NCBI RefSeq assembly: GCF_025979705.1
Contig: NZ_CP110136.1
Span: forward strand, 3,472,001-3,536,000
Length of the DNA: 64,000 nucleotides
Source of the DNA: Hymenobacter sp. YIM 151858-1
Lineage (GTDB): Bacteria > Bacteroidota > Bacteroidia > Cytophagales > Hymenobacteraceae
Reading direction: 5' to 3'
The notes under the pieces were generated by a model. It was not told the DNA's origin. It did not search any database and saw only the letters and a list, made by a program, of their open reading frames with translations. Both the position numbers and the translations under genes were made by a program. This document shows positions 1 through 64,000 of the stretch, in pieces (positions within the stretch are counted from its first letter, which is position 1; every line of letters starts with the position of its first letter).

Positions 1-33
1 CTGGTAGTCAGCCAACCACTCCCGCGTCCGAAT

Positions 34-957
34 ATGGAAGATTATAATAAAGTCATAGAATCGCTCGGTGTGCGCTACATCAAGGCTAAGAACCTGGTGT
101 TGCAGCAGCCCTTCACCGTGCGCAACTCCTACGATGTAGGCAACAACCTCATCTTGTTGCACAAGGGGCGTATTTCGTTTGGCGATGAGGACACCGTGGT
201 GGAGGAAGGCGACATGCTCTTCATTCCGGGCGGCCGGGCTACCCGCGTGAGCTATGGCGAGGCAGGCGGCAAAACCATCACCAACGACGACCTGATCAGC
301 AACAAGGACAAGTTCTTCCATTCCAACACCGACCTCGACCTAATTTCGGACGCCGAGGAAAGCCACTCGTTCGTATCGTTCGAGGCCAAGGTGTTCGACT
401 CGGTGAACTTCTTCGCGTCGCTCGACGTGCCGGCCTTCCTCATCAGCGGCAACTCGAAGCTGGCCAACCTGGTGATTAAGGTGGTGGAAGAAAGCTTGCA
501 GGAGCTACCGGGCCGCGAGCGTCTGATTTCGATTTATACCGAGAACATCGTTGTTGAAATCATACGCTACATCTTGAAGAACAAGATGTTTGTGGAGCAA
601 CTGGCCACCAACAGCACGTACTTCAAGGACCCACGCCTGATCGACCTGTTCAACTATATCAAGGAAAACCTAGGCGGCGACTTGTCGAACAAGGTGCTGT
701 CGGGCGTGGCCAACGTGTCGGAGGATTACGTGGGCCAGTACTTCAAGATGCTGACGGGCATTAACCCGCAGGATTACATCGAGTACCAGCGCATGGAGCG
801 CGCCGTGTTCCTGCTGCGCACTACCAAAAAGAGCATCCGCGACATCGGCAAGGAAGTGGGTTACAAAGACACCGCGTACTTCTGCCGCCGCTTCAAGATG
901 ATGTTCGGCATTCCGGCTGGCAAGATGCGCCGCCGCGAGTCGGCCATGAACATCTAA
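34..957 (+). CDS. AraC-family transcriptional regulator
   Basis: A 307-residue DNA-binding regulator. Residues 1 to about 120 look like a cupin-type sensing half (short beta-rich stretches such as LILLHKGRISFGDED and GDMLFIPGG). Residues about 205-300 form the double helix-turn-helix of the AraC family, with the second-helix signature around GYKDTAYFCRRFKMMFG and a basic end. The ligand cannot be told from sequence. It ends in front of a strong shared terminator and faces the GGGPS operon, so it is a single-gene unit here. The ATG at 34 is the first in frame, but upstream sequence is cut by the window edge. Confidence 0.88.
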   Translation: MEDYNKVIESLGVRYIKAKNLVLQQPFTVRNSYDVGNNLILLHKGRISFGDEDTVVEEGDMLFIPGGRATRVSYGEAGGKTITNDDLISNKDKFFHSNTDLDLISDAEESHSFVSFEAKVFDSVNFFASLDVPAFLISGNSKLANLVIKVVEESLQELPGRERLISIYTENIVVEIIRYILKNKMFVEQLATNSTYFKDPRLIDLFNYIKENLGGDLSNKVLSGVANVSEDYVGQYFKMLTGINPQDYIEYQRMERAVFLLRTTKKSIRDIGKEVGYKDTAYFCRRFKMMFGIPAGKMRRRESAMNI

Positions 958-964
958 CCTAGGG

Positions 965-1022
965 CGCCCCAAAGCAAAAGCCCGCAGCACCACCTGGTGC
1001 TGCGGGCTTTTGCTTTGGGGCG
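965..1022. terminator. bidirectional terminator, 28-bp perfect arms
   Basis: Arms 965-992 and 995-1022 are perfectly complementary around a 2-nt spacer. Each arm carries a short A or T run inside it. It lies between the converging AraC and GGGPS genes and can serve both. The stem is far longer than termination needs. Confidence 0.85.
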
Positions 1023-1028
1023 TTGTGC

Positions 1029-1802
1029 TTAGTTAAGCGCAGCGTCGAGGACGGTGTTGAAGCCGTGCACCACGCGCGACACCTCGCCCAGGAACTCGGG
1101 GTCTTTCTCGATCTGGTTGCCGATTACGATAACGTCGGCCCCGGCCGCTAGGGCGGCATGGGCTTTTTCGCCGGTGTTGATGCCGCCGCCCACAATAACG
1201 GGCAGCTCGACGGCCTGGCGCACGGCCCCAATCATGGCGGGCGACACGGGGTGCATAGCCCCACTGCCGCCATCGAGGTAAATCAGACCTAGGCCCAGCT
1301 GCTCGCCCGCCATAGCAGTACAGGCCGCAATGGTGGGCTTGTCGTGGGGCAGGGGCGTGGTGCCGCTCATGTAGCTGGCCGTGGTCTGCCGACCCGAGTC
1401 GACGAGCATATAACCTGTTGGCAGAATCTCGAGCTGGCTGGCGCGCAGCAGCGGTGCTGCCACCACGTGTTGGCCAATCAGGAAATCGGGGTTACGGCCC
1501 GAAATCAGTGAGAGCAGCAGGATGGCATCGGCTTGCGCATCAATGTGCAGGCTGTTGCTCGGAAACAGCACTACCGGCACCGGCGAGTGGGCTTTGAGCA
1601 AGCGAATAAGGGCAGCCTGGTGCTGCGAAGTCACCAGGCTGCCCCCTACGAAGAAGTAATCAACGGAATGCGTGTTGCTTAGCGCCAGAATACGCCGCGT
1701 ACCGGCCTCGTCGAGGTCGTCGGGGTCGAGCAGCACGGCCAGAGACTTCTGGCCGCGGGAGCAGCGGTGGCGCAGGGCATCATGCAGTGGGGTCAGGCGC
1801 AT
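1029..1802 (-). CDS. geranylgeranylglyceryl phosphate synthase family (PcrB/GGGPS)
   Basis: TIM-barrel prenyltransferase of about 257 residues that joins a polyprenyl diphosphate to sn-glycerol-1-phosphate. Visible family motifs: LLDPDD near the N-terminus, YFFVGGSLVT, a YMLVDSG strand, IYLDGGSGA and the phosphate-binding VGGGINTGEKA followed by GADVIVIGN. Bacteroidetes carry such enzymes although they are not archaeal; the product here is inferred. The open frame extends upstream to 1868, but the ATG at 1802 places the start just before MRLTPLHDALRHRC, which fits the family. It overlaps the end of the upstream gene by 23 nt, so the two are probably translated from one mRNA. Confidence 0.85.
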   Translation of the reverse strand: MRLTPLHDALRHRCSRGQKSLAVLLDPDDLDEAGTRRILALSNTHSVDYFFVGGSLVTSQHQAALIRLLKAHSPVPVVLFPSNSLHIDAQADAILLLSLISGRNPDFLIGQHVVAAPLLRASQLEILPTGYMLVDSGRQTTASYMSGTTPLPHDKPTIAACTAMAGEQLGLGLIYLDGGSGAMHPVSPAMIGAVRQAVELPVIVGGGINTGEKAHAALAAGADVIVIGNQIEKDPEFLGEVSRVVHGFNTVLDAALN

Positions 1803-2511
1803 GCGCGTCGTCGTGGTGGATGACAAAGTCGATGTCCTTGGTTTCGGGCTCAGTGGCCGAAGCTGCAAGGTCCGAATTTTTGTTTACATCCATCCACTCG
1901 CTCACTTTGCGCGTGACAAGGGCGATAACCACCCCCGACAGCTGACCGATGAGCATTTTGCCCGTATCAGACTCGGCCAAGGCCCGGAGCGTATCCCACA
2001 CCATGGAGCCTTGTTCGGGCTCGGGCTGTGGGCGGTAGCTGCCGCGCTGCTGCGACTGATACCCCGAGGCCACGGCCGGCACACCCGCCGAATACGGTTC
2101 TGAGGCATCAAACGCCGGAAACGGGTCGCCATCGGCGGCGGCAGTGGCATGGTACACCGGCGGGGCCAGTTGCGCCCTGGGGCTGATGCCCGAACCAAAA
2201 TGATAATCGTCGGAGTGGGCTACCAGCTGCGCTTTGCGGCGGCCGCTTTTCGCTTTTTTGCCTTTCAGCTTCTTCCGCCGGCGGCGCGATGAGTCCTCCT
2301 CGTCGTCATCGTCGTCGCGGCCACCTAGGGCTTTGCTCACGAGCCACACGCCGCCCAGCAGGGCGGCACCAATGGCCACGTACTTGCCCACTTGCGTGGT
2401 GCGTTCCTTGATATGGTCTACGTCGCCGAGCAGAGCACGCTCGTACTCCTGCTTCTGGCGCTCCAGAAATTCACGTTCGTCGTCGAACAGCGGGTTATGC
2501 AATTCGCTCAT
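1780..2511 (-). CDS. membrane protein with acidic and basic tracts, unknown function
   Basis: A 243-residue protein I do not recognise. The N-terminus is a charged helix, followed by one membrane segment at about residues 43-62 (VAIGAALLGGVWLVSKAL). Then come an acidic run (DDDDDEED), a strongly basic run (RRRRKKLKGKK), a Pro/Gln/Ser-rich middle and a second hydrophobic stretch near residues 187-201. It sits between a holin-like membrane protein and GGGPS in one minus-strand operon, which suggests an envelope role. The function is not inferable beyond that. Confidence 0.7.
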   Translation of the reverse strand: MSELHNPLFDDEREFLERQKQEYERALLGDVDHIKERTTQVGKYVAIGAALLGGVWLVSKALGGRDDDDDEEDSSRRRRKKLKGKKAKSGRRKAQLVAHSDDYHFGSGISPRAQLAPPVYHATAAADGDPFPAFDASEPYSAGVPAVASGYQSQQRGSYRPQPEPEQGSMVWDTLRALAESDTGKMLIGQLSGVVIALVTRKVSEWMDVNKNSDLAASATEPETKDIDFVIHHDDAHAPDPTA

Positions 2512-2532
2512 CGCGCTAAAACGGTTGGTGGG

Positions 2533-2901
2533 TTATTGGCGCTTGTCCGATTTGTAAATGGTATTGCTCAGCATTTTATCGGCCAGGCCCTGGTAGAGTT
2601 TTTTGCCTACGCCCACCAAGAAAACGATGAGCAGCAGCAAATAAAAGCCCGCCACAATGCCAAAGCCCCAAAACGGGCTATCCAGTGCATCGTTGAGGGC
2701 CAGGCCCGCGAAGATGCTCAGGAATACCAAAAAGAGCAGCCCGAGCAGTCCTAGGGTCACGCCTTGGGCCGTGCCGACAAATGCCGTCTTGACTTTTTCT
2801 TGCACCTCCAGGCGCACCAAATCGATGCGCGTGTCGATGTAGCCCATTAGGTTGCCCATCAGCGAATCGTTGCGGGGCGTTTTGTCGTCGTCGGTAGCCA
2901 T
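2533..2901 (-). CDS. phage-holin-family-like small membrane protein
   Basis: A 122-residue protein with a polar N-terminus, an amphipathic helix (IDTRIDLVRLEVQEKV) and two long hydrophobic segments at about residues 47-70 and 78-100. This arrangement matches the PF07332-like family often found next to YtxH or stress-type membrane proteins in Bacteroidetes. It is unlikely to be a real phage holin because no phage genes are nearby. It is first in the minus-strand operon running to GGGPS, with a 21-nt gap to the next gene. Confidence 0.65.
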   Translation of the reverse strand: MATDDDKTPRNDSLMGNLMGYIDTRIDLVRLEVQEKVKTAFVGTAQGVTLGLLGLLFLVFLSIFAGLALNDALDSPFWGFGIVAGFYLLLLIVFLVGVGKKLYQGLADKMLSNTIYKSDKRQ

Positions 2902-3077
2902 GCAGCGGCGAGGTTTGTTTAGGTGAGTGGTTTGGATCGTAAAGAAGCGGAAAAGTAGAAAGCCCGGCCGAACTCCAACCCCTGGGGCATCGTTCTGCAG
3001 GTCGAGGGTATCTACGGAAAAGGCCGCTGCGCGTCTGAACTTCCCCGTATTTTTACCACAACCCTTCGTCTGCCATC

Positions 3078-4217
3078 GTGAGCCAAACTCTCTACCAGGT
3101 GCTGGGCATTGCGCCCACGGCCACGCTGGCCGACATTAAGCAGGCCTACAAGCAGCTGGCCCTACGCTACCACCCCGACCGCAACGGGGGCAGCAAGCTG
3201 CACGAAGAGCATTTTAAAGCCGTGGTGGCGGCTTACAAGGTGCTTTCCGACCAGGCCCGCCGGGCTAGCTACGACCACCAGCTGCACCTGGCCAAGCTCC
3301 GGGCCGACGAAGCCCGGCGGGCGCAGGCCTTTCGGCCGCAGGCCCAGCACGTGTACGGCGTGCCCATGCCGCCACCCCAGCCGCTGCGCACGCGCCGGCC
3401 GGCTTCGTCGGCCGAGCGGCACTACGTGCGCCGCCAGAAGGCCCGCTTCACCCGCAAAGACTACATCCTGGTGGTTGGCCTGCTGCTGGGTGTTGCGCTG
3501 TTTGCCCTAGGTGTAAAATTGGTGGTGGAGCGCGTGGCAGCCGGCGATAACTACCGGCAGGGCCTGAGAGCGTATGCGCAGCGGCGCTGGGGCACGGCGC
3601 ACGGGTATTTGAGTGAGACGCTCGAAGTGCAGCCCAACCACCTAGGGGCCCTGCGCCGCCGGGGCGAAATCGAGCAGCTGGTATACCGCAACTATGCCGC
3701 CGCCAACGCCAACTACAAAGCCGCGCTGCGCGAAGCCGACAACCGCGTGCTGGTGGCGGAGCTGCTGTACCGGGTTGGCCAATGCGAAACCGAATTGGGC
3801 AAGCACCGGGCCGCGGTACGCAGCTTTAGCCGCGCGCTGGCCCTCGATACCGCCCTTACCAATGCCTGGCTGGCCCGGGGCGAGGTATCGTTGTTCGAGC
3901 AGCGGCGGTTTATGGCCGCCGCCCGCGACCTGAGCATTGGCTTGCGGCAACGCGCCGGAAGCCATTCGCCTTCGGTTAAATGGCTTACCTACCGCGGGTT
4001 GGCTTACTTCAAGCTAGGCGACTACCCCGCTGCTTTGGCCGATTACCAGCAAGTGCTGCTCCTCAAACCCGACAACGGGCAGGTGTATTTCCTGCTGGGG
4101 CGGGTGGCCCAGAAACAAAACCGCAAATCGGCGGCCTGCGAGTTTTTTCGGCGCGGCGCCCGCCTAGGGTATCTGCCCGCCGAGGATGCCCGGCGGCGCA
4201 ACGCCTGCGGCCGCTAA
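3078..4217 (+). CDS. membrane-anchored J-domain protein with TPR repeats
   Basis: A 379-residue co-chaperone-like protein. Residues 1-70 are a J domain with the HPD motif at 32-34, the site that stimulates DnaK ATPase activity. A basic linker leads to one membrane segment at about 129-150 (YILVVGLLLGVALFALGVKL). The rest, about 155-360, is TPR helices such as LLYRVGQCETELGKHRAAVR and AYFKLGDYPAALADYQQVL. The start is taken as the GTG at 3078 because it sits directly before the first J-domain helix. It probably recruits DnaK to a membrane-associated client; the client is unknown. Confidence 0.85.
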   Translation: MSQTLYQVLGIAPTATLADIKQAYKQLALRYHPDRNGGSKLHEEHFKAVVAAYKVLSDQARRASYDHQLHLAKLRADEARRAQAFRPQAQHVYGVPMPPPQPLRTRRPASSAERHYVRRQKARFTRKDYILVVGLLLGVALFALGVKLVVERVAAGDNYRQGLRAYAQRRWGTAHGYLSETLEVQPNHLGALRRRGEIEQLVYRNYAAANANYKAALREADNRVLVAELLYRVGQCETELGKHRAAVRSFSRALALDTALTNAWLARGEVSLFEQRRFMAAARDLSIGLRQRAGSHSPSVKWLTYRGLAYFKLGDYPAALADYQQVLLLKPDNGQVYFLLGRVAQKQNRKSAACEFFRRGARLGYLPAEDARRRNACGR

Positions 4218-4229
4218 GTGCTGCCAGGC

Positions 4230-4901
4230 CTACCGTACGTAAAGCAGTATCGGTTTGGGGCTGTGGTCGATGTACCCGGCCAGCGTTGCCAGAAAAGCCG
4301 GGTTCACCGTAGGGCAGCCCTGGCTTTCGCAAATAGGGTAGGAGGTAGGCTCGGCCGGCACGCAACTGTGCGCATGCAGCACCACCGCCCGGGCAAACAC
4401 ATTGCTGTTGCTCGTCTCCAGGCCTTCGAGCTTGTAAGCTTTGCCAAATTGCCCGTTGTAGGCGTACGACACCTTCGCTGCCCCCTTCGAGCTGCAGTTT
4501 GAGTTGGGGGTGTTGGAGTAAACAACCTCGCCGGCGGCATTGGTGCGGCCGTTGCAACAGAGCCCCTGGGCCAGCACCTGGTTCGTTTTCAGGTCGAGCA
4601 CGAAGAAGCGGGTTTGATTGGAAGGGCGCGTCAGATCGACGAAGAACGCCACCCGCTCGTTGAAGCGCCGGCCTAGGTGCGGCTCCAGCAGGCTGCGGTA
4701 GTAGGCCAGTGGCAGCTCGTCGGCCAGCTCGGTTGCGGGATTTGCCGAGCAATTGCTCAGAAGTGCCCCGATCAGAACCAGCGCCGGCAGGGGAGGTGTT
4801 GCCCGGAGTGTGGAGGCAAGCCCGCGTACCGGCGCGCTCAGCGGCTTTTGCAAATGGGGCACAGGCAAATCGAACAGTATGGGGCCGGGCCTGTTCCACA
4901 A
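4230..4901 (-). CDS. L,D-transpeptidase-like protein (YkuD_2 type), probable lipoprotein
   Basis: A 223-residue envelope protein. The C-terminal half has the hallmarks of the murein L,D-transpeptidase YkuD_2 family: RFFVLDLKTNQVL, SNTPNSNCSSKG, ARAVVLHAH with H176, and SQGCPTV with the presumed nucleophile C196. Such enzymes cross-link or attach proteins to peptidoglycan. A hydrophobic segment ending LLSNC (C51) looks like a lipobox, although the 35 residues before it are longer than usual, so the true start may lie further in. It converges with the J-domain gene, leaving only 12 nt between the stops. Confidence 0.75.
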   Translation of the reverse strand: MWNRPGPILFDLPVPHLQKPLSAPVRGLASTLRATPPLPALVLIGALLSNCSANPATELADELPLAYYRSLLEPHLGRRFNERVAFFVDLTRPSNQTRFFVLDLKTNQVLAQGLCCNGRTNAAGEVVYSNTPNSNCSSKGAAKVSYAYNGQFGKAYKLEGLETSNSNVFARAVVLHAHSCVPAEPTSYPICESQGCPTVNPAFLATLAGYIDHSPKPILLYVR

Positions 4902-4985
4902 GCATACCGTTGGTCATCCATTATTGAGCGGTTGAACACTGATCGGTGGTAGGCGCAATCGGTTTGGCAAAAGGCACGTAACAAA

Positions 4986-5013
4986 AAAAGCCTCCGATTT
5001 CTCGGAGGCTTTT
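4986..5013 (-). terminator. terminator, probably the ancestral tRNA-Phe terminator
   Basis: Arms 4986-4997 and 5002-5013 pair perfectly over 12 bp with a 4-nt loop, and an A run at 4983-4989 gives a U tract on the minus strand. It lies just outside the left attachment site. Before insertion it would have stood directly behind tRNA-Phe. Confidence 0.7.
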
Positions 5014-5017
5014 GGGA

Positions 5018-5040
5018 GTGGTGATGGACGGACTTGAACC
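5018..5040. other. attL, remnant of tRNA-Phe 3' end
   Basis: Bases 5018-5032 are identical to 10673-10687, the end of tRNA-Phe. Bases 5033-5040 match 10688-10695 at 6 of 8 positions (cttgaacc against atcgaacc). No anticodon arm is present, so it is not a tRNA gene. Confidence 0.85.
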
Positions 5041-5112
5041 TTTGTACTCTGTGTTCTTCTAAAATGCCCTAGGATACACATAAAGGCGGTTTTTACTCGC
5101 TCTAAGTCGGTG

Positions 5113-5155
5113 CATAACGATATAATTCTTCTCATAACGATACTAAACCGATACT
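5113..5155. repeat. left arm-type repeats, probable integrase sites
   Basis: The 23-mer at 5133-5155 matches 10593-10615 near the right end at 21 of 23 bases in the same orientation. Both contain two CGATACT-like words 11 bases apart, and an extra cataacgata copy lies at 5113-5122. The position just inside each core repeat fits arm-type binding sites of tyrosine recombinases. The role is inferred. Confidence 0.6.
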
Positions 5156-5207
5156 CAAACGGGCGGCTTTCTGCGTAAAAGGACTGAAGTTCATTCAGCC
5201 GTAGCAC

Positions 5208-6503
5208 ATGAAAGCTAAAGTCAACGCAGCGCAATTAGTACTGCGCAACCCCAAAGGAGAACTATCTTCTCTGACAGTCGAGTACCGGGACCCCGAAGGA
5301 CGGTTTAAGCGCGTAGCGACAGGAGTTCAGGTAGTGAACCGGAAGAACGCCAAGGGGGAGTTCATCTATTGGGACGGTGTTACGATAAAAGCGAACGGCT
5401 CAAAAGACCCCAAGAACGACACCAAGTCTGCTCGGGAGACACTTGCCGATGTTAACCGAGTTATTGATAACCTAGAGCGTCAATTGAAGCGTTGGCCGAT
5501 GGTTAACGAGGTTACGGCGGCTATGAAGTCGGAAGCAGCCCCCGTAGCTCAGGAGGAGAAGCCTCTGGTAGATATCCTGGAAGAGTTCATTACTACGCGG
5601 ACAGGGTGGCAGCCTGCTTCACGGAAAAGCTTCACTACACTGCTGCACAACATCAAGGCATATCAAGAGGCTGAGGATATCACTTGGACGCTCTTGACGC
5701 TCACTAACAGCGAAATCAAGAAGTTTCAGCATTGGATGCTTGAAACCTACGATTACCGTAATAGCACCAGCGGAAAACGCACACGACTGCTGAGGCAGTT
5801 TTTAGCCGAGCATCCGGCCCCAGGAGTCAACTTGACCAAGGTAAAGCCCCTGCATACGCAGCTGCTCACTGCGCCCGTAGTGCTCGAACAAACAGAAATA
5901 GAGGCCTTAAGGACGCTACCTCTAGACCCTAAAAGCAGGCTCGGAAAAGTGCGTAACCTCCAAGTGTTACAGATTTTCACTGGGCTGAGGGTATCCGACC
6001 TCATGTGCTTAGACTGGCACCATATCCGCAGTAACGAAATAGAAATCCGCGAACAAAAAACCAAACGTACACGGTACATACCACTATTGGAGCCTGCACG
6101 TGAAGTACTCAAGCTCTACACGGACGCCGATGGTATGCTGCGTTTGCCTAGCATTAGTCCTCAGAAGTTTAACGACTACATAGGCGAGCTTGCTCAACAA
6201 TACCTGACGGACTCGAAGGGGAAAGCTAAGATGGTGTTTGTCACCCGTAAGCACCGGGAATCGGTTCTGGAAGAGTGGCAACCCAAACACGAGCATATCA
6301 CCAGCCACACGAGCCGCCGTAGCTTTTGTAGTCTTCTGCTCAGCTTGGGCTACTCCGTACGGGATACAATGGCATTGAGTGGGCACCGGTCCCTAGCAGC
6401 CTTCCAGCGCTACGTAGGTCTAGTCGAGTCACGAGCTGACTTAGCCCAGGATATCAACGCCCGCTATCAAGCGAGCCTCAAGCAGTCGGTAACTACTACG
6501 TAA
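5208..6503 (+). CDS. tyrosine recombinase (site-specific integrase)
   Basis: A 431-residue integrase of the type common in Bacteroidetes elements. There is an N-terminal beta-rich arm-binding region (about 1-90), a SAM-like core-binding domain (about 115-220) and the catalytic domain (about 235-420). The active-site set can be read as R261 in TGLRVSDL, a Lys in EQKTKRTRYIPL, H367 and R370 in HTSRR, H393 in SGHRS and the nucleophile Y402 in RYVGL. All are intact, so it should be active. It lies 176 nt from the left attachment core and faces into the element, and it presumably drives insertion into tRNA-Phe. Confidence 0.95.
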   Translation: MKAKVNAAQLVLRNPKGELSSLTVEYRDPEGRFKRVATGVQVVNRKNAKGEFIYWDGVTIKANGSKDPKNDTKSARETLADVNRVIDNLERQLKRWPMVNEVTAAMKSEAAPVAQEEKPLVDILEEFITTRTGWQPASRKSFTTLLHNIKAYQEAEDITWTLLTLTNSEIKKFQHWMLETYDYRNSTSGKRTRLLRQFLAEHPAPGVNLTKVKPLHTQLLTAPVVLEQTEIEALRTLPLDPKSRLGKVRNLQVLQIFTGLRVSDLMCLDWHHIRSNEIEIREQKTKRTRYIPLLEPAREVLKLYTDADGMLRLPSISPQKFNDYIGELAQQYLTDSKGKAKMVFVTRKHRESVLEEWQPKHEHITSHTSRRSFCSLLLSLGYSVRDTMALSGHRSLAAFQRYVGLVESRADLAQDINARYQASLKQSVTTT

Positions 6504-6538
6504 GCCGTAGATTGGTAATTCAACGCAATTCAACTCAC

Positions 6539-6847
6539 ATGGCCCGGCCAACCCAGCAGCAGATTACTCAACTCGACCAAGATGTATCCAGCTACCAAAG
6601 GGTTAGGTCAGCTATTATATCGAAGGTTAACCAGACGGAAAGCGACGCCCAGAACAACCGTATACCATTATGGTTGGCTGCTGAAAGCATAACTGACCTG
6701 TACCAGGAACTCCATGCTACTCCGGAGCGCCGCCAGTTCCTAACGCACGTTGCCAGAGCCAAAACAGATGCTGATTACGAAAAGTACCTGAGGGCCGCTC
6801 ACTCGAAACACTTTCTTAAAGTAAAACTCGACCCTACTAAGCTCTAG
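6539..6847 (+). CDS. small hypothetical protein of the tRNA-Phe element
   Basis: A soluble, mostly helical protein of about 102 residues that I do not recognise. No signal peptide, membrane segment or metal motif is visible. The frame is open from a TTG at 6512, but the ATG at 6539 before ARPTQQQITQL is the more natural start. It begins 35 nt after the integrase stop on the same strand and is probably cotranscribed with it, which would suit a recombination accessory factor. That role is only a positional guess. Confidence 0.55.
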   Translation: MARPTQQQITQLDQDVSSYQRVRSAIISKVNQTESDAQNNRIPLWLAAESITDLYQELHATPERRQFLTHVARAKTDADYEKYLRAAHSKHFLKVKLDPTKL

Positions 6848-7225
6848 ATATCTTGGTTTTCAACAAAAAGGCGCCATAGCAGGGGCTTTTTTTATGTGCC
6901 TGTATGGGAGAAATTATATGCCCTTTAAGCTCCTCCAAAGCGGTCTTATGTACTCTTTACATGCCCATCAAGGTTGTTTACGCGCACTTGCTAAGCTAGA
7001 TAAATGCGCATTTCAAGCCTGTGGACAGCAAATTTCAAGTTGTTAGCAATCCTAAAGGAGCATAGTAAAGCCTATAGCTGTAAAACGGGCACCCTGCTTG
7101 TGTTTTTTGTACACAGTTCTGGATTGTGGAAAGAGTTTTCGGGCTAGGCATCATTTTCATTTTTCTGGAACTCCTAACTGCGTGGACGTTTGGGCACACC
7201 CCTAACTATTTAAGGGAAAACGCCC
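6848..7225. other. non-coding block within the element
   Basis: These 378 bases have no convincing reading frame. A weak hairpin followed by a T run at about 6870-6895 may end the integrase operon. The rest is AT-richer than the flanks and probably holds the promoter for the small DNA-binding gene at 7226. No repeats comparable to those at 8571-9184 were seen. Confidence 0.5.
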
Positions 7226-7393
7226 ATGAAGTACAACGATAATCGCTTGCACGTCAGAGTTCCTGCAAGCCTGCTTACGAAAGCACACCAAACAGCGCGT
7301 GAGAGCAACGAAACCCTTTCACGCCTAGTCAGAGCTTACCTAGAATCTTATGTCGCCTCACAGCCTCTTAAAACCACCTCAGAGGCCGCATAA
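7226..7393 (+). CDS. small ribbon-helix-helix DNA-binding protein
   Basis: A 55-residue gene. The sequence reads as a CopG/Arc-like ribbon-helix-helix: a beta-strand LHVRVPASLL, helix A TKAHQTARESN, then ETLSRLVRAYLESYV as helix B. Proteins of this size usually bind DNA as dimers and often repress the replication gene beside them. It lies 49 nt upstream of the Rep gene, with a hairpin between them (arms 7402-7409 and 7423-7430), so control of rep copy number is a reasonable inference. The start is the ATG at 7226. Confidence 0.75.
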   Translation: MKYNDNRLHVRVPASLLTKAHQTARESNETLSRLVRAYLESYVASQPLKTTSEAA

Positions 7394-7442
7394 ATAACAG
7401 AAAAGCCGGAGGCCTTCTAGCCCCGGCTTTACCATTGATTAG

Positions 7443-8570
7443 TTGCAGTACCTCCTTACCCTTGACCGCTTGACCTTGCAGATGGTCAGCACCTCAGAAG
7501 CTCGCTTTGACAGTAAATACGTAGCCGAACATTACCCGTACAAAGGCAACGCTTACGTTGTAAATAACACCCTCCAACTGCGCAAGCTGGATTACGAAAC
7601 TCATTACCTGAATAAATACTCTGTGTGGATAGAGGGCCGTCACGTGGCCGATATCTCCACGGATTGCCGCCGAGCTTCGCAAGCCCAGAGCATCAAGCTC
7701 AGCTTCAAAAACAACGTCTTTTACACCCTACCCGGTTGGGCTTTTTACCTGGATATCATTGAACAGTGCTTGCCCCTAGGTTTTCAATTGGTCAGCTACG
7801 TTGAAGTAGCATTCCACTTCCAAACGGCCGAACCTTTACGCCCGCGTATGTGGCACATCTACAGCCAAAGCACCTTTGTTAAAGATGTGAAGAACCCGCT
7901 ATATGCTCCGCTACGGGGTATGCAGACCTGTAGCCTACACTACGGCGAGTCCTACACGTTCGGCAGCAAAAAGGATGGTAAGCAAATAGCGGTGTACAAC
8001 AAAACCCAAGAAATAGCGGAAAACGGCTACGAAAAGCAGTATATCCTGGACTGCCTTGCCGCAAACGGTTTCGATATGGGTGCCGACGTGGAAAAGATAG
8101 AGGCCAAGCTTGGCGGCAAATACTTCGCCCGGCAGAAAGACGAATGCCCGCCCGCCCCCTCAGACCTACACGGGGCTACTCTGTGGCACATTTTCAAAAA
8201 GGCCCTGGGGGATACCCTGACTTTCCGCAAGCTCACTGAACACACGTTCGACGCCAACCGGAATCGGAAGACCGCAACGGTCACGCTGTTTGAACTTCCC
8301 GATGAAGTTACCCAGCCCCGCCCGGCTCCCTACGCTTGGCGCGAAGAACGAGACGAGAGCGAACACCGCAACCGCATCGAAGCCAAGAACGCCGTAACCC
8401 GCTTCATTCGCCACGGGCGCCCGGAAGACCTGACCCAGCTTGACTACCTGCGCAAGCATGTCAAAGCCCCGAAAGGCACGGATTGGAAGTATCTGCTGAA
8501 CCGATACGCTCAAGACTACACGGGTGCCCCATCGGTTGACAGTAGGGCACGAATCGAAATGTTCGGGTAG
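7443..8570 (+). CDS. Rep_trans-like replication initiation protein
   Basis: A 375-residue protein resembling rolling-circle initiators of the Rep_trans/filamentous-phage type. Recognisable landmarks are a central strand VSYVEVAFHF (equivalent to the usual RiDiAfD, with Glu replacing Asp), YTFGSKKDGKQIAVYNKT with a candidate catalytic tyrosine Y185, and a following VEKIEAKL strand. These Reps nick one strand at an origin and stay attached to the 5' end. The start is uncertain: the frame opens with TTG at 7443, and the first ATG is 13 codons in. The repeat-rich non-coding block directly after the stop is the obvious candidate origin. Confidence 0.7.
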   Translation: MQYLLTLDRLTLQMVSTSEARFDSKYVAEHYPYKGNAYVVNNTLQLRKLDYETHYLNKYSVWIEGRHVADISTDCRRASQAQSIKLSFKNNVFYTLPGWAFYLDIIEQCLPLGFQLVSYVEVAFHFQTAEPLRPRMWHIYSQSTFVKDVKNPLYAPLRGMQTCSLHYGESYTFGSKKDGKQIAVYNKTQEIAENGYEKQYILDCLAANGFDMGADVEKIEAKLGGKYFARQKDECPPAPSDLHGATLWHIFKKALGDTLTFRKLTEHTFDANRNRKTATVTLFELPDEVTQPRPAPYAWREERDESEHRNRIEAKNAVTRFIRHGRPEDLTQLDYLRKHVKAPKGTDWKYLLNRYAQDYTGAPSVDSRARIEMFG

Positions 8571-9184
8571 TTCATCGTAGGGTAAACCCCAATAACAATA
8601 GGTGAATACCCTACGATGGGAGTATAGGTAGAGTACGAATACTTCCGATATCTACCCGTAGAACTCCCCAGCACCCATCGGAAAAGCCCACGGCAGCGAA
8701 CGGCCGTAGGCTTTTCTTTCTCCGTAGCAAAGCGAAGGGAGAAAGGAAACAGTAAGCGTGTGCGGTGAACGTAGCGCCCCGCAGGGATTGATTCTGGGCA
8801 CAGCAAAGCGAAGCCCGGAAGCAATAGCGTAGTGTGGAACGACTTCGGAACTCCTGAAACCCACCAAATGACTTACCCGTGTCGGTTTTCACTATCTGTC
8901 CCTCCCCAGCGGTATAGGTACTGCTCCCCAGAGTTCCACCTGAGTAAACCCTTGCCAACCCTAGCAAAGCGTATTAGAAAGTTCTGGAAAGTCACTATAT
9001 ATATTTGATAGGGGAGGGGGTATCCGCCCCCTCCTGCTCCTCCTACTGCCCCCCACAATGCTGGGATAACAGATGTATAATTTTTTCAAAAAAAATTGAT
9101 ATATAAAATCGATTTTGCAATATGTAAAAACCCCATCGCTGAAAAGCAATGGGGTTCCTGGACTTCATACTGTAGGTAATTGCC
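8571..9184. other. structured non-coding region, candidate replication or transfer origin
   Basis: About 614 bases without a gene but dense in structure. Inverted repeats: 8573-8584/8607-8618; 8681-8694/8703-8716 (one mismatch); 8712-8723/8738-8749 (imperfect); 8792-8799/8813-8820 (one mismatch); 9013-9020/9027-9034 (G-rich). The word agcaaagcgaag occurs at 8726-8737 and 8802-8813 in the loops of two hairpins, with a partial copy at 8963-8971. Direct repeats: ctccccag at 8664, 8902 and 8924; gtataggta at 8622 and 8912. The position behind a rolling-circle-type Rep suggests an origin. That function is inferred. Confidence 0.55.
9129..9156 (-). terminator. terminator of the element lipoprotein gene
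   Basis: Twelve-base arms at 9129-9140 and 9145-9156, with one mismatch and a GAAA-like loop, are followed on the minus strand by a T tract (the A run at 9126-9130). It lies 29 nt after the stop of the minus-strand lipoprotein gene. Confidence 0.75.
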
Positions 9185-9676
9185 CTATTGAAGGGTGTAG
9201 GAATCCTTGGTGCTAATACCGCCTGTTGAATTGTACGTAGTGGTGGTATTATCGAGGATTATCCGCTTAACAGAAGAACCCTCAACGAATATTTCAGCAG
9301 TCAAGCTTGTATTTCCCTGTATTCTGTTAGGAGTCCGGATACGGTCAAAGCTCAGTTGAATATTAAACTTCTCTCCTTTTTTAACTGTGGGATAGTCGTA
9401 AGTTACGCTCGGCCGATTGGTGCTATTGTACTCAGCATTTTCGCCAGTCGTTTGCGTAGCCGTTTCATATTCAACATTACTGCTCGCGCCTAGGGTGCTC
9501 GTATAGATACCTGGTTGGTTCGTGCTTAGTGCTCCACCTGCGTTGACGCTGGTAATCACTATGCGGACTGCTTTGGTAGGAGAAGGGTCCTCTTTCTTGT
9601 CATCACCGCAGCTTGTTAAGAGGAGACTTGCGGTAATCAGGGGTAACGCCAGGAGGCGCGAAAAGTGGCGTTTCAT
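9185..9676 (-). CDS. small lipoprotein, cargo of the element
   Basis: A 163-residue protein with a signal peptide ending in a clear lipobox (ITASLLLTSC, Cys at about 23), then an acidic linker (GDDKKEDPSP) and a beta-rich domain of about 130 residues with many Ser, Thr and Asn. I do not recognise the domain. It should be anchored to a membrane after export. As the only non-mobility gene in the element it could alter the host envelope, for example by excluding related elements or phages, but nothing in the sequence proves this. It is divergent from the XRE regulator, and a palindrome lies in the shared promoter region. Confidence 0.75.
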   Translation of the reverse strand: MKRHFSRLLALPLITASLLLTSCGDDKKEDPSPTKAVRIVITSVNAGGALSTNQPGIYTSTLGASSNVEYETATQTTGENAEYNSTNRPSVTYDYPTVKKGEKFNIQLSFDRIRTPNRIQGNTSLTAEIFVEGSSVKRIILDNTTTTYNSTGGISTKDSYTLQ

Positions 9677-9717
9677 GTTCGGCGGAAACGTGATGTAGTT
9701 GAGAGTGCTGTTTCGGC

Positions 9718-9725
9718 CAAAGATA
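9718..9725 (-). promoter_or_regulatory. -7 promoter element of the lipoprotein gene
   Basis: The minus strand reads TATCTTTG, an exact match to the Bacteroidetes TAnnTTTG box, 42 nt before the lipoprotein start codon. The -33 region would fall on the palindrome at 9743-9760; no good TTG at the usual spacing was found. Confidence 0.5.
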
Positions 9726-9742
9726 GACAGTGAACCTCAATT

Positions 9743-9760
9743 GGCATCTAAAAAGATGCC
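9743..9760. promoter_or_regulatory. candidate operator palindrome
   Basis: ggcatct, aaaa, agatgcc: perfect 7-bp arms around 4 A. It sits between the divergent lipoprotein and XRE genes, where the -33 region of the lipoprotein promoter would lie. This is the typical place for an XRE-family operator. Confidence 0.5.
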
Positions 9761-9792
9761 AGTGCTCTTTGTTACAATCGACTGCTTGCACT

Positions 9793-10026
9793 GTGGCAGA
9801 ACACCAGGGCAAGACGTTAAGGCATCAATCCAAGCTAGAGGAGTTTGGGCTTAAGCTACGCCGTTTACGGGATGCCAAAGGGCTTAGCCAGCAAGAGCTA
9901 GCTGATATCGCCGAGGTTGCTAAGCCTACGGTACAACGTATCGAGAAGGGTACAACTTCTGCTAGGTTGGATATCCTGTATTCGTTGGCGGAAGCCCTTG
10001 GAGTTAAGCTTTCGGAACTGTTATAG
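9793..10026 (+). CDS. XRE-family helix-turn-helix regulator
   Basis: A Cro/C1-type regulator of about 77 residues. The HTH reads LRRLRDAKGLSQQELADIAE, VAKPTVQRIEKG, then TSARLDILYSLAEALGVKLSELL, the full five-helix HTH_3 pattern with no extra domain. The frame is open from a GTG at 9730, which overlaps the palindromic region; the GTG at 9793 leaves that region free for regulation and is preferred. It is divergent from the lipoprotein gene and converges on the excisionase-like gene. It probably represses itself and the lipoprotein. Confidence 0.8.
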   Translation: MAEHQGKTLRHQSKLEEFGLKLRRLRDAKGLSQQELADIAEVAKPTVQRIEKGTTSARLDILYSLAEALGVKLSELL

Positions 10027-10043
10027 AACAGCACGTCGAAGTG

Positions 10044-10382
10044 CTAGCGCGTAACCTTGCTGTTGCCACGTGCGGGCTTTGAGCCTTTTCGAGTAAGTAC
10101 GGGGTAGTCATCGTAGAACCTCCAATAGTCCTCTACCGAGACTCGGTAGAGCGGCTTGCTGGGAGTTCCCCAATTGCGAGCTTTTAACTTCCCATCGGCA
10201 ACCCACCGCTCAACAGTTTTACGCACAACGCCAGCGTTGGTCGCTACCTCTTCTAGGGTCAGCATCTTCAACTCATGCCGGGACTGTTGCGAGGCTAACG
10301 CTTCATCAATGCGGGGCAGTAACCCCGTTAGGATGGCAGCGGAAAGTTCCTGGATTTCGAGAGCGGTAAGGGTCAGTACCAT
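10044..10382 (-). CDS. excisionase-like helix-turn-helix protein
   Basis: A 112-residue protein with a MerR/excisionase-type winged HTH of the HTH_17 group at about residues 38-92: MLTLEEVATNAGVVRKTVERWVADG, then a wing and RVSVEDYWRF. The N-terminal third is a helix. Proteins of this kind in tRNA-integrated elements usually act as the directionality factor that bends the attachment arms. Its place about 210 nt from the right-end arm repeat supports this, but it could also be a plain regulator. Confidence 0.7.
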   Translation of the reverse strand: MVLTLTALEIQELSAAILTGLLPRIDEALASQQSRHELKMLTLEEVATNAGVVRKTVERWVADGKLKARNWGTPSKPLYRVSVEDYWRFYDDYPVLTRKGSKPARGNSKVTR

Positions 10383-10592
10383 GAGCGAGAAGGGACAAAT
10401 AGTCTTACCCGTCAGTTTTGATTAGGCCATTCCCCTGAGTGAGGTAGTTCCTGGTGACGTGGTCTGCCGTTTCTATTGACAGCTCGGACAAAAACTTACC
10501 TCTGCATGATTTTTAAGAGAACTCTAGCAACTAGCCCGTAGCTAGGATATCAATTCTAGAGGAAAATAGGCCCAAAAGGAGTACACAGAAGC

Positions 10593-10615
10593 CATATCGA
10601 TACTCAACCGATACT
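10593..10615. repeat. right arm-type repeat, probable integrase site
   Basis: Matches 5133-5155 at 21 of 23 bases in direct orientation, with the same two CGATACT words 11 bases apart. It lies 58 bases inside the right attachment core. Confidence 0.6.
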
Positions 10616-10630
10616 TGCGAAAACAAAAAA

Positions 10631-10665
10631 CCCGCTAAATGCTTCGTAAAGAAGCAGTTAGCGGG
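10631..10665 (-). terminator. terminator now serving tRNA-Phe
   Basis: Arms 10631-10645 and 10651-10665 with a single mismatch and a 5-nt loop; the A-rich run at 10621-10630 gives a U tract on the minus strand. It lies inside the element end and replaces the host terminator displaced to 4986-5013. Confidence 0.8.
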
Positions 10666-10672
10666 GTTGGTT

Positions 10673-10695
10673 GTGGTGATGGACGGAATCGAACC
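10673..10695. other. attR, right attachment core
   Basis: The first 15 bases are identical to 5018-5032. They overlap the acceptor stem and part of the T arm of tRNA-Phe, so insertion left the gene complete. Confidence 0.85.
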
Positions 10696-10746
10696 GCCGA
10701 CACAAGGATTTTCAGTCCTTTGCTCTACCAGCTGAGCTACATCACC
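10674..10746 (-). tRNA. tRNA-Phe (GAA)
   Basis: A 73-nt cloverleaf on the minus strand. The acceptor stem GGTGATG pairs with CATCACC, the anticodon GAA lies at 10711-10713, and the T arm reads GGTTCGATTCC. The CCA end is not encoded. Its 3' end is the insertion site of the mobile element. Confidence 0.97.
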
Positions 10747-10774
10747 ATGTGCCATTTGGTGGCTGAATGGAGCG

Positions 10775-10804
10775 CAAAACTAGCAACCAGATCTTACAAT
10801 GCAA
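10775..10804 (-). promoter_or_regulatory. promoter of tRNA-Phe
   Basis: On the minus strand TTG at 10804-10802, 19 bases, then TAGTTTTG at 10782-10775: a full match to the Bacteroidetes -33/-7 pattern, about 29 nt before the tRNA 5' end. Confidence 0.7.
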
Positions 10805-10911
10805 TATTTCTGCTGAAAAAAATCTTTGCCCCGAAACGGATTACTTTTGCTCACGTAGCAAAAGTATTAGGCATGCCTACTATCTTGCCGCCAACGAAAA
10901 CTCGCTGAGTT

Positions 10912-12267
10912 GTGATTCAACAAATTCTTTTTCTGCTCGTCGCGGTCCTAGGGATAGGACTGTTTGTGTGGCAGGTGCGAAAGATTCGCGCCAACATTCT
11001 GAAGGGTAAGGACCGCGTGATGGGCGGCTCCGTGAGTGAGCGAATCAACAAAACCTTGCTGGTGGCGTTTGGCCAGCAAAAGATGTTTAAGCGCATCACG
11101 CCGGCGCTGCTGCACTTGGTGGTGTACGTGGGCTTCTTGGTCATCAACGTCGAGGTCATCGAAATCATGATCGACGGCATCTTCGGCACGCACCGCGCCC
11201 TGAGCTTCATGGGCCCGGTGTACGATGTGCTGATGGCCACCAACGAAATCCTAGGTGCTCTGGTGATTGTGGCGGTGGTGGCCCTGTGGTGGCGCCGCAA
11301 CCGCAGCCAGCCAGTACGCCGCTTTACGGGCGTGGAGATGCGCGCCTGGCCGCGCCTCGATGCCAACGTGATTCTGTACGTGGAGGTAATCCTGATGGCG
11401 GCGCTGTTCACCATGAACACCGCCGACCTGAAGCTGCACCAGCTCGAGGGCGTTGATCTGCCCGGCACGTTCCCCATCAGCTCGCTGCTGGTAGGCCTGT
11501 TCCCCGACAACGTAGCCGCGCTGCACGTGTTGGAGCGCGTTGGCTGGTGGCTCCACATTCTGGGTATTCTGGCCTTCCTGAACTACCTGCCGTCGTCGAA
11601 GCACTTCCACATCATCATGGCTTTCCCGAACGTGTACTACACGCGTTTGGTACCGCAGGGTCAGTTCTCGAACGTGGATAGCATCACGCACGAGGTAAAG
11701 GCCATGATGGACCCGAGCTACCAGGTGCCTGCCGGCCCCGTGGATGCCGACGGCAACCCCGTGGTGCAGCGCTTCGGCGCCAAAGATGCCGACGACCTCT
11801 CGTGGCTGAATTTGCTGAACGCCTACTCCTGCACCGAGTGCGGCCGCTGCACCTCAGTGTGCCCGGCCAACCTCACGGGCAAGCTGCTCTCGCCGCGCAA
11901 AATCATCATGGACACGCGCGACCGGATTGAGGAGAAGTACGAGTCGCCGCTGATTTTCAGCCCCAACAAGTACAACGGCGAAATCGGCGCCGAAAGCGAA
12001 GACGGCTCGCTGGTGCGCGGCAAGGTTACGCCCGAAGAGCTGTGGGCCTGCACCACCTGCAACGCCTGCGTAGAGGCCTGCCCCGTAAACATCAACCCGC
12101 TCGATAGCATCGTGGAGATGCGCCGCTACCTGGTGCTCGAGGAGTCGGCCGCGCCGCACTCGCTCAACGTGATGTTCAGCAACATCGAGAACAACGGCGC
12201 GCCGTGGGCCTTCTCGCCCTCCGACCGCTTTAACTGGGCCGACGAGCTGTACGTGGCCGAGAAATAA
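10912..12267 (+). CDS. membrane Fe-S oxidoreductase subunit (4Fe-4S dicluster with cytochrome-b-like N-terminus)
   Basis: A 451-residue electron-transfer protein. The N-terminal half has about five hydrophobic segments and resembles NarI/HdrE-type membrane domains. The C-terminal half binds two 4Fe-4S clusters, with motifs CTECGRCTSVCPAN and CTTCNACVEACPVN. It pairs with the CCG-domain protein encoded next, like the two parts of heterodisulfide-reductase or GlpC/LutA-type enzymes. The electron donor is not visible; Bacteroidetes homologues are often linked to flavoprotein or quinone electron flow. The start is the GTG at 10912; a TACTTTTG box at 10842-10849 is a plausible -7 element. Confidence 0.85.
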   Translation: MIQQILFLLVAVLGIGLFVWQVRKIRANILKGKDRVMGGSVSERINKTLLVAFGQQKMFKRITPALLHLVVYVGFLVINVEVIEIMIDGIFGTHRALSFMGPVYDVLMATNEILGALVIVAVVALWWRRNRSQPVRRFTGVEMRAWPRLDANVILYVEVILMAALFTMNTADLKLHQLEGVDLPGTFPISSLLVGLFPDNVAALHVLERVGWWLHILGILAFLNYLPSSKHFHIIMAFPNVYYTRLVPQGQFSNVDSITHEVKAMMDPSYQVPAGPVDADGNPVVQRFGAKDADDLSWLNLLNAYSCTECGRCTSVCPANLTGKLLSPRKIIMDTRDRIEEKYESPLIFSPNKYNGEIGAESEDGSLVRGKVTPEELWACTTCNACVEACPVNINPLDSIVEMRRYLVLEESAAPHSLNVMFSNIENNGAPWAFSPSDRFNWADELYVAEK

Positions 12268-12377
12268 GCTGTCAGCTATTGGCTATTAGCTGTTAGTGAG
12301 CAGCAAAGCCAGTTGTTGCAGCCGAAAACGCATCATTCAAAAAACACTAACAGCTGAAAGCCAACAGCTAACAGCTT
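12266..12377. repeat. heptad-periodic intergenic inverted repeat
   Basis: Arms 12266-12298 and 12345-12377 match at 29 of 33 positions as an inverted repeat. Each arm is itself a degenerate tandem of 7-mers (AGCTGTC, AGCTATT, GGCTATT, AGCTGTT; CACTAAC, AGCTGAA, AGCCAAC, AGCTAAC). It begins in the stop codon of the upstream gene and ends 12 nt before the next ATG. Confidence 0.8.
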
Positions 12378-12388
12378 CGCAAAAAAAT

Positions 12389-13285
12389 ATGGCTGAGCAA
12401 GTAGCCAAGCGTCAAGTAAATGTTCCTCTGATGGCCGACCTCGCCGCCCGCGGCGAGCAGCCCGAGGTGTTGTTCTGGGTAGGTTGTGCCGGCGCCTTCG
12501 ACGACCGGTACAAGCGCGTTACCCGGGCCTTTGTGCGCATTCTGGAGCACGTGGGCGTGAAGTACGCCGTGCTGGGCATGGAAGAAAGCTGCACCGGCGA
12601 CCCGGCCAAGCGCGCCGGCAACGAGTTCCTGTTTCAGATGCAGGCCATGCAGAACATCACCACGTTGGATGGCTACGGCATCAAGACGATTGTGACGGCC
12701 TGCCCGCACTGCTTCAACACCATCAAGAACGAGTACCCGGCCCTAGGTGGCAACTACGAGGTAATTCACCACAGCACCTTCCTGCAGCAACTCATCAACG
12801 ATGGCCGCGTGAAAGTGCAGGGCGGCGAGTCGTTCAAGGGGCGCCGCATCACCTTCCACGACTCCTGCTACCTGGGCCGCGCCAACGACATTTACGAAGC
12901 CCCGCGCGAAGTATTGGCTGCTTTGGATGCCGACCTCGTGGAGATGAAGCGCAGCAAAGCCAACGGCCTGTGCTGCGGTGCCGGCGGCGCGCAGATGTGG
13001 AAAGAGCCCGAGCCCGGCAAAAAGGACATCAACATTGAGCGCACCGAGGAAGCCCTGGCCACGCTCGATGGCAACGCGGCCGCGCTCGACAACCTCTACG
13101 GCGTGGAAAGCGGCAACGCCGGCGCTACGCCCGCCAAGGGCAACGGCAACGGCATCATTGCGGTGGGCTGCCCCTTCTGCATGACGATGATGAGCGACGG
13201 CGTGAAAAACAAAGAGCGCGAAAGCTCGGTGCAGGTATTCGACCTGGCCGAGCTGGTAGCCTCGGCCGAAGGCTTGAACGCCTAA
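12389..13285 (+). CDS. CCG-domain Fe-S protein (HdrB/GlpC-like subunit)
   Basis: A 298-residue cytoplasmic Fe-S protein. Two cysteine-rich CCG-type regions are visible: an N-terminal set (WVGCAG, SCTGDPAKR, TACPHCFNTI) and a C-terminal set (HDSCYLGR, GLCCGAGGAQMW, AVGCPFCMTMM). CCG domains hold a non-cubane or 4Fe-4S cluster at the substrate side of heterodisulfide-reductase-like enzymes. The frame is open upstream to 12296, but that part is the repeat element, so the ATG at 12389 is chosen. It forms an operon with the membrane dicluster subunit. Confidence 0.88.
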   Translation: MAEQVAKRQVNVPLMADLAARGEQPEVLFWVGCAGAFDDRYKRVTRAFVRILEHVGVKYAVLGMEESCTGDPAKRAGNEFLFQMQAMQNITTLDGYGIKTIVTACPHCFNTIKNEYPALGGNYEVIHHSTFLQQLINDGRVKVQGGESFKGRRITFHDSCYLGRANDIYEAPREVLAALDADLVEMKRSKANGLCCGAGGAQMWKEPEPGKKDINIERTEEALATLDGNAAALDNLYGVESGNAGATPAKGNGNGIIAVGCPFCMTMMSDGVKNKERESSVQVFDLAELVASAEGLNA

Positions 13286-13317
13286 CCGCCGCAGCCGCAA
13301 AACCTGCCTAACTTGAG

Positions 13318-13353
13318 GCCCGCGCCGCCGGAACTTTGCTCCGGGGCGCGGGC
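13318..13353 (+). terminator. terminator of the Fe-S operon
   Basis: Nine-base G+C arms at 13318-13326 and 13345-13353, followed by TTTTGTTTT. It lies 33 nt after the stop of the CCG-domain gene. Confidence 0.85.
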
Positions 13354-13437
13354 TTTTGTTTTGAAAGCCGCAGGCACCTAGGGCCGGCAATTATTGCCTG
13401 CACCTGGGTGCCCGGTCCCTGATCTTTCTTGTCTGCT

Positions 13438-13932
13438 ATGTTCGTTTCGTTTCACGAACTCCCCGCCACGGCACGCATCTGGATTTACCAGGCCAGCCGC
13501 CCCCTTACCGAGGCCGAATTAGCCGCCGTGCAGCCCGCGCTGCAGCAATTTTCGGAAGCCTGGACGAGCCACGGCCGCGAGCTGCGCGCCTCGGCCGAGT
13601 TCCGCCACCGCCAGTTTTTGCTTATCGGCCTCGACGAAGCCGTGGCCGATGCCAGCGGCTGTTCCATCGACTCGTCGGTGCGTTTTGTGCGCGAGCTGGA
13701 GGCCGCCCTGGGTGTGGAGTTGCTGGCCAAGGAGCAACTGGCTTTCCTAGGCCCCGATGGGCAGGTGCAGCTCTTCAACCGCCGCGACTTGAAACAGGCC
13801 GTAGCCGAGGGCGCGCTGCAACCGAATTCTTTGTACTTCGACAACACCATAAGCCAACGCGGTGCGTTAGAGGCAGGGTGGCCCGCTCCGGCTTCGGCTA
13901 CGTGGCTGGCGCGGTATTTCAGCGCTTCCTAG
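13438..13932 (+). CDS. conserved hypothetical protein, unknown function
   Basis: A soluble protein of about 164 residues without signal peptide or membrane segment. Homologues in Bacteroidetes are often labelled ABC transporter ATPase, but no Walker A, signature or Walker B motif is present, so that label is not supported. The fold looks alpha/beta, with a tail NSLYFDNTISQRGALEAGW that resembles a conserved family end. The ATG at 13438 is preferred over a TTG three codons earlier. It lies between the Fe-S operon and the PorE-like gene with its own spacers on both sides. Confidence 0.65.
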   Translation: MFVSFHELPATARIWIYQASRPLTEAELAAVQPALQQFSEAWTSHGRELRASAEFRHRQFLLIGLDEAVADASGCSIDSSVRFVRELEAALGVELLAKEQLAFLGPDGQVQLFNRRDLKQAVAEGALQPNSLYFDNTISQRGALEAGWPAPASATWLARYFSAS

Positions 13933-14058
13933 AAAAAGCTGCGCGGCGGCCGATTGCTTCGTAAACTTAGTATTATTGTTAGCCCAAGTTGGGTTGAAGG
14001 CGGCTCCGCACCTAGGGCCGCAGCCCACCCAACGACACCCCACCTTTCCTTCTGACCC

Positions 14059-16047
14059 ATGAGGAACCTGTTAGTTGTCTGTGCTGCGGCCGGTTCGGTT
14101 GCCCTGCTTGGCGGTTGCGCCGCATCGGGCAGCATGAGCAAGGCCGAGAAACGTTTTTCGCGCGGCGAGTACGAAACCGCCATTCAGCTGTACAAGGCTG
14201 ATGTAGCGCGCGGCAAAGACGTAGCCACGGCCAACTACAAAATAGCAGAAGCCTACCGCCTCTCGAACCGCATTGAGCAGGCCGAGGACTACTACAAAGC
14301 CGCCCTCGACGGCGGCCTGAAAAACCCCGACGCCCCGTTTTACTACGCCCTGGCCATGAAAGCCAACGGCAAGTACGATGACGCCGCCGCACGCTTTAAG
14401 CAGTACGCCGAAAGCGGCACCAACCGCAACCTGATACCCCGCGCCGAGCTGGAAGTGCAGAACGCGCAAGCCGTGTCGCAATTGGTGGCCATGCGCAGCA
14501 ACAGCGAGGTGCTGCCGCTCGACCAGATCAACACGCCCTCGGCCGAGTTCAGCGCCACCATCAAACCCGATACCAAGGAGCTGATCTTTGCCTCGGGCCG
14601 CGACGGCAAAAAGTACCTAGGCAACGGCGAAGGCTTCAACGATCTGTACGCCATCAAGTTTGATGACGTAGAGAAGATGACGGGTGGCACCGTGGTGCCG
14701 TTTGAGACGGTAGCCAAGGGCGCTGCCGCTACCGGCACCGATGCGGCCAAGGACACGGGCAAGCCGCTTTTCAACAAGCCCGGCACGCACGAGGCCTCGC
14801 CCACCTTCTCGCCCGATGGCAAAATGATGATCTTCGCCCGCTCGAACGACGGCTCGAAAAAGGGCTACCTGAGCGTGGATTTGTACGCCTCGTACTTCCG
14901 CGGCGGAGCCTGGACGGAGCCCGAAATCATCCGCGGCATCAACAACAGCCGCGCCGACGACTTTGCCCCGGTACTCTCGCCCGATGGCCGCACGCTGTAC
15001 TTCGCCTCATCGCGCCCCGGCGGGCAGGGCGGCAACGACTTGTACAAATCGACCCTGGGGGATAACAACCGCTGGGCCACGCCCGAGAACCTGGGCGAGC
15101 AGATTAACACCCCCGGCAACGAGAATTTCCCGGCCGTAGCGCCCGATGGCACGCTGTACTTCTCCTCCGACGGGCACCCGGGCTTGGGCAAACTCGATTT
15201 GTTTCGGGTGGAGAAGACCGGCAAGGTGACGAACATGGGTGCGCCCATCAACAGCACCGGCGACGACTTCGCGCCCTACCTCACGGGCAAGGACGTGGGC
15301 GTGTTTGCCTCGAACCGCGCCGGCGGCAAAGGCTCCGACGACCTGTACTTCTTCCGCAAAAAGCCGCTGAAGCTGGTGACGTTCTACGTGGAGGGCAAAG
15401 TGCAGGAGCTGGATAGCAAAACCGGCACCACAACCCCGCTCGCCAACGAAACGGTAACCATCAGCGGCAGCCGCGGCCAAAAGCAGGAGGTGCAGGTTGG
15501 AGCCGATGGCACCTTCAAGGCCAAGCTCGATACCTCGGCCACGTACACGCTGTTTGCCGACCGCCCGGGCTATTTCTCGGCGCGCCAGAGCGTGACCACC
15601 GTGGGCAAAGTGCCGCCGCAGGATCAGCTGCCCAACGAGATGAATGACATCAGCATTCCGGTGACGCTCACGCTCAACAAGATTGTGGTGAACAAGGCTA
15701 TCGTGGTCGAGAACATCTTCTACGACTACAACAAGGCCAACATTCGCCCCGATGCCGCCGTGGAGCTGGATAAGCTGGTGGAAACGCTGCAGGACAACCC
15801 CGACATCACCATCGAGCTAAGCTCGCACACCGACGCGCGTGGTAAAGATGCCTTCAACCAGGATTTGTCGCAGCGCCGGGCGCAATCGGCCGTCGACTAC
15901 ATCATCTCGAAAGGCATTGATAAGTCGCGCATTACGGCCCGTGGCTACGGCGAAACCCGCCCGGTTATCCGCACGGCCAAAACCGAAGCCGAGCACCAGC
16001 GCAACCGCCGCACCGAGTTTAAAGTCACCAAAATCAACGGCCGCTAA
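14059..16047 (+). CDS. PorE-like lipoprotein: TPR, propeller, CRD and OmpA domains
   Basis: A 662-residue exported protein. A signal peptide ends in the lipobox LLGGC. Then follow TPR-like helices (about 30-115), a PD40/WD40-like propeller (about 165-440, with repeated SPDGK, SPDGRTLYFAS and APDGTLYFSSDG blades), a carboxypeptidase-regulatory-like domain (about 445-525) and an OmpA peptidoglycan-binding domain (about 549-650, with SSHTDARG and NRRTEFKV). This order matches PorE of the type IX secretion system, which ties the secretion complex to peptidoglycan. Similar OmpA/PD40 proteins exist outside that system, so PorE identity is probable rather than certain. Confidence 0.8.
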   Translation: MRNLLVVCAAAGSVALLGGCAASGSMSKAEKRFSRGEYETAIQLYKADVARGKDVATANYKIAEAYRLSNRIEQAEDYYKAALDGGLKNPDAPFYYALAMKANGKYDDAAARFKQYAESGTNRNLIPRAELEVQNAQAVSQLVAMRSNSEVLPLDQINTPSAEFSATIKPDTKELIFASGRDGKKYLGNGEGFNDLYAIKFDDVEKMTGGTVVPFETVAKGAAATGTDAAKDTGKPLFNKPGTHEASPTFSPDGKMMIFARSNDGSKKGYLSVDLYASYFRGGAWTEPEIIRGINNSRADDFAPVLSPDGRTLYFASSRPGGQGGNDLYKSTLGDNNRWATPENLGEQINTPGNENFPAVAPDGTLYFSSDGHPGLGKLDLFRVEKTGKVTNMGAPINSTGDDFAPYLTGKDVGVFASNRAGGKGSDDLYFFRKKPLKLVTFYVEGKVQELDSKTGTTTPLANETVTISGSRGQKQEVQVGADGTFKAKLDTSATYTLFADRPGYFSARQSVTTVGKVPPQDQLPNEMNDISIPVTLTLNKIVVNKAIVVENIFYDYNKANIRPDAAVELDKLVETLQDNPDITIELSSHTDARGKDAFNQDLSQRRAQSAVDYIISKGIDKSRITARGYGETRPVIRTAKTEAEHQRNRRTEFKVTKINGR

Positions 16048-16073
16048 GCCGCTGGTTTAGCTGAGTTTCAGAG

Positions 16074-16104
16074 GCCCCCGCGCCCACCGGCCGGGGGCTT
16101 TTTT
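16074..16104 (+). terminator. terminator of the PorE-like gene
   Basis: Seven-base G+C arms at 16074-16080 and 16092-16098, followed by six T, 26 nt after the stop. Confidence 0.85.
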
Positions 16105-16246
16105 GTGGCCCTAGGTGAAGCGCGCATGGAATAGCTCGGCAGCACATGATGATGTGAGCCGCAGGCCGCCGAATTGGCACAGAAGTTGGCTTAGCGCTTT
16201 GTAGCCGATGTCGCACCGGTATCGGCTGCTATTGCCTCTCTCAGCT

Positions 16247-17452
16247 ATGAAACGAACCCTACTCCTGTGCCTGAGCCTGCTGTTGCTGGCCCAGGTAGCG
16301 CTGGCCATTCCGGCGGGCATGGCCGTGCGCTCTGAGCGCGGCTTGCCTTTCCGGTTGCGCCTCGATGGCAACCGCATTGGCGGCCGCCACGGCCTCACGC
16401 AGGTGCGCTTTGTGCGCCTGGCGCCTGGCTACCACTGGGCCGAGTTTCAGGTGCCAGCCAACGGTGGCGTGCTCAACTACCGCACCCGGGTGCAGCTGCT
16501 ACCGGGCCGCGAAACCCGCTTTGTGCTGGTGACGCGCCGCGGCTACCCGCCCGTGCTGCAACGCTTCGACGAAGTGCCGCTGCCGGGCTGGGCCGGTGGC
16601 TACGGCCGCGGCCCGCAGCCGCCCTACGAGTACGGCTACCAGTGCGAGCCCACGCCCTACAGCGGCCCAAGCGGCTGGCCCGCTCCCGGCAGCCGCGACG
16701 ATTGGTACGGCCGCGACGACGATGGCTACAGCAATAACGGTGGCTACGGGCGCGACCCGTACGAGCCGGTGCCCGGCGGCTACGGCAACGGCGGGTACAA
16801 CAACGGCGGCTACGGCAACAACTACCGCCACCTGCTGACGCCGCAGGAAGCCGACGAGCTGCTGCGCGCCATTCGGGCCCGCTCGTTCGACGACGAAAAG
16901 GTGCAGCTGGCCCGGCAGGCCCTGGCCGAAAGCAACCTGCGTACCGACGACCTAGGGCGTTTGCTTAGCGGCTTCGGTTTCGACGAAGGCAAGGTGAAGC
17001 TGGCCAAGTACGCCTACCCGCGCCTCACCGATCGGCACAACTTCTATCAGATTTACAACCAGTTCTCGTTCCGCTCGAGCGTAAGCGAGCTGCAGCGTTT
17101 TGTGGAGGAGTATGCTGCGGGCACCACCCTAGGTGGTGGCTACGGCGCCGGCTACCGGCAGCTGCTTGGCGCGCACGATGTTGATCAGCTGCTGCAAGCC
17201 CTCCGCACACGTTCGTTTGATGCGGAGCGGGTGCAGCTGGCCAAGCAAACCCTGGCCGAAAGCGACATCCGCGCCGACGATCTGCGCCGTTTGCTCGGCG
17301 GCATCAGCTTCGATAGCCACAAAGTAGAGCTGGCCAAATACGCTTACTCGCACGTGTCGGATCGGCAAAATTTCCACCGCATTGCCGATGCGTTTACCTC
17401 CAGCCTGAGCATGCGCGAAGTGCAGCAGTACGTAGCCGACAGCCGCGGCTAA
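16247..17452 (+). CDS. secreted protein with two DUF4476 domains
   Basis: A 401-residue protein with a signal peptide (RTLLLCLSLLLLAQVALA). Residues 22-110 are a beta-rich region, followed by a Gly/Tyr/Asn-rich linker (about 125-190, with NGGY and GGYG repeats). Two homologous DUF4476 domains follow at about 194-285 and 303-398; both carry LLxAxRxRSFDxExVQLAxQxLAES and end in KxxLAKYAY. The function of DUF4476 is unknown. The upstream ATG at 16208 would disrupt the signal peptide, so 16247 is used. It probably acts in the periplasm or at the cell surface. Confidence 0.85.
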   Translation: MKRTLLLCLSLLLLAQVALAIPAGMAVRSERGLPFRLRLDGNRIGGRHGLTQVRFVRLAPGYHWAEFQVPANGGVLNYRTRVQLLPGRETRFVLVTRRGYPPVLQRFDEVPLPGWAGGYGRGPQPPYEYGYQCEPTPYSGPSGWPAPGSRDDWYGRDDDGYSNNGGYGRDPYEPVPGGYGNGGYNNGGYGNNYRHLLTPQEADELLRAIRARSFDDEKVQLARQALAESNLRTDDLGRLLSGFGFDEGKVKLAKYAYPRLTDRHNFYQIYNQFSFRSSVSELQRFVEEYAAGTTLGGGYGAGYRQLLGAHDVDQLLQALRTRSFDAERVQLAKQTLAESDIRADDLRRLLGGISFDSHKVELAKYAYSHVSDRQNFHRIADAFTSSLSMREVQQYVADSRG

Positions 17453-17470
17453 GCAGCCCTAGGTGCCTGG

Positions 17471-17512
17471 CAACAAAAAGGCCCGAAGCACGTGCTTCGG
17501 GCCTTTTTGTTG
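17471..17512. terminator. bidirectional terminator, 42-bp perfect palindrome
   Basis: A perfect 21+21 palindrome with no spacer, centred between 17491 and 17492, with A5 and T5 tracts inside the arms. It lies between the converging DUF4476 and DUF4293 genes. Confidence 0.85.
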
Positions 17513-17535
17513 GGCTTGGTACGGGGTGCGCGGGG

Positions 17536-18003
17536 CTAGCGCAGCCGGTCCATCGAGCGCACCAGCTTTTCGTCGCGGCGGATAAAGCGGTTGGCCAGCA
17601 GGTTGAGCAGCAAGGCCAGCGTGGGCAGGTAAAAGCCGGCCTCAAACTCGCCGGGCATCTTCACGTTCAGCATTTGCTCTCCTACCGATGAGTAGTAGAA
17701 GCTGGCACCTAGGGTGGCCGCAATCAGCATGAGGTTGAGCGAGCCGAGCATGAGCTGCGTCATGCGCTTGCGGTACTGAAAAATTTCAACGAGGGCTACA
17801 AGCACCGAAGCAGCTGCCAGCCCGGCAATGGCGTAAGTGCCAACTGGCGCTTGGCTGGGGTTGGTGGAGGTGATTTGCGTGGCCGTCATGGTGAGAGCTT
17901 GCTTGCTCAGCGGGTCGGTTTTCGACCAGATGGGCAGGAAAAGCACGCAAGCCATGCTGATGGCCAGCAACAGTAAAAACACGCTTTGGATTCTTTGTAT
18001 CAT
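17536..18003 (-). CDS. DUF4293 integral membrane protein
   Basis: A 155-residue membrane protein with four hydrophobic segments, opening with MIQRIQSVFLLLLAISMACV, the characteristic start of DUF4293 proteins of Bacteroidetes. The family has no known function. It ends RRDEKLVRSMDRLR, a short cytoplasmic basic tail also typical of the family. It is divergent from the thiolase gene; the 79-nt spacer contains TACTTTTG on the minus strand at 18043-18050, a plausible -7 box. Confidence 0.85.
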   Translation of the reverse strand: MIQRIQSVFLLLLAISMACVLFLPIWSKTDPLSKQALTMTATQITSTNPSQAPVGTYAIAGLAAASVLVALVEIFQYRKRMTQLMLGSLNLMLIAATLGASFYYSSVGEQMLNVKMPGEFEAGFYLPTLALLLNLLANRFIRRDEKLVRSMDRLR

Positions 18004-18082
18004 CTTTGTGGTTATGTGCTAAATCCGGCTTCAGTGGGCCGGCAAAAGTAGCCAAAAGACTCCGCTAACCCGCATTTCTCCA

Positions 18083-19285
18083 ATGCCTGAAGCATATATC
18101 GTCGACGCGGTGCGTACGCCCGTTGGCAAATTTGGTGGCGCCCTCAGCGCTGTGCGCCCCGACGACCTGGCCGCCGTAGTACTGCGCGAACTGCTGCGCC
18201 GCAACAACACCATCGACCCCAAGTTGGTGGAAGACGTGATCATGGGCGCCGCCAACCAGGCCGGCGAAGACAACCGCAACGTAGCCCGCATGGCCGGGTT
18301 GTTGGCCGGCCTGCCCGCCAGCGTAGCCGGTGTAACGGTAAACCGCCTGTGCGCCTCGGGCCTGCAGAGCATCATCGACGCCACGCGGGCCGTGCGCTCG
18401 GGCGACGGCGACGTGTACCTGGCCGGCGGCTCCGAGAGCATGACCCGCGCGCCGTTTGTAATGGCCAAGTCGGAAACCGCTTTCGGCCGCGACTTCACCG
18501 CCCACGATACTACCCTGGGTTGGCGCTTCGTGAACCCGAAGCTGGCCAAGATGCACCACCCGTACTCGATGGGCGAAACCGCCGAGAACGTAGCCAAGAA
18601 GTACGGCATCAGCCGCGAAGAGCAGGACCAGTGGGCTTTTGAATCGCAGCGCAAATACCAGCGCGCGTTCGAGAAGGGCCGCTTCCGCCGCGAAATCGTG
18701 CCCGTGTTCGTATCGCAGCCCAAAACCGAGGCCGTGATGTTCGACACCGACGAGCACCCGCGCCTCACCTCAATCGAAAAGCTGGCTACCCTGAAGCCCG
18801 CCTTCAACCCCACCGATGGCTCCGTTACGGCCGGCAACTCGTCGGGCATCAACGATGGCGCCGCTGCTACCATGGTAGTAAGCGAAGAAATGGTAAAGCG
18901 CCTGAACCTGAAGCCGCTGGCCCGCGTGGTATCCACGGCCGTGGCGGGCGTCGATCCGGCCATTATGGGTGTTGGCCCGGTGCCGGCCACCCAAAAGGCC
19001 CTGCAGCGCGCCGGCCTCACGGTAAACGACCTCGATTTGATTGAGCTGAACGAAGCCTTTGCTGCCCAGGTAATTGCCTGCTGCCGCGACTTGGATCTTG
19101 ACCCAAGCAAGATCAACGTCAACGGTGGCTCCATTGCCATCGGCCACCCCCTAGGTGCCTCGGGTGCCCGCATTACGGCCACCCTGCTGCACGAAATGCA
19201 GCGCCGCGAGGGCGTGCGCTACGGCCTGGCTACCATGTGCGTAGGCGTAGGCCAGGGCGCTGCCGTTATCTACGAAAAGCTCTAA
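18083..19285 (+). CDS. acetyl-CoA C-acyltransferase (thiolase)
   Basis: A 400-residue thiolase that cleaves 3-ketoacyl-CoA with CoA to acetyl-CoA and a shortened acyl-CoA, or runs in reverse. The nucleophile C90 lies in RLCASGLQS, the histidine H355 in IAIGHPLGASG and the second cysteine C386 in MCVGVGQG. Length and motifs are complete. The region GEDNRNVARMAGLLAGLP resembles ketoadipyl-CoA/FadA-type enzymes, so a degradative role is likely, but no other beta-oxidation gene is adjacent. Confidence 0.93.
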   Translation: MPEAYIVDAVRTPVGKFGGALSAVRPDDLAAVVLRELLRRNNTIDPKLVEDVIMGAANQAGEDNRNVARMAGLLAGLPASVAGVTVNRLCASGLQSIIDATRAVRSGDGDVYLAGGSESMTRAPFVMAKSETAFGRDFTAHDTTLGWRFVNPKLAKMHHPYSMGETAENVAKKYGISREEQDQWAFESQRKYQRAFEKGRFRREIVPVFVSQPKTEAVMFDTDEHPRLTSIEKLATLKPAFNPTDGSVTAGNSSGINDGAAATMVVSEEMVKRLNLKPLARVVSTAVAGVDPAIMGVGPVPATQKALQRAGLTVNDLDLIELNEAFAAQVIACCRDLDLDPSKINVNGGSIAIGHPLGASGARITATLLHEMQRREGVRYGLATMCVGVGQGAAVIYEKL

Positions 19286-19296
19286 CCCGCTGCCGC

Positions 19297-19860
19297 ATGC
19301 CTGGCGCCCCGGCTACCGAGTTGTTGCGGCCCACGCTGCCGCTCGCCGTAGCCGGGGCGCGCTTGCGTCCGTTTGCGGCTGCCGATGCGCCGGCACTGGC
19401 CCGCCACGCCAACGACCGCGACATTTGGCTGAACCTGCGCGACCGGTTTCCGCACCCGTATTCGCTAGCCGATGCCGAGTGGTACCTGGGGTTTGTGCAG
19501 CACGAAGGCGCCGCCGATGTGCACCTGTGCATTGAGGTTGACGGCGAGGCCACCGGCAGCATCAGCGTGTTGTTTCAGGGCGATGTGCACCGGCGCGAGG
19601 CCGAAATCGGCTACTGGCTGGGGCGCGCCCACTGGGGCCGCGGTATTGCCACGGCGGCCGTGCAGGCGCTAACGGCTTATGCCCTAGGTAACTTCGACGT
19701 GTGCCGGCTCTACGCCACGGTGTTCGAGCACAACCTGGCCTCGGCGCGCGTGCTCGAAAAAGCCGGCTACACGCTGGAGGCCCGTCTGCGCAAAAGCATC
19801 ACCAAAGACGGCCAAACCCTGGACGGTTTGCTGTACGCGTTTATTAATTCTGAATGCTGA
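19297..19860 (+). CDS. GNAT family N-acetyltransferase (RimJ/RimL-like)
   Basis: A 187-residue acetyltransferase of the RimJ/RimL type. The acetyl-CoA-binding core is readable: AEIGYWLGRAHWGRGIATAAV as motif A, then CRLYATVFEHNLASARVLEKAGY. The substrate is unknown. The start is the ATG at 19297, 11 nt after the thiolase stop, so the two are probably cotranscribed. The last five residues, INSEC, are encoded by the first units of the heptad repeat that follows, so the native C-terminus may have been changed by the repeat. Confidence 0.88.
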   Translation: MPGAPATELLRPTLPLAVAGARLRPFAAADAPALARHANDRDIWLNLRDRFPHPYSLADAEWYLGFVQHEGAADVHLCIEVDGEATGSISVLFQGDVHRREAEIGYWLGRAHWGRGIATAAVQALTAYALGNFDVCRLYATVFEHNLASARVLEKAGYTLEARLRKSITKDGQTLDGLLYAFINSEC

Positions 19861-19940
19861 ATTAGGAATTCTGAATTGGTGGAATAACTCAGCCAAGCCA
19901 CCATACCAATTCATAATTCAGCATTCATAATTCATAATTC
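19845..19940. repeat. heptad-periodic intergenic inverted repeat
   Basis: The left arm is TAATTCT, GAATGCT, GAATTAG, GAATTCT, GAATTGG (19845-19879). The right arm, 19905-19940, is built of AATTCAT and AATTCAG-type units and pairs with the left apart from one missing unit. It overlaps the GNAT stop codon and ends just before the truA TTG start. Confidence 0.8.
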
Positions 19941-19944
19941 CCCC

Positions 19945-20793
19945 TTGCGCTACTTCCTCGAACTCGCTTACGACGGCACCCGCTACTGCGGCTGGCAAAC
20001 CCAGCCCAACGCCCTGAGCGTGCAGCAGGAGCTCGACCGCTGCCTGTCGCAGGTGCTGCGCCAGCCGGTGTATAGCCTGGGCAGCGGCCGCACCGATGCC
20101 GGCGTGCATGCCAGCCACCAGGTAGCACACTTCGATGCCGAGCTGCCCGCGCACCTGAACGAGGAGCAGCTGGTGTACCGCCTCAACCGTGCCCTGCCGC
20201 CCGACATCGGCGTGTACGCCGTTACGCCGGTGCAGCCCGATGCCCACGCCCGCTACGGCGCCGTGGCGCGCTCCTACGAGTACCACGTGGTGCTGCGCCG
20301 CGACCCGTTTCGGCGCGACCAGGCGCTGTGGCTTGACAAAGCGCCGAACGTAGAGACCATGAACGAAGCCGCACACTACCTCCTGGGGCAGCGCGACTTT
20401 ACGAGCTTCTCGAAAACCAAAGGCGCCGAAACGCACTACGTTTGCTGGGTGCACGAGGCCGGCTGGCACCCCACGCCGCACGGGCTGATGTTCCGCATTC
20501 GGGCCAACCGCTTTGTGCGCGGCATGGTACGGCTGGTAGTAGGCACCCTGCTCGATGTGGGCCGCGGCCGCCTTACGCCCGCCCAGTTTGCCGAAATATT
20601 GCACCGCCAAGAGCGCATAGCTGCCAGCGGCGCGGCGCCGGCGCAGGGCTTGTTTCTGAGCCGCGTGGAGTACCCACCGGAAATCCTGCTGGCTGAAAGT
20701 CAGCCTGAAAGCAAGCCATTTTTCGTAACCGACGAGGAGCTGCGGCCGCATTACTGGCGGGCCGGCCTGGGGCACGCGCCCGACCCGGCGTAA
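19945..20793 (+). CDS. truA: tRNA pseudouridine synthase A
   Basis: A 282-residue enzyme that converts uridines 38-40 of the tRNA anticodon stem-loop to pseudouridine. The catalytic aspartate D51 is in GSGRTDAGVHA, and other family signatures are LAYDGTRYCGWQ at the N-terminus, RSYEYHV and VRGMVRLVVGTLLDVGRG. The start is a TTG directly before RYFLELAYDG, which is the usual beginning of the protein. It follows the GNAT gene on the same strand, separated by the repeat element. Confidence 0.95.
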   Translation: MRYFLELAYDGTRYCGWQTQPNALSVQQELDRCLSQVLRQPVYSLGSGRTDAGVHASHQVAHFDAELPAHLNEEQLVYRLNRALPPDIGVYAVTPVQPDAHARYGAVARSYEYHVVLRRDPFRRDQALWLDKAPNVETMNEAAHYLLGQRDFTSFSKTKGAETHYVCWVHEAGWHPTPHGLMFRIRANRFVRGMVRLVVGTLLDVGRGRLTPAQFAEILHRQERIAASGAAPAQGLFLSRVEYPPEILLAESQPESKPFFVTDEELRPHYWRAGLGHAPDPA

Positions 20794-20857
20794 CTTGCGA
20801 GGCGTTTGGGCGGTTTAGCCTCTTACGTACCTATCGTCCTGACCTAACCTGCTGCCC

Positions 20858-22636
20858 GTGGAGCCTGCTGCTACTGCTACGTCGGCCAAAGCCGGCAATA
20901 TCTTCGACTGGCAAGTGCTCAGCCGCCTGCTGGTGTACATCCGGCCTTACCGCGGCATTTTCGCGCTGCTGATCTTCCTGACCGTTGCCACCGCGGTGCT
21001 AGGTACCATGCGCCCGTTTCTGATTCAGCAGATGGTGGACGTGCAGATTACCAACGGCGACTGGCAGGGGCTCAACCGCATGTTTGCCTGGCTAATGGCC
21101 TTGCTGGTGGCCCATACCGGCGTCAGCTACCTGCAAACTTTTTACGGTGGCTGGCTGGGCCAGTACATCGTGCGCGATATCCGCGTCGACCTCTACCAAC
21201 ACATCCTCAACCTGCGCCTGCAGTTCTTCGACCGCACACCCATTGGGGTGCTGGTAACGCGCAACATCTCCGACGTAGAAACCCTCTCGGACGTGTTCAG
21301 CGAAGGCCTTGCGGCCATGATCGGCGACATCCTGCAGCTGGTGTTCATCATGGCCTTCATGTTTTACATCGATTGGCGCCTCACGCTGGTAAGCCTGTCG
21401 GTGATTCCGCCGTTGCTGCTGAGCACGTACGTGTTCAAGGAGAAGGTGAAGAAGTCGTTTCAGGAGGTGCGCACCGCCGTGGCCAATCTCAACGCCTTTG
21501 TGCAGGAGCACCTCACGGGCATGGGCATCGTGCAGATTTTCGGCAACGAGGAGCGCGAGTTTCGCAAGTTCGAGAAGCTGAACCAAGCGCACACCCGCGC
21601 CAACATCCGCTCGGTGCTGTACTACTCGGTGTACTTCCCGGTGGCCGAAGTCCTAGGTGCCGTTGGCGTGGGCTTGCTGGTGTGGTACGCCGCGCAAGGC
21701 CAGATTGAGGGCACCATCTCGAAGGGGGCGCTCATCGCCTTCATCATGTACAACTCGCTGTTTTTCCGGCCCATTCGGCAAATTGCCGACCGCTTCAACA
21801 CGCTGCAGCTGGGCTTGGTAAGCACCGAGCGCCTCTTGAAGCTGCTCGACAGCAAGGAGTTTATCCCGAACGAAGGCACGCGCCAGCCCGCTACCCTGCG
21901 TGGGGAGGTTGACTTCCGCCACGTGTGGTTTGCTTATAATGAGCCCGAATGGGTGCTGCGCGACATTAGCTTTGAGGTGAAAGCCGGCCAGACTGTTGCT
22001 TTCGTGGGTGCTACGGGCGCCGGCAAAACCAGCATCATCAACCTGCTGTCGCGCTTCTACGACATTCAGCGCGGCGAAATATGCGTGGATGGGCACGACC
22101 TGCGCGAGTACGACCTGAAGGCGCTGCGCAAGCACATTGCCGTGGTGCTGCAGGATGTATTCCTGTTCAACGGTACCATTCAGGACAACATTACCCTAGG
22201 CGACCAGAGCATTACGGAGGAGCAAATCTGGGCCTCGGCGCGGCTGGTGGGGGCCGATAAGTTTATCGAGCGCCTGCCCGGCGGCTTGCAGTACAAGGTG
22301 ATGGAGCGCGGCTCGACGCTGTCGGTAGGCCAGCGCCAGCTCATCTCCTTCGTGCGCGCACTGGTGTACGACCCGCGCATCATCATTCTCGACGAAGCCA
22401 CCTCGTCGGTCGACTCCGAAACCGAGGAAATGATTCAGGAAGCCATTGAAAAGCTGATGCTGGGCCGCACCTCGCTGGTAATTGCCCACCGCCTGAGCAC
22501 CATTCAGAAGGCCGACCGCATCATCGTGCTCGACCGCGGCGAAATAAAGGAAAGCGGCCAGCACGAGGAGTTGCTGCGCCTGGGCGGCTACTACGCCCAG
22601 CTTTACCAAATGCAGTACTTAGTCAATGAACAATAA
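20858..22636 (+). CDS. ABC exporter half-transporter, likely one partner of a heterodimer
   Basis: A 592-residue half-transporter with six membrane helices (about 30-320) and one ATPase domain. Walker A is GATGAGKTS (about 385-393), the signature loop is LSVGQ (about 487), which departs from LSGGQ, and Walker B is IIILDEATSSVD with the catalytic Glu intact. Such a signature is typical of the YheH/TM288-like partner in heterodimeric multidrug or lipid exporters. The matching degenerate Walker B is found in the exporter at 27308-29092. The start is a GTG at 20858. The last residues, LVNEQ, come from the repeat element that follows. Confidence 0.9.
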   Translation: MEPAATATSAKAGNIFDWQVLSRLLVYIRPYRGIFALLIFLTVATAVLGTMRPFLIQQMVDVQITNGDWQGLNRMFAWLMALLVAHTGVSYLQTFYGGWLGQYIVRDIRVDLYQHILNLRLQFFDRTPIGVLVTRNISDVETLSDVFSEGLAAMIGDILQLVFIMAFMFYIDWRLTLVSLSVIPPLLLSTYVFKEKVKKSFQEVRTAVANLNAFVQEHLTGMGIVQIFGNEEREFRKFEKLNQAHTRANIRSVLYYSVYFPVAEVLGAVGVGLLVWYAAQGQIEGTISKGALIAFIMYNSLFFRPIRQIADRFNTLQLGLVSTERLLKLLDSKEFIPNEGTRQPATLRGEVDFRHVWFAYNEPEWVLRDISFEVKAGQTVAFVGATGAGKTSIINLLSRFYDIQRGEICVDGHDLREYDLKALRKHIAVVLQDVFLFNGTIQDNITLGDQSITEEQIWASARLVGADKFIERLPGGLQYKVMERGSTLSVGQRQLISFVRALVYDPRIIILDEATSSVDSETEEMIQEAIEKLMLGRTSLVIAHRLSTIQKADRIIVLDRGEIKESGQHEELLRLGGYYAQLYQMQYLVNEQ

Positions 22637-22723
22637 ACAATTATCAATGAGCAAAACCCGGTTTAGGGTGGTTCTCATTGCTAACTACTCATTGTTCATT
22701 GCTCATTGATAATTGTTCACTAC
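22620..22723. repeat. heptad-periodic intergenic inverted repeat
   Basis: Left units TAGTCAA, TGAACAA, TAAACAA, TTATCAA, TGAGCAA (22620-22654). Right units TCATTGC, TAACTAC, TCATTGT, TCATTGC, TCATTGA, TAATTGT, TCACTAC (22675-22723). The arms are mutually complementary. It contains the stop codon of the ABC gene and ends 3 nt before the next ATG. Confidence 0.8.
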
Positions 22724-22726
22724 CAA

Positions 22727-23248
22727 ATGTCTCGTTGGTTTTTCATTATTGGCGGCGTGCTGCTGTCGGTTTTTGCAGGCGTGTATGCCTACCTAGGTGG
22801 TTTTGCCACGCCGGAGGTAGAGCAGCTTACCACCAAGCAGCCCATTTACCTGGCCGGCCGCTACTACGAGGGCATCCCCGACCAAAACTTCGCCAAGCTG
22901 TTCAGCCAAACCAACGAGCTGTACCGCGCCGGCACCCTTAAGGGCGCGCTGGGCAACATTTACTACAACGACCCCGAGAAAGAAGGGCAGGAGGTGAAGG
23001 CCTTTATCGGTATGGTGGTGCCCGATACCACCAGCCAGCGGCTGCCCGTGGGCTACTCGTTCCGGGCCTTGCCGGCCGGGCAGCGCGTGCTGCGTGCCCG
23101 CGTAAAAGCCAATTTCATGCTGGCGCCGGGCAAGCTGTACCCCGCCCTGAAAGACGCCGTGAAAGAGCGCAAGCTCCAAACGCGGAGCGTCTTCGTGGAA
23201 CAATTCCCCGAAGACGCTCCGTCGGAAATGCTGGTGGTGCTGAAGTAA
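22727..23248 (+). CDS. membrane-anchored protein, possibly GyrI/effector-binding-like
   Basis: A 173-residue protein with an N-terminal membrane anchor (FFIIGGVLLSVFAGVYAYLGG) and a soluble alpha/beta domain of about 140 residues. The two halves (VKAFIGMVVPDTTS and TRSVFVEQFPEDAPSEMLVVLK) resemble the duplicated strands of GyrI/SOUL-like small-molecule-binding domains, but this is tentative. The ATG at 22727 is preferred because the frame before it lies in the repeat. It follows the ABC exporter on the same strand. Confidence 0.6.
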   Translation: MSRWFFIIGGVLLSVFAGVYAYLGGFATPEVEQLTTKQPIYLAGRYYEGIPDQNFAKLFSQTNELYRAGTLKGALGNIYYNDPEKEGQEVKAFIGMVVPDTTSQRLPVGYSFRALPAGQRVLRARVKANFMLAPGKLYPALKDAVKERKLQTRSVFVEQFPEDAPSEMLVVLK

Positions 23249-23272
23249 GCCGCGCCCGCGCCTAGGTGCCGG

Positions 23273-23929
23273 CTAGCGCCCGAGGTACAAAGAGGCACCT
23301 AGGGCAAAGCTCCGCAAGCCAAGGTTGGCCCCAAACGATTTGCTGGTGTACTGCTGCCGCTCCACTTGCGCATTGGTGGGTTGCTCCTGCTTGTTGCGGA
23401 AGTACGAATACCCAATGTTGCCAAACGAGGCCTCGATGCCCACCTTGGGCACCGGGAAGTACACCACGCCGGGCGTAAACTCGGCGTAGCCGCCGCGGCC
23501 GTGGTAGTTGGCGCGCGGGTCGTACCACTTGTACTTGTCCCAATTTTCGCGGTAGCCGGCACCCAGGGTGCCCACCAAACCAAATTGGCTTTCGCCCAAC
23601 ATTTTATAGTAGCGCACAAACGGGCCCACCGAGTACTCGAGGTAGCGGCGGGTATCCTGGCCGGTTGTCTGGTGCTTATCGGCGCTCAGGTGGCCGTCGA
23701 TACCTAGGGCCAGGTTGTCGCTGATAAAGTAGCCCACCTGGGGCCTAAAGGAGACGTTACGGGATTTGCTTTCGGGGCCTGAGGCATTGGCGATAATCGG
23801 GTAGGCTTGCACCGACGTGCGCGAGTAGCCCGCGCTGCCGCCCACCAGTACGGTACCAGCCGGAATTTGCGCCTGTGCGCTAATAGCCGTTGCGCCCATC
23901 AGCAGGGCTGCCCATCCAAGGAATTTCAT
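23273..23929 (-). CDS. outer-membrane beta-barrel-like protein, paralogue 1
   Basis: A 218-residue protein with a signal peptide (WAALLMGATAISAQAQ) and alternating hydrophobic/polar strands ending in GLRSFALGASLYLGR, typical of small outer-membrane beta-barrels. Sequence such as GYFISDNLALGIDGHLSA and VGPFVRYYKMLGESQFGLVG places it in the OmpW/OMP_b-brl type of Bacteroidetes proteins. The long upstream frame is ignored; the ATG at 23929 gives the signal peptide. The next gene upstream encodes a clear paralogue. Confidence 0.8.
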   Translation of the reverse strand: MKFLGWAALLMGATAISAQAQIPAGTVLVGGSAGYSRTSVQAYPIIANASGPESKSRNVSFRPQVGYFISDNLALGIDGHLSADKHQTTGQDTRRYLEYSVGPFVRYYKMLGESQFGLVGTLGAGYRENWDKYKWYDPRANYHGRGGYAEFTPGVVYFPVPKVGIEASFGNIGYSYFRNKQEQPTNAQVERQQYTSKSFGANLGLRSFALGASLYLGR

Positions 23930-24154
23930 GGGGTACAGATTGAATATAGAATCGGGTAGATGTTGCGCCGCTTGACCAACTTCCTTGCCAAAGCACGGAT
24001 GAGGTGCAAGCAAGCCGCGAAATAGGTTCATGGCATGGCACCGATGGCTCGAAAATCTATAAGAGCACCGATTATCAGTAAGCTTAACAGCCGAAAGCAG
24101 CAACGCGCCAGGGCCGTACCGCCTTAGCAGCCCCGGCGCGTTGCCAAGGTGTTC

Positions 24155-24850
24155 CTAGTGGCCTAGGTACAAGGAGGCGCCCAAATGCAGCGAGCTGATG
24201 CCGAACATAGCATTAAAGCCCGAGCTGGTGCTTTTGCTTGTATTGGCGCCGAGCGGGTCTTCGGTGCGGCTGGTGCCGCGGCTGTAGCCAAGGTTGCCCA
24301 GGCTTACCTCCAGGCCTATTTTGCTGCTGGGGAAGTACACGAAGCCCGGCGTTAGGCTGGCGTAGCCGGTTTTTGTTTTGATGGGGTGGGCAACAAAGCC
24401 GGGAGCGGTGCTTTCGGCAGATGCACGCTGCTGGCCGTAGCCAACCGAAAACTGCCCGAAGAAGCCGGCTTTTTCGCCCAGTAGGTGGTAGTACCGAACA
24501 AATGGCGCCACACTCACCGAGCTCTGTTTTGAGGAGCCCTGAAACACTGCCAGGCCGCCCGAGCCGTCGTAGGCATAGTGAGGTTGCTCGTTGCTGCTGC
24601 CGCCGAGCCCCACACCTAGGCCCACTGCCCAACCATCGCGCACGAAATACCCGCCGTTGAGCGAAACGGCGCCGCCACGGGCAGTCGATTTGGTTTGCCC
24701 GAGCGGCGTTCCGATAAGTTGACTGGTGGTTTCGGTGTTGGCGCTGTGGAAGCCGAGGCTGCCGCCCAGCAGCTTGGTGCCTTGCGTGGTTTGGGCCTGT
24801 GCCGATAGTGCTGCCAGCGTCAGTAGCGCGCTGCCAAAGAAGTACTTCAT
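24155..24850 (-). CDS. outer-membrane beta-barrel-like protein, paralogue 2
   Basis: A 231-residue protein with a signal peptide (FFGSALLTLAALSAQAQ) and beta-barrel-type strands ending in SSLHLGASLYLGH. It shares with the downstream gene the blocks VAPFVRYYHLLGEKAGFFGQ, LTPGFVYFPSSKIGLEVSLGNLGYS and the terminal LGASLYLG, so the pair arose by tandem duplication. Both run on the minus strand, separated by 225 nt with a 10-bp inverted repeat (24100-24109/24135-24144). The ATG at 24850 is chosen for the signal peptide. Confidence 0.8.
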   Translation of the reverse strand: MKYFFGSALLTLAALSAQAQTTQGTKLLGGSLGFHSANTETTSQLIGTPLGQTKSTARGGAVSLNGGYFVRDGWAVGLGVGLGGSSNEQPHYAYDGSGGLAVFQGSSKQSSVSVAPFVRYYHLLGEKAGFFGQFSVGYGQQRASAESTAPGFVAHPIKTKTGYASLTPGFVYFPSSKIGLEVSLGNLGYSRGTSRTEDPLGANTSKSTSSGFNAMFGISSLHLGASLYLGH

Positions 24851-25159
24851 GTAGATAAACGAACGGTGGTGATAAGGTGCGAATAGCTCTCTTGGTAGTC
24901 GAGCTTCGGATGGCAAAACGGTACGCAGGTATAGTTATTACCTAATGCTTAGCAGCAAATATGCTTTGGGTGTTTGCGTTTTTGCTAATACGGTGGCTCT
25001 TCCAACGTCATGCGAAGACCCGTCCGAGCTTCTTCATCGATAGTATTCTGCTACGCACCGAAGCGGTGAAACTGCTTTGGCTATGCCTGGCTGCCCGAAA
25101 CGTAGTTCGCGCACAGGTTCCTAGGTGCCTTCAGCAAACCGGAGGAGTCAGAAAACAAA
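24851..25159. other. intergenic region without a recognised gene
   Basis: This stretch separates an outer-membrane protein gene from the tRNA-Pro terminator. It contains one CCTAGG at 25120. A short frame encoding MLWVFAFLLIRWLF at 24961 lacks family likeness or context and was not accepted. The promoter of the minus-strand outer-membrane gene should lie near 24880-24960. Confidence 0.5.
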
Positions 25160-25190
25160 AAGCCCGCTGAACAAGCTGTTCAGCGGGCTT
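25160..25190 (-). terminator. terminator of the tRNA-Pro genes
   Basis: Perfect 14-bp arms at 25160-25173 and 25177-25190 with a 3-nt loop; the A run at 25154-25161 gives a U tract on the minus strand. Confidence 0.85.
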
Positions 25191-25201
25191 TCGGACTTTC
25201 G

Positions 25202-25275
25202 TCGGAGTGGCAGGATTCGAACCTGCGACCTCCAGCACCCCATGCTGGCGCGATACCAGGCTACGCTACACCCCG
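25202..25275 (-). tRNA. tRNA-Pro (GGG)
   Basis: A 74-nt cloverleaf on the minus strand, acceptor CGGGGTG with CACTCCG (one G-U pair), anticodon GGG at 25239-25241, T arm GGTTCGAATCC. CCA is not encoded. Confidence 0.95.
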
Positions 25276-25355
25276 AGCGTGGCGCCTTTCGGGAAGGCGG
25301 CCTTCACATTGTCCAGAAAAAAAGCCCTGGTATTAGCTTCTTTCCTATTGCGTAG

Positions 25356-25429
25356 TCGGGGTGGCAGGATTCGAACCTACGGCCTCTACGTCCCGAACGT
25401 AGCGCGCTACCGGGCTGCGCTACACCCCG
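25356..25429 (-). tRNA. tRNA-Pro (CGG)
   Basis: A 74-nt cloverleaf on the minus strand, acceptor CGGGGTG with CACCCCG, anticodon CGG at 25393-25395, T arm GGTTCGAATCC. It lies 80 nt upstream of tRNA-Pro(GGG) and probably shares its promoter. Confidence 0.95.
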
Positions 25430-25447
25430 ATTCGGACAATGTGGGTG

Positions 25448-25479
25448 CAAATGTAAGCAGATGGCTGGCAATCCTGCAA
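25448..25479 (-). promoter_or_regulatory. promoter of the tRNA-Pro pair
   Basis: On the minus strand TTG at 25479-25477, 21 bases, TACATTTG at 25455-25448, 19 nt before the first tRNA. It matches the Bacteroidetes -33/-7 pattern. Confidence 0.65.
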
Positions 25480-25646
25480 CCCCTGGTAACTGATTTTTTT
25501 CGGGTGCCGGCACTACGTAGAAATAGGCACGAAAGTTGGCATGTGGTGCGTTTAATACCCCGACGAGCTTGAGAACAGTTGCTGAACCAAGCTCATCATG
25601 GCCAAAATCAGTATCTTTGAGTTCTGACACGCAGTCGTTTCCACCT

Positions 25647-26015
25647 ATGAAAGCGTACGTCTACACCTTTATGTTTGTGGCGCTATCGAGCGCTGCACTT
25701 GCCCAAAACAGCCCCACGGCAAAGCCTGCGCTTATCACTTCCGATTCGGTGCAGCAGCCCGTGGCCGGCCCCGGCATCACCTTCAACGTGGAGGCCAACC
25801 CCGTAAACAACACGTTGCGGGTGCGCACCAACGCCAAAGGACCGATGCAGCTGGAAGTAAACGATGCCTCAGGCCACCCGGTGCTCACCAAAGCGTTGTC
25901 GGTTAATGGCTCGGCCATTTCGGTGCCGCTGGGCAACCTGCCCGGTGGCTCGTACGTGGTGCGCTGCATGGTAGCCGACAAAACATTCATGCGCCGCGTA
26001 ACCCTGGGCCAGTAA
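25647..26015 (+). CDS. small secreted protein resembling a type IX sorting domain
   Basis: A 122-residue protein with a signal peptide (VYTFMFVALSSAALAQ). After a short linker the remainder reads like a Por-secretion-tail beta-sandwich: NPVNNTLRVRTN, MQLEVNDASGHPVLTK, ISVPLGNLPGGSYVVRC and MRRVTLGQ. In typical substrates that domain follows a large passenger; here it stands nearly alone. It may be a stand-alone periplasmic beta-sandwich rather than a secretion substrate. The ATG at 25647 is used because it starts the signal peptide. Confidence 0.65.
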   Translation: MKAYVYTFMFVALSSAALAQNSPTAKPALITSDSVQQPVAGPGITFNVEANPVNNTLRVRTNAKGPMQLEVNDASGHPVLTKALSVNGSAISVPLGNLPGGSYVVRCMVADKTFMRRVTLGQ

Positions 26016-26103
26016 GCCTTTGCGCCTATTTTACGGGCTAGTACTTTAGCCTCCCGACTGTTGTGGTTGGGAGGCTTTCTGTTTTTATCTCCGAGCGTTT
26101 GCC

Positions 26104-27243
26104 GTGGCTACTTTGCTGTCATACTGGGAAAAACAAAGCTTTTTGCAAGGCTTTGATGTGGCCGTGGTAGGGGCCGGGCTGGTAGGGCTCACGGCTGCTG
26201 TCTTCACCAAGCGGCTCCGGCCTAGGGCCCGCGTAGTGGTGCTGGAGCGCGACGTGCTGCCCAACGGCGCTAGCACCAAAAATGCCGGCTTTGCCTGCTT
26301 CGGAAGCGTGTCGGAGCTCATAGAGCAGGAAAAGCGCGGCGGCACGGCGGCGCTGCTGTCGGTGGTGCAGTACCGCTGGGAGGGACTGCGCCTGTTGCGC
26401 GAGCTGCTGGGCGACGAAGCCATCGGCTACGAGGCCCTAGGTGGGTTCGAGCTGTTTCGGGAGCAGGAAGCGGCGCTGGCCGCGCAATGCCGTGAGCACC
26501 TAGGGTACTACAACGCGCTGCTGGCGCCAATCATCGGCGAATCGGAAATCTTTCGCGTAGCCGACCACAAGTTGCCCGACTTCGGCTTTGCAGGCGTGCA
26601 CAGCATGCTGGAGAACGTAGCCGAAGGTGCGCTGGATACCGGCCGCATGATGCACGCGCTGCTGCGCCTTGCCTGGCAAGAGGGCGTAACCATATTGCAC
26701 GGCGTGCCGGTTACGGCAATCGACGCGGGCGCAACCACCGTTAAACTCAAAACGCCACTTGCCCAGGTGGAAGCCGGGCAAGTGCTGTTGGCTACCAATG
26801 CTTTCAGCCGCACGTTCTTCCCCGACCTCGATGTAGTGCCCGGCCGCGGCCAGGTGCTGGTAACGGCACCCGTACCCGGGCTCAATCTGCCCGGCACCTT
26901 CCATTACGATAAGGGCTATTACTACTTCCGGCCCGTGGCGGGCAACCGCCTGTTGCTGGGCGGCGGCCGCAACCTCGACTTTGCGGCCGAAGCCACCACC
27001 GAGCCCGGCCTCACGCCGCTCGTGCAGCAGCGCCTGGAGCAGCTGTTGCGCGAGGTGATACTGCCCGGCCGAAACGTTGAGGTTGAGCACCGCTGGAGCG
27101 GCGTAATGGGCTTTGGCCAGGAGCTGGAGCCGTTTATCGGAGATCTGGCGCCAGGCGTGTACGGCGCCCTGCGCTGCAACGGCATGGGCGTGGCCATGGG
27201 CACGCGCAGCGGCCAGCGAGCCGCCGAGCTGTTGTTGAATTAA
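26104..27243 (+). CDS. FAD-dependent oxidoreductase (DAO family)
   Basis: A 379-residue flavoprotein. The Rossmann dinucleotide motif VAVVGAGLVGLTAAV is near residue 19, followed by the expected acidic end of strand 2 (VVVLERD) and the DAO-type segment GASTKNAGFACFG. The C-terminal EHRWSGVMGFGQELEPFIG and NGMGVAMGTRSGQRAAELLL match the family that oxidises amines or D-amino acids. The substrate is not evident. The start is a GTG at 26104. It converges on the second ABC exporter gene, and the shared spacer is a repeat-type terminator. Confidence 0.88.
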   Translation: MATLLSYWEKQSFLQGFDVAVVGAGLVGLTAAVFTKRLRPRARVVVLERDVLPNGASTKNAGFACFGSVSELIEQEKRGGTAALLSVVQYRWEGLRLLRELLGDEAIGYEALGGFELFREQEAALAAQCREHLGYYNALLAPIIGESEIFRVADHKLPDFGFAGVHSMLENVAEGALDTGRMMHALLRLAWQEGVTILHGVPVTAIDAGATTVKLKTPLAQVEAGQVLLATNAFSRTFFPDLDVVPGRGQVLVTAPVPGLNLPGTFHYDKGYYYFRPVAGNRLLLGGGRNLDFAAEATTEPGLTPLVQQRLEQLLREVILPGRNVEVEHRWSGVMGFGQELEPFIGDLAPGVYGALRCNGMGVAMGTRSGQRAAELLLN

Positions 27244-27246
27244 AAA

Positions 27247-27300
27247 GAAGAAGGAGGAAGGATGAGCAACGGTCTGATTGCTCATCCTTCCTCCTTCTTC
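27247..27300. terminator. convergent terminator built from heptad repeats
   Basis: Perfect 23-bp arms at 27247-27269 and 27278-27300 with an 8-nt loop. Each arm is a 7-mer series (GAAGAAG, GAGGAAG, GATGAGC). It lies between two converging genes and belongs to the same repeat family as the other intergenic elements. Confidence 0.75.
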
Positions 27301-27307
27301 CTTCGCC

Positions 27308-29092
27308 CTAAGCCTCTTCGCTTTGCAGCTGCCGCTCGTAGAGGGCGCGGTACAGGCCATCTTGGTCGGCCATGAGTTCCTCGTGGGTACCGTGCTGCAC
27401 AATGCGGCCGTCGTCGAGCACCAGAATGTGGTCGGCCAGCTTTACCGACGATACCCGGTGAGAGATAATCAGGCTGGTGCGGTTCTGCATGATGCGCTGC
27501 AGGCTACCTAGGATCACGTTCTCGGTCTTGGTATCAACAGCCGAAAGCGCGTCGTCCAGAATCAGGATGCTCGGCTCTTTTACCAACGCGCGGGCAATGC
27601 TGATGCGCTGCTTCTGGCCGCCCGAAAGGGTAATGCCCCGTTCGCCTACTTTGGTATCGAAGCCCTCCAGAAACCGCATGATGTTCTCGTACACATCGGC
27701 ATCCTTGGCAGCTTGCACCATGCGTTCTTCCGAAAGCGCATCGAGGCCAAAACCAATATTGTGGCCAATGGTGTCGGAAAACAGAAACACATCCTGCGGC
27801 ACGTAGCCGATCTGGCTGCGCAACGAGGTAAGCGCATAGTCGCGCACATCCACGCCATCGACCAAAATACGGCCCTCCGTCACGTCGTAGAGGCGGCAGA
27901 GCAGGTTGGCCACGGTGCTTTTGCCCGAGCCTGTGTTGCCGATAACCGCCAGCGTATGCCCCGGCTGAATACGGAACGACACCTGATCGAGCGCCCGAAT
28001 GCCCGTATCGGGGTACACAAACGACACGTTATCGAATACAATGTCGCCCTGAATGGGCTGCTCGATGTTCTGGCGCGACACGATGTCGGTTTTCTGGTGC
28101 AGGAACTCATTGATGCGCGCCTGCGACGCCTCGGCCCGTTGCACCAGCGACGAGGTCCAACCTAGGGCCGTAACGGGCCACGTCAGCAGGTTCACGTAAA
28201 TCAGAAACTCGGCAATGGTGCCGATGCTGATGGTGCCGCGGATAACCTCCTGGCCGCCAATCCACACTGTAACGATGGTGCTGACGCCCACCAGAAACAG
28301 AATCAGCGGGAAAAACAGCGAGTTGACGAAGTTCAGGCTCAAGGACTTTTCCTTGTAGGCGTTGGAGGCCGCCGCGAACTGCTGGTGCGAGTCCTGCTCG
28401 CGCACAAACGACTTCAGCACCCGGATGCCCGAAAACGCCTCCTGCACGAAGGTGGTCATGTTGGCCAGGGCCTTCTGAATCTCGTCCGATTTCTTCTCGA
28501 TCAGGTTGTTGACGTAGAAAATGCTGATGCTCAGCACCGGGAGCGGCAGCAGCGTGAGCAAGGTGAGCTTCACGTTCACCATCAGCATCAGCGGCACAAT
28601 CAGCAGAAACAGGATAACCAGCTGCATGAAGTACATGATGGCCGGCCCGATGTACATGCGCACGCGGCCCACGTCCTCGGAAATGCGCGACATCAGGTCG
28701 CCGGTGCTATGGCGGCGGTAGAAGGAGAGGGGCAGCGACTGGTAGTGCTGGTAAATCTCGTTTTTCTGATCGTTCTCAATCAGCCGCGACATCACGATGA
28801 GCGTCTGGCGCATGAAAAACAAAAACACCCCGCGCAGCAAGGCCAACCCGATAATAAGGGCGCCATACAGGATGATGTTGCGGCCAAACAGGCTGTACAC
28901 GCCCTGCTGGGCTTGGGTGCCCCCGAAGAGGTGGTACAGGTCGATGCCCTCCTGCACCAGATCGAAGGCGTAGCGCACCACCTGCGCCGGAAAGATGGCC
29001 AGCAGGGTGCTGAGGGCCACAAACAGCACCCCACCTAGGAAATGCCATTTGTAGCGGATCAGGTATTTATCGGTAGCGCGGAGGGCTTTCAC
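27308..29092 (-). CDS. ABC exporter half-transporter with degenerate Walker B
   Basis: A 594-residue half-transporter with six membrane helices (about 15-330) and an ATPase domain: Walker A GNTGSGKST, a canonical LSGGQ signature (about residue 484) and Walker B ILILDDALSAVD, where Asp replaces the catalytic Glu. That substitution marks the degenerate-site partner of heterodimeric exporters such as TM287 or YheI. Together with the LSVGQ signature of the exporter at 20858-22636, it would complete one inactive and one active composite site. The two genes lie 4.7 kb apart on opposite strands. Confidence 0.9.
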   Translation of the reverse strand: MKALRATDKYLIRYKWHFLGGVLFVALSTLLAIFPAQVVRYAFDLVQEGIDLYHLFGGTQAQQGVYSLFGRNIILYGALIIGLALLRGVFLFFMRQTLIVMSRLIENDQKNEIYQHYQSLPLSFYRRHSTGDLMSRISEDVGRVRMYIGPAIMYFMQLVILFLLIVPLMLMVNVKLTLLTLLPLPVLSISIFYVNNLIEKKSDEIQKALANMTTFVQEAFSGIRVLKSFVREQDSHQQFAAASNAYKEKSLSLNFVNSLFFPLILFLVGVSTIVTVWIGGQEVIRGTISIGTIAEFLIYVNLLTWPVTALGWTSSLVQRAEASQARINEFLHQKTDIVSRQNIEQPIQGDIVFDNVSFVYPDTGIRALDQVSFRIQPGHTLAVIGNTGSGKSTVANLLCRLYDVTEGRILVDGVDVRDYALTSLRSQIGYVPQDVFLFSDTIGHNIGFGLDALSEERMVQAAKDADVYENIMRFLEGFDTKVGERGITLSGGQKQRISIARALVKEPSILILDDALSAVDTKTENVILGSLQRIMQNRTSLIISHRVSSVKLADHILVLDDGRIVQHGTHEELMADQDGLYRALYERQLQSEEA

Positions 29093-29207
29093 GGGCGGGA
29101 GTGTCGGAGGCCAAGTTGACCGGTTTTCGGGAACGTTGCCGGTGGGCTGAGTCGGAAAAACGGGTTACCTTTGCGGCCGGTTTCGGGGCGGTGGCCAAAG
29201 GTACTGC

Positions 29208-29321
29208 GTAGTGGGAAGTCAGTAGTCAGAAACCGGCCACGACTCCCTAGGTTCTGCGCAACGTTTGGTCCGGCCACGGCGACCATATGCCGTCTACCTA
29301 CATCCTACCCATTCCCACAAC
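29208..29321. repeat. weak heptad-periodic repeat pair
   Basis: Left units GTAGTGG, GAAGTCA, GTAGTCA, GAAACCG (29208-29235). Right units CTACCTA, CATCCTA, CCCATTC, CCACAAC (29294-29321). The arms are only partly complementary. It lies just before the leucine-dehydrogenase-like gene. Confidence 0.5.
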
Positions 29322-29330
29322 GTTTTCCCC

Positions 29331-30422
29331 ATGGTTGAGATCCAAGCCCTGCCCGAGACCAGCATTTTCGGGCAAATTGCTGAGTTCCAGCACGAGCAAG
29401 TCGTGTTCTGTCACGACCACGAAACCGGACTTCGCGCCATCATCGGCATCCACAACACCGTACTGGGCCCGGCCTTGGGCGGTACGCGCATGTGGCACTA
29501 CGCCTCCGACGCCGAAGCGCTGAACGACGTGCTGCGCCTCTCGCGGGGCATGACCTACAAGGCCGCTATTTCGGGTCTGAACCTAGGGGGCGGCAAAGCC
29601 GTGATTATCGGCGACGCCAAAACGCAAAAGAACGAAGCCCTGCTGCGCAAGTTCGGCCGCTTCGTGAAGAACCTGAACGGCAAGTACATCACGGCCGAGG
29701 ATGTGAACATGACCACCAAGGACATGGAGTACATCCGCATGGAAACCACCCACGTAGCCGGCCTGCCCGAGAGCATGGGCGGCTCGGGCGACCCCTCGCC
29801 CGTAACGGCTTACGGCACCTACATGGGCATGAAGGCGGCCGCCAAAAAGGCGTTCGGCTCGGATAGCCTTGTGGGCAAGCGCGTAGCCGTGCAGGGCGTG
29901 GGCCACGTGGGCACCTACCTGCTCGAGCACCTCACCAAGGAGGGCGCCGAAATCGTGCTGACCGACTACTACAAGGAGCGCGCCGAGGAGGCTGGTGCCC
30001 GTTTCGGTGCTACAGTGGTGGGCCTCGATGAAATCTACGACCAGGACGTGGACATCTACTCGCCCTGCGCCCTAGGTGCCACCCTCAACGACGACACCAT
30101 CGGCCGCCTGAAGTGCGCCGTGGTAGCAGGCTGCGCCAACAATCAGCTCAAAGACGAGAACGTGCACGGCCCGGCGCTGGTAGAGCGCGGCATCATCTAC
30201 GCCCCCGACTTCCTGATCAACGCCGGTGGCCTGATCAACGTGTACTCGGAAGTAGTAGGCAGCAGCCGCCAGGGCGCCCTGAACCAAACCGAAAAGATTT
30301 ACGATTACACTCTCCAGGTACTGGAGAAAGCCGCCAAAGAGGGTACGCACCCGCAGGCGGCGGCCGTTCGCCAGGCCGAGCAGCGCATTGCTGCCATCGG
30401 TCGGGTGAAATCGACGTACTAA
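29331..30422 (+). CDS. Glu/Leu/Phe/Val dehydrogenase, leucine-dehydrogenase-like
   Basis: A 363-residue NAD-dependent amino-acid dehydrogenase that reversibly deaminates a hydrophobic amino acid. The catalytic-lysine segment is GLNLGGGKAVI, the substrate loop GPALGGTRMW, and the cofactor domain starts with VAVQGVGHVGTYLLEHL, followed by an acidic LTDYY. The length is close to leucine dehydrogenase (about 365) and shorter than glutamate dehydrogenases, so leucine or valine is the likely substrate. The ATG at 29331 is chosen; the longer frame upstream is repeat sequence. A second paralogue lies at 44619-45845. Confidence 0.9.
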   Translation: MVEIQALPETSIFGQIAEFQHEQVVFCHDHETGLRAIIGIHNTVLGPALGGTRMWHYASDAEALNDVLRLSRGMTYKAAISGLNLGGGKAVIIGDAKTQKNEALLRKFGRFVKNLNGKYITAEDVNMTTKDMEYIRMETTHVAGLPESMGGSGDPSPVTAYGTYMGMKAAAKKAFGSDSLVGKRVAVQGVGHVGTYLLEHLTKEGAEIVLTDYYKERAEEAGARFGATVVGLDEIYDQDVDIYSPCALGATLNDDTIGRLKCAVVAGCANNQLKDENVHGPALVERGIIYAPDFLINAGGLINVYSEVVGSSRQGALNQTEKIYDYTLQVLEKAAKEGTHPQAAAVRQAEQRIAAIGRVKSTY

Positions 30423-30527
30423 AGTTTAGGAGTTGGGGAGTTTGTGAGTTTAGGAGTTGTTGTTCAGGACTTCTGAGCCGCGACTTCCTAACTCGTAAGC
30501 TCCCCAACTCGCAAACTCATTAACTCC
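30423..30527. repeat. octad-periodic intergenic inverted repeat
   Basis: Left units AGTTTAGG, AGTTGGGG, AGTTTGTG, AGTTTAGG, AGTTGTTG (30423-30462). Right units CTAACTCG, TAAGCTCC, CCAACTCG, CAAACTCA, TTAACTCC (30488-30527). The arms are broadly complementary. It fills the spacer before nusB. Confidence 0.8.
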
Positions 30528-30534
30528 TTCCGTT

Positions 30535-31722
30535 TTGCTTAACCGCCGCACGCTTCGCATCAAAGTCATGCAGGCCCTCTATGCCTACGATCAGGCAATC
30601 GGGTCCGATTTTCTATTGGCTCTGGACCGCATCAGCGAAGCTTTTCAGCCCGACCTGAACTCCATGGTACCGCAAGACCGGCGCCTGCTGCAAGGGCAGC
30701 AGAAGCTGGCCGAAGCGGGTTTTCGGGAGTGGCATAAGGCCGGCGGTACGGCCGAGCCCGAACAGCTCGACAACCAGGAGGTAAACGATGCCGTTCGCGA
30801 CGCCGTCAAGTACTACCAGAAGCAGGTGCAAAAGGAGAACTTGTTCTACCTGAACCAGATGCTCCATGCCACCGAGAGCATTCACGATCAGTACATCCAC
30901 CTGCTGAACCTGCCTGCCGCGCTGCTGCAGGTGCTGGAAGAGGAACGTAGCCGCGAAGCGCGCCGCTTTACGGCCGCCACCGACCGCGTAGACACCACGC
31001 GCCTCGAGCAAAGCCCGGTGCTGCAAAAGCTGGCCGCCAACAAGCAGCTGCAGGAGCTAACCATTCGGCGTACCCTGCAGTGGGCCGGCGAAGATGAAAT
31101 GGAAGCCCTGCGCCAGGCCTGGCGCAACGAGATGCGCAACGACACCGAGCTGCGCAGCTACTTTGAGGCGCCCGCCGCCGACTACGCGGCCGAGCAGGAA
31201 ATCCTCAAGCACATCTACAAGACGTACGTGTTCAAGGGCGAGGCCATTCCGGCGCTGCTGGAAGAGCAAGACCTGAACTGGGAGGAAAACCGCGCCATCG
31301 TGAAGAACCTCGTGGTGAAGACGATGAAGATGCTGGAAGAAGGCACCGACGAGAACATGGAGCTTCTTTCGCTTTCGGCCAACTGGCAGGAGGACAAGGA
31401 GTTTGCCGAAACGCTGTACAAGCAAACCCTCACCGACGACGCCCGCTACGAACAGCTGATTTCGGGTGCCGTGCAAAACTGGGACGTGGAGCGCGTGGCC
31501 CTGCTCGATAAGATTATCCTGAAGATGGCCTTGTGCGAAATGCACCTGTTCCGCTCCATTCCGGTGAAGGTGACCATCAACGAGTACATCGAAATCAGCA
31601 AACTCTACAGCACGCCCAAAAGCAAGCAGTTTGTGAACGGTATTCTGGATAAATTGGCCCAGGACCTGATGGCCAGCGGAGCAATCCGTAAGTCGGGCCG
31701 CGGCTTGCTGGATAACCAGTAA
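30535..31722 (+). CDS. nusB: transcription antitermination factor NusB, extended form
   Basis: A 395-residue protein whose C-terminal part is the NusB fold: LISGAVQNWDVERVALLDKIILKMALCEM, then IPVKVTINEYIEISKLYSTPKSKQFVNGILDKL. NusB binds boxA RNA with NusE during rRNA transcription. The N-terminal RRTLRIKVMQALYAYDQA is also family-like, but about 200 extra helical residues lie between the two parts. Canonical NusB is about 140 residues; extended versions are usual in Bacteroidetes. The start is a TTG at 30535. It heads the conserved group leading to yajC and coaE. Confidence 0.9.
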   Translation: MLNRRTLRIKVMQALYAYDQAIGSDFLLALDRISEAFQPDLNSMVPQDRRLLQGQQKLAEAGFREWHKAGGTAEPEQLDNQEVNDAVRDAVKYYQKQVQKENLFYLNQMLHATESIHDQYIHLLNLPAALLQVLEEERSREARRFTAATDRVDTTRLEQSPVLQKLAANKQLQELTIRRTLQWAGEDEMEALRQAWRNEMRNDTELRSYFEAPAADYAAEQEILKHIYKTYVFKGEAIPALLEEQDLNWEENRAIVKNLVVKTMKMLEEGTDENMELLSLSANWQEDKEFAETLYKQTLTDDARYEQLISGAVQNWDVERVALLDKIILKMALCEMHLFRSIPVKVTINEYIEISKLYSTPKSKQFVNGILDKLAQDLMASGAIRKSGRGLLDNQ

Positions 31723-31818
31723 AGCCCTAGGCAACCCCGGCAACGGCACCTGCGTTGAGCCCCTCAGAAACCGTTCTGTTTTCCGCACTATCCCTTCTCT
31801 CCCTACCGCACCCGCCCC

Positions 31819-32133
31819 ATGGCTAGCAAAACCACTACCGGCATTTTGTGCTTTGCCACCGGCGCCCTAGCCGGCGCTACTATTGGCCTTCTGTACGCCC
31901 CCGAAAAGGGCCGCGAAACGCGTAGCTGGCTTAGCTACAAGCTCGAGAAGTACCGCGAAGTGCTGGCCGATCTGACGGAGAACCTCGTTACCAGCCGCGT
32001 CGACGAAGGTCCGTCGTCGGCCCGGGCCGAGGGGCAGCGCGTAATCCGCGACGCCAAGGACAAAGCCGAACAACTGCTGGGCGACGTAGATCAGCTCATC
32101 AACCAAATCAACTCGCGCCGCACGGCGCTGTAA
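31819..32133 (+). CDS. YtxH-domain protein
   Basis: A 104-residue protein with one N-terminal hydrophobic segment (TGILCFATGALAGATIGLLYAP) followed directly by EKGRETRSWLSYKLEKYREV, the YtxH signature, and a charged helical tail. YtxH proteins are small membrane-linked, often stress-induced proteins without a proven role. It lies 96 nt after nusB on the same strand and is usually found in this position in Bacteroidetes. Confidence 0.85.
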   Translation: MASKTTTGILCFATGALAGATIGLLYAPEKGRETRSWLSYKLEKYREVLADLTENLVTSRVDEGPSSARAEGQRVIRDAKDKAEQLLGDVDQLINQINSRRTAL

Positions 32134-32146
32134 GCCGCGCCAAACC

Positions 32147-32247
32147 AATGTGCTGATGCGCTACCCGATGAAATGAGCTGAGGAAGTACCTAGGCGCATT
32201 CATCGTTAGCACATCAGCACATTCTTCTATCCGCACATTCATTCGTC
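32147..32247. repeat. octad-periodic intergenic inverted repeat
   Basis: Left units AATGTGCT, GATGCGCT, ACCCGATG, AAATGAGC (32147-32178). Right units AGCACATC, AGCACATT, CTTCTATC, CGCACATT, CATTCGTC (32208-32247). The right arm ends at the ATG of the isocitrate dehydrogenase gene, and a CCTAGG lies in the spacer. Confidence 0.7.
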
Positions 32248-33249
32248 ATGCATACTATCACCCTCATTCCTGGCGACGGCATCGGTCCTGAAATCACCCG
32301 CGCCGTGCAGGACATTTTTGCTGCCGCGCAGGTGCCCGTGCAGTGGGAAGAACAAAACGCTGGGCAGACCACCTACGACCAATCGGGCGAGCTGATTCCG
32401 CAGGCCCTGATGGACTCGCTGGAGCGCAACCGCGTGGGCCTGAAAGGCCCCATTACCACACCGGTGGGCAAGGGCTTCCGCTCCATCAACGTAACGCTGC
32501 GCCAGAAGTACGACCTGTACCAGAACCTGCGCCCGGCCAAAACCACCGAGGGCGTGCCCACGCGCTACTCGGGTGTTGACATCGTGTTGTTCCGCGAGAA
32601 CACCGAAGGCCTGTACTCGGGCCTGGAGATGTACGACGAGCCCCGCGGCATCGCCGACTCCATTAACCGCATTTCGGTAGAAGGCTCGCGCAAAATCTGC
32701 CGCGCGGCTTTTGCCTACGCTGCCAAGCACGGCCGCAAAAAGGTAACGCTGGCCCACAAAGCCAACATCCTGAAAATGGCCGGCAAGCTGATGCTCGACG
32801 CCGCGCAGGAAGCCGCGCGCGAGTTTCCGCACATTCAGTTCGAGGACAAGATCATCGACAACATGTGCATGCAGCTCGTAACCAAGCCCGAGCAGTTCGA
32901 TGTGATTGTAACCACCAACCTGTTCGGCGACATCCTCTCCGACTTGTGCGCTGGCCTGGTAGGCGGCCTAGGTGTGGTAGCTGGCGCCAATATCGGCGAC
33001 GACATGGCCATCTTCGAGGCCGTGCACGGCTCGGCTCCTGACATTGCCGGCAAAGGCATTGCCAACCCCACCGCCCTGCTGCGCTCGGCCCTGCTGATGC
33101 TGGAGCACCTAGGCGAGAAGGAGTACGCCACGCGCATCGAAGCAGCCCTAAACGAAACGCTGCGCCACAAGGAGCAGTGCACCGGCGACCTAGGCGGCCC
33201 GGCTACTACGCAGCAGTTTGCCCAAAACGTAATCAACAACCTGCGCTAA
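32248..33249 (+). CDS. NAD-type isocitrate/isopropylmalate dehydrogenase family enzyme
   Basis: A 333-residue beta-decarboxylating dehydrogenase. Visible motifs: [12 protein letters not shown] at the N-terminus, [29 protein letters not shown] for substrate binding, [30 protein letters not shown] with the catalytic acidic residues, and [18 protein letters not shown]. The ENTEGLYSG form is that of NAD-dependent isocitrate dehydrogenase, so a citric-acid-cycle role converting isocitrate to 2-oxoglutarate is likely. Homoisocitrate or isopropylmalate activity cannot be excluded, but no leucine-pathway genes are nearby. Confidence 0.9.
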
Positions 33250-33263
33250 CCCGCTGGCCGTTG

Positions 33264-33271
33264 TATATTTG
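33264..33271 (+). promoter_or_regulatory. -7 promoter element before the DUF1573 gene
   Basis: TATATTTG, an exact TAnnTTTG match, 60 nt before the ATG of the DUF1573 gene. No TTG at the usual -33 distance is visible. Confidence 0.45.
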
Positions 33272-33331
33272 AAGGAAAGCCTGCCGCGCTGCCGGTAAAA
33301 GGCAGCGCGGCTTTTCCATCTTATCGATTCC

Positions 33332-33856
33332 ATGAAACGCACCTTGTTTTCGACCCTGCTGGTAGCCGGCCTGCTCTTCACAGGCGCTTGCAATCAGCAA
33401 AAAACCGAGGTCGGCGAAGCCGGCATGAACGTGGCCGCCACCCAAGCTGCCGATGCCGCCAACCCCACGGTAGACAACCCCAACGTGGCGGCCGAATCGG
33501 AAGCCCCGAACCCGAACGCGCCGGTAATGACCTTTGCCGAGCCCGAGCACAACTTCGGCGATATTCAGCCCAACTCGGTAGTAAAACACACCTTCGAGTT
33601 CACGAACACGGGCAAAACCCCGCTGCTCATCGACAACGCGCAGGCATCGTGCGGCTGCACCGTGCCCAGCTGGCCCAAAGACCCGGTAGCGCCGGGCCAG
33701 AAAGGCAAAATCGAAGTGCAGTTTGATGCCCACGGCAAATCGGGCATGCAAAACAAGCAGATTACCATTACGGCCAACACCCAGCCGAGCACCACGCAGC
33801 TCACTATCAAAGGCAATATCCTGCCCGATGGCGCCAGCGGCCCGGTTCGCCAGTAA
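33332..33856 (+). CDS. DUF1573 lipoprotein
   Basis: A 174-residue exported protein. A signal peptide ends in LLFTGAC, a plausible lipobox, then an Asn/Ala/Pro-rich linker (about 20-65) and an immunoglobulin-like DUF1573 domain: HNFGDIQPNSVVKHTFEFTN, ASCGCTVPSWPKDPVAPGQ, then IEVQFDAHGKSG. The CGC pair is a family hallmark. The function of DUF1573 is unknown; it is a standard neighbour of yajC in Bacteroidetes. Confidence 0.9.
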   Translation: MKRTLFSTLLVAGLLFTGACNQQKTEVGEAGMNVAATQAADAANPTVDNPNVAAESEAPNPNAPVMTFAEPEHNFGDIQPNSVVKHTFEFTNTGKTPLLIDNAQASCGCTVPSWPKDPVAPGQKGKIEVQFDAHGKSGMQNKQITITANTQPSTTQLTIKGNILPDGASGPVRQ

Positions 33857-33869
33857 TTGCTAAACCACG

Positions 33870-33905
33870 AAAAAAGGCCTGCGGCAACTGCCGCAGGCCT
33901 TTTTT
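33870..33905 (+). terminator. terminator of the DUF1573 gene
   Basis: Perfect 17-bp arms at 33870-33886 and 33889-33905 with a 2-nt loop and T6 at the end. It stands just upstream of the yajC start at 33915. Confidence 0.88.
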
Positions 33906-33914
33906 ATTGTAAAC

Positions 33915-34262
33915 TTGTCTTTCTTCAACCTTTTCTCTTCTGCCGTGCTTCTCACGCTCTTGTTGCAAGCCTCCGCCGCTAGCGGCCCGTTGCAGTACCT
34001 GTTCCCGCTGCTGCTGCTGGCCGTGTTCTACTTCTTCATGATTCGGCCGCAGCAAAAGCGGGCTGCCGAGGCGCGCAAGCTGCGCGAAGGCCTGAGCAAA
34101 GGTTCGCAAGTGGTAACCATTGGAGGCCTGCACGGCCGCGTGGTGGAGCTCAGCGACGACAAAGTAGTACTGGAGGTCGACAAAGGTACCCGCCTCACCT
34201 TCGACCGCAGCGCCGTAGCCCGGCAACTAAACGCAGGTAAGTCGGCCGAGGCCACCGCCTAG
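33915..34262 (+). CDS. yajC: preprotein translocase subunit YajC
   Basis: A 115-residue protein with one membrane segment (LQYLFPLLLLAVFYFFMIRPQQKR), the family signature being the FFMIRPQQKR end, and a small cytoplasmic domain containing GSQVVTIGGLHGRVVELSDDKVVLEV. YajC associates with SecDF and YidC and aids protein export. The start is a TTG at 33915, 10 nt after the upstream terminator, so it needs its own promoter or read-through. The stop codon TAG is part of a CCTAGG site. Confidence 0.95.
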   Translation: MSFFNLFSSAVLLTLLLQASAASGPLQYLFPLLLLAVFYFFMIRPQQKRAAEARKLREGLSKGSQVVTIGGLHGRVVELSDDKVVLEVDKGTRLTFDRSAVARQLNAGKSAEATA

Positions 34263-34297
34263 GTCGTAGCCTCTGATTCGCTTGTTCGTAACGCGCC

Positions 34298-35284
34298 ATG
34301 CCGCTCCAAACCGCACGTTCGTTGGCCCGCTGGTTTGTCCGGCCGCTTTCGGAGCCGGAGCGTAGCTTTTGGCGCGTCGTAACCAGTTGCTTTCTGGCGG
34401 CTGTAACGCTCTGGCTGCTCAACGCGCTCAACAAAACCTACACCACGCGCGTGAGCTACCCCTTGCAGTGGCGTTACAACGAAACCCAGTTTATTCCAGT
34501 CAGGCCGCTTACCGAAAGCATTGCGGTGCAGGTAACCGGCCGGGGCTGGAAGCTGCTGCGCATTGCCCTGGGGCTCGACATAAAACCAGCCGAGGTAATC
34601 GTGCGCCGGCCCGGCGGGACCGGCGCCGTGCCCGGCACCGCCTTGCGCGGTGGGCTTATCGGCGCTATGGACGGGCTGCAGCTAAACGCGGTGCTGACGG
34701 ACACCATTTATTTTGAGTTTGATCGGCTGGTAACCCGCCGTTTGCCGCTGCGGCTCAGCCCCGATGCTACCGGCGAGGCGTTGCCTTTCGATGCCCGGTT
34801 TATGCCCGCCAGCATCACCTTTAAAGGCCCGGCAAACACAGTAAATGCGCTGCCCAACCCTTATCCGGTGCACTTGCCGCAGGCCCCGGCCGGCAGCACC
34901 GATGGCAGCATCAGGGTGCCCATGGGCGGCCCGGCGTTGGTGCAAACGGACGTGCAGGAGGTGCAGGTGAAGCTGCAGCCCCGGCAAGTGCATACCCGCA
35001 CCATTATCGTGGAGCCCCGCCTGCAAAACTTTCCCGGCGACAGCAGCGTGAAATTGTGGCCGGCACAAGTGCCCGTGGAGGTGCAGTTTTTTCCCGAGGA
35101 TTCGGCCAAGCTCAACCCCAGCCAGGTGCAGGTGTTTGCCGACTACCGCCAGCTGCGCGAAGACGACTCCACGGTGCAGCTGTCGTTGCGGCCGTTGCCG
35201 GTGGTTATCCGGGGCGCGCGCATTGGCGTAACCACGGTGCGGGTGTTGTCGGGCGCCAAATACAAATCGGTACCTAGGCGTTAG
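34298..35284 (+). CDS. YbbR-like domain membrane protein
   Basis: A 328-residue protein with one N-terminal membrane segment (FWRVVTSCFLAAVTLWLLNAL) and an extracytoplasmic part made of YbbR-like beta modules (about 50-310), with strands such as ITFKGPANTVNALPNPYPV. YbbR proteins such as CdaR regulate diadenylate cyclases in Firmicutes. No such cyclase gene is in this window, so regulation of one is not shown. It lies between yajC and coaE with short spacers (35 and 3 nt), a conserved order in Bacteroidetes. Confidence 0.8.
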   Translation: MPLQTARSLARWFVRPLSEPERSFWRVVTSCFLAAVTLWLLNALNKTYTTRVSYPLQWRYNETQFIPVRPLTESIAVQVTGRGWKLLRIALGLDIKPAEVIVRRPGGTGAVPGTALRGGLIGAMDGLQLNAVLTDTIYFEFDRLVTRRLPLRLSPDATGEALPFDARFMPASITFKGPANTVNALPNPYPVHLPQAPAGSTDGSIRVPMGGPALVQTDVQEVQVKLQPRQVHTRTIIVEPRLQNFPGDSSVKLWPAQVPVEVQFFPEDSAKLNPSQVQVFADYRQLREDDSTVQLSLRPLPVVIRGARIGVTTVRVLSGAKYKSVPRR

Positions 35285-35287
35285 CGC

Positions 35288-35926
35288 ATGCTGAAAGTTG
35301 GAATAACCGGCGGAATTGGCTCGGGCAAATCGGTGGTGTGCCGGTTGTTTGCCTTGCTGGGCGTGCCCGTGTACGATGCCGATACCCGCGCCAAATGGGT
35401 AATGCACCACGACGATGTGTTGCGCAGCAGCCTGCTGGCGGCCTTCGGCGCAGAGGTGTACGCGCCCAACGGCGAGCTGAACCGTACGTACCTGGCCGGC
35501 TTGGCTTTCAGCAACCCCGAAAAGCTTGCTCAGCTCAACGGCTTGGTACACCCGCGCGTGGGCCACGATTTTGCGCAGTGGGCCGCCGCGCAGCAGCAAG
35601 CCGGCCACCGATACATCCTGAAAGAAGCCGCGCTGATGTTCGAATCGGGCTCGTGGCAGCAGCTCGACCGTATAATTACCGTTTACGCGCCGCAGCAGCT
35701 TCGCCAGCAGCGCGTGCTGCGCCGCGATGCCCACCGCACCCCGGCCGATGTTGCGGCCATCATCAGCAAGCAACTCAGCGAAGAGGAAAAGCTGCAGCGG
35801 GCCGACTTCGTAATCTACAACAACGACGAGCAGCTGGTGCTGCCGCAGGTGCTGGCCCTGCATCAGCAACTGTTGCAACTGGCTACTGCCGCGGCACCGG
35901 GCGCTGCAGCACCGAGAGTATCTTGA
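35288..35926 (+). CDS. coaE: dephospho-CoA kinase
   Basis: A 212-residue kinase that phosphorylates the 3'-hydroxyl of dephospho-CoA, the last step of CoA synthesis. The P-loop is GITGGIGSGKS (5-15), followed by VPVYDADTRAK, LNGLVHPRV and the lid segment LRRDAHRT. It is complete. The start lies 3 nt after the YbbR stop, so translation is probably coupled. Its last 44 nt overlap, tail to tail, the end of the glycosyltransferase gene on the other strand. Confidence 0.95.
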   Translation: MLKVGITGGIGSGKSVVCRLFALLGVPVYDADTRAKWVMHHDDVLRSSLLAAFGAEVYAPNGELNRTYLAGLAFSNPEKLAQLNGLVHPRVGHDFAQWAAAQQQAGHRYILKEAALMFESGSWQQLDRIITVYAPQQLRQQRVLRRDAHRTPADVAAIISKQLSEEEKLQRADFVIYNNDEQLVLPQVLALHQQLLQLATAAAPGAAAPRVS

Positions 35927-37529
35927 TGCCATCGGCCCACACGGCGTACACCTCGCGGCCGTATTCGGCGGGCCAGGGCTGCGGGTGGTTGCGATAGTTG
36001 GTAAGAAAGTAACGCGCCTGTTGGTGGTCGCGCGCCAGCACAAGCCGCTGGCGGTCGGCGCCGGACAGGATAAGGGTATTGACGTACACCGGATCGAGCG
36101 GGCGGGCGCATACGGGTATGCGGGCGGCGGTATCGTGGGCCAGTATCCACTCCAGGCCCTTGCGGTAACTCAGGCCCCAGTAGTCGCGCTCGAACTGCTG
36201 CTCCACCACCCTGCCGGGCAACAGGCTGAAGTATACCTGCTGATGCGGATGATCGAGCACAATGCGCGCGAGAGGCTCGGCGGCACCTAGGGCTAGCAGG
36301 CCAGCACCTACCAACGCTACGCGGCGCACCAGCCGCCGCTGCCATTGCCGGTGGGCCAGCTGCAAGGCCCGCACCCCTTGCAAAGCCAGCAGCAGGAAAG
36401 CCGGGTACACGAAATACAAATGCCGCCACCCGTCGTACAGCACCGAGCGGAACAGCACTACCGCCACCAGCGGGCCCAGTAGCCAGGCCCAGGTAAGCAA
36501 ATCGAGCCACCCGGCGTAGGTACGCAGCACGCGCCCTAGGTGCGGCAGGTACCGGCGCAGCCAGGCACCAGCACCTAGGGCAAAGGTCAGCGTGTAGGCT
36601 ACTGGAGTGGTAATCAGAATCCAAACCGGGGCGTAGTGCCAGGGTAGCTCGGTGCCCCGCACAAAGTGGCTGAAGTAAAGCACTTGCCCATCCCAGCGCG
36701 AAAAGCGGCTCAGGTTGCGAAAGGCCGTAACAAAATGCGCTACCGGCGACTCCCACAAGTAAGGCCAGAACAGCACCGTAGCGCCGGCCGCCGTGAGTAG
36801 CCAGGCGCCCATGCTCAGGAGCCGCTGGCGGCGGGCCCTAGGTGTAGCCCAAGCGGCCAGCAGCACGCCGGCCAACGTAAGCGGCACCAGCAGCACCCCG
36901 TTTACCCGCAGGGCAATGGCTGCCCCGGTGGCAACGCCGTGCAGCAAGCCCCGGCCGAGCGTGGGGCGGCGCATCAGCCTTGCCAGGGCAAACATGGCCA
37001 GCGTGAACAGGGCCAGAAAAGCGGCGTCCTTGGCGTTGTAGAACGATTCGGCAAACAGGCGGGGCGTAAGCCACAACAAAGCGCTGCCCAACAAGGCCAG
37101 GCGCCAGTCGCGGAAGCGCAGGCGCGCCAAGCCGTAAAACGCCAGCATGCCCACCCAGTACAGCAAAAACGTGAGCAGGTGGCGCAGCTGATAAATCTGC
37201 TGCTGGTCTTCGGCGCCCGCCAGCTTGGTAAGCACCACCACCGGCAACTCGAACGTAGCGCCGTGGTCGTGCTCCACAAACGTGCGCAAATCCGGAATGC
37301 GGTGGTAGTTCTCCTGCCGTCGGGCCAGCTCCGGGGCCAGGCGCTCGGCCACGTATTTGGCGTTTACCATGCCGTTGAGCCGGTCCGTCCATTCATCCCA
37401 CGATACGCCGTAGTCGCGGTGCAGGGCGGCACCCAGGGCCAGCACGCCCGCAAAGAACAGCGGCACCACCCAGCGGCGGGGGCTAAGGGCTAAAAGGCGC
37501 ACGATGCGGGAAAGTGAAAACGGCGGCAT
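35883..37529 (-). CDS. multi-pass membrane glycosyltransferase-like protein (GT39 type)
   Basis: A 548-residue membrane protein with 9 to 11 hydrophobic segments and a large C-terminal soluble tail. The first periplasmic loop contains DYGVSWDEWTDRLNG, an acidic motif like the DE site of GT39/ArnT-type transferases that use polyprenyl-phosphate sugars; a second loop has SFYNAKDAAFLAL. It likely modifies lipid, glycan or protein in the envelope. It converges on coaE with a 44-nt overlap and is divergent from a second, unrelated-looking transferase gene. Confidence 0.75.
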   Translation of the reverse strand: MPPFSLSRIVRLLALSPRRWVVPLFFAGVLALGAALHRDYGVSWDEWTDRLNGMVNAKYVAERLAPELARRQENYHRIPDLRTFVEHDHGATFELPVVVLTKLAGAEDQQQIYQLRHLLTFLLYWVGMLAFYGLARLRFRDWRLALLGSALLWLTPRLFAESFYNAKDAAFLALFTLAMFALARLMRRPTLGRGLLHGVATGAAIALRVNGVLLVPLTLAGVLLAAWATPRARRQRLLSMGAWLLTAAGATVLFWPYLWESPVAHFVTAFRNLSRFSRWDGQVLYFSHFVRGTELPWHYAPVWILITTPVAYTLTFALGAGAWLRRYLPHLGRVLRTYAGWLDLLTWAWLLGPLVAVVLFRSVLYDGWRHLYFVYPAFLLLALQGVRALQLAHRQWQRRLVRRVALVGAGLLALGAAEPLARIVLDHPHQQVYFSLLPGRVVEQQFERDYWGLSYRKGLEWILAHDTAARIPVCARPLDPVYVNTLILSGADRQRLVLARDHQQARYFLTNYRNHPQPWPAEYGREVYAVWADGIKILSVLQRPVPRQ

Positions 37530-37600
37530 GAGACAGGCTCGGCAAAGGTAGCTTCCGGAGCGGCTGCGTTACCTTGCAGGCTATTCTATTTGCCTCTGGT

Positions 37601-38896
37601 ATGCTGCGTCGTTTGCCCCGCGCTTTCTGGCTTCTTGCCTTGCTGCTGATTGCTTTGCGCCTGGGGCTGCTGTGGTACAACAACCCCGGTCTTGAGCTGA
37701 ACTGGGACGAGGTGCGCAACGCCCGCATTGCCGACAACTGGCTGCAAGGCAAAGGCTACGTCAGCTTCGATCATACGCGGCAGCAATTGCGGCCCGATGC
37801 GTTTCATGCCACATTTCCGGTGTGGGTGTACGCCGCCTGGGCCTGGATGGGCCTGCCGCGGTACTACCTCGTGGCCGGCCTGATGCTGCTGATGGCGGCC
37901 GGCGGTGCAATCACGTGGCTGTACGGGCAGCGTACGCTGCGTTGGTACGGGCTGCCGCCCCGTTGGGCATGGCTAGGCGCAGGCCTGCTGGCGCTTTACC
38001 CATCGGTGCTGTGGTACGTAGGGGCCTGGTTTTGGTACGAAAACCTCTGCCTGCCGGCCTTGGTGTGGGTTACGTACCAGCTGCTACGCCTGCAAGAAGG
38101 ACGCCCGCTGCCCGCTGCCAAAGCCCTGCTGCTGGCCTTGGTAGTGGTGGTATCGTGTTTGTTGCGCGGCTATTTGCTGGCCGTGTACGGGCTGATGTTC
38201 GCGCTGGTGCTGTGGCGCGGGTATTGGGCCGGTACATCAGCATTGCGCCATGTATGGCGCCCGGCCGTGCTAACGCTCGCGCTGACGGTAGCGCTCCACG
38301 TTCCGGTCCTGATGAAGAACCACCGCCTGTTCGGGGTTTACATCCTTAGTACGCAGCCGGGGTTCGAGCTGCTGCAAGGCCACAACTCCGCTACCCAGGG
38401 CAAGTTCATGTTCAACTGGGACGAAGCCGACGAGCCGTTTGGCCGCTGGGTGCAGCAATCCATTCCCAACCTAGGGCAACTTAATCAGTACCAGGAAAGC
38501 CAGGCCCGCGCCCGCCTGGCCCGGCAATGGGTAGCCGAGCACCCAGCCGAGGAGTTGCAGCTACTGGGCCGGAAGCTGCGGGTATTCTTCAGCCCCGAAA
38601 ACTTCGTGGCCGATGCCGACCGCACCAGCTACAACCCCGTAACGGCCGTGGTGCACCTAGGCTTTTTGCTGAGCTTGTTGCTCACGGCCTTGGGCTGGCG
38701 CGGGTTGCGCTTTCGGGTGCCCGATTCCCTGCTGCTTACGCCCTTTTGCGTAGTGCTGCTGCTTAGCCTGGTGTTCTTTGTGGGCTACCGCTGGCGTTTG
38801 TTCGCCGAGCCCGCATTCGTTCTCTTCCCACTTATTACGCTCTGGCGGCTGAAAACGAACCAGCTAAACCAAGCAGCCACGCAACCCAAAACCTAA
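37601..38896 (+). CDS. multi-pass membrane glycosyltransferase-like protein
   Basis: A protein of about 431 residues with an N-terminal membrane helix, a periplasmic loop carrying LELNWDEVRNARIADNWL with a candidate DE catalytic motif, and about nine further hydrophobic segments. The topology fits the GT39 or ArnT-like group. The sugar donor and acceptor are unknown. The ATG at 37601 is preferred over a TTG nine codons earlier. It is divergent from the transferase at 35883-37529, which suggests a small glycan-modifying locus. Confidence 0.75.
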   Translation: MLRRLPRAFWLLALLLIALRLGLLWYNNPGLELNWDEVRNARIADNWLQGKGYVSFDHTRQQLRPDAFHATFPVWVYAAWAWMGLPRYYLVAGLMLLMAAGGAITWLYGQRTLRWYGLPPRWAWLGAGLLALYPSVLWYVGAWFWYENLCLPALVWVTYQLLRLQEGRPLPAAKALLLALVVVVSCLLRGYLLAVYGLMFALVLWRGYWAGTSALRHVWRPAVLTLALTVALHVPVLMKNHRLFGVYILSTQPGFELLQGHNSATQGKFMFNWDEADEPFGRWVQQSIPNLGQLNQYQESQARARLARQWVAEHPAEELQLLGRKLRVFFSPENFVADADRTSYNPVTAVVHLGFLLSLLLTALGWRGLRFRVPDSLLLTPFCVVLLLSLVFFVGYRWRLFAEPAFVLFPLITLWRLKTNQLNQAATQPKT

Positions 38897-38980
38897 TTAT
38901 AGCTACGCCTTGGGCGGCCCGGTAATCTGCTCCAACTGTGGCCAAAACCCTGCGTATGCTAGGCGAACTGCCCCAAACCT

Positions 38981-39376
38981 ATGTCGCAACTCCTGTACCG
39001 CACGGCTTCCATCGAAATTCATCTTGACCCGCTTAACGAGTGGTTGTACGTGAACTGGTTAGGCAACCAAACCGAGCAATCGGTGCGTGAGGGCGCCACC
39101 AAAATCCTGGATTACGTGCGGCAGGAGCAAGTGCGGAAGGTGCTCAACGACAACACCAACGTAACCGGCATGTGGGGCGGGGCAGCCGAGTGGGTAGGCC
39201 AGGAGCTGCTGCCGGCCCTCAGCGCAGCCGGCCTGGAGTACGCGGCGTGGGTGTATTCGCCGGATATCTACAGCCGCTTGTCAACCGACAGCTCGCTGCA
39301 GCATGTAGCAGGTAGCGTTATTGTGCTGCCCTTTGAGGATGCGGAAACGGCCGCCAGCTGGTTGAGGCAGATGTAG
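38981..39376 (+). CDS. SpoIIAA/STAS-like small protein
   Basis: A soluble 131-residue alpha/beta protein. The alternation of strands and helices (IHLDPLNEWLYVNWLG, VRKVLNDNTNVTGMWGG, EYAAWVYSPDIYSRL, SVIVLPFEDAETAASWLR) resembles SpoIIAA-like/STAS domain proteins of Bacteroidetes, which are annotated without function. There is no DNA-binding or catalytic motif. It is a single-gene unit between a transferase gene and tRNA-Val. Confidence 0.65.
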   Translation: MSQLLYRTASIEIHLDPLNEWLYVNWLGNQTEQSVREGATKILDYVRQEQVRKVLNDNTNVTGMWGGAAEWVGQELLPALSAAGLEYAAWVYSPDIYSRLSTDSSLQHVAGSVIVLPFEDAETAASWLRQM

Positions 39377-39421
39377 CAGCCAGGCTATGTGGCCGCGCCT
39401 GCACTGGCAAAAGCATCAAAA

Positions 39422-39463
39422 GCAAAACAGCCACTCAGTTTTGCAACTAAGTGGCTGTTTTGC
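39422..39463. terminator. terminator of tRNA-Val
   Basis: Perfect 14-bp arms at 39422-39435 and 39450-39463 with a 14-nt loop. T- and A-rich flanks suit both the minus-strand tRNA and the plus-strand gene ending at 39376. Confidence 0.75.
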
Positions 39464-39465
39464 AG

Positions 39466-39543
39466 TGGTGGGGGATGACGGGTTCGAACCGCCGACCCTC
39501 TGCTTGTAAGGCAGATGCTCTGAACCAGCTGAGCTAATCCCCC
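39466..39543 (-). tRNA. tRNA-Val (TAC)
   Basis: A cloverleaf on the minus strand with acceptor GGGGGAT and ATCCCCC, anticodon TAC at 39506-39508, T arm GGTTCGAACCC. Three bases reading CCA follow the discriminator (39466-39468), unlike the other tRNAs here. Confidence 0.95.
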
Positions 39544-39577
39544 TTGTTTAACCGGGCTTGTGTCCCGATTGCGAGTG

Positions 39578-39608
39578 CAAATATGGGGGGTGTTTTCGGA
39601 AACCGCAA
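39578..39608 (-). promoter_or_regulatory. promoter of tRNA-Val
   Basis: On the minus strand TTG at 39608-39606, 20 bases, CATATTTG at 39585-39578 (one base off TAnnTTTG), about 35 nt before the tRNA. Confidence 0.55.
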
Positions 39609-39696
39609 CAGTTTGCCGACATTTCGGGGAAGAAATTTCTGCGAAAAAGCTGCGTTTTAGCGCAAGGGATTAGTAATCAAGCTTAAAAAATTTGGG

Positions 39697-42261
39697 GTGC
39701 GGGCGCTAAAATGGTTTGGGTATGGGCTGCTGAGTGTGCTGCTGCTGGCGTTGGGGCTGGCTGCGGCCCTGTGGCTGGGCGAAGACCGCATCATTAATTT
39801 GTTTGTAACGGCCGCCAACCGGCACCTGCGCACACCGGTACAAGTGCAAAAGCTCGAGCTTTCGTGGCGCGAGGATTTCCCCCGGGTAAGCATTTTGCTC
39901 ACCAATGTGCGGGTAGGCGGCTCTTTGCCGCTCGATACGGTGGCGCTGGCCCGCGTACGGCGGTTGCATTGCTCGTTTGATGCCTGGGATGTGCTCGGCG
40001 GCCGCTACCGCATCCGTACCCTTACGGTGGAGCAAGGCGCCGTGCAGGTGCGCCTCAACCAGCACGGGCAGCCGAACTACCTCGTGCTTCGGCCCGATAC
40101 GGCTGCCAACGGCGACGAGCCCCTGCGCTTCGATTTTGAGCGGGTGCGCGTGCGCAACGTGGCCGTGAGCTACGCCGACTCCTCGCTACGGCAGCGCTAC
40201 ACCCTGCACGCCCACGACCTGACGGCCGCCCTGCGCATTGCCGGCGACACGGTGCAGGTGCAGGCAACCGGGCCCTTGCGCGTGGAGGGCTTGCGCGTAG
40301 GCCCCGACACGTACTTCCGGCAGCGCGAGCTAACGGTAAACACGGCGCTGGCCGTAAACCGGGCCACCCGGCAGGTGCGTATTCAGCCCTCGGAGGTGCA
40401 GGTGGGGCCGGCCGTATACACGGTGGCGGGCACGGTAGGCTGGCGCGGACCCACGCAGCTGGCCCTGCAGCTCGGCGGCAAAAACACCGACGTGCAAAGC
40501 CTGCTCGCCCTGCTGCCGCCTAGGTTCAGCAAGCCCCTGGCAGTGTACCGCAGCGAAGGCGCGGTGTACTTTGGCGGCACCGTAAAGGGCGAATTATCGG
40601 CCAAGCACTACCCGCGGGTAGATGTGCGCTTCGGCTGCCGCGACGCCTCTTTTGTGCACCCTCAAACCAAGCAGCGCATCGAGCATGTGTTCCTGACCGG
40701 GGCTTTCCGCAACGGGCCGCAAGCCCTGGCGCGCACGGCTGTGCTGGAGCTGAGCAACATTCGCGGGCGCCTAGGTGGCAAACCGTTTAGCGGCAGCCTT
40801 AGCTACCGCAACTTCCACGACCCCTACGTGCGGCTGAACCTGCGGGCCGAGCTGGAGGTGGCCGATGCACTGCGCTTTTACCCGGTGGCCGCCCTGCACC
40901 AAGCCAGCGGCCAATTGCGCCTCGAGGCACAGCTGGCAGGCAACCTGCGCACGTTCAGGCAAAACCCCGCCCGGGCAGCGGGGGAGGCCTCGGGCGAGCT
41001 GCAATTGCGCAACGTGAGCTTACGCCTGCGCAAACTAAACCTAGGGCTGACGCAGCTGAACGGCAGCTTTTTGCTGCGCCGCAACGACGTGGCAGTTAGC
41101 AACTTTACCGGGCGGGCCGGTAGCTCTGATTTTCGCCTGAACGGTTTGTTTCGCAATGCGTTGGGCTGGCTGCTGTTGCCGCGGCAGCCCTTGCGCGTTG
41201 AGGCCGATGTAGCGGCGCGCCTGCTTAACCTCGATGAGCTGTTGCAGGCCGGGTCCTCCGGGCCGGCAAACGGCCCGGCACCTAGGGCCGCTACGGCTGC
41301 CAACGGCTACGCCCTGCAACTGCCCCCCAACATCGACCTCGACCTGAACGCCACCGTGCAGCAGCTGCGCTTTCGGAGCTTCCGGGCCCGGGCGCTGAGC
41401 GGGGCCGTGCGCATGCACGAGCAGGTGCTTACGTCGCCGGGTATTGCCCTTTCGGCGGCTGCCGGGCGCCTGCAGCTGCGCGGAACCCTCGATGCGCGCC
41501 AACCCGGGCTGCTGAAGGTGAGCACCGTGGCCTCGTGCCAGCAGGTACGGCTCGATAGTTTGTTTTACGCATTCGAGGATTTCGGCCAACACTTCATCAC
41601 CAGCCGGCATTTGCGCGGACAGCTCAGCGGCACAGCCGAGGCCGATATGTATTTCGGGCCGCAGCTACAGCCCCTTACCAACAAACTGGAGGCCGAGGTG
41701 CGGGCCACGGTGCGGCACGGCGAGCTGAACAATTTTGGGCCGGCCCAGCAGCTGAGCATGCTGGCCAGCCGCGAGCAGCTGCGTCGCCTGCGCTTCGATG
41801 AGCTAACCAACACGATTTACATTCAGAGCCGCACGGTGTACGTGCCCGATATGGAAATCCGCTCCAACGTGCGCCGGGCCTCGGTTATTCGCGTTACGGG
41901 CACCCACACTTTCGATCAGCAGATGGATTACCACCTGACCATTCCGCTGTTGCCTGGGCTGCGCCGTCCCGTGCTGGCTGGCGCCGACGGCAGCCTGGCC
42001 AAAGGGCCCGATTTATTGCTGCGCGTGTGGGGCAACGAAGACAAGTTTCGGGTGGCCTACGACCGCGAAAGGGCAGTAGCCAGGCGGCGCGAAGCGGGCA
42101 GCCCGGCCCCGGGCGGCCCCGCGCAGGCCCCGGCAGGCAACGGCGGCGGTGCCACGCCCGCCGCTGCGGCGCCCGCCGTGCGCAGCCGCCCGCCAACGCC
42201 TGCGCCGCCGCACCAGAAAAAGCCCGCTTCGCCCCAGCCGGGCGAGTACTTCGAGTTCTGA
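39697..42261 (+). CDS. AsmA-family inner-membrane/periplasmic protein
   Basis: An 854-residue protein with an N-terminal membrane anchor (WFGYGLLSVLLLALGLAAALW) followed by a long periplasmic beta-rich chain. The start (LFVTAANRHLRTPVQVQKLELSW) and the C-terminal part at about 560-780, with MEIRSNVRRASVIRVTGTHTFDQ, fit the AsmA/TamB-like repeating beta-groove proteins that move phospholipid between membranes. The C-terminal 60 residues are Pro/Ala/Gly-rich. The start is a GTG at 39697. It is a single-gene unit. Confidence 0.82.
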   Translation: MRALKWFGYGLLSVLLLALGLAAALWLGEDRIINLFVTAANRHLRTPVQVQKLELSWREDFPRVSILLTNVRVGGSLPLDTVALARVRRLHCSFDAWDVLGGRYRIRTLTVEQGAVQVRLNQHGQPNYLVLRPDTAANGDEPLRFDFERVRVRNVAVSYADSSLRQRYTLHAHDLTAALRIAGDTVQVQATGPLRVEGLRVGPDTYFRQRELTVNTALAVNRATRQVRIQPSEVQVGPAVYTVAGTVGWRGPTQLALQLGGKNTDVQSLLALLPPRFSKPLAVYRSEGAVYFGGTVKGELSAKHYPRVDVRFGCRDASFVHPQTKQRIEHVFLTGAFRNGPQALARTAVLELSNIRGRLGGKPFSGSLSYRNFHDPYVRLNLRAELEVADALRFYPVAALHQASGQLRLEAQLAGNLRTFRQNPARAAGEASGELQLRNVSLRLRKLNLGLTQLNGSFLLRRNDVAVSNFTGRAGSSDFRLNGLFRNALGWLLLPRQPLRVEADVAARLLNLDELLQAGSSGPANGPAPRAATAANGYALQLPPNIDLDLNATVQQLRFRSFRARALSGAVRMHEQVLTSPGIALSAAAGRLQLRGTLDARQPGLLKVSTVASCQQVRLDSLFYAFEDFGQHFITSRHLRGQLSGTAEADMYFGPQLQPLTNKLEAEVRATVRHGELNNFGPAQQLSMLASREQLRRLRFDELTNTIYIQSRTVYVPDMEIRSNVRRASVIRVTGTHTFDQQMDYHLTIPLLPGLRRPVLAGADGSLAKGPDLLLRVWGNEDKFRVAYDRERAVARRREAGSPAPGGPAQAPAGNGGGATPAAAAPAVRSRPPTPAPPHQKKPASPQPGEYFEF

Positions 42262-42384
42262 CCTAGGGCCGGGCTGCTAACATTTAAGCCACGTGTGCGT
42301 TTAGAGGCAACACCCGCGTGCGGTGCACAGTAACAATAATAGCTGCGCACCGGCGCCGTTTCCCACTCCCAAAACCCCTAGCGT

Positions 42385-43287
42385 ATGCAACCCGAAGAAG
42401 TATTTAGCCAGTATTCCGAGCAAGAAAAAACCGCTTACCTCAGCGTAATTGCCAGCTTAGCCACGGCCGACCGCCAGGCTACGCAGCACGAGGCCGAGTT
42501 TCTGCAGCAAATGGCGCAGGTGGCCGGCCTCTCGGCCCAGGGCACGCAGTACGTGCTCAACGCTGCCCAGGACTCGACCAACGAAAGCATCAAAGGCAAC
42601 CTCGATGTGCTGCGCAACAGCAACCTGCGCTACTCGTTGGTAACCGATTTGGTAGGCTTTGCCCGGGCCGATGGCGCTTACTCCAACGAGGAAGAAGCCA
42701 TGGTAAACAAAATGGCTTCTTACCTAGGCCTCAACCAGCAGCAAGTGAGCACCATCGAAAATGTGGTGTCGCAAACGCAGCAGGCGCAGGCCCAAAACCC
42801 GCAGCAAGCCCCGCAAGGCCTTATGGATTCGCTCGGCGATAAGCTGCGCTCGGTGGGCATTCCGCCCCAGGCCGCGCTTACGGGCCTGTTGGCAGTGGCT
42901 GCTCCCATGGTGCTTTCGCGCGTGATGGGCGGCAACCGCGGCGGCATGGGCGGTGGCCTGATGGGCGGCGGTGGCGGTACCCTAGGTGGGTTGCTCGGCG
43001 GGGCAGCTGCCTCCATGGGCGGCGCCGGCACCATGGGCGGCTTGCTGGGCGGCCTGCTCAACAGCGGCGGCCTGGGCGGTATGCTCGGCGGCGCAACCGG
43101 CGGCTACGGCACACGCCCGGCCGGCTACGGCGTGCCCGGCGGTGGCTTGGGCGGCCTTATGTCGGTACTGGGTGGCCTGGGCGGCGGCGCACACATGGGC
43201 CCGCGCAGCACCGGTGGCGGCGGCCTGGGCGGCCTGATGGGCGGCGGCATGGGCAGCCTGCTCGGCGGCTTGCTGGGCGGCCGATAA
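42385..43287 (+). CDS. TerB-like protein with a glycine-rich GGLLGG tail
   Basis: A 300-residue protein of two parts. Residues 1-135 are helical and TerB-like (EKTAYLSVIASLATADRQ, then GFARADGAYSNEEEAMVNKMASYLGL), a fold linked to tellurite resistance and metal sensing. After a Gln-rich hinge, residues about 150-300 are a hydrophobic glycine/methionine/leucine-rich tail with GGLLGG, GGMGGGLMGG and similar motifs. The tail could self-assemble or bind membranes. No signal peptide is present. The function is unknown. Confidence 0.65.
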   Translation: MQPEEVFSQYSEQEKTAYLSVIASLATADRQATQHEAEFLQQMAQVAGLSAQGTQYVLNAAQDSTNESIKGNLDVLRNSNLRYSLVTDLVGFARADGAYSNEEEAMVNKMASYLGLNQQQVSTIENVVSQTQQAQAQNPQQAPQGLMDSLGDKLRSVGIPPQAALTGLLAVAAPMVLSRVMGGNRGGMGGGLMGGGGGTLGGLLGGAAASMGGAGTMGGLLGGLLNSGGLGGMLGGATGGYGTRPAGYGVPGGGLGGLMSVLGGLGGGAHMGPRSTGGGGLGGLMGGGMGSLLGGLLGGR

Positions 43288-43310
43288 GCTGGCTTTCAGT
43301 AGATATAAAC

Positions 43311-43352
43311 ACCAGAAGCGGGCGGAGGTAGCTACCTCCGCCCGCTTCTGGT
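43311..43352. terminator. bidirectional terminator, 42-bp perfect palindrome
   Basis: A perfect 21+21 palindrome with no spacer, centred between 43331 and 43332, between the converging TerB-like and MscS genes. It is the same size as the one at 17471-17512 but different in sequence. Confidence 0.8.
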
Positions 43353-43370
43353 TTTCAGCCTAGGTGGTAA

Positions 43371-44534
43371 TCAAATGATGGAGCCATCGGAGGCTTGGCC
43401 GGTACCGGAGGTGATGCCCGGGTCGGTTACCATGCGCACTACCGTGGTGTTGGTGGCAAATACACCGTCGTGCTCTTCCACTATCTCCAGGATGCGGTAG
43501 TTCACGGCTTCTTTTACCGTGAGGTACTCGTCGTAGGTGGCTACCTGCACAAAGTACTGCACCGATAGGTCGCGGCCGGTTTGGGTAAGGGCAGCCAGCT
43601 TAATCTGCACTTCCTCGGGCATAATAAGCGGGTGCTCGTGCAGGTAGGTGCGCAAATCGGCCGCAATGCCCAGCAGCTGCTCGCGGCTGGTTTCGTGGCC
43701 GAAGTTGAGGGTGAAGCTTACCCGGCGCGCCGTGCGCAACGAGAGGTTGTCGAGCGGCTTGTCGATCATCGACTTGTTGGGCACCGTTACGTAGCTTTTT
43801 TCGGCCGTGCGCAGGCGGGTGCTCCGGAATCCTACTTTCTCTACCGTGCCCGTGATGCCGCCCACCGTTACCAGGTCGCCTACCTGAAAAGGCCGGTCGA
43901 GGAAGATGGTGAAGGAGGCAATCAGATTTTCGAGGCTTTCCTTGGCCGCAAAGGCCACGGCTAAACCGCCGATGCCCAGACCGCCAATCAGGGCCGTTAC
44001 GTTCACGTTGAACACCTGGCCCAGCATCACCAGAAACGCGAAAATCAGGATCATCACCTTCGCAAAGTCCTTCGCGAACGGGATGAACTGCGCATCGAGG
44101 CGGGTATTGGTAGAGGTAAGCAGCTCGGCCCGCCGGCGGTACACCAGCTCGGCAAAATCAATAAGGCGCAGCACCACCCACGCCAAAGCTGATATCACCC
44201 CGATCTGGTAAATGGCAAAGGCCAGGCGTTTGGGCCAGGTTACGCTGCGGGCCAAATCGTGTGTAACGGAGGCCGGGTAATCGAGCACGTTGAAGGCCAG
44301 AAACAACGTGAACAGAAACAGCACCACCGAGAGGGGCTGAATCAGGAAGTCGTTCAGCTCTTTTTCTGATACGCCCGCCGTATGGCGCTTGATGATGCGG
44401 AAGAAGATGCTCGAAACAATGCGCGACAACAGCCGGCGCAAGCCAAAACCCAACAGCAAAATGGCGCCGCAGAGCAAGTATTGCCCGATGGTGTTGCCTA
44501 AAAACTGCTGGTTCAGAAACTCCTTGGTGCTCAT
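43371..44534 (-). CDS. mechanosensitive ion channel, MscS family
   Basis: A 387-residue channel with about four membrane helices. The pore-lining third helix is readable as VTALIGGLGIGGLAVAFAAK, followed by ESLENLIASFTIFLDRPFQVGD, the MscS beta domain entry, and a C-terminal alpha/beta region. Such channels open under membrane tension to relieve osmotic downshock. The ATG at 44534 is preferred over a longer frame. The stop lies 18 nt beyond the palindromic terminator. Confidence 0.93.
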   Translation of the reverse strand: MSTKEFLNQQFLGNTIGQYLLCGAILLLGFGLRRLLSRIVSSIFFRIIKRHTAGVSEKELNDFLIQPLSVVLFLFTLFLAFNVLDYPASVTHDLARSVTWPKRLAFAIYQIGVISALAWVVLRLIDFAELVYRRRAELLTSTNTRLDAQFIPFAKDFAKVMILIFAFLVMLGQVFNVNVTALIGGLGIGGLAVAFAAKESLENLIASFTIFLDRPFQVGDLVTVGGITGTVEKVGFRSTRLRTAEKSYVTVPNKSMIDKPLDNLSLRTARRVSFTLNFGHETSREQLLGIAADLRTYLHEHPLIMPEEVQIKLAALTQTGRDLSVQYFVQVATYDEYLTVKEAVNYRILEIVEEHDGVFATNTTVVRMVTDPGITSGTGQASDGSII

Positions 44535-44618
44535 AGCAGAACAGGGGTAAAAACAACGGCGCCGCCGCACCCTTGGCAGGCGAGGCGGCGCCGATAAAAG
44601 CGCGGCCGTGGCTGCCGC

Positions 44619-45845
44619 TTATACGAGTTGGCGCAGCGCCAGCTCGAACGAGGTGCGCGCTACCTGGTTGGTGTGCCCCTGCGAGTGCGTGCGCTCCAAG
44701 GCGCGTAAGATGGTGCGCGAAATGTCGGCGAAAATGGCCTGGTCGGTGATTTCGGCGTTCGTCTCCATCAGGTAGGCAAATACGCGTGCCATGCCGCAGT
44801 TGGCAATAAAATCGGGTACTACGGCCGTGTGGGCATCGGCAAACTCGCCGGTGGGGCCGAAGAAAATTTCCGGGTCGGCGAAGGGCACGTTGGCGCCGCA
44901 GCTGATTACCTCGAGCCCGCCGGCCAGCAGCTGCTCTACTTGCTCGCGCGTAACGAGGCGCGAAGCCGCTGCCGGCACAAATATTTCGGCGCCCGACGAC
45001 CAGATCTTCTCGTTCACCTCCTGGAAGGGCAGCAGGTTGTCGGCCGAAAGCGCGTTGCCCTGGCGGTTGAGCAGCAGCGCCCGAATTTCCTCGAACGTGA
45101 AACCTTCGGGCTTCAGCAAACCACCGGCCCGGTCGATGATGCCGGTGATAATGGCGCCTTGCTGCGCCAGGTAGTAAGCTGCGGCGGCCCCTACGTTGCC
45201 CCAGCCCTGAATAATGGCGCGCTTGCCCGCTACCTCTTGCTCGGGCCACAGGCGGTAGTAGTGGCGCACGGCCTCGGCCACGCCGTAGCCGGTAATCAGG
45301 TCGGCCACGGTGTAGCGGCGGGCGCGGTCGGGCGTAAACTGCTCGTCCTCTACCACCTTAATTACGCCTTGCCGCAACTGGCCAACCTTCTGAATCTTCT
45401 GCGGCTCGCTGGCGCGGTAGTGGCCCGTAACTACGCCTTCCTGCGGGTGCCACAGGCCGTAGTCCTCCGTAATCGGGATTACCTCATGAATCTCGTCCAC
45501 GTTCAGGTCGCCGCCGGTGCCGTAGTAGTTCTTCAGCAGCGGAATTACGGCGCGGTACCAGCGCTCCAGCACTCCGCGCTTGCGCGGGTCCTGCGGATCG
45601 AAGTTGATGCCCGATTTGGCGCCCCCGATGGCCGGGCCCGACACGGTGAACTTCACCTCCATGGTTTTGGCCAGGCTTTCTACCTCGCGCTTATCGAGGC
45701 CCTTGCGCATGCGGGTGCCGCCGCCGGCCGCGCCGCCCCGCAGCGAGTTAATCACCACCCAGCCCTCGGCCTCGGTTTCGGAGTCTTTCCACTCAAATAC
45801 GATTTCGGGGCGTTTGTTCTCGAAGGTGACGAGTAAGTCGCGCAT
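44619..45845 (-). CDS. Glu/Leu/Phe/Val dehydrogenase, glutamate-dehydrogenase-like
   Basis: A 408-residue amino-acid dehydrogenase. The catalytic region is GPAIGGAKSGINFDP, the N-terminal glycine-rich loop SLRGGAAGGGTRMRKG, and the cofactor domain begins with AIIQGWGNVGAAAAYYLAQ. It is larger than the paralogue at 29331-30422 and lacks its short leucine-dehydrogenase features, so glutamate is the more likely substrate. The ATG at 45845 is chosen. A TACCTTTG box on the minus strand at 45923-45930 is a likely -7 element. Confidence 0.88.
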   Translation of the reverse strand: MRDLLVTFENKRPEIVFEWKDSETEAEGWVVINSLRGGAAGGGTRMRKGLDKREVESLAKTMEVKFTVSGPAIGGAKSGINFDPQDPRKRGVLERWYRAVIPLLKNYYGTGGDLNVDEIHEVIPITEDYGLWHPQEGVVTGHYRASEPQKIQKVGQLRQGVIKVVEDEQFTPDRARRYTVADLITGYGVAEAVRHYYRLWPEQEVAGKRAIIQGWGNVGAAAAYYLAQQGAIITGIIDRAGGLLKPEGFTFEEIRALLLNRQGNALSADNLLPFQEVNEKIWSSGAEIFVPAAASRLVTREQVEQLLAGGLEVISCGANVPFADPEIFFGPTGEFADAHTAVVPDFIANCGMARVFAYLMETNAEITDQAIFADISRTILRALERTHSQGHTNQVARTSFELALRQLV

Positions 45846-46109
45846 AATCAGGGGGTAACGAGTTGGGTGGGAGAAATCGGGAAGCAAAGCCACCAAGGGC
45901 TTAAACCGCCCTGGCCGGCGCCCAAAGGTACAGCGGCCCAGGCAATGGGGCGAAAATACCTGCGCACTAAACTCCCCTTGAAAGGCAGCATTCGCGGAAA
46001 CGCCCAAAAATTTCGGCTGCGGGCCCCCTGTATAGGAACTTTAGAGTATAGGAAGCACGTATTACGCGTACTGCACACCTAGAGTAACATTTCCACCTTG
46101 CAAGCCTCC

Positions 46110-46418
46110 ATGAAACCACTGCTTTCGCGCGTAGAATCCAAGAAAGTGGATAAGGCTGCCGCGATGCTCAAAGTGCTGGCTCACCCCAAGCGTTTGGCCA
46201 TCGTTGACCTGCTCGGCAAAGAAGATAAAATGACCGTGACGGAAATCTACCGCACGCTCGGATTACCCCAAGCCATAGCTTCTCAGCACCTTATCACACT
46301 CAAAGACCGCGGCATCTTATCGTCGTTCAAGGTCGGTACCAAAATCTATTACTCCCTGTCCATTCCCAAACTGCTCGACGTGATTGACACGCTCGAGGGG
46401 TGCTGCGATACGATGTAA
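46110..46418 (+). CDS. ArsR-type winged-helix regulator
   Basis: A 102-residue repressor-type regulator. The winged helix is MLKVLAHPKRLAIVDLLGKE, then MTVTEIYRTLGLPQAIASQHL, followed by LKDRGILSSFKVGTKIYYSL. A CC pair near the C-terminus (EGCCDTM) could take part in metal sensing, but the classic ELCVCDL box is absent. The ATG at 46110 is preferred. It stands alone, converging on hemA, so its target is not indicated by neighbours. Confidence 0.88.
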   Translation: MKPLLSRVESKKVDKAAAMLKVLAHPKRLAIVDLLGKEDKMTVTEIYRTLGLPQAIASQHLITLKDRGILSSFKVGTKIYYSLSIPKLLDVIDTLEGCCDTM

Positions 46419-46450
46419 GGGATACCACCCACGCCTAGCTTTCTCACAAG

Positions 46451-46491
46451 CACGAAGGCCCCGCCTCTAACCACGAGGCGGGGCCTTCGTG
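46451..46491. terminator. terminator after the ArsR gene
   Basis: Perfect 17-bp arms at 46451-46467 and 46475-46491 with a 7-nt loop, 33 nt past the ArsR stop and between converging genes. Confidence 0.75.
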
Positions 46492-46546
46492 CGTTCAGAC
46501 GTGGCGGCGCGGCGACCTGGGGAAACCACCGATGCCCTAAACCGAC

Positions 46547-46573
46547 AGCGCCCCCGCGGTTGGCGGGGGCGCT
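46547..46573 (-). terminator. G+C hairpin after hemA
   Basis: Perfect 11-bp G+C arms at 46547-46557 and 46563-46573, 31 nt downstream of the hemA stop. There is no strong U tract. Confidence 0.55.
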
Positions 46574-46603
46574 ACATCGTAATAGGTAGTAAGTAGTAGT
46601 AGG

Positions 46604-47878
46604 CTAGGCAGTGGCTTGCTGGCGCTCCAGGTCGAAGAGGTCGTTGAGCACGTCGATCATCTGGTCGGCGTCGTCGCGCTTGCAGGCGGCTTTCAGCTGC
46701 AGCACGTGCTGCTTCAGGATTTTCTGCATCAGCGACTTCGTGACGTCGTCGAGGCGCTTGGCTTCTTCGGCCGATACTTTCTTCTGGTAACGGTCGAGCT
46801 CTTCCTGGCGCAACTGCTCCAGCGCGCCTTTTATTTTCTGAATCACCGGCGACACCATCATTTCGCGGCTCCATTCGTCGAGGCCGGCAATGCTGTCGGC
46901 AATGATGGCGCGCACCTGCGGCACGGCGGCCAGGCGGCGGTTGAGGGCTTCCGAAGCACGGCCCTGAATGGCGTCGATGTTGTAGAGCAGAATGCCGGGC
47001 ACTTCCTCCACCTCGGGCTCGATGCTGCGCGGCACCGACAGGTCGATGAAGAACTTGTAGCTGAGCACCTCCAGGCGGCTTACCATCTCGGCCGTGAAAT
47101 ACGGCGTGTCGCGGGCAATGGAGGAAATAACCACGTCGGCTTCCTGCAATGCCTCGGCCAGGTTTTCAAAGTCGATAACCTTCAGGCCTTCGCACTCCTC
47201 GGCCAGCAACTCGGCTTTGGCGCGGGTGCGGTTGCAGATGGTTACATCGGCAAACGACTTGTTGTTGGTGAGGTGGCGGCACACATCGGCGCCAATCTCA
47301 CCTAGGCCCACCACCAGCACACGGGGGCTGGCAAAGTCGGTGGTTAGTTCTTCTACCAGCTCCACGGCCGCGTAGGAGGTAGAGGCGGCCCCGTCGCGGA
47401 AGGAGGTTTCCTGCTGCACGCGCTTGTTGGTGAAGAACACCGAGTGCATGATGCGGTGCAGGAAAGGCCCGGCCGCATCGGCGTCGGCCGACCACTGGTA
47501 AGCCGTTTTCACCTGGTTGGCAATCTGCAGGTCGCCAACCACTTGCGCATCGAGGCCCATGGCTACCTCGAAGAGGTGCTGCGCGGCTTCGTCGGCGGTG
47601 TTGTAGAGGTTGAAGTACTCGTAGTAAGCGCCCATATCGGCCACGCCCTTCAGGTTGCCCAGCGCCTCGATGATGGCGGGGCTCTGGTCGCGGTCGGCGG
47701 CGTAGTAGATTTCGGTACGGTTGCAGGTGCTCAGCACGAGCAGATCGGACAAGCCGAGCTCCTGATGAAGCGTGTCGAGAAAGCGACGGCAGGCCGGTTC
47801 ATCCAACGCAATCAGCTCGCGAATGGCGAGCGGTGCGGTTTTATAGGATAGCCCTACGGCCTTAAACGGGTGGGTCAT
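46604..47878 (-). CDS. hemA: glutamyl-tRNA reductase
   Basis: A protein of about 424 residues that reduces glutamyl-tRNA to glutamate-1-semialdehyde, the first committed step of tetrapyrrole synthesis. The catalytic cysteine is in LSTCNRTEIYY (about residue 51), the NADPH domain starts at RVLVVGLGEIGADVCRHL, and the C-terminal helical dimerisation domain is present. The ATG at 47878 gives the usual N-terminus AVGLSYKTAPLAIRE; a TTG at 47914 is unlikely. It is divergent from the histidine kinase gene. Confidence 0.95.
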   Translation of the reverse strand: MTHPFKAVGLSYKTAPLAIRELIALDEPACRRFLDTLHQELGLSDLLVLSTCNRTEIYYAADRDQSPAIIEALGNLKGVADMGAYYEYFNLYNTADEAAQHLFEVAMGLDAQVVGDLQIANQVKTAYQWSADADAAGPFLHRIMHSVFFTNKRVQQETSFRDGAASTSYAAVELVEELTTDFASPRVLVVGLGEIGADVCRHLTNNKSFADVTICNRTRAKAELLAEECEGLKVIDFENLAEALQEADVVISSIARDTPYFTAEMVSRLEVLSYKFFIDLSVPRSIEPEVEEVPGILLYNIDAIQGRASEALNRRLAAVPQVRAIIADSIAGLDEWSREMMVSPVIQKIKGALEQLRQEELDRYQKKVSAEEAKRLDDVTKSLMQKILKQHVLQLKAACKRDDADQMIDVLNDLFDLERQQATA

Positions 47879-48320
47879 AGCTGGTGCTACGGGCGACGTA
47901 GAAGTGGATTGCAAAATTACGGCGCATTTTGCTAGAGAAAAACACCGAAAAATGTAAAGCGGTTCGAGCGAAGGTTGAAGTACGTTTTTTGAACGTTAAA
48001 GCGGCATTGCCGGCCGGTGAGTTGATAAAAATCATCTTTGGCGGGCTGCCGAAATGCCTTTCCGACAACACGTTAAACGTACTGCCAAAGCGGGTGCTGG
48101 TCAATCACCTGATGATGTGATAGGGGAGGGCCGGCCAAAAAACCGGGAGCCTCCCGGCTCCGCTGCACCCTTCGGCGGGCCTAGGTGTTGTTTGGGAGGT
48201 ACTGCTTTACCAGGCCGCGGCCAGGTATCGGTAGGCCCAAGTGCTGCGTACTTTCGCAACCATGCACGCGTTGCTGGCAGCTAACCGGCTGGCGGCCGCC
48301 GTTGTTTCCGTTTTCGCCCT
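47879..48320. other. divergent intergenic region hemA / histidine kinase
   Basis: These 442 nt hold no convincing gene; a frame at 47929-48120 has no family likeness. Bases 47980-47987 (gtacgttt) and 48075-48082 (aaacgtac) form an inverted repeat, with the word acgttaaa beside each (47993-48000 and 48070-48077), a possible regulator-binding pair for the divergent promoters. Confidence 0.4.
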
Positions 48321-49505
48321 GTGCTCCCCATCTACGACCAAAAATCTCGGATTAAACTGCTCATCGTGGTGATGGCGCTGGTAATCGGCGCCGTTACGGT
48401 GGTGTACACCAACTTGCTGGTACGCCGCCTGTCGGAGCGCGAGCAGCAGCAGATCGACTTGTATGCCAAGGCCTTGCGCTTTGTTATCAACTCCGAGTCC
48501 GACGATACCAACATTCAGTTCGCCTCCACCGAAATCATCGAGGCCAACAAAACCATTCCGGTAATCTGGGCCGATGCCGAGGGCACCGTGCTCGACTACC
48601 GCAACCTCGATGTGCCCGCCCGCCTCAACGAAGCCGACCGCGAGCAGCTGCTGCACCGCGAAATCGAGGAAATGCGCAGCCAGCACCCGCCCATTGTGGT
48701 GGAGCTGGGTGCGGGCCTGCGCAACTACATTTATTACAAAGACTCGGTGATTCTGAGCCAGCTCCGCACGTACCCGCTGGTGCAGCTGGCCGTAATTGCC
48801 TCGCTGGCGGTGGTGGCGTACTTCGCCTTCAGCTACTCGCGGCGGGCCGAGCAAAACCGCGTGTGGGTGGGCCTGGCCAAAGAAACCGCGCACCAGCTGG
48901 GTACCCCACTCAGCAGCCTGATGGCCTGGCAGAGTTACATGAAGGATTCGCCTAGGTTCGAGGGCGAGCCGGTGGTGGAGGAGCTGGCCAAGGACATCCG
49001 CCGGCTCGAAATTATTACGGAGCGTTTCTCCAACATCGGCTCCGTGCCGGTGCTCAAGGACGAGGACATTTACCAGGTGGCCGAGCGCGCCGTGGATTAC
49101 CTAAAGGTGCGCGTGTCGCGCAAGGTGGTGTTTAAGGTAGAAAGCCTGCTGCCGCCCGGCGCCACGGCCCGCGTGAACGTGCCCCTGCTGGAATGGGTAA
49201 TCGAGAACGTGTGCAAAAACGCCGTCGATGCCATGGATGGGCGCGGCTCCATTACGCTGGTACTGCGCCACGGCGGCCGCAACCACAAGCAAATTGCCCT
49301 CGATATTACTGATACGGGCAAAGGCATTCCCAAAAGCAAGTTCGAAACGGTGTTTTTGCCGGGCTACACCACCAAAAAGCGCGGCTGGGGCCTCGGGCTG
49401 GCGTTGGCCAAGCGCATCATCGAGAACTACCACAAAGGCCGGCTGTACGTGCGCTGGTCGGAGGTGGGCAAAGGCACCACGTTCCGGGTGTTGCTGAACG
49501 CCTAG
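48321..49505 (+). CDS. membrane sensor histidine kinase
   Basis: A 394-residue sensor kinase. Two membrane segments (about 12-35 and 152-172) enclose a periplasmic sensing loop of about 115 residues. The H box is KETAHQLGTPLSSLMAW with H191, the N box ENVCKNAVDAM, G1 DTGKGIP and G2 GWGLGLALAKRI. The LGTPL form of the H box is unusual, with Gly-Thr before Pro. No response regulator is adjacent, so it is an orphan here. The start is a GTG at 48321. Its TAG stop is part of a CCTAGG. Confidence 0.9.
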   Translation: MLPIYDQKSRIKLLIVVMALVIGAVTVVYTNLLVRRLSEREQQQIDLYAKALRFVINSESDDTNIQFASTEIIEANKTIPVIWADAEGTVLDYRNLDVPARLNEADREQLLHREIEEMRSQHPPIVVELGAGLRNYIYYKDSVILSQLRTYPLVQLAVIASLAVVAYFAFSYSRRAEQNRVWVGLAKETAHQLGTPLSSLMAWQSYMKDSPRFEGEPVVEELAKDIRRLEIITERFSNIGSVPVLKDEDIYQVAERAVDYLKVRVSRKVVFKVESLLPPGATARVNVPLLEWVIENVCKNAVDAMDGRGSITLVLRHGGRNHKQIALDITDTGKGIPKSKFETVFLPGYTTKKRGWGLGLALAKRIIENYHKGRLYVRWSEVGKGTTFRVLLNA

Positions 49506-49510
49506 GTGCG

Positions 49511-50632
49511 TTACTGCGCGGCGCCTTCGGCAGCTTCGGCGGCGGCACCACCGGCGCGGCGCGGCTCCTTGCGGTTGGTAATTTCGACGTAGCTGTTGCC
49601 GCTTACGGGCTTGCCGCGGTGCGTGCCCGTTACGCGGCACATGCCTTCCCAGTAGGGCAGCTTAATGCCGGCAATCAGCTTTAGCACCAGCTCCTGGTCG
49701 TTCATCACGGGCTCTATCAGCAAGTCGTAGCCCTGGCTGGGCACGCGTACGCGCCACTTGGCGGGGTAGCGCAGGCCGGTTTTGGGGCTGCGCCACCACG
49801 CCAGGGTTTCCAGCTGAAAATCTTGTTCGCCGAGGTGGGTGTTCTCATTGGTAGCGGAGTTGTGCGAACCGCCCCCTAGGTACTGGCCGGTGTTTTTGTT
49901 GTACACGGTGTACAGCATCAGCTCCTCGCGCGGTTCGCTGAGCTGAATACTAAACCAGTCCCAACCGATGTCTTTGCGCGTTACGGAGCCGCAGTTCCAC
50001 TGCCGGTCGTACCACAGCTCCCCCGATACCGGGCGGGCTTGGCCACCTAGGGTGATGGTGCCGCGGGCATCGAGGCGCGGGTAGCTGTAATAGCCCGCCG
50101 AGGCAATGTTGCCGTAGTTCTCGTAGCCGGTGCCGCCGTGTAGCAGCACGGGTTTGGTGGGCTGGGTAGTCAGATTCAGCCCAAAGCCGGGGTGGCTTAC
50201 CATGTCGGCCTGCAGCTGGTACTTGCCCTCTTGGCCGCGCAGCGTCCAGGTCTGGTCTTTTTTCTGCAGGTGCAGGTTCAGCGGGAGGGTGGCGGGCAAC
50301 TCCTTGGCCAGGCCGCTCCACTTGTAATCGTACCGGAAGTTTTTCTGCTGCGGGTCGGTCAGGGCCACGTTCACCATCAGGTGGTCCTTTTTGCCCGTGG
50401 GGTTGAAGTGGAAGAACACATACTCCAGCCCATAGGTGTGGCCCGAAAGCGAATCGCGCAGGTGGCCCGTAAAGTACCACCACTCCAGGGAGTTGCGCGG
50501 GTGCACGGCTTCTTCCTGCGGCAACTGGGCCTGCTGGTTAAATACGTCGTGCTTGGTGGTGGGCTTGAGCGAACAGGCGGGGCTGAGCAGCGTCAGCAGC
50601 AAGGCGGCGGCCGGGAGCAGCTTATTCATCAT
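49511..50632 (-). CDS. CrtC/AttH-like lipocalin-type lipoprotein
   Basis: A 373-residue exported protein with a signal peptide ending in LLSPAC, a likely lipobox. The body has two lipocalin-like halves with family signatures NSLEWWYFTGHL, YGLEYVFFHF, GELWYDRQWNCG and DWFSIQLSE. The family includes carotenoid 1,2-hydratases and AttH-like proteins that handle hydrophobic ligands. No carotenoid gene is near, so a hydratase role is not shown. The C-terminal Ala/Glu/Gly tail is low complexity. It ends 5 nt from the converging kinase gene. Confidence 0.82.
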   Translation of the reverse strand: MMNKLLPAAALLLTLLSPACSLKPTTKHDVFNQQAQLPQEEAVHPRNSLEWWYFTGHLRDSLSGHTYGLEYVFFHFNPTGKKDHLMVNVALTDPQQKNFRYDYKWSGLAKELPATLPLNLHLQKKDQTWTLRGQEGKYQLQADMVSHPGFGLNLTTQPTKPVLLHGGTGYENYGNIASAGYYSYPRLDARGTITLGGQARPVSGELWYDRQWNCGSVTRKDIGWDWFSIQLSEPREELMLYTVYNKNTGQYLGGGSHNSATNENTHLGEQDFQLETLAWWRSPKTGLRYPAKWRVRVPSQGYDLLIEPVMNDQELVLKLIAGIKLPYWEGMCRVTGTHRGKPVSGNSYVEITNRKEPRRAGGAAAEAAEGAAQ

Positions 50633-50667
50633 GGCCTTGGCATAAGCTGCTGAGGTGCCGAAAGGTT

Positions 50668-51414
50668 TCAGCGGCTAACGAGGTTACGTGCCTTGATGCG
50701 TAGGGTGCTGTACCAACGCAGCGGATGCCACCAAGGGCGAACAACCCCACAGCCGCCAACTACTACGATGTCGTTCAGTTGCGCAAGGTCAGTGCGCATT
50801 ACCAGATCGGGTATGGCGGCGCCAGTATTCCGAACTATTCGCTCCTCCGAATAATATCCGACGGATGCAAAGGTTAACGTCAGCGGAGTTGATAAGCCTT
50901 CAACGTCAATGTTGTAGCGCCCTTCTGCGTCCGTCGAAACACCTCGGGTGGTGCCTTTCACCAAAACTGTGGCACCGGGTATAGGCGCAAGTGTAGCTGA
51001 ATCGAGCATAACGCCGCGTAACCAAATAGGAGCAGTTGCCTTTGCTGCTGATTTAGCGTCCTGTGCGGGCTGCAGCGGCTGTTGCACAGCTGGTATGCGT
51101 TGGGCTACAGCCGCATCAGGAGCTATTTCGCGCAACCCCCAAATAGTGGCGGCCGCTGCCAGCCATTTGCGCCATGTACCACTCGTTTTGCCGACGCGAA
51201 GTGGCCGGTTGAGCTGTGATGCTTTAAAACGGCCGCATGCTAGGCCGGAGTGCTGGCGTAAATAGGCTATAATCTCGGCATCCGTTTGCTGGGTGAAGTC
51301 GATAACAACTTTTTCACATGCAGCGCAATAGCGGCCGTCTTTAGCCGCGACCATCTGGCTCCAGTTCTCTTGGCAGGGTTTGGAAACGGTAAGCTGTGCA
51401 GAAGGGAGGATCAT
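50668..51414 (-). CDS. cysteine-motif protein with carboxypeptidase-regulatory-like domain
   Basis: A protein of about 248 residues. The N-terminal part is a recurring Bacteroidetes module: KPCQENWSQMVAAKDGRYCAACEKVVIDF with a CxxC-type pair, then SGLACGRFKASQLNRPL. A short hydrophobic segment follows, then a CarboxypepD_reg-like beta domain (WLRGVMLDSATLAPIPGATV, STDAEGRYNIDVEG). Such proteins are probably membrane-bound, with the beta domain outside. The start is uncertain; the ATG at 51414 is preferred over 51465 and 51480 because family members begin shortly before the KPC motif. Confidence 0.7.
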   Translation of the reverse strand: MILPSAQLTVSKPCQENWSQMVAAKDGRYCAACEKVVIDFTQQTDAEIIAYLRQHSGLACGRFKASQLNRPLRVGKTSGTWRKWLAAAATIWGLREIAPDAAVAQRIPAVQQPLQPAQDAKSAAKATAPIWLRGVMLDSATLAPIPGATVLVKGTTRGVSTDAEGRYNIDVEGLSTPLTLTFASVGYYSEERIVRNTGAAIPDLVMRTDLAQLNDIVVVGGCGVVRPWWHPLRWYSTLRIKARNLVSR

Positions 51415-51544
51415 TGGCAGTTGCTGAGTAAACACCGCTAATAGATGCAGCAAGCTCACTGATTCCATAAGCAAGGGCAAACTTTCGCACGCAGCCCCGC
51501 CGCATTATTTTCTATCTTTTGCCCCTTATTTCATCCAATACGCC

Positions 51545-53317
51545 TTGTCAGCTCCTCTACCTCCCACGCGCTCGGCCGGTTTGTTCCGCCGCAAAGCGCT
51601 TTCCGACCTGCTGGCCAACCCCCCGGCCGACGAAGACCTGCACGGCTCGCACCCCGGCGAGCATGGCCTGGCGCGCCACCTTACCGTGCGCGACCTCACC
51701 TCCCTAGGTATTGCCGCCGTAATCGGGGCGGGCATCTTCAGCACCATCGGCAATGCCTCGTACGACGGCGGCCCGGCGGTGTCGCTGCTGTTCGTGTTCA
51801 CGGCTATTGCCTGCGCCTTCTCGGCTTTGTGCTACGCGCAGTTTGCGGCCACTATTCCGGTGTCGGGCTCGGCCTACACCTACGCTTATGCTTCGTTTGG
51901 CGAGCTGGCCGCCTGGATTATCGGCTGGGCGCTCATCATGGAGTACGCCGTGGGCAACATCGTGGTGGCTATCAGCTGGTCCGACTACTTTACGGGGTTG
52001 CTGAGCGGCGTGGGCATCGAGCTGCCCTTGTGGCTAACGATGGGCACGCAAAGCGCCTACAAAGGCTACCACGCGGTGCTCGAGCTGATGCAAGCCGGCA
52101 AGCCGCTAACCGATGCCGCCCCCGATCAGCTGGAGGCGTACAAGGCATGGTCGGCAGCGCCCGAGCTGGTGGGCGGCCTGCGCTTCGTGGTCGATCTGCC
52201 CGCTTTTCTCATTACCGTGCTCATTACCAGCCTGGTATACGTGGGTATCAAGGAGTCGAAAAACGCCTCCAACCTGCTGGTGCTCCTGAAGCTGGCGGTG
52301 GTATTTGTGGTTATCGTAGTGGGCGTGTTCTACATCAAGCCCGCCAACTGGAGCCCCTTCGCGCCCAACGGCATCGGCGGCGTGCTCAAAGGCGTCTCGG
52401 CCGTGTTCTTCGCCTACATCGGCTTCGACGCCATCAGCACCACGGCCGAGGAGTGCAAAAACCCGCAGCGCGATTTGCCGCGGGCCATGATTTACGCGCT
52501 GGTTATCTGCACGGTGCTGTACGTGATTATCACGCTGGTACTCACGGGCATGGTGAACTACAAAGAGCTGGCCGTGGGCGACCCGCTGGCGTACGTGTTC
52601 AACAAAGTAGGCGTGGAGTGGCTTGGCGGCATTGTGGCCGTTTCGGCCATCTTCGCCATGGCCTCGGTGCTGCTGGTGTTCCAGATTGGCCAGCCCCGCA
52701 TCTGGATGACGATGTCGCGCGACGGGTTGCTGCCGCCGGTGTTTGCCCGCGTGCACCCCAAGTTCCGCACGCCTTCGTTTAGCACCATCGTAACGGGCCT
52801 GTTTGTGGGCGTGCCGGCCCTGCTGCTGAACATGGACCTGGTTATCGACCTGACCTCCATCGGTACGCTGTTCGCCTTTGCGCTGGTGTGCGGTGGCATT
52901 CTGGTTATCGACCCGCGGGGCCAAAGCAACGCGCGCTTCAAAGTGCCCTACATCAACGGCCGCTACCTGGTGCCGCTGATTTTGCTGGCCGGCGCCGCGC
53001 TGGTGATGGTGTACAACCGCGAAAACATCGACGACTTTGCGCGCAAAATCAGCTTTGCCGAGGGCTACGAAGGCTTCCGGCACCAAATTCCGATGCTCGT
53101 GTTTTTGCTGGCCAGCCTGCTGATTGCGGTGGTATCGTTCCGCAAGCAGTTGTCGTTGCTGCCGGTGCTGGGCCTGCTCACCAACCTGTACCTCATGACG
53201 CAGCTGGGCATCAGCAACTGGGTGCTGTTTGGCGGCTGGTTGGTGATTGGCCTGGCCATTTACTTCAACTACGGCATCAAGCACAGCAAGCTCAACCGCG
53301 CGGCGGCTGCTGCCTAG
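51545..53317 (+). CDS. APC-family amino-acid permease
   Basis: A 590-residue transporter with 12 to 14 membrane helices of the cationic amino-acid/YfnA type: GIAAVIGAGIFSTIGNASYDGGP (first helix with the GAGIF unwound region), PVSGSAYTYAYASFGELAAWIIG and FFAYIGFDAISTTAEE. The substrate is an amino acid, exact type unknown. The start is a TTG at 51545, with a TATCTTTTG box just upstream at 51513-51521. The TAG stop is part of a CCTAGG. Confidence 0.92.
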   Translation: MSAPLPPTRSAGLFRRKALSDLLANPPADEDLHGSHPGEHGLARHLTVRDLTSLGIAAVIGAGIFSTIGNASYDGGPAVSLLFVFTAIACAFSALCYAQFAATIPVSGSAYTYAYASFGELAAWIIGWALIMEYAVGNIVVAISWSDYFTGLLSGVGIELPLWLTMGTQSAYKGYHAVLELMQAGKPLTDAAPDQLEAYKAWSAAPELVGGLRFVVDLPAFLITVLITSLVYVGIKESKNASNLLVLLKLAVVFVVIVVGVFYIKPANWSPFAPNGIGGVLKGVSAVFFAYIGFDAISTTAEECKNPQRDLPRAMIYALVICTVLYVIITLVLTGMVNYKELAVGDPLAYVFNKVGVEWLGGIVAVSAIFAMASVLLVFQIGQPRIWMTMSRDGLLPPVFARVHPKFRTPSFSTIVTGLFVGVPALLLNMDLVIDLTSIGTLFAFALVCGGILVIDPRGQSNARFKVPYINGRYLVPLILLAGAALVMVYNRENIDDFARKISFAEGYEGFRHQIPMLVFLLASLLIAVVSFRKQLSLLPVLGLLTNLYLMTQLGISNWVLFGGWLVIGLAIYFNYGIKHSKLNRAAAAA

Positions 53318-53343
53318 GTGCCGCCGGCTCTTAGTGCCCCAAG

Positions 53344-53376
53344 CCCCGGTTGCCACCTAGGCGGCCGGGGTTTTTT
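53344..53376 (+). terminator. terminator of the permease gene
   Basis: Six-base G+C arms at 53344-53349 and 53365-53370, then six T, 26 nt after the permease stop. A CCTAGG lies in the loop. Confidence 0.75.
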
Positions 53377-53382
53377 GTGGGC

Positions 53383-53411
53383 TTGCGCGGCCGTTGGGTT
53401 GCCGTAACTTG
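53383..53411 (+). promoter_or_regulatory. promoter of the helicase-nuclease gene
   Basis: TTG at 53383-53385, 19 bases, TAACTTG at 53405-53411, about 60 nt before the helicase ATG. The spacing is right; the -7 box departs from TAnnTTTG at one base. Confidence 0.5.
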
Positions 53412-53471
53412 CAGGGTTAGCGGCCGGGCGCCGGCGCCACCTAGGGCCAGTTATTTCCTATTGATTTCCGC

Positions 53472-56400
53472 ATGAATTCTTCGTCTGGCCTGAGCCCTTT
53501 GGAGCGCGAACGGTTGCTGGCCCTGCTGAACTACACCCGGGAAAGCGTGCGGTTAAAAGCAACGCCCGCCGCCGATGTTACCCGCCAGTCAGCCTTTTGC
53601 GCCCTCGAGTCTCAGCTGAACGGCTTGCCTGGCATAGCCCTGAACGTGGCCGCCGACGACGAGGAGCTGTGGCTGCGCGTGGAGCGGCTGAAGGAAACGC
53701 CCGCGCCTGCCATTACCGATGCGGTGCTGGCCACCCTCACCGAGCTGACCAACGACCCCAGCCAGAGCCCCCGGTTGCGCCCCCAACTGCCGGCCCAAAC
53801 CCTGCTGCGCCTAGGTCTGCTGCCCGAGGGCGCGGCCGAGGAGCCCGATTACAATCCGCTGACGCCGGTGCCGCTGGCTACGCTTCCCCAAGCCGCCCAA
53901 CTAACTGCCGACCTGGCCCACTACCAACAGCAGCAGTGGCAGCCCTGGGCCCTGGAGGAAACGCGCCGGCGCCGAACGATTGGCTGGTATTCGCGGCTGT
54001 ACGCCCTTAAGCAGCAGCTCGATGGCGGCCTGGCCGATGCGCCCCTGGAGCTGGTGTGGGGGGTAGGCGTGGCTGCGTGGCAACTGCCCAATGCCGAGGT
54101 GCGCTACCCCGTGCTTACGCGCCTCGCCGAGCTGACGCTGAACCCCCATACCATGGCCCTGGAGGTGCGCCCGCGCGAGGCGACTACCCGCCTGGAAACG
54201 GACGTGTACGCCGCCCACGAGGTGCCGGGCGTGGCCGGGCTGGAGCAGGGTAGCCGCCCGCTGCTGGCCGAAGCGCCCTACCTCTCGCCCTTCGAGGCTG
54301 CTACCTACGAGCCGGTGCTGCGCCAGGCCACCGCCCTGCTCGATGCCCAGGGCCGCTACCTGCCCGACGAGCCCGCCGCGGCCGCTCGCAGCGTGCCCGC
54401 CGCCACGCCGCAGCTTCAGCTAACCGATACCTGGGTGCTGTTTGCGCGCCCCCGCAGCGCCAACGCTTTTTTGCAAGACCTGGAGGCCTTGCGCACCCGC
54501 ATCGAGGCGTTAACCGACGAATTGCCGCCCGCCGTAGCCGCGTTGGTGCGCGAGCCAGCCAGCTACCACACCAACCAGCCGTTGCCCGCTTTCCGGGGCC
54601 TCTCGCTGGTGGGCGACGCCGGCGCCGCCGCGCCGCAGGAGCTGTACTTTCCGCTGCCGTTCAACGACGAGCAGGTGCGCATTGTGCAGCTGCTGGAGCA
54701 CGCGCCCGGCGTGGTAGTGCAAGGGCCGCCCGGCACCGGCAAAACCCACACCATCGCCAACGTCATCTGCCACTACCTGGCGCTGGGCAAGCGGGTGCTC
54801 GTTACCTCCATGCGCGACCCCGCCCTGGGCGTGCTGCGCGACAAGCTGCCCGCCTCGGTGCGTCCCCTGGCCATCAGCCTGCTGACCAGCGAGCGGGAAG
54901 GCTTGCGCCAGTTTGAGCACGCCGTGCAGCACATTGCCGAGCAAGTACAGCGCCTCGACCGCGACGCGGCCCGGCGCCACATCGGCCAGCTAACCGAACA
55001 GCTCGATGGCTACCACAGCCGCCTGGCCTACATCGACCGCCGCATGGCGGAGTGGGGCCGGCAAAACCTCGAAGCCGTAGTGCTGGATGAGGAGCGCCTC
55101 CAACCCCACCAGGCCGCTCGCGAGGTGGTGGAGGCCGAAACCCTGGCCGAATGGCTGCCCGATGCGTTGACGCCTGCTCCGCTTCATCGGCCGCAGTTCG
55201 ATGAGGCAGCCGTGACCAGCCTGCGGGCTGCCCGCCTGGCGCTAGGGGCTGATCTGGACTACCGCGCTGCTTGCCTGCCCGCCGTAGCCGCCCTGCCCGA
55301 ACCCCGCGAGCTGCTGCTCACGCATCAGCAGCTCAGCCGCTCGCTGGGGCTGCAAGAAGCTGTAGCTACCGGCGAGCTACCCGCGCTGGCCCACGTGCCC
55401 GATGCGCTTACCCGCGTTACCGCCGTTTTGCAGCAGCTCAGCAACCTAGCGGCGCAGCAACTCAAGCTAGGGCAGTTGCCGTGGGCTGCCGCGCAAACCA
55501 CCCGCTTGGCTGCCGGCACCGCCAGCGGCCTGTACAGCCTGCTCGAAGCCCTAGGTGCCGAGCTGCAACAGGCCCTGGCAGCAAGGCAGCAATTCTTACC
55601 TAGGCCAGTGCGGGTACCCGCCGGGCTGGAGCTGGAGCCCGAGCTGCTGGCTGCCGTGGCTGCCCAGGCCCGCGGTGAGCGGCCTTTCGGCCTACTCGGT
55701 GTATTTGGCAAAACGGCCCAGAAGCAACGCCTGAGCGAAATCAAAGTACTGACCGGCCCGCCCGCTTCGGCCGCCGACTGGGCTTACGTAGCCAGCTACC
55801 TCGATTTGCTGCGCCGAATGCACGAGCTGGCGGCGCGTTGGCAGGCGCTGGCCCCCGAGTTGGGCCTGCCCGCCCTTACCCAGCAAGACCCCCTGGCCGC
55901 TACTACCGAAGCCCGGCAACTCTACGAAGTTTACGAGCAGGTGCGCGACGCCCAAACCGCCGAGGCGGCGCTGCGCCAGCAGATACACCAGTTGCTGCCT
56001 GCCTGGGCCCTGGCGCACCCAACAGCAGCGGTACCGGTGGCATTGCCCGAAGCCGCTGCCGTGCTGCGGCAGCACCAGCTGCGCCTGCAGCTGGAAACGG
56101 CCTGGGCCGTGCGCCAGCAGTACGAAACCGCTCTGCACAACACTTCCGGCCGCATCAGCGAAGCGTTGCGCCGCTTTTTCGAGCAGGAGCTGGGCAACCC
56201 CGCCGTTGCCGATGCCGACCTGCAAACCCGGTGGGGTGCCCTGACGCAGGAACTGCGGCGCGTACATGACTTGCAGCCGCTGCTCAACACAGTAACTGCC
56301 GTCACCGAACAAATAGCCGCATCCGGGGCCCCGCTGTGGGCTGCGCGCTTGCAAACCGAGCCCGCCCTAGGTGCCCCCGACGAGCTGCTGCCCAACGACT

Positions 56401-58061
56401 GGCGCCAACGCTGGCGGCTGCGCCGCCTGGCGACCTTCCTCGCCAACCTCGACGGCCGCGCCGAGCTACGGCAGCTAGCCACCGAGCGCCGCGAAGCCGA
56501 AAAAGGCTTGGCGCTGACGTATCAGGAGCTGATTAACCAGCGCACCTGGCTGCAGCTGGCCCAAAACGCCACCCCGCAGGTGCGCAGCGCGTTGGAGGCT
56601 TACCGCAATGCCATTACCAAAATCGGAAAAGGAACCGGTAAGAAGGCCGGGCGCTACCGGCTTGATGCCCAGCGCGCGGCAGCCCAGGCCAACGCGGCCA
56701 TTCCCTGCTGGATTATGCCGCACTACCGCGTGTCGGAGTCGCTGCCGGCTGAATTGGGGGCTTTTGACCTAGTGATTGTGGACGAAGCCTCGCAGTCGGA
56801 CCTGACGGCGCTGCCCGCGCTGTTGCGGGCCCGCAAAATCCTGGTAGTCGGCGACGACAAGCAGGTGTCGCCGGAAGGTATTGGGTTGGAAGAAGAGAAA
56901 ATCCGTGGCCTGATGGCCCGCTTTCTGACCTCGCAAGTGAGCCTGTACGCGCCGCAGCTTGCGCCCGACCGCTCCATTTACGACCTGTTTAAGGTAGTAT
57001 TTGCCGAAGCCGGCGTGATGCTGAAAGAGCATTTCCGCTGCGTGGGCCCCATTATCGAGTACTCCAAGCGCGAGTTCTACAATCATGAAATCAGGCCATT
57101 GCGCTTGCCCAGTGCCTCCGAGCGGCTCGACCCACCGCTAATTGATGTGCTGGTAGAAGACGGCGTACGCCGCCAGGATACTAACCCCGCGGAAGCGCGC
57201 TTTATCGTCGATGAAATCAAGCGCCTGTTGGCCGACCCTGCCATGGCCGGGCGTACCCTAGGTGTGGTATCGTTGCTGGCCGACAAGCAGGCCCGGCTGA
57301 TCTGGGATATGCTGGAACAGGAAATCGGCCTCGAAGCCATGCTGCGCCACGAGCTGGCCTGCGGCGATGCGCGCACGTTTCAGGGCAAGGAGCGCGACGT
57401 GATATTCCTTTCATTGGTGGTGTCGAAGGGGCAGGCCACGGCTGTGGGGCGCGACGACTTTGCCAAGCGCTTCAACGTGGCCGCCTCCCGCGCCCGCGAC
57501 CGGATGTATCTGGTGCGCAGCCTCGAAGCCGACGAGCTCAGCCCCAACGACCGCCTGCGCCGCGGCCTGCTGGCGCATTTCGCCACGCCCTACGGTCAGG
57601 ATGAAGCCCGGGTAAGCAACCTGCGCGATTTGTGCGAGTCGGCGTTTGAGCAGGACGTGTACGACGTGCTCACCGAGCGCGGCTACCGCGTGCAGCCCCA
57701 GGTACGCGTAGGGCAATACCGCATCGATCTGGTGGTGGAAGGTGCCGGCGACCAGCGCCTGGCCGTGGAGTGCGACGGCGACCAGTACCACGGCCCCGAC
57801 CGCTGGGCCGACGACCTGCGCCGGCAGCGCGTGTTGGAGCGGGCGGGCTGGCAGTTCTGGCGCTGCTTTGCCTCGGCCTGGGTGCGTTGGCGCGCCGAGA
57901 GCGTGCAGGATTTGCTCCGTACGCTTACGCGCCTGGGCATCGAGCCCCTAGGTGCCCAAGCGGCCGCGCCCAGCAGGCACGTTGAGGCGCGCCGCTACGT
58001 GGCCTTTCCGGAGGTGGCCGAGCCGGTAGCGGCAGCGCTGCCCATGGAGGCGGAGTTGTAG
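53472..58061 (+). CDS. large SF1 helicase with C-terminal PD-(D/E)XK (MTES_1575/Vsr-like) nuclease
   Basis: A 1529-residue protein. Residues 1-400 are not recognised. The SF1 motor follows: Walker A GPPGTGKT (about 418-425), a long coiled-coil-prone insertion (about 470-1080), Walker B VIVDEASQSD (about 1100), GDDKQVSPEG (about 1127), FRCVGPIIEYSKREFYN, TFQGKERDVIFL and NVAASRARDRMYLV. Residues about 1385-1500 form a nuclease of the Vsr/DUF559 type: an acidic helix ESAFEQDVYDVL, RIDLVV and AVECDGDQYH, with Asp and E-C-D active-site residues intact. Similar helicase-nucleases occur in defence islands and DNA repair. It is probably cotranscribed with the RAYT-like gene 33 nt downstream. Confidence 0.88.
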   Translation: MNSSSGLSPLERERLLALLNYTRESVRLKATPAADVTRQSAFCALESQLNGLPGIALNVAADDEELWLRVERLKETPAPAITDAVLATLTELTNDPSQSPRLRPQLPAQTLLRLGLLPEGAAEEPDYNPLTPVPLATLPQAAQLTADLAHYQQQQWQPWALEETRRRRTIGWYSRLYALKQQLDGGLADAPLELVWGVGVAAWQLPNAEVRYPVLTRLAELTLNPHTMALEVRPREATTRLETDVYAAHEVPGVAGLEQGSRPLLAEAPYLSPFEAATYEPVLRQATALLDAQGRYLPDEPAAAARSVPAATPQLQLTDTWVLFARPRSANAFLQDLEALRTRIEALTDELPPAVAALVREPASYHTNQPLPAFRGLSLVGDAGAAAPQELYFPLPFNDEQVRIVQLLEHAPGVVVQGPPGTGKTHTIANVICHYLALGKRVLVTSMRDPALGVLRDKLPASVRPLAISLLTSEREGLRQFEHAVQHIAEQVQRLDRDAARRHIGQLTEQLDGYHSRLAYIDRRMAEWGRQNLEAVVLDEERLQPHQAAREVVEAETLAEWLPDALTPAPLHRPQFDEAAVTSLRAARLALGADLDYRAACLPAVAALPEPRELLLTHQQLSRSLGLQEAVATGELPALAHVPDALTRVTAVLQQLSNLAAQQLKLGQLPWAAAQTTRLAAGTASGLYSLLEALGAELQQALAARQQFLPRPVRVPAGLELEPELLAAVAAQARGERPFGLLGVFGKTAQKQRLSEIKVLTGPPASAADWAYVASYLDLLRRMHELAARWQALAPELGLPALTQQDPLAATTEARQLYEVYEQVRDAQTAEAALRQQIHQLLPAWALAHPTAAVPVALPEAAAVLRQHQLRLQLETAWAVRQQYETALHNTSGRISEALRRFFEQELGNPAVADADLQTRWGALTQELRRVHDLQPLLNTVTAVTEQIAASGAPLWAARLQTEPALGAPDELLPNDWRQRWRLRRLATFLANLDGRAELRQLATERREAEKGLALTYQELINQRTWLQLAQNATPQVRSALEAYRNAITKIGKGTGKKAGRYRLDAQRAAAQANAAIPCWIMPHYRVSESLPAELGAFDLVIVDEASQSDLTALPALLRARKILVVGDDKQVSPEGIGLEEEKIRGLMARFLTSQVSLYAPQLAPDRSIYDLFKVVFAEAGVMLKEHFRCVGPIIEYSKREFYNHEIRPLRLPSASERLDPPLIDVLVEDGVRRQDTNPAEARFIVDEIKRLLADPAMAGRTLGVVSLLADKQARLIWDMLEQEIGLEAMLRHELACGDARTFQGKERDVIFLSLVVSKGQATAVGRDDFAKRFNVAASRARDRMYLVRSLEADELSPNDRLRRGLLAHFATPYGQDEARVSNLRDLCESAFEQDVYDVLTERGYRVQPQVRVGQYRIDLVVEGAGDQRLAVECDGDQYHGPDRWADDLRRQRVLERAGWQFWRCFASAWVRWRAESVQDLLRTLTRLGIEPLGAQAAAPSRHVEARRYVAFPEVAEPVAAALPMEAEL

Positions 58062-58094
58062 TGAATCAGCAAACGCGTTGAACCCGTTCGGTTT

Positions 58095-58703
58095 ATGGAT
58101 GCTTCCGGCGAAACCTTATTGCTGACTTTGCGCCTGGCGGGCTCCGTGCCGGCCCGTGCCGGCCGCGAGCTGCAGCAGCAGCGCGTAGCGGCGCAGGAGG
58201 CAGCCCGCGCTGCCGCTACCCCCGACGAAGCTCAAGCCGCCCACCGCCGCGCCGAAAAGCAGTTCTTCGTGGCCTTCGATGCCCTGCTCGATGCGGGCCC
58301 TACGGGCGCGGCTTACCTAGGCAAAGAGAAAATAGCCGAAGCCGTGGCCGGCGAGCTGCTGATGCTGGAGGAATTGGGCCTGCGCGTATCCTGCTTTGTG
58401 CTGATGCCCAATCACTTGCATGCCGTGGTGCACCAGCCCGCGGGCCACGCCCTCTCGCTCTACAAAGCCGTGGAGCTGCTGCATCAGCGCACCGCCCAGC
58501 AGGCCCGCCGCATTCTGCGCGGCCAACTGCCCGCGCAAGCCGATTTCTGGCATCCTGGCTTTCACGAGCTACCGGTGCTCGATGCGGCCGAGCAGCAGCG
58601 CGTGCAGGCCTACCTGCTGGCCCACGCCCGGCGCCTGAAGCTACCCGCACGCTACGGGGAGTGGCCGTATGCTTACGTGGCTCCGGTGGCCCGCCCGACC
58701 TAG
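58095..58703 (+). CDS. RAYT-like HUH/Y1 transposase-family protein
   Basis: A 202-residue protein of the Y1 transposase family, closest in layout to REP-associated tyrosine transposases: first strand TLLLTLRLAGSVP, the metal-binding motif MPNHLHAVV with H107 and H109, FWHPGFHE, and the catalytic tyrosine Y173 in QAYLLAHARRLKL, aligned with the tyrosine of E. coli TnpA-REP. All catalytic residues are present. No transposon ends flank it, as is typical for single-copy domesticated RAYTs. It starts 33 nt after the helicase-nuclease stop, pointing to a joint transcript. The TAG stop lies in a CCTAGG. Confidence 0.75.
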   Translation: MDASGETLLLTLRLAGSVPARAGRELQQQRVAAQEAARAAATPDEAQAAHRRAEKQFFVAFDALLDAGPTGAAYLGKEKIAEAVAGELLMLEELGLRVSCFVLMPNHLHAVVHQPAGHALSLYKAVELLHQRTAQQARRILRGQLPAQADFWHPGFHELPVLDAAEQQRVQAYLLAHARRLKLPARYGEWPYAYVAPVARPT

Positions 58704-58712
58704 GGCAAGCGG

Positions 58713-59246
58713 CTAACTGCCGGGCTCAAGTGCCGGAGCCGGGTTCAGAAACAGCACCATGGTTTCCTCGTCGAAGTACTGGCCCTGCCATTTCATGGCG
58801 CGCGGCTCAATGCCCGTGCTCACGAAGCCTTCGGAGGCGTAAAGGGCGCGGGCCGGGGCGTTGGTGGCCACCAGCGTCAGGAGTACTTGCTCGAGGCCCG
58901 GCAGCTGGCGGGCGAAGTGCAGGGCCGTACGCAGCAATGCCCGACCCAGGCCGCGGCGGCCCGCCTCGGGGCGCACGTACATGCCCCTGATCAGTCCTTT
59001 GTGGCGCATTTTGTCGAGTGGTTCGCGTACAAAGCCCACCGTGCCTACCAGCGCGTCGTCGGCAAAAGCGCCCCAGATTACTTCTTCGGCATTGGGGTGG
59101 TACGCAGCCCAGCGCTGCGGGCGGCGGGCATCGTCGGCGGGCGTTACCCGGAAGCACTCGGGCTGGCGCGTCAGGCCTTCGGCGCGCAGGGCGAGGTAGG
59201 CCGGCTCATCGGCCGGAAACACAAGCGGACGAATGGTATCAGCCAT
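58713..59246 (-). CDS. GNAT family N-acetyltransferase
   Basis: A 177-residue acetyltransferase. The acetyl-CoA-binding region is IRGMYVRPEAGRRGLGRALL, with the R-x-x-G-x-G/A turn, followed by VLLTLVATNAPARALYASEGF. The N-terminal substrate part (LVFPADEPAYLALRAEGLTRQPECFR) is of the general type seen in amine or antibiotic acetyltransferases. The substrate is unknown. It converges with the RAYT-like gene, leaving 9 nt between the stops. Confidence 0.88.
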   Translation of the reverse strand: MADTIRPLVFPADEPAYLALRAEGLTRQPECFRVTPADDARRPQRWAAYHPNAEEVIWGAFADDALVGTVGFVREPLDKMRHKGLIRGMYVRPEAGRRGLGRALLRTALHFARQLPGLEQVLLTLVATNAPARALYASEGFVSTGIEPRAMKWQGQYFDEETMVLFLNPAPALEPGS

Positions 59247-59292
59247 AGAGTGCAGGTGCCGGAGGCAGGCTAGGGGCAGGGCGTCAGCGCGG

Positions 59293-60258
59293 CTACTTAG
59301 CGCGGTTGATGACGAACACGCTCAGCAGAATAATGCCCATACCCAGCAAGTGCCACCCGTTGATGATTTCGCCATCGAGCAGGCCCCAGCCCAGGGCCAT
59401 AATGGGCACCAAGTAGGTGTTGGAGGAGGCAAACAGCGCCGTGGATTGCTGAATGAGCTTGTTGAACAGCACCATGGCCACGGCCGTGCTGAGGGTGGCC
59501 AGCAGGGCAATGTAGCCGAAGGCCGTCCAGGCGCCGGGCACGTGTTGCAGCTTGTGCAGGAAATTGGTACCGAGGAGCAGGTAAGCCGCGGCCGGCCCGC
59601 CAATCAGCATGAGCAGCAGCCCGGTTACGGCCAACGACGGAATGCCGTGGAAATGGTGCTTGATAACGTTGATGCTGACGCCGTAACCCAAGGTAGCCAG
59701 CACAATGTAGAGCCCGTACCAGGCGTTGCCCTCGCCGGTGGGGGTGGCGTCGCCGCCGCTGCCGCCCAGGCCCATCAGCACAATGGTGCCCAGCAGCCCC
59801 GCGCCAATGCCGGCCGCACGCAGCCACGTAATGCGCTGCCCGAAGAACATAGCCCCCATGAGCAGCGTGAACACCACCGTTAGGGCGTTGAGTACGCCGG
59901 CCAGGCCCGAGGCCAGCTTGGTTTCGGCGTAGGCAAACAGAAAAGCCGGAATGAGCGTGCCCACCACACCGCTCAGCAGCAGCCACTTAAATCGGCTGCG
60001 CTCTACTTTGCGCACGTAGCGCAGCGCAAATGGCAGCAGCAACAGCGCGGCCACCGTAACGCGGGTGGCACCCAGCTCCAGCGCCGAAAACACCGCCAGC
60101 CCTTTCTTCATCAGGATAAACGATGTACCCCAAATGGAGGCCAGCACCACCAGCAGCACCCATGCCGACAGAGGCGTATGGTGCGGCGGCGGACCGGCAA
60201 CAACGGGTGGGGCAGGAGCGGCGGCAGCAGCAGGGGCGGGGGCAGGAGCAGAGGACAT
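59293..60258 (-). CDS. EamA-family DMT transporter
   Basis: A 321-residue transporter with ten membrane helices in two EamA halves. The first half opens with WVLLVVLASIWGTSFILMKKGL and carries ALELGATRVTVAALLLLPFAL; the second ends with PIMALGWGLLDGEIINGWHLLG. It probably exports metabolites or amino acids. The N-terminal 30 residues are Pro/Ala-rich and cytoplasmic. The ATG at 60258 is preferred over the open frame reaching 60378. It lies 46 nt from the GNAT gene, on the same strand. Confidence 0.88.
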   Translation of the reverse strand: MSSAPAPAPAAAAAPAPPVVAGPPPHHTPLSAWVLLVVLASIWGTSFILMKKGLAVFSALELGATRVTVAALLLLPFALRYVRKVERSRFKWLLLSGVVGTLIPAFLFAYAETKLASGLAGVLNALTVVFTLLMGAMFFGQRITWLRAAGIGAGLLGTIVLMGLGGSGGDATPTGEGNAWYGLYIVLATLGYGVSINVIKHHFHGIPSLAVTGLLLMLIGGPAAAYLLLGTNFLHKLQHVPGAWTAFGYIALLATLSTAVAMVLFNKLIQQSTALFASSNTYLVPIMALGWGLLDGEIINGWHLLGMGIILLSVFVINRAK

Positions 60259-60484
60259 GGCCGGCAAAGGTCGGAACAAGCCGCGAGGTATGCCATGGTT
60301 GAGGTGAAGACCCCTAGGTGCCGGTGCACGAAGAACTGACAGACAGCGCCTTTTACTGGGTTCGGGCCTGATCTTCACCCGATGATGTGATTGACACCTA
60401 GGCCGGTTACGGGTAGTATTGCCGCCAGATCAATATCTCTTGGCCCCTTGGGCTAGCCCCATTCTCACCCCCTTGCCATCTGCT

Positions 60485-60913
60485 ATGGAAACGCTCGAAG
60501 CAACCCCCGAAACCACCGAAGCCAACAAACAAGTCGTCCTGGCTTACGTCGAAGCCTTCAACCAAGCCGACATGCCTGCCCTGCGCCGCATTTTCGCCGA
60601 CGATGCGCTGGTGTACGGCGTGCTCGGCTGGGGCACCATGGATCAGGTAATCCCCGTGTGGCAAGAGCTGCACGCCGCTTTTGCCCTGCAACTGCACGTA
60701 GAAGCCATTGCCGCCGACGGCGACAACGTGATGGTGCGCTACCTGGAGCGGGGGCAGTCGGTTGGCTCGTTCCGCGGTGGGCCGGTTACCGGCAAACCCT
60801 ACGAAATAGTGGCCATGGAGCACTTTGTGGTACGCGGAGGGCGCATTCAGCGCCGATGGGGTGCCCGCGACTCCGCCGCGATGAACCGGCAGATGGGCTT
60901 GCCGCTGAGCTAA
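60485..60913 (+). CDS. SnoaL/NTF2-like protein
   Basis: A 142-residue protein with the cone-shaped alpha/beta fold of the SnoaL/NTF2 group: VVLAYVEAFNQADMPALRRIFADDALVYG, a central VMVRYLERGQSVGSF strand and IVAMEHFVVRGGRIQRRWGARD. Members include polyketide cyclases, isomerases and many small-molecule-binding proteins, so no specific reaction can be assigned. The ATG at 60485 is preferred over an upstream frame. It converges on dusB. Confidence 0.82.
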   Translation: METLEATPETTEANKQVVLAYVEAFNQADMPALRRIFADDALVYGVLGWGTMDQVIPVWQELHAAFALQLHVEAIAADGDNVMVRYLERGQSVGSFRGGPVTGKPYEIVAMEHFVVRGGRIQRRWGARDSAAMNRQMGLPLS

Positions 60914-60944
60914 GCCGACCTCCGACTACATTTTATATAATACG

Positions 60945-60992
60945 CCAAGCGCCCTCCTGCCGGGTATTATCCCTAGGTAGGAAGGCGCTTGG
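60945..60992. terminator. convergent terminator between SnoaL-like gene and dusB
   Basis: Nine-base perfect arms at 60945-60953 and 60984-60992, extendable with one mismatch; a CCTAGG lies in the loop. Confidence 0.6.
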
Positions 60993-61020
60993 TTTCTAAA
61001 AGGAGCTAAGCGGATAGCCT

Positions 61021-62010
61021 TTAATCGGCCAGTACGGCTTCGCTTTGCGCAATTGTGGCCAAAATGGCGCGCACCTCGTCGGGGGTGTTGGCCTCAACCA
61101 GCTGCGTGCGCCACTGCTTGGCACCTACCAAGCCTTTGAAGTAATGCGCGTAGTGGCGGCGCATCTCGAAGATGCCCACTTTCGCGCCCTTCCACTCAAT
61201 GCTCTTCTCGAAGTGCATCTGGCAGGCACCCACGCGCTCCTCCAGGGTGGGCGGGGCCAGCTTTTCGCCGGTAGCTAAGTAATGCTTGATTTCGCGGAAG
61301 ATCCAGGGGTAACCGATGGAGGCGCGGCCAATCATAATGCCGTCGACGCCGTAGCGGTTTTTGTACTCCAGGGCTTTCTCGGGCGAGTCGATGTCGCCGT
61401 TGCCGAAAATGGGAATGCGAATGCGCGGGTTCTCCTTGATCTTGGCAATCAGGGTCCAGTCAGCCTCGCCCTTGTACATCTGCACGCGGGTGCGGCCGTG
61501 AATGGTTAGCGCCTCAATGCCAATGTCCTGCAGGCGCTCGGCTACTTCCTCCACGTTCCGGGTCGAGTCGTCCCAACCCAGGCGCGTCTTCACCGTCACG
61601 GGCAGGTGCGTGGCTTTTACCACGGCCTCGGTCATCTGCACCATCTTCGGAATATCGCGCAACAGGGCTGCGCCGGCACCGCGGCAGGCCACCTGCTTCA
61701 CGGGGCAGCCGTAGTTGATGTCGATGAGGTCGGGCCCGGCTACGGTGCTGATTTTGGCGCACTCGGCCATGGTTTGCACATCGGAGCCGAACAGCTGAAT
61801 GCCAATGGGGCGCTCGTAGTCGAACACGTCGAGCTTTTTCTTGCTCTTGGCCGCGTCGCGAATCAGGCCTTCCGACGACACGAACTCGGTGTACATCAGA
61901 TCGGCGCCGCCTTGCTTGCACACGGCACGAAACGGCGGGTCCGACACGTCCTCCATCGGGGCAAGCAGCAGCGGAAAATCGGGCAAGGCGAGGTCGCGGA
62001 TGTAGACCAT
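61021..62010 (-). CDS. dusB: tRNA-dihydrouridine synthase
   Basis: A 329-residue FMN enzyme that reduces uridines in the tRNA D loop. The flavin-barrel motifs are APMEDVSDPPFRAVC, GCPVKQVACRGAGAALLRD (catalytic Cys region), TIHGRTRVQMYKG and IFGNGDIDSPEKAL. The DusB subfamily is assigned from overall layout and length. The minus strand carries TAAATTTG at 62074-62081, a likely -7 box 64 nt before the ATG. The gene is divergent from the CPBP protease. Confidence 0.93.
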   Translation of the reverse strand: MVYIRDLALPDFPLLLAPMEDVSDPPFRAVCKQGGADLMYTEFVSSEGLIRDAAKSKKKLDVFDYERPIGIQLFGSDVQTMAECAKISTVAGPDLIDINYGCPVKQVACRGAGAALLRDIPKMVQMTEAVVKATHLPVTVKTRLGWDDSTRNVEEVAERLQDIGIEALTIHGRTRVQMYKGEADWTLIAKIKENPRIRIPIFGNGDIDSPEKALEYKNRYGVDGIMIGRASIGYPWIFREIKHYLATGEKLAPPTLEERVGACQMHFEKSIEWKGAKVGIFEMRRHYAHYFKGLVGAKQWRTQLVEANTPDEVRAILATIAQSEAVLAD

Positions 62011-62090
62011 ACTGTGGGGGCGCCGCGCAGGCGTCGGGCTGACGTTGAACGGCGCCGGTTAGCGTATTTTGCGCAAATTTACGACAGAAG

Positions 62091-62208
62091 AGTAGTCAGT
62101 AGTCGTTGTGGAGTACTGAGACTCAGCCACCCGGGCAAAACGGGCCGGCTCATGCAGCCTTTGGGCACGTTTATTCGTCTGACTACCGCCTACCAACTAC
62201 CCAATACG
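62091..62208. repeat. heptad-periodic intergenic repeat pair
   Basis: Left units AGTAGTC, AGTAGTC, GTTGTGG, AGTACTG (62091-62118). Right units GACTACC, GCCTACC, AACTACC, CAATACG (62181-62208). The right arm ends 1 nt before the ATG of the CPBP gene. The arms are partly complementary. Confidence 0.65.
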
Positions 62209-62209
62209 C

Positions 62210-63277
62210 ATGAAAGGTTTCGCCCGCTCCACCGAAACGATGCACCCTGCCCTCACGCTGCTGCTGCTCACGCTGCTGGTGGTGGCCGGCATGTGCATCG
62301 GCATGTTTCTCGCCGTATCGGTAGTTACCGTAGCTTATGGAGTTGACTTGCTGCGCTTGCCCGATGTGCTGGCCTCGCCTTCGCGCTACACCTACGGCTG
62401 GGCCGTGCTGATGTGGCTGCAAGGCCTATCGCTACTGGCCGGTTTTGGGGCTGGCGCGTACTTCCTGCCCGTGCTGCGCGGCCTAAAGCCCGCCGAGTAC
62501 TTTGCGCCGCGCCGCCCGGTACCCGTGTGGTGGTTACTGGCGGCTATGGTGCTGATGATCGTGAGCATGCCGGCGCTGTCGGGCTTGGTAGCCTGGAACG
62601 CCGATGCCCACCTGCCCTCGTGGCTCTACGACCTAGAAAAGGCCGCCCGCGAAAAAGAAGACCAGGCCCAGGCACTTACCACCTTCCTTACCAAATTTGG
62701 CACCACCACCCGCTTTTTGGTGGCCGTGCTGGTAGTGGCGGTAGTACCCGCCATTGCCGAAGAACTAACCTTTCGGGGCGTAGTGCTGCGCCAGTTCAGC
62801 CGCTGGACGAAATCCGTGCACTGGGGCGTGTGGCTATCGGCCATCGTGTTCAGTGCCATTCACATGCAGTTCTTCGGGTTTGTGCCGCGCATGGTGTTGG
62901 GCGTGTTGCTGGGTTACCTGTTTGCCTGGAGCGGCAATATTCTGGTGCCTATGGCGGCGCACTTTGCCCAAAACGGCTTTCAGCTGCTGTTGCTCTTTTT
63001 GCAGCAACGCGGCACCATCAGCTTCGATGCCGATGCCAACGAACCCATGGCCTGGCCACTGATGCTCATCTCATTGGTGCTTACCCTGGGGCTGCTCTAC
63101 TGGCTGCAGCGGCAATTTGCGGCGCATGAGGCCGCCACTACCGAGGCGCACGTGCTTACCAGCCACGGCGTGCAAGTGCGCACCGCCGCCGACGTGCCGC
63201 CCGCTGTGCCGCCCGTAGCCGGCCACACCCTCACCTCGCATGGCATCGAAACGCCGCCCGAAGCTCCTGCCGTATAA
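62210..63277 (+). CDS. CPBP-family intramembrane metalloprotease
   Basis: A 355-residue membrane protein with about eight hydrophobic segments. The ABI/CPBP motifs are present: AEELTFRGVVL (EExxxR, about 183-190), then FSAIHMQFFGFVPRMVLG and LVPMAAHFAQNGFQ, supplying the later histidine sites. The family includes Rce1-like proteases and bacteriocin-immunity proteins. The C-terminal cytoplasmic tail (about 305-355) contains the phrase LTSHG twice in a Pro/Val-rich stretch. The start is the ATG at 62210, directly behind a repeat arm. Confidence 0.88.
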   Translation: MKGFARSTETMHPALTLLLLTLLVVAGMCIGMFLAVSVVTVAYGVDLLRLPDVLASPSRYTYGWAVLMWLQGLSLLAGFGAGAYFLPVLRGLKPAEYFAPRRPVPVWWLLAAMVLMIVSMPALSGLVAWNADAHLPSWLYDLEKAAREKEDQAQALTTFLTKFGTTTRFLVAVLVVAVVPAIAEELTFRGVVLRQFSRWTKSVHWGVWLSAIVFSAIHMQFFGFVPRMVLGVLLGYLFAWSGNILVPMAAHFAQNGFQLLLLFLQQRGTISFDADANEPMAWPLMLISLVLTLGLLYWLQRQFAAHEAATTEAHVLTSHGVQVRTAADVPPAVPPVAGHTLTSHGIETPPEAPAV

Positions 63278-63334
63278 CCACCTAGGGCTGCCGCTGCCAC
63301 CTCCGCTTTTTCTGCCACCAGCGCTTCTGCACTC

Positions 63335-64000
63335 TTGATTACCTCCACTACTCCGTCGCCCGCCAACTCGCCCGAGGCCGCCAAGCCGCCCGGCATGTCC
63401 AACATGTGGCAGCGCATCATTTCCGGCGCTATCGGGGCGGTGGCGCTGCTGGGCTGCATTTGGTACAGCGGCTGGACGTTCGGCCTGTTTTTCGGCATTG
63501 TGCAGGCCCGCATGCTGTGGGAGTTTTACCGCATGATGCGCGTGGCCGGCTACCGGCCGGCTGCCATCGTGGGCACGGGCACCAGCCTGGTGGTGTTTGG
63601 CCTGCTCTACGTGCTCGGCGACGTGGATGCCCGCCCCTACGAAACCACCGAGCCGGTGCTGCTCACGCTGGCCTCGCTTATCCTGATTGTACCGTTGGTG
63701 TTCCTGTTGCGCGAAATGGCCCGCTGGAGCGACTCCGATGAACACCAGCCCTTTGCCAACCTAGGCGTGGCCATGGGCGGCCTCTTCTACGTGAGCCTGC
63801 CCATGAGCCTGTTGTGCCTGATTGGCTTCACCGAAGACGGCTACGACTACCGCCGCATTTTCGGCCTGCTCTTCCTGGTGTGGGCGGCCGATACCGGCGC
63901 TTACATCGCCGGTAAAAACTTTGGCAAGCACAAGCTGGCGCCCAGCATTTCGCCCGGCAAAACCTGGGAGGGCTGGGTTGGCGGCACGCTGCTTACCCTG
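63335..64000 (+). CDS. cdsA: phosphatidate cytidylyltransferase, partial
   Basis: The first 222 residues of a multi-pass membrane enzyme that makes CDP-diacylglycerol from CTP and phosphatidate; the rest is beyond the window. About six hydrophobic segments are visible, and near the edge the sequence reads [22 protein letters not shown] followed by [12 protein letters not shown], the conserved CdsA region. The start could be TTG at 63335 (giving a Pro/Ser/Ala-rich N-terminus) or ATG at 63395 ([11 protein letters not shown]). It lies on the same strand as the CPBP gene, 57 nt after its stop. Confidence 0.85.

What the first reader, a model, noticed from the sequence alone, without database searches (positions are those of the whole stretch)
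53472..58703. Helicase-nuclease and RAYT-like HUH protein in one transcription unit
A 1529-residue SF1 helicase with an intact Vsr-like nuclease is followed after 33 nt by a small HUH endonuclease-type protein with complete catalytic residues. One protein unwinds and cuts, the other can nick and hold single-stranded DNA. A promoter-like sequence stands before the helicase and none is evident between the genes. Helicase-nuclease fusions are frequent in defence loci, but this pairing with a RAYT is not one I recognise. It is the best candidate here for an undescribed DNA-processing or anti-invader system.
Basis: partly seen in the sequence, partly recalled or inferred. Interest (0 to 1): 0.66.

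Follow-up and report, generated by a model that had tools for sequence, protein, structure and literature searches.

The report
Defence helicase-nuclease beside unrelated RAYT
The two genes are real and both look functional, but the large DNA-unwinding and DNA-cutting protein is a probable virus-defence gene sitting in a chromosomal slot where close relatives carry a different defence gene, while the small DNA-nicking protein appears to be simply its neighbour and not its partner.

Summary
Motifs are intact and both genes are under purifying selection.

The pairing is positional. In this family (Solirubrum/Hymenobacter, by inference) both genes lie at one fixed junction between an amino-acid permease and an EamA transporter. 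Over 110 junctions a RAYT is no commoner with a helicase (31 of 55) than without (35 of 55). Outside this family 0 of 72 loci with the helicase have a RAYT nearby.

The slot upstream of the RAYT carries this helicase ("A", 10 of 110), a roughly 30%-identical DUF4011/DUF3320 helicase-nuclease ("B", 45 of 110) that NCBIfam calls anti-phage ProA, or neither; never both. A and B replace each other between sister species, usually with the breakpoint just before the RAYT. Plasmid relatives of A often sit directly behind BREX brxL or a restriction gene.

Best reading: a stand-alone helicase-nuclease defence gene, outside the Hhe/ProA definition, in an allele-swap slot; the RAYT is an independent neighbour. 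New variant of a known kind. A CCTAGG iterated palindrome was noticed in passing.

The parts
51545..53317 (+). amino-acid permease, left border of the slot
   Evidence: Pfam AA_permease_2 6.8e-56; borders the slot in relatives
53318..58094 (.). exchange slot between permease stop and RAYT start; holds helicase A here, helicase B or other content in relatives
53472..58061 (+). helicase A: SF1 helicase with C-terminal Vsr-like nuclease, 1529 aa
53472..54656 (+). N-terminal part of helicase A (residues 1-395), no Pfam match over most of it, modelled at pLDDT 84, no clear solved fold found (inconclusive)
54723..54746 (+). Walker A motif GPPGTGKT (residues 418-425)
   Evidence: invariant in 10 type-A sequences
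56781..56792 (+). helicase motif II DEAS (residues 1104-1107)
57645..57926 (+). MTES_1575 / Vsr-like nuclease domain (residues 1392-1485)
   Evidence: Pfam 9.9e-33
58062..58094 (+). 33-nt gap; no promoter-like or terminator-like site found; length and sequence vary among relatives
58095..58703 (+). RAYT-type HUH protein, 202 aa; goes with the downstream flank rather than with the exchanged helicase
58413..58421 (+). HUH motif H107-L-H109
58611..58613 (+). catalytic Tyr173
   Evidence: 77 of 77 homologues
58713..59246 (-). GNAT acetyltransferase
   Evidence: Pfam Acetyltransf_1 4.3e-17
59293..60378 (-). EamA-type transporter (name from recall, not scanned), right border of the junction
   Evidence: conserved position in relatives
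61021..62010 (-). tRNA-dihydrouridine synthase-like gene (name from recall, not scanned), conserved flank used in the flank tree

Best explanation
The 1529-aa protein is a stand-alone anti-invader helicase-nuclease. Inferred mechanism: the N-terminal domain and the long insert recognise foreign DNA or a replication or repair intermediate on it, the SF1 motor translocates and unwinds, and the Vsr-like nuclease cuts. It sits in a chromosomal exchange slot (permease - slot - [RAYT] - EamA). There it and a diverged DUF4011/DUF3320 helicase-nuclease (ProA/PDC-S37 type) replace each other one gene at a time, presumably by homologous recombination in the shared flanks. The RAYT is a separate gene with its catalytic residues kept, which goes with the downstream flank; it is kept or lost independently of the helicase and is probably an ordinary REPIN-type single-strand nickase. 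Shown: gene content, motif conservation, swap pattern, breakpoints, lack of association, plasmid neighbours. Inferred: anti-phage activity, the biochemical steps, and the recombination route.
For: Slot census of 110 genomes: A 10, B 45, never both. On the flank-gene tree the A label needs 8 changes for 10 rows, at least 6 on well-supported branches. Nucleotide homology between A/B sister genomes runs to the permease end and resumes downstream, with at most 40-50 nt near Walker A alignable inside the helicase. In the 4 A/B comparisons with two near-full-length RAYTs (G007 used twice; the G006 copy has an internal stop) it resumes at, or within about 60 nt of, the RAYT start. B passes NCBIfam anti-phage ProA (1563.5 and 1517.2 against cut-off 1500) and matches PADLOC PDC-S37 end to end (2030 and 1966 bits). 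Relatives of A: 79 genome loci kept from 101 found, over several phyla, and 491 plasmid records, 22 with at least 80% coverage. 6 of the 8 annotated plasmid copies read stand directly after BREX brxL or after a restriction gene. RAYT independence: Fisher p 0.56, independent pairs median p 1 (low power), RAYT tree no better than the flank tree at grouping A and B (6 against 5 changes), 0 of 72 loci outside the family, no plasmid match.
Against: No defence gene neighbours the helicase at this junction in the window, and no neighbour family of 40 chromosomal relatives recurs in more than 3 of 128 proteins, the listed ones being mostly of housekeeping type. So chromosomal A genes are not in classical defence islands, and a repair role is possible. 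The A label is somewhat clustered on the flank tree (19 of 500 shuffles as low) and on the 77-row RAYT tree (0 of 500). In the pair G039/G086 the RAYT region is not alignable either (G086 has only a RAYT fragment), so breakpoints do not always spare the RAYT. In the three closest species the gap is short and similar (36-42 nt between hit ends), so local co-transcription is possible. The six plasmid copies beside restriction or BREX genes come from two plasmid groups; two carry the identical protein and one is interrupted by an IS element. The slot also takes ordinary genes such as a peptidase. No phage test exists.
Confidence: 0.68

Rival explanations
1. Helicase and RAYT form one two-gene DNA-processing or anti-invader system: the helicase unwinds and cuts, the HUH protein nicks and holds the single strand.
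For: On the same strand in 37 of 37 stretches of this family with both, 22 with a gap of at most 100 nt between hit ends; both under purifying selection; the pairing occurs with both helicase types A and B.
Against: RAYT with helicase 31 of 55, without 35 of 55; a negative tendency in clade 2 (1 of 6 against 25 of 34, p 0.014, uncorrected for descent); independent pairs show no link (low power); 0 of 72 helicase-A loci elsewhere have a RAYT; the permease is about equally adjacent; RAYT tree no better than flank tree for helicase type; a RAYT fragment beside a full-length helicase in G086.
Confidence: 0.06
2. The helicase-nuclease is a DNA repair or genome-maintenance enzyme; the A/B exchange is neutral drift between analogous repair genes.
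For: Chromosomal relatives often sit among housekeeping-type genes without a recurrent partner; dN/dS about 0.13 shows steady use; solved relatives of the motor are SMUBP-2 and UPF1/NAM7.
Against: Patchy occurrence (10 of 204 genomes of the family), relatives across phyla and on plasmids, exchange with an NCBIfam anti-phage protein, placement behind BREX and restriction genes on plasmids.
Confidence: 0.2
3. RAYT and its REPIN-like hairpins promote exchange at the slot: nicking at the half-element just upstream of the RAYT starts recombination, so the RAYT helps swap helicases.
For: In A/B sister pairs homology resumes near the RAYT start; CTCTGCG half-elements lie within 60 nt upstream of the RAYT in 6 stretches by a strict pattern, with degenerate forms by eye in others; RAYT-positive genomes hold more copies (mean 5.4 against 2.3, p 1.2e-4, not corrected for descent).
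Against: A swap also separates G093 and G094, neither of which has a RAYT at the junction; the window's gap lacks the element; no link of RAYT with helicase presence.
Confidence: 0.05

Closest known systems
ProA (NCBIfam NF058533) / PADLOC candidate PDC-S37
   Same: Large single protein, SF1 helicase core plus MTES_1575 Vsr-like nuclease; occupies the very same chromosomal slot in sister species
   Different: The window protein lacks DUF4011 and DUF3320 by Pfam, scores 241.7 against a cut-off of 1500, and its N-terminus shows no profile similarity to that of B. Some plasmid relatives of A are annotated as DUF3320 proteins of about 1937 aa, so the border between the two groups is not sharp
Hhe (NCBIfam NF042953, PADLOC PDLC02194)
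   Same: Helicase plus Vsr-like nuclease in one chain, annotated anti-phage
   Different: Partial match only, 166.5 of 2000 bits, best stretch residues 1019-1494; no DUF4011
REP-associated tyrosine transposases (RAYT/TnpA-REP), structure 4ER8
   Same: HUH and Tyr residues; best solved fold is 4ER8 (Foldseek probability 1.00, profile E 4.6e-8)
   Different: Below NCBIfam and Pfam cut-offs; Tyr+4 metal-ligand position is His here; no flanking hairpin found in the window
Core defence hotspots of Pseudomonas aeruginosa (PMC10250203, abstract and passages seen)
   Same: Defence genes exchanged between fixed core genes
   Different: Here mainly a single gene with two alternative alleles rather than islands of 1-224 kb with many systems

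Membership tests
ProA / PDC-S37 / Hhe helicase-nucleases | N-terminal DUF4011 domain | tested here: not met
   No Pfam DUF4011 in the window protein at E up to 1 while slot-mate B has it at 1.6e-42; hhalign of N-termini probability 0.05%
ProA / PDC-S37 / Hhe helicase-nucleases | SF1 helicase core with AAA_11/AAA_12 and intact motifs | tested here: met
ProA / PDC-S37 / Hhe helicase-nucleases | MTES_1575 Vsr-like nuclease after the helicase | tested here: met
   9.9e-33, residues 1392-1485
ProA / PDC-S37 / Hhe helicase-nucleases | C-terminal DUF3320 | tested here: not met
   absent in the window protein, present in B; some plasmid relatives of A are annotated with it
ProA / PDC-S37 / Hhe helicase-nucleases | score above the curated family cut-off | tested here: not met
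   ProA 241.7 of 1500, Hhe 166.5 of 2000 bits
RAYT (REP-associated tyrosine transposase) | HUH motif and catalytic Tyr | tested here: met
   HxH 76 of 77, Tyr 77 of 77
RAYT (REP-associated tyrosine transposase) | HUH fold like TnpA-REP | tested here: met
   model pLDDT 89.7, best hit 4er8 probability 1.00 with modest TM-scores 0.46/0.55; profile E 4.6e-8
RAYT (REP-associated tyrosine transposase) | score above curated cut-off of NF047646 | tested here: not met
   44.5 of 80 bits
RAYT (REP-associated tyrosine transposase) | REP/REPIN repeats beside the gene and dispersed in the genome | tested here: inconclusive
   CTCTGCG elements just upstream of the gene in some relatives and 5 strict matches elsewhere in the window genome, none beside the window gene
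conserved two-gene defence system (helicase plus RAYT) | genes co-occur more than expected and travel together | tested here: not met
anti-phage defence gene | protects against phage when tested | not testable with these tools
   only neighbourhood, distribution and family evidence

The most novel reading that the evidence does not exclude
The permease-EamA junction of Solirubrum/Hymenobacter is an allelic immunity slot. Two helicase-nucleases that share only about 30% identity and differ in accessory domains are exchanged one gene at a time between sister species, and type A is an undescribed helicase-nuclease family that also serves as an add-on behind BREX and restriction operons on plasmids.
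Probability: 0.5. Interest if true: 0.62.

Novelty: new variant of a known kind. Interest (0 to 1): 0.45.

Why it matters
It corrects a tempting guilt-by-association call: two tightly adjacent nucleic-acid enzymes that do not behave as a system. It also supplies a natural experiment. One chromosomal slot carries two alternative helicase-nucleases, swapped between closely related backgrounds, so which phages each allele stops, and what the DUF4011/DUF3320 domains add, can be tested by allele exchange. If type A is protective, its position behind BREX and restriction genes on plasmids would make it a recurrent add-on module of those systems.

Tried and rejected
Considered and rejected: the helicase-RAYT pair as one system. 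Also rejected: membership in Hhe/ProA as now defined, with the reservation that some plasmid relatives of A are annotated with DUF3320. Divergence of the A N-terminus from DUF4011 is unsupported by profiles. The fold of the A N-terminus: Foldseek gave no match at E 0.001 and the second look at most Z 5.1, which is inconclusive. A fixed partner gene for helicase A elsewhere: no family in more than 3 of 128 neighbours from 40 loci (25 of 90 and 25 of 96 families were shown); a UvrD-like protein recurs in 13 loci of the full set, apparently a syntenic Psychrobacter neighbour. Promoter scans gave nothing useful. Phage records hold only partial helicase matches (4 records).

Side question on CCTAGG: C5 methyltransferases (PF00145) were found in 4 of 12 CCTAGG-rich and 5 of 13 CCTAGG-poor genomes, and N6/N4 methyltransferases (PF01555) in 5 of 12 and 10 of 13, so neither family tracks it. 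Other methyltransferase families were not tried.

Corrections made on rechecking: searches counted 111 junctions because genome G084 was fetched in two stretches; one search counts each genome once (110). Counting the stop-bearing RAYT copies as absent gives 28 of 55 against 32 of 55, p 0.57.

Rows dropped before counts: junction counts use the 110 genomes in which both flanks fell in one fetched stretch; 6 of these are from other genera of the family. The other 30 of 141 stretches are second stretches of a genome, contig ends or copies outside the junction. One of the 110 (G031) is not in the flank tree, hence 109 there. In the RAYT alignment five of 82 rows (three duplicate stretches, two paralogues) were left out of the 77. 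Family genomes with no permease hit at the strict limit were not sampled for empty slots, nor were all those with one. The independent-pairs test rests on 8 and 19 pairs, of which only about 2-3 are informative, too few to reach 0.05. The genome-contig scan kept the best 80 of 101 matches. The chromosomal neighbour scan took 40 of the 72 loci outside the family, and 128 of the 148 neighbour proteins listed. Plasmid neighbourhoods were read for 9 of the 22 high-coverage records, one of them without annotation. The 20 hairpin stretches were picked mostly because they showed close pairs.

Literature: PMC10250203, PMC6006769, PMC4390886, PMC1939737, PMC9122589 and PMC9455709 were seen as passages (with abstract starts in the listings); all others as search listings with abstract starts. 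No paper was found for PDC-S37 or for Hymenobacter with CCTAGG. I do not claim that type A is unpublished beyond searches.
Full report
What is there. The window lies at 3472001-3536000 of contig C1 of a 4.62-Mb genome. ORF 53472-58061 encodes 1529 residues and ORF 58095-58703 encodes 202, on the same strand and 33 nt apart. The first matches Pfam AAA_11, AAA_12 and, at its C-terminus, the MTES_1575 Vsr-like nuclease (9.9e-33). Its helicase and nuclease motifs are invariant in ten aligned full-length sequences. The second is a RAYT-like HUH protein: NCBIfam REP_Tyr_transpos 1.4e-11 but under the cut-off, profile match to solved RAYT 4ER8 at 4.6e-8, confident model (pLDDT 89.7) with 4ER8 as best fold. 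HxH is kept in 76 of 77 and Tyr173 in 77 of 77 relatives; the Tyr+4 metal-ligand position is His rather than Asn in the window. Both genes are under purifying selection (helicase dN/dS 0.130-0.135, RAYT 0.105-0.182 in three pairs).

A fixed junction. A RAYT relative (E up to 1e-30) is present in 81 of 204 genomes of the family, and a type-A helicase in 10 of 204, the window's own included, the others at 65-90% identity. Fetching surroundings showed one syntenic junction: amino-acid permease - slot - RAYT - variable stretch - EamA transporter, followed in many by the dihydrouridine-synthase gene. The slot holds helicase A, a second helicase B, other genes or nothing. B has DUF4011, the same helicase and nuclease domains and DUF3320, passes the NCBIfam model of anti-phage protein ProA (1563.5 and 1517.2 against 1500 bits in the two examined) and matches PADLOC PDC-S37 with 2030 and 1966 bits. 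A and B align over 453 columns at 31% plus the Walker A stretch. The N-terminus of A shows no profile similarity to that of B.

Is the pairing more than position? In 110 genomes both flanks were seen in one stretch. A near-full-length RAYT accompanies a helicase in 31 of 55 and stands without one in 35 of 55 (Fisher p 0.56). Restricted to the two genera that carry the genes: 31 of 55 against 35 of 49 (p 0.15); within clade 1, 30 of 49 against 10 of 15 (p 0.77); within clade 2, 1 of 6 against 25 of 34 (p 0.014, in the negative direction, uncorrected for descent). With stop-bearing RAYT copies counted as absent: 28 of 55 against 32 of 55 (p 0.57). On a tree of flanking genes, phylogenetically independent pairs show no link (median p 1 in both directions), but only about two or three pairs are informative, so this test has little power. 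The helicase is about as tightly tied to the permease: same strand in 58 of 58 and within 300 nt in 51, against 37 of 37 and 32 for the RAYT. The gap to the RAYT runs from 11 to 360 nt in 34 of 37 stretches and contains another gene in three. Outside the junction, four helicase-B copies (L138, L139, L146, L148) have no RAYT, and three RAYT copies (L102, L207, L208; the last two distant paralogues) have no helicase in the stretches read.

The swap. Type A is scattered on the flank tree: 8 changes for 10 rows, at least 6 on well-supported branches; 19 of 500 shuffles were as low, so there is some clustering. Sister or near-sister genomes differ by allele: G093 (A) and G094 (B), G007 (A) and G002/G003/G006 (B), G055 (A) and G048 (B), G039 (A) and G086 (B). 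Nucleotide alignment shows upstream flanks 86-97% identical ending at the permease end, at most about 40-50 nt alignable inside the helicase, near Walker A, and homology again downstream at about 79-97%. Where both genomes keep a near-full-length RAYT (four comparisons, G007 used twice; the G006 copy has an internal stop), homology resumes at or within about 60 nt of the RAYT start, so the exchanged unit is the helicase alone. In G039/G086, where one RAYT is a fragment, the RAYT region is not alignable, which is a result against a strict rule. For the 35 genomes with both genes and a flank sequence, the A/B label needs 6 changes on the RAYT tree (62 of 500 shuffles as low for A) and 5 on the flank tree, so the RAYT follows helicase type no better than the flanks do. 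On the 77-row RAYT tree A against all others needs 5 changes, fewer than in any of 500 shuffles, so close relatives do cluster there. G093/G094 have no RAYT at the junction, so swapping does not need it.

Helicase A elsewhere. A scan of GTDB contigs with the type-A alignment found 101 relatives and kept 79 loci: 7 in Solirubrum/Hymenobacter and 72 in Proteobacteria, Chlorobi, other Bacteroidota, phytoplasmas and others, at 36-63% identity in the best segment. A RAYT profile found a RAYT in 6 of the 7 and in 0 of the 72; 65 of the 72 have at least 700 nt and 61 at least 3 kb of downstream sequence. In 40 of these loci (128 neighbour proteins) no family recurs in more than three, and those shown are mostly of housekeeping type. 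On plasmids 491 records have a match, 22 covering at least 80%, whereas the RAYT has no plasmid match. Of nine plasmid copies read, three (Acinetobacter; two with the identical protein) stand 63 nt behind brxL of a BREX cluster. Three (two Sphingobium, one Rhizorhabdus interrupted by an IS element) stand 123-127 nt behind a type III or BPTD_3080 restriction gene, with a methylase gene visible in two. One lies beside a GIY-YIG nuclease, one has no clear defence neighbour, one is unannotated. The Sphingobium copies are annotated as DUF3320 proteins of about 1937 aa, longer than the window's, so the A group is not free of that domain everywhere. Phage records hold only partial matches (4 records).

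Mechanism. Best reading, 0.68: helicase A is a stand-alone defence helicase-nuclease. Recognition by the N-terminal domain or the insert, SF1 translocation and Vsr-like cleavage are inferred from domains, not shown. The RAYT is a neighbour with its own life. In some relatives a half-element of CTCTGCG repeats lies immediately upstream of it (six stretches by a strict pattern; degenerate forms by eye). Elsewhere in those genomes the repeats form long hairpins. RAYT-bearing genomes hold more copies (mean 5.4 in 81 against 2.3 in 47, p 1.2e-4, not corrected for descent). According to passages of PMC6006769, RAYT genes are predominantly vertically transmitted and the mainly Bacteroidetes subclass 2.6 is flanked by atypical secondary structures. 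Rivals: a repair enzyme (0.2), a true helicase-RAYT pair (0.06), a RAYT that drives slot exchange (0.05).

Membership. The protein works like Hhe/ProA but is not filed there: DUF4011 and DUF3320 were tested and not met, and the curated cut-offs are missed widely. The RAYT meets the HUH-Tyr and fold criteria but not the model cut-off, and the repeat criterion is inconclusive at the window itself.

Verdict. What replaces it, a one-gene allele-swap slot with two helicase-nucleases, is a new variant of a known kind and of moderate interest (0.45).

Noticed in passing
window 1-64000 (88 sites); whole genome G000: CCTAGG is massively iterated: 5325 copies in this genome, 5678 and 6212 in its two nearest relatives and 5585-8806 in six further genomes, 1209-2331 in four, and at most 888 in the other 191 of 204 family genomes. 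The nine richest fall in four separate places of the flank tree (read by eye). The core is the hexamer with lineage-specific flanks; in the window it lies in coding and intergenic DNA. It resembles cyanobacterial HIP1 (PMC4390886, passages and abstract start); neither PF00145 nor PF01555 methyltransferases track it.
   Followed up: partly
L212-L231 and upstream of RAYT in relatives (e.g. L075, L077, L088): REPIN-like dispersed elements: inverted pairs of CTCTGCG blocks forming near-perfect hairpins, mostly about 80-120 nt in the stretches fetched, with half-elements just 5' of the RAYT gene in some genomes; up to 36 strict pattern matches per genome, 5 in the window's genome.
   Followed up: partly
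L230 (G019) and L235/L236 (G000:C1:3344196-3344656): Arms of the same repeat flank a short gene for a PDDEXK_3 nuclease (Pfam 4.2e-40 and 4.5e-41), as if the repeat pair carried it.
   Followed up: partly
L091, L092, L095, L097, L100, L101, L169; also between helicase B and RAYT in L079, L094, L099: Other occupants near the slot are ordinary genes: a peptidase M3 gene, in some with a TonB-receptor-like gene opposite (the latter name from reading the sequence), so the slot is not only for defence genes.
   Followed up: partly
L102 (G030:C3): In one CCTAGG-rich genome the RAYT homologue (60% identity) lies on a different contig from the permease and without the usual flanks, suggesting that it can live elsewhere.
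   Followed up: no
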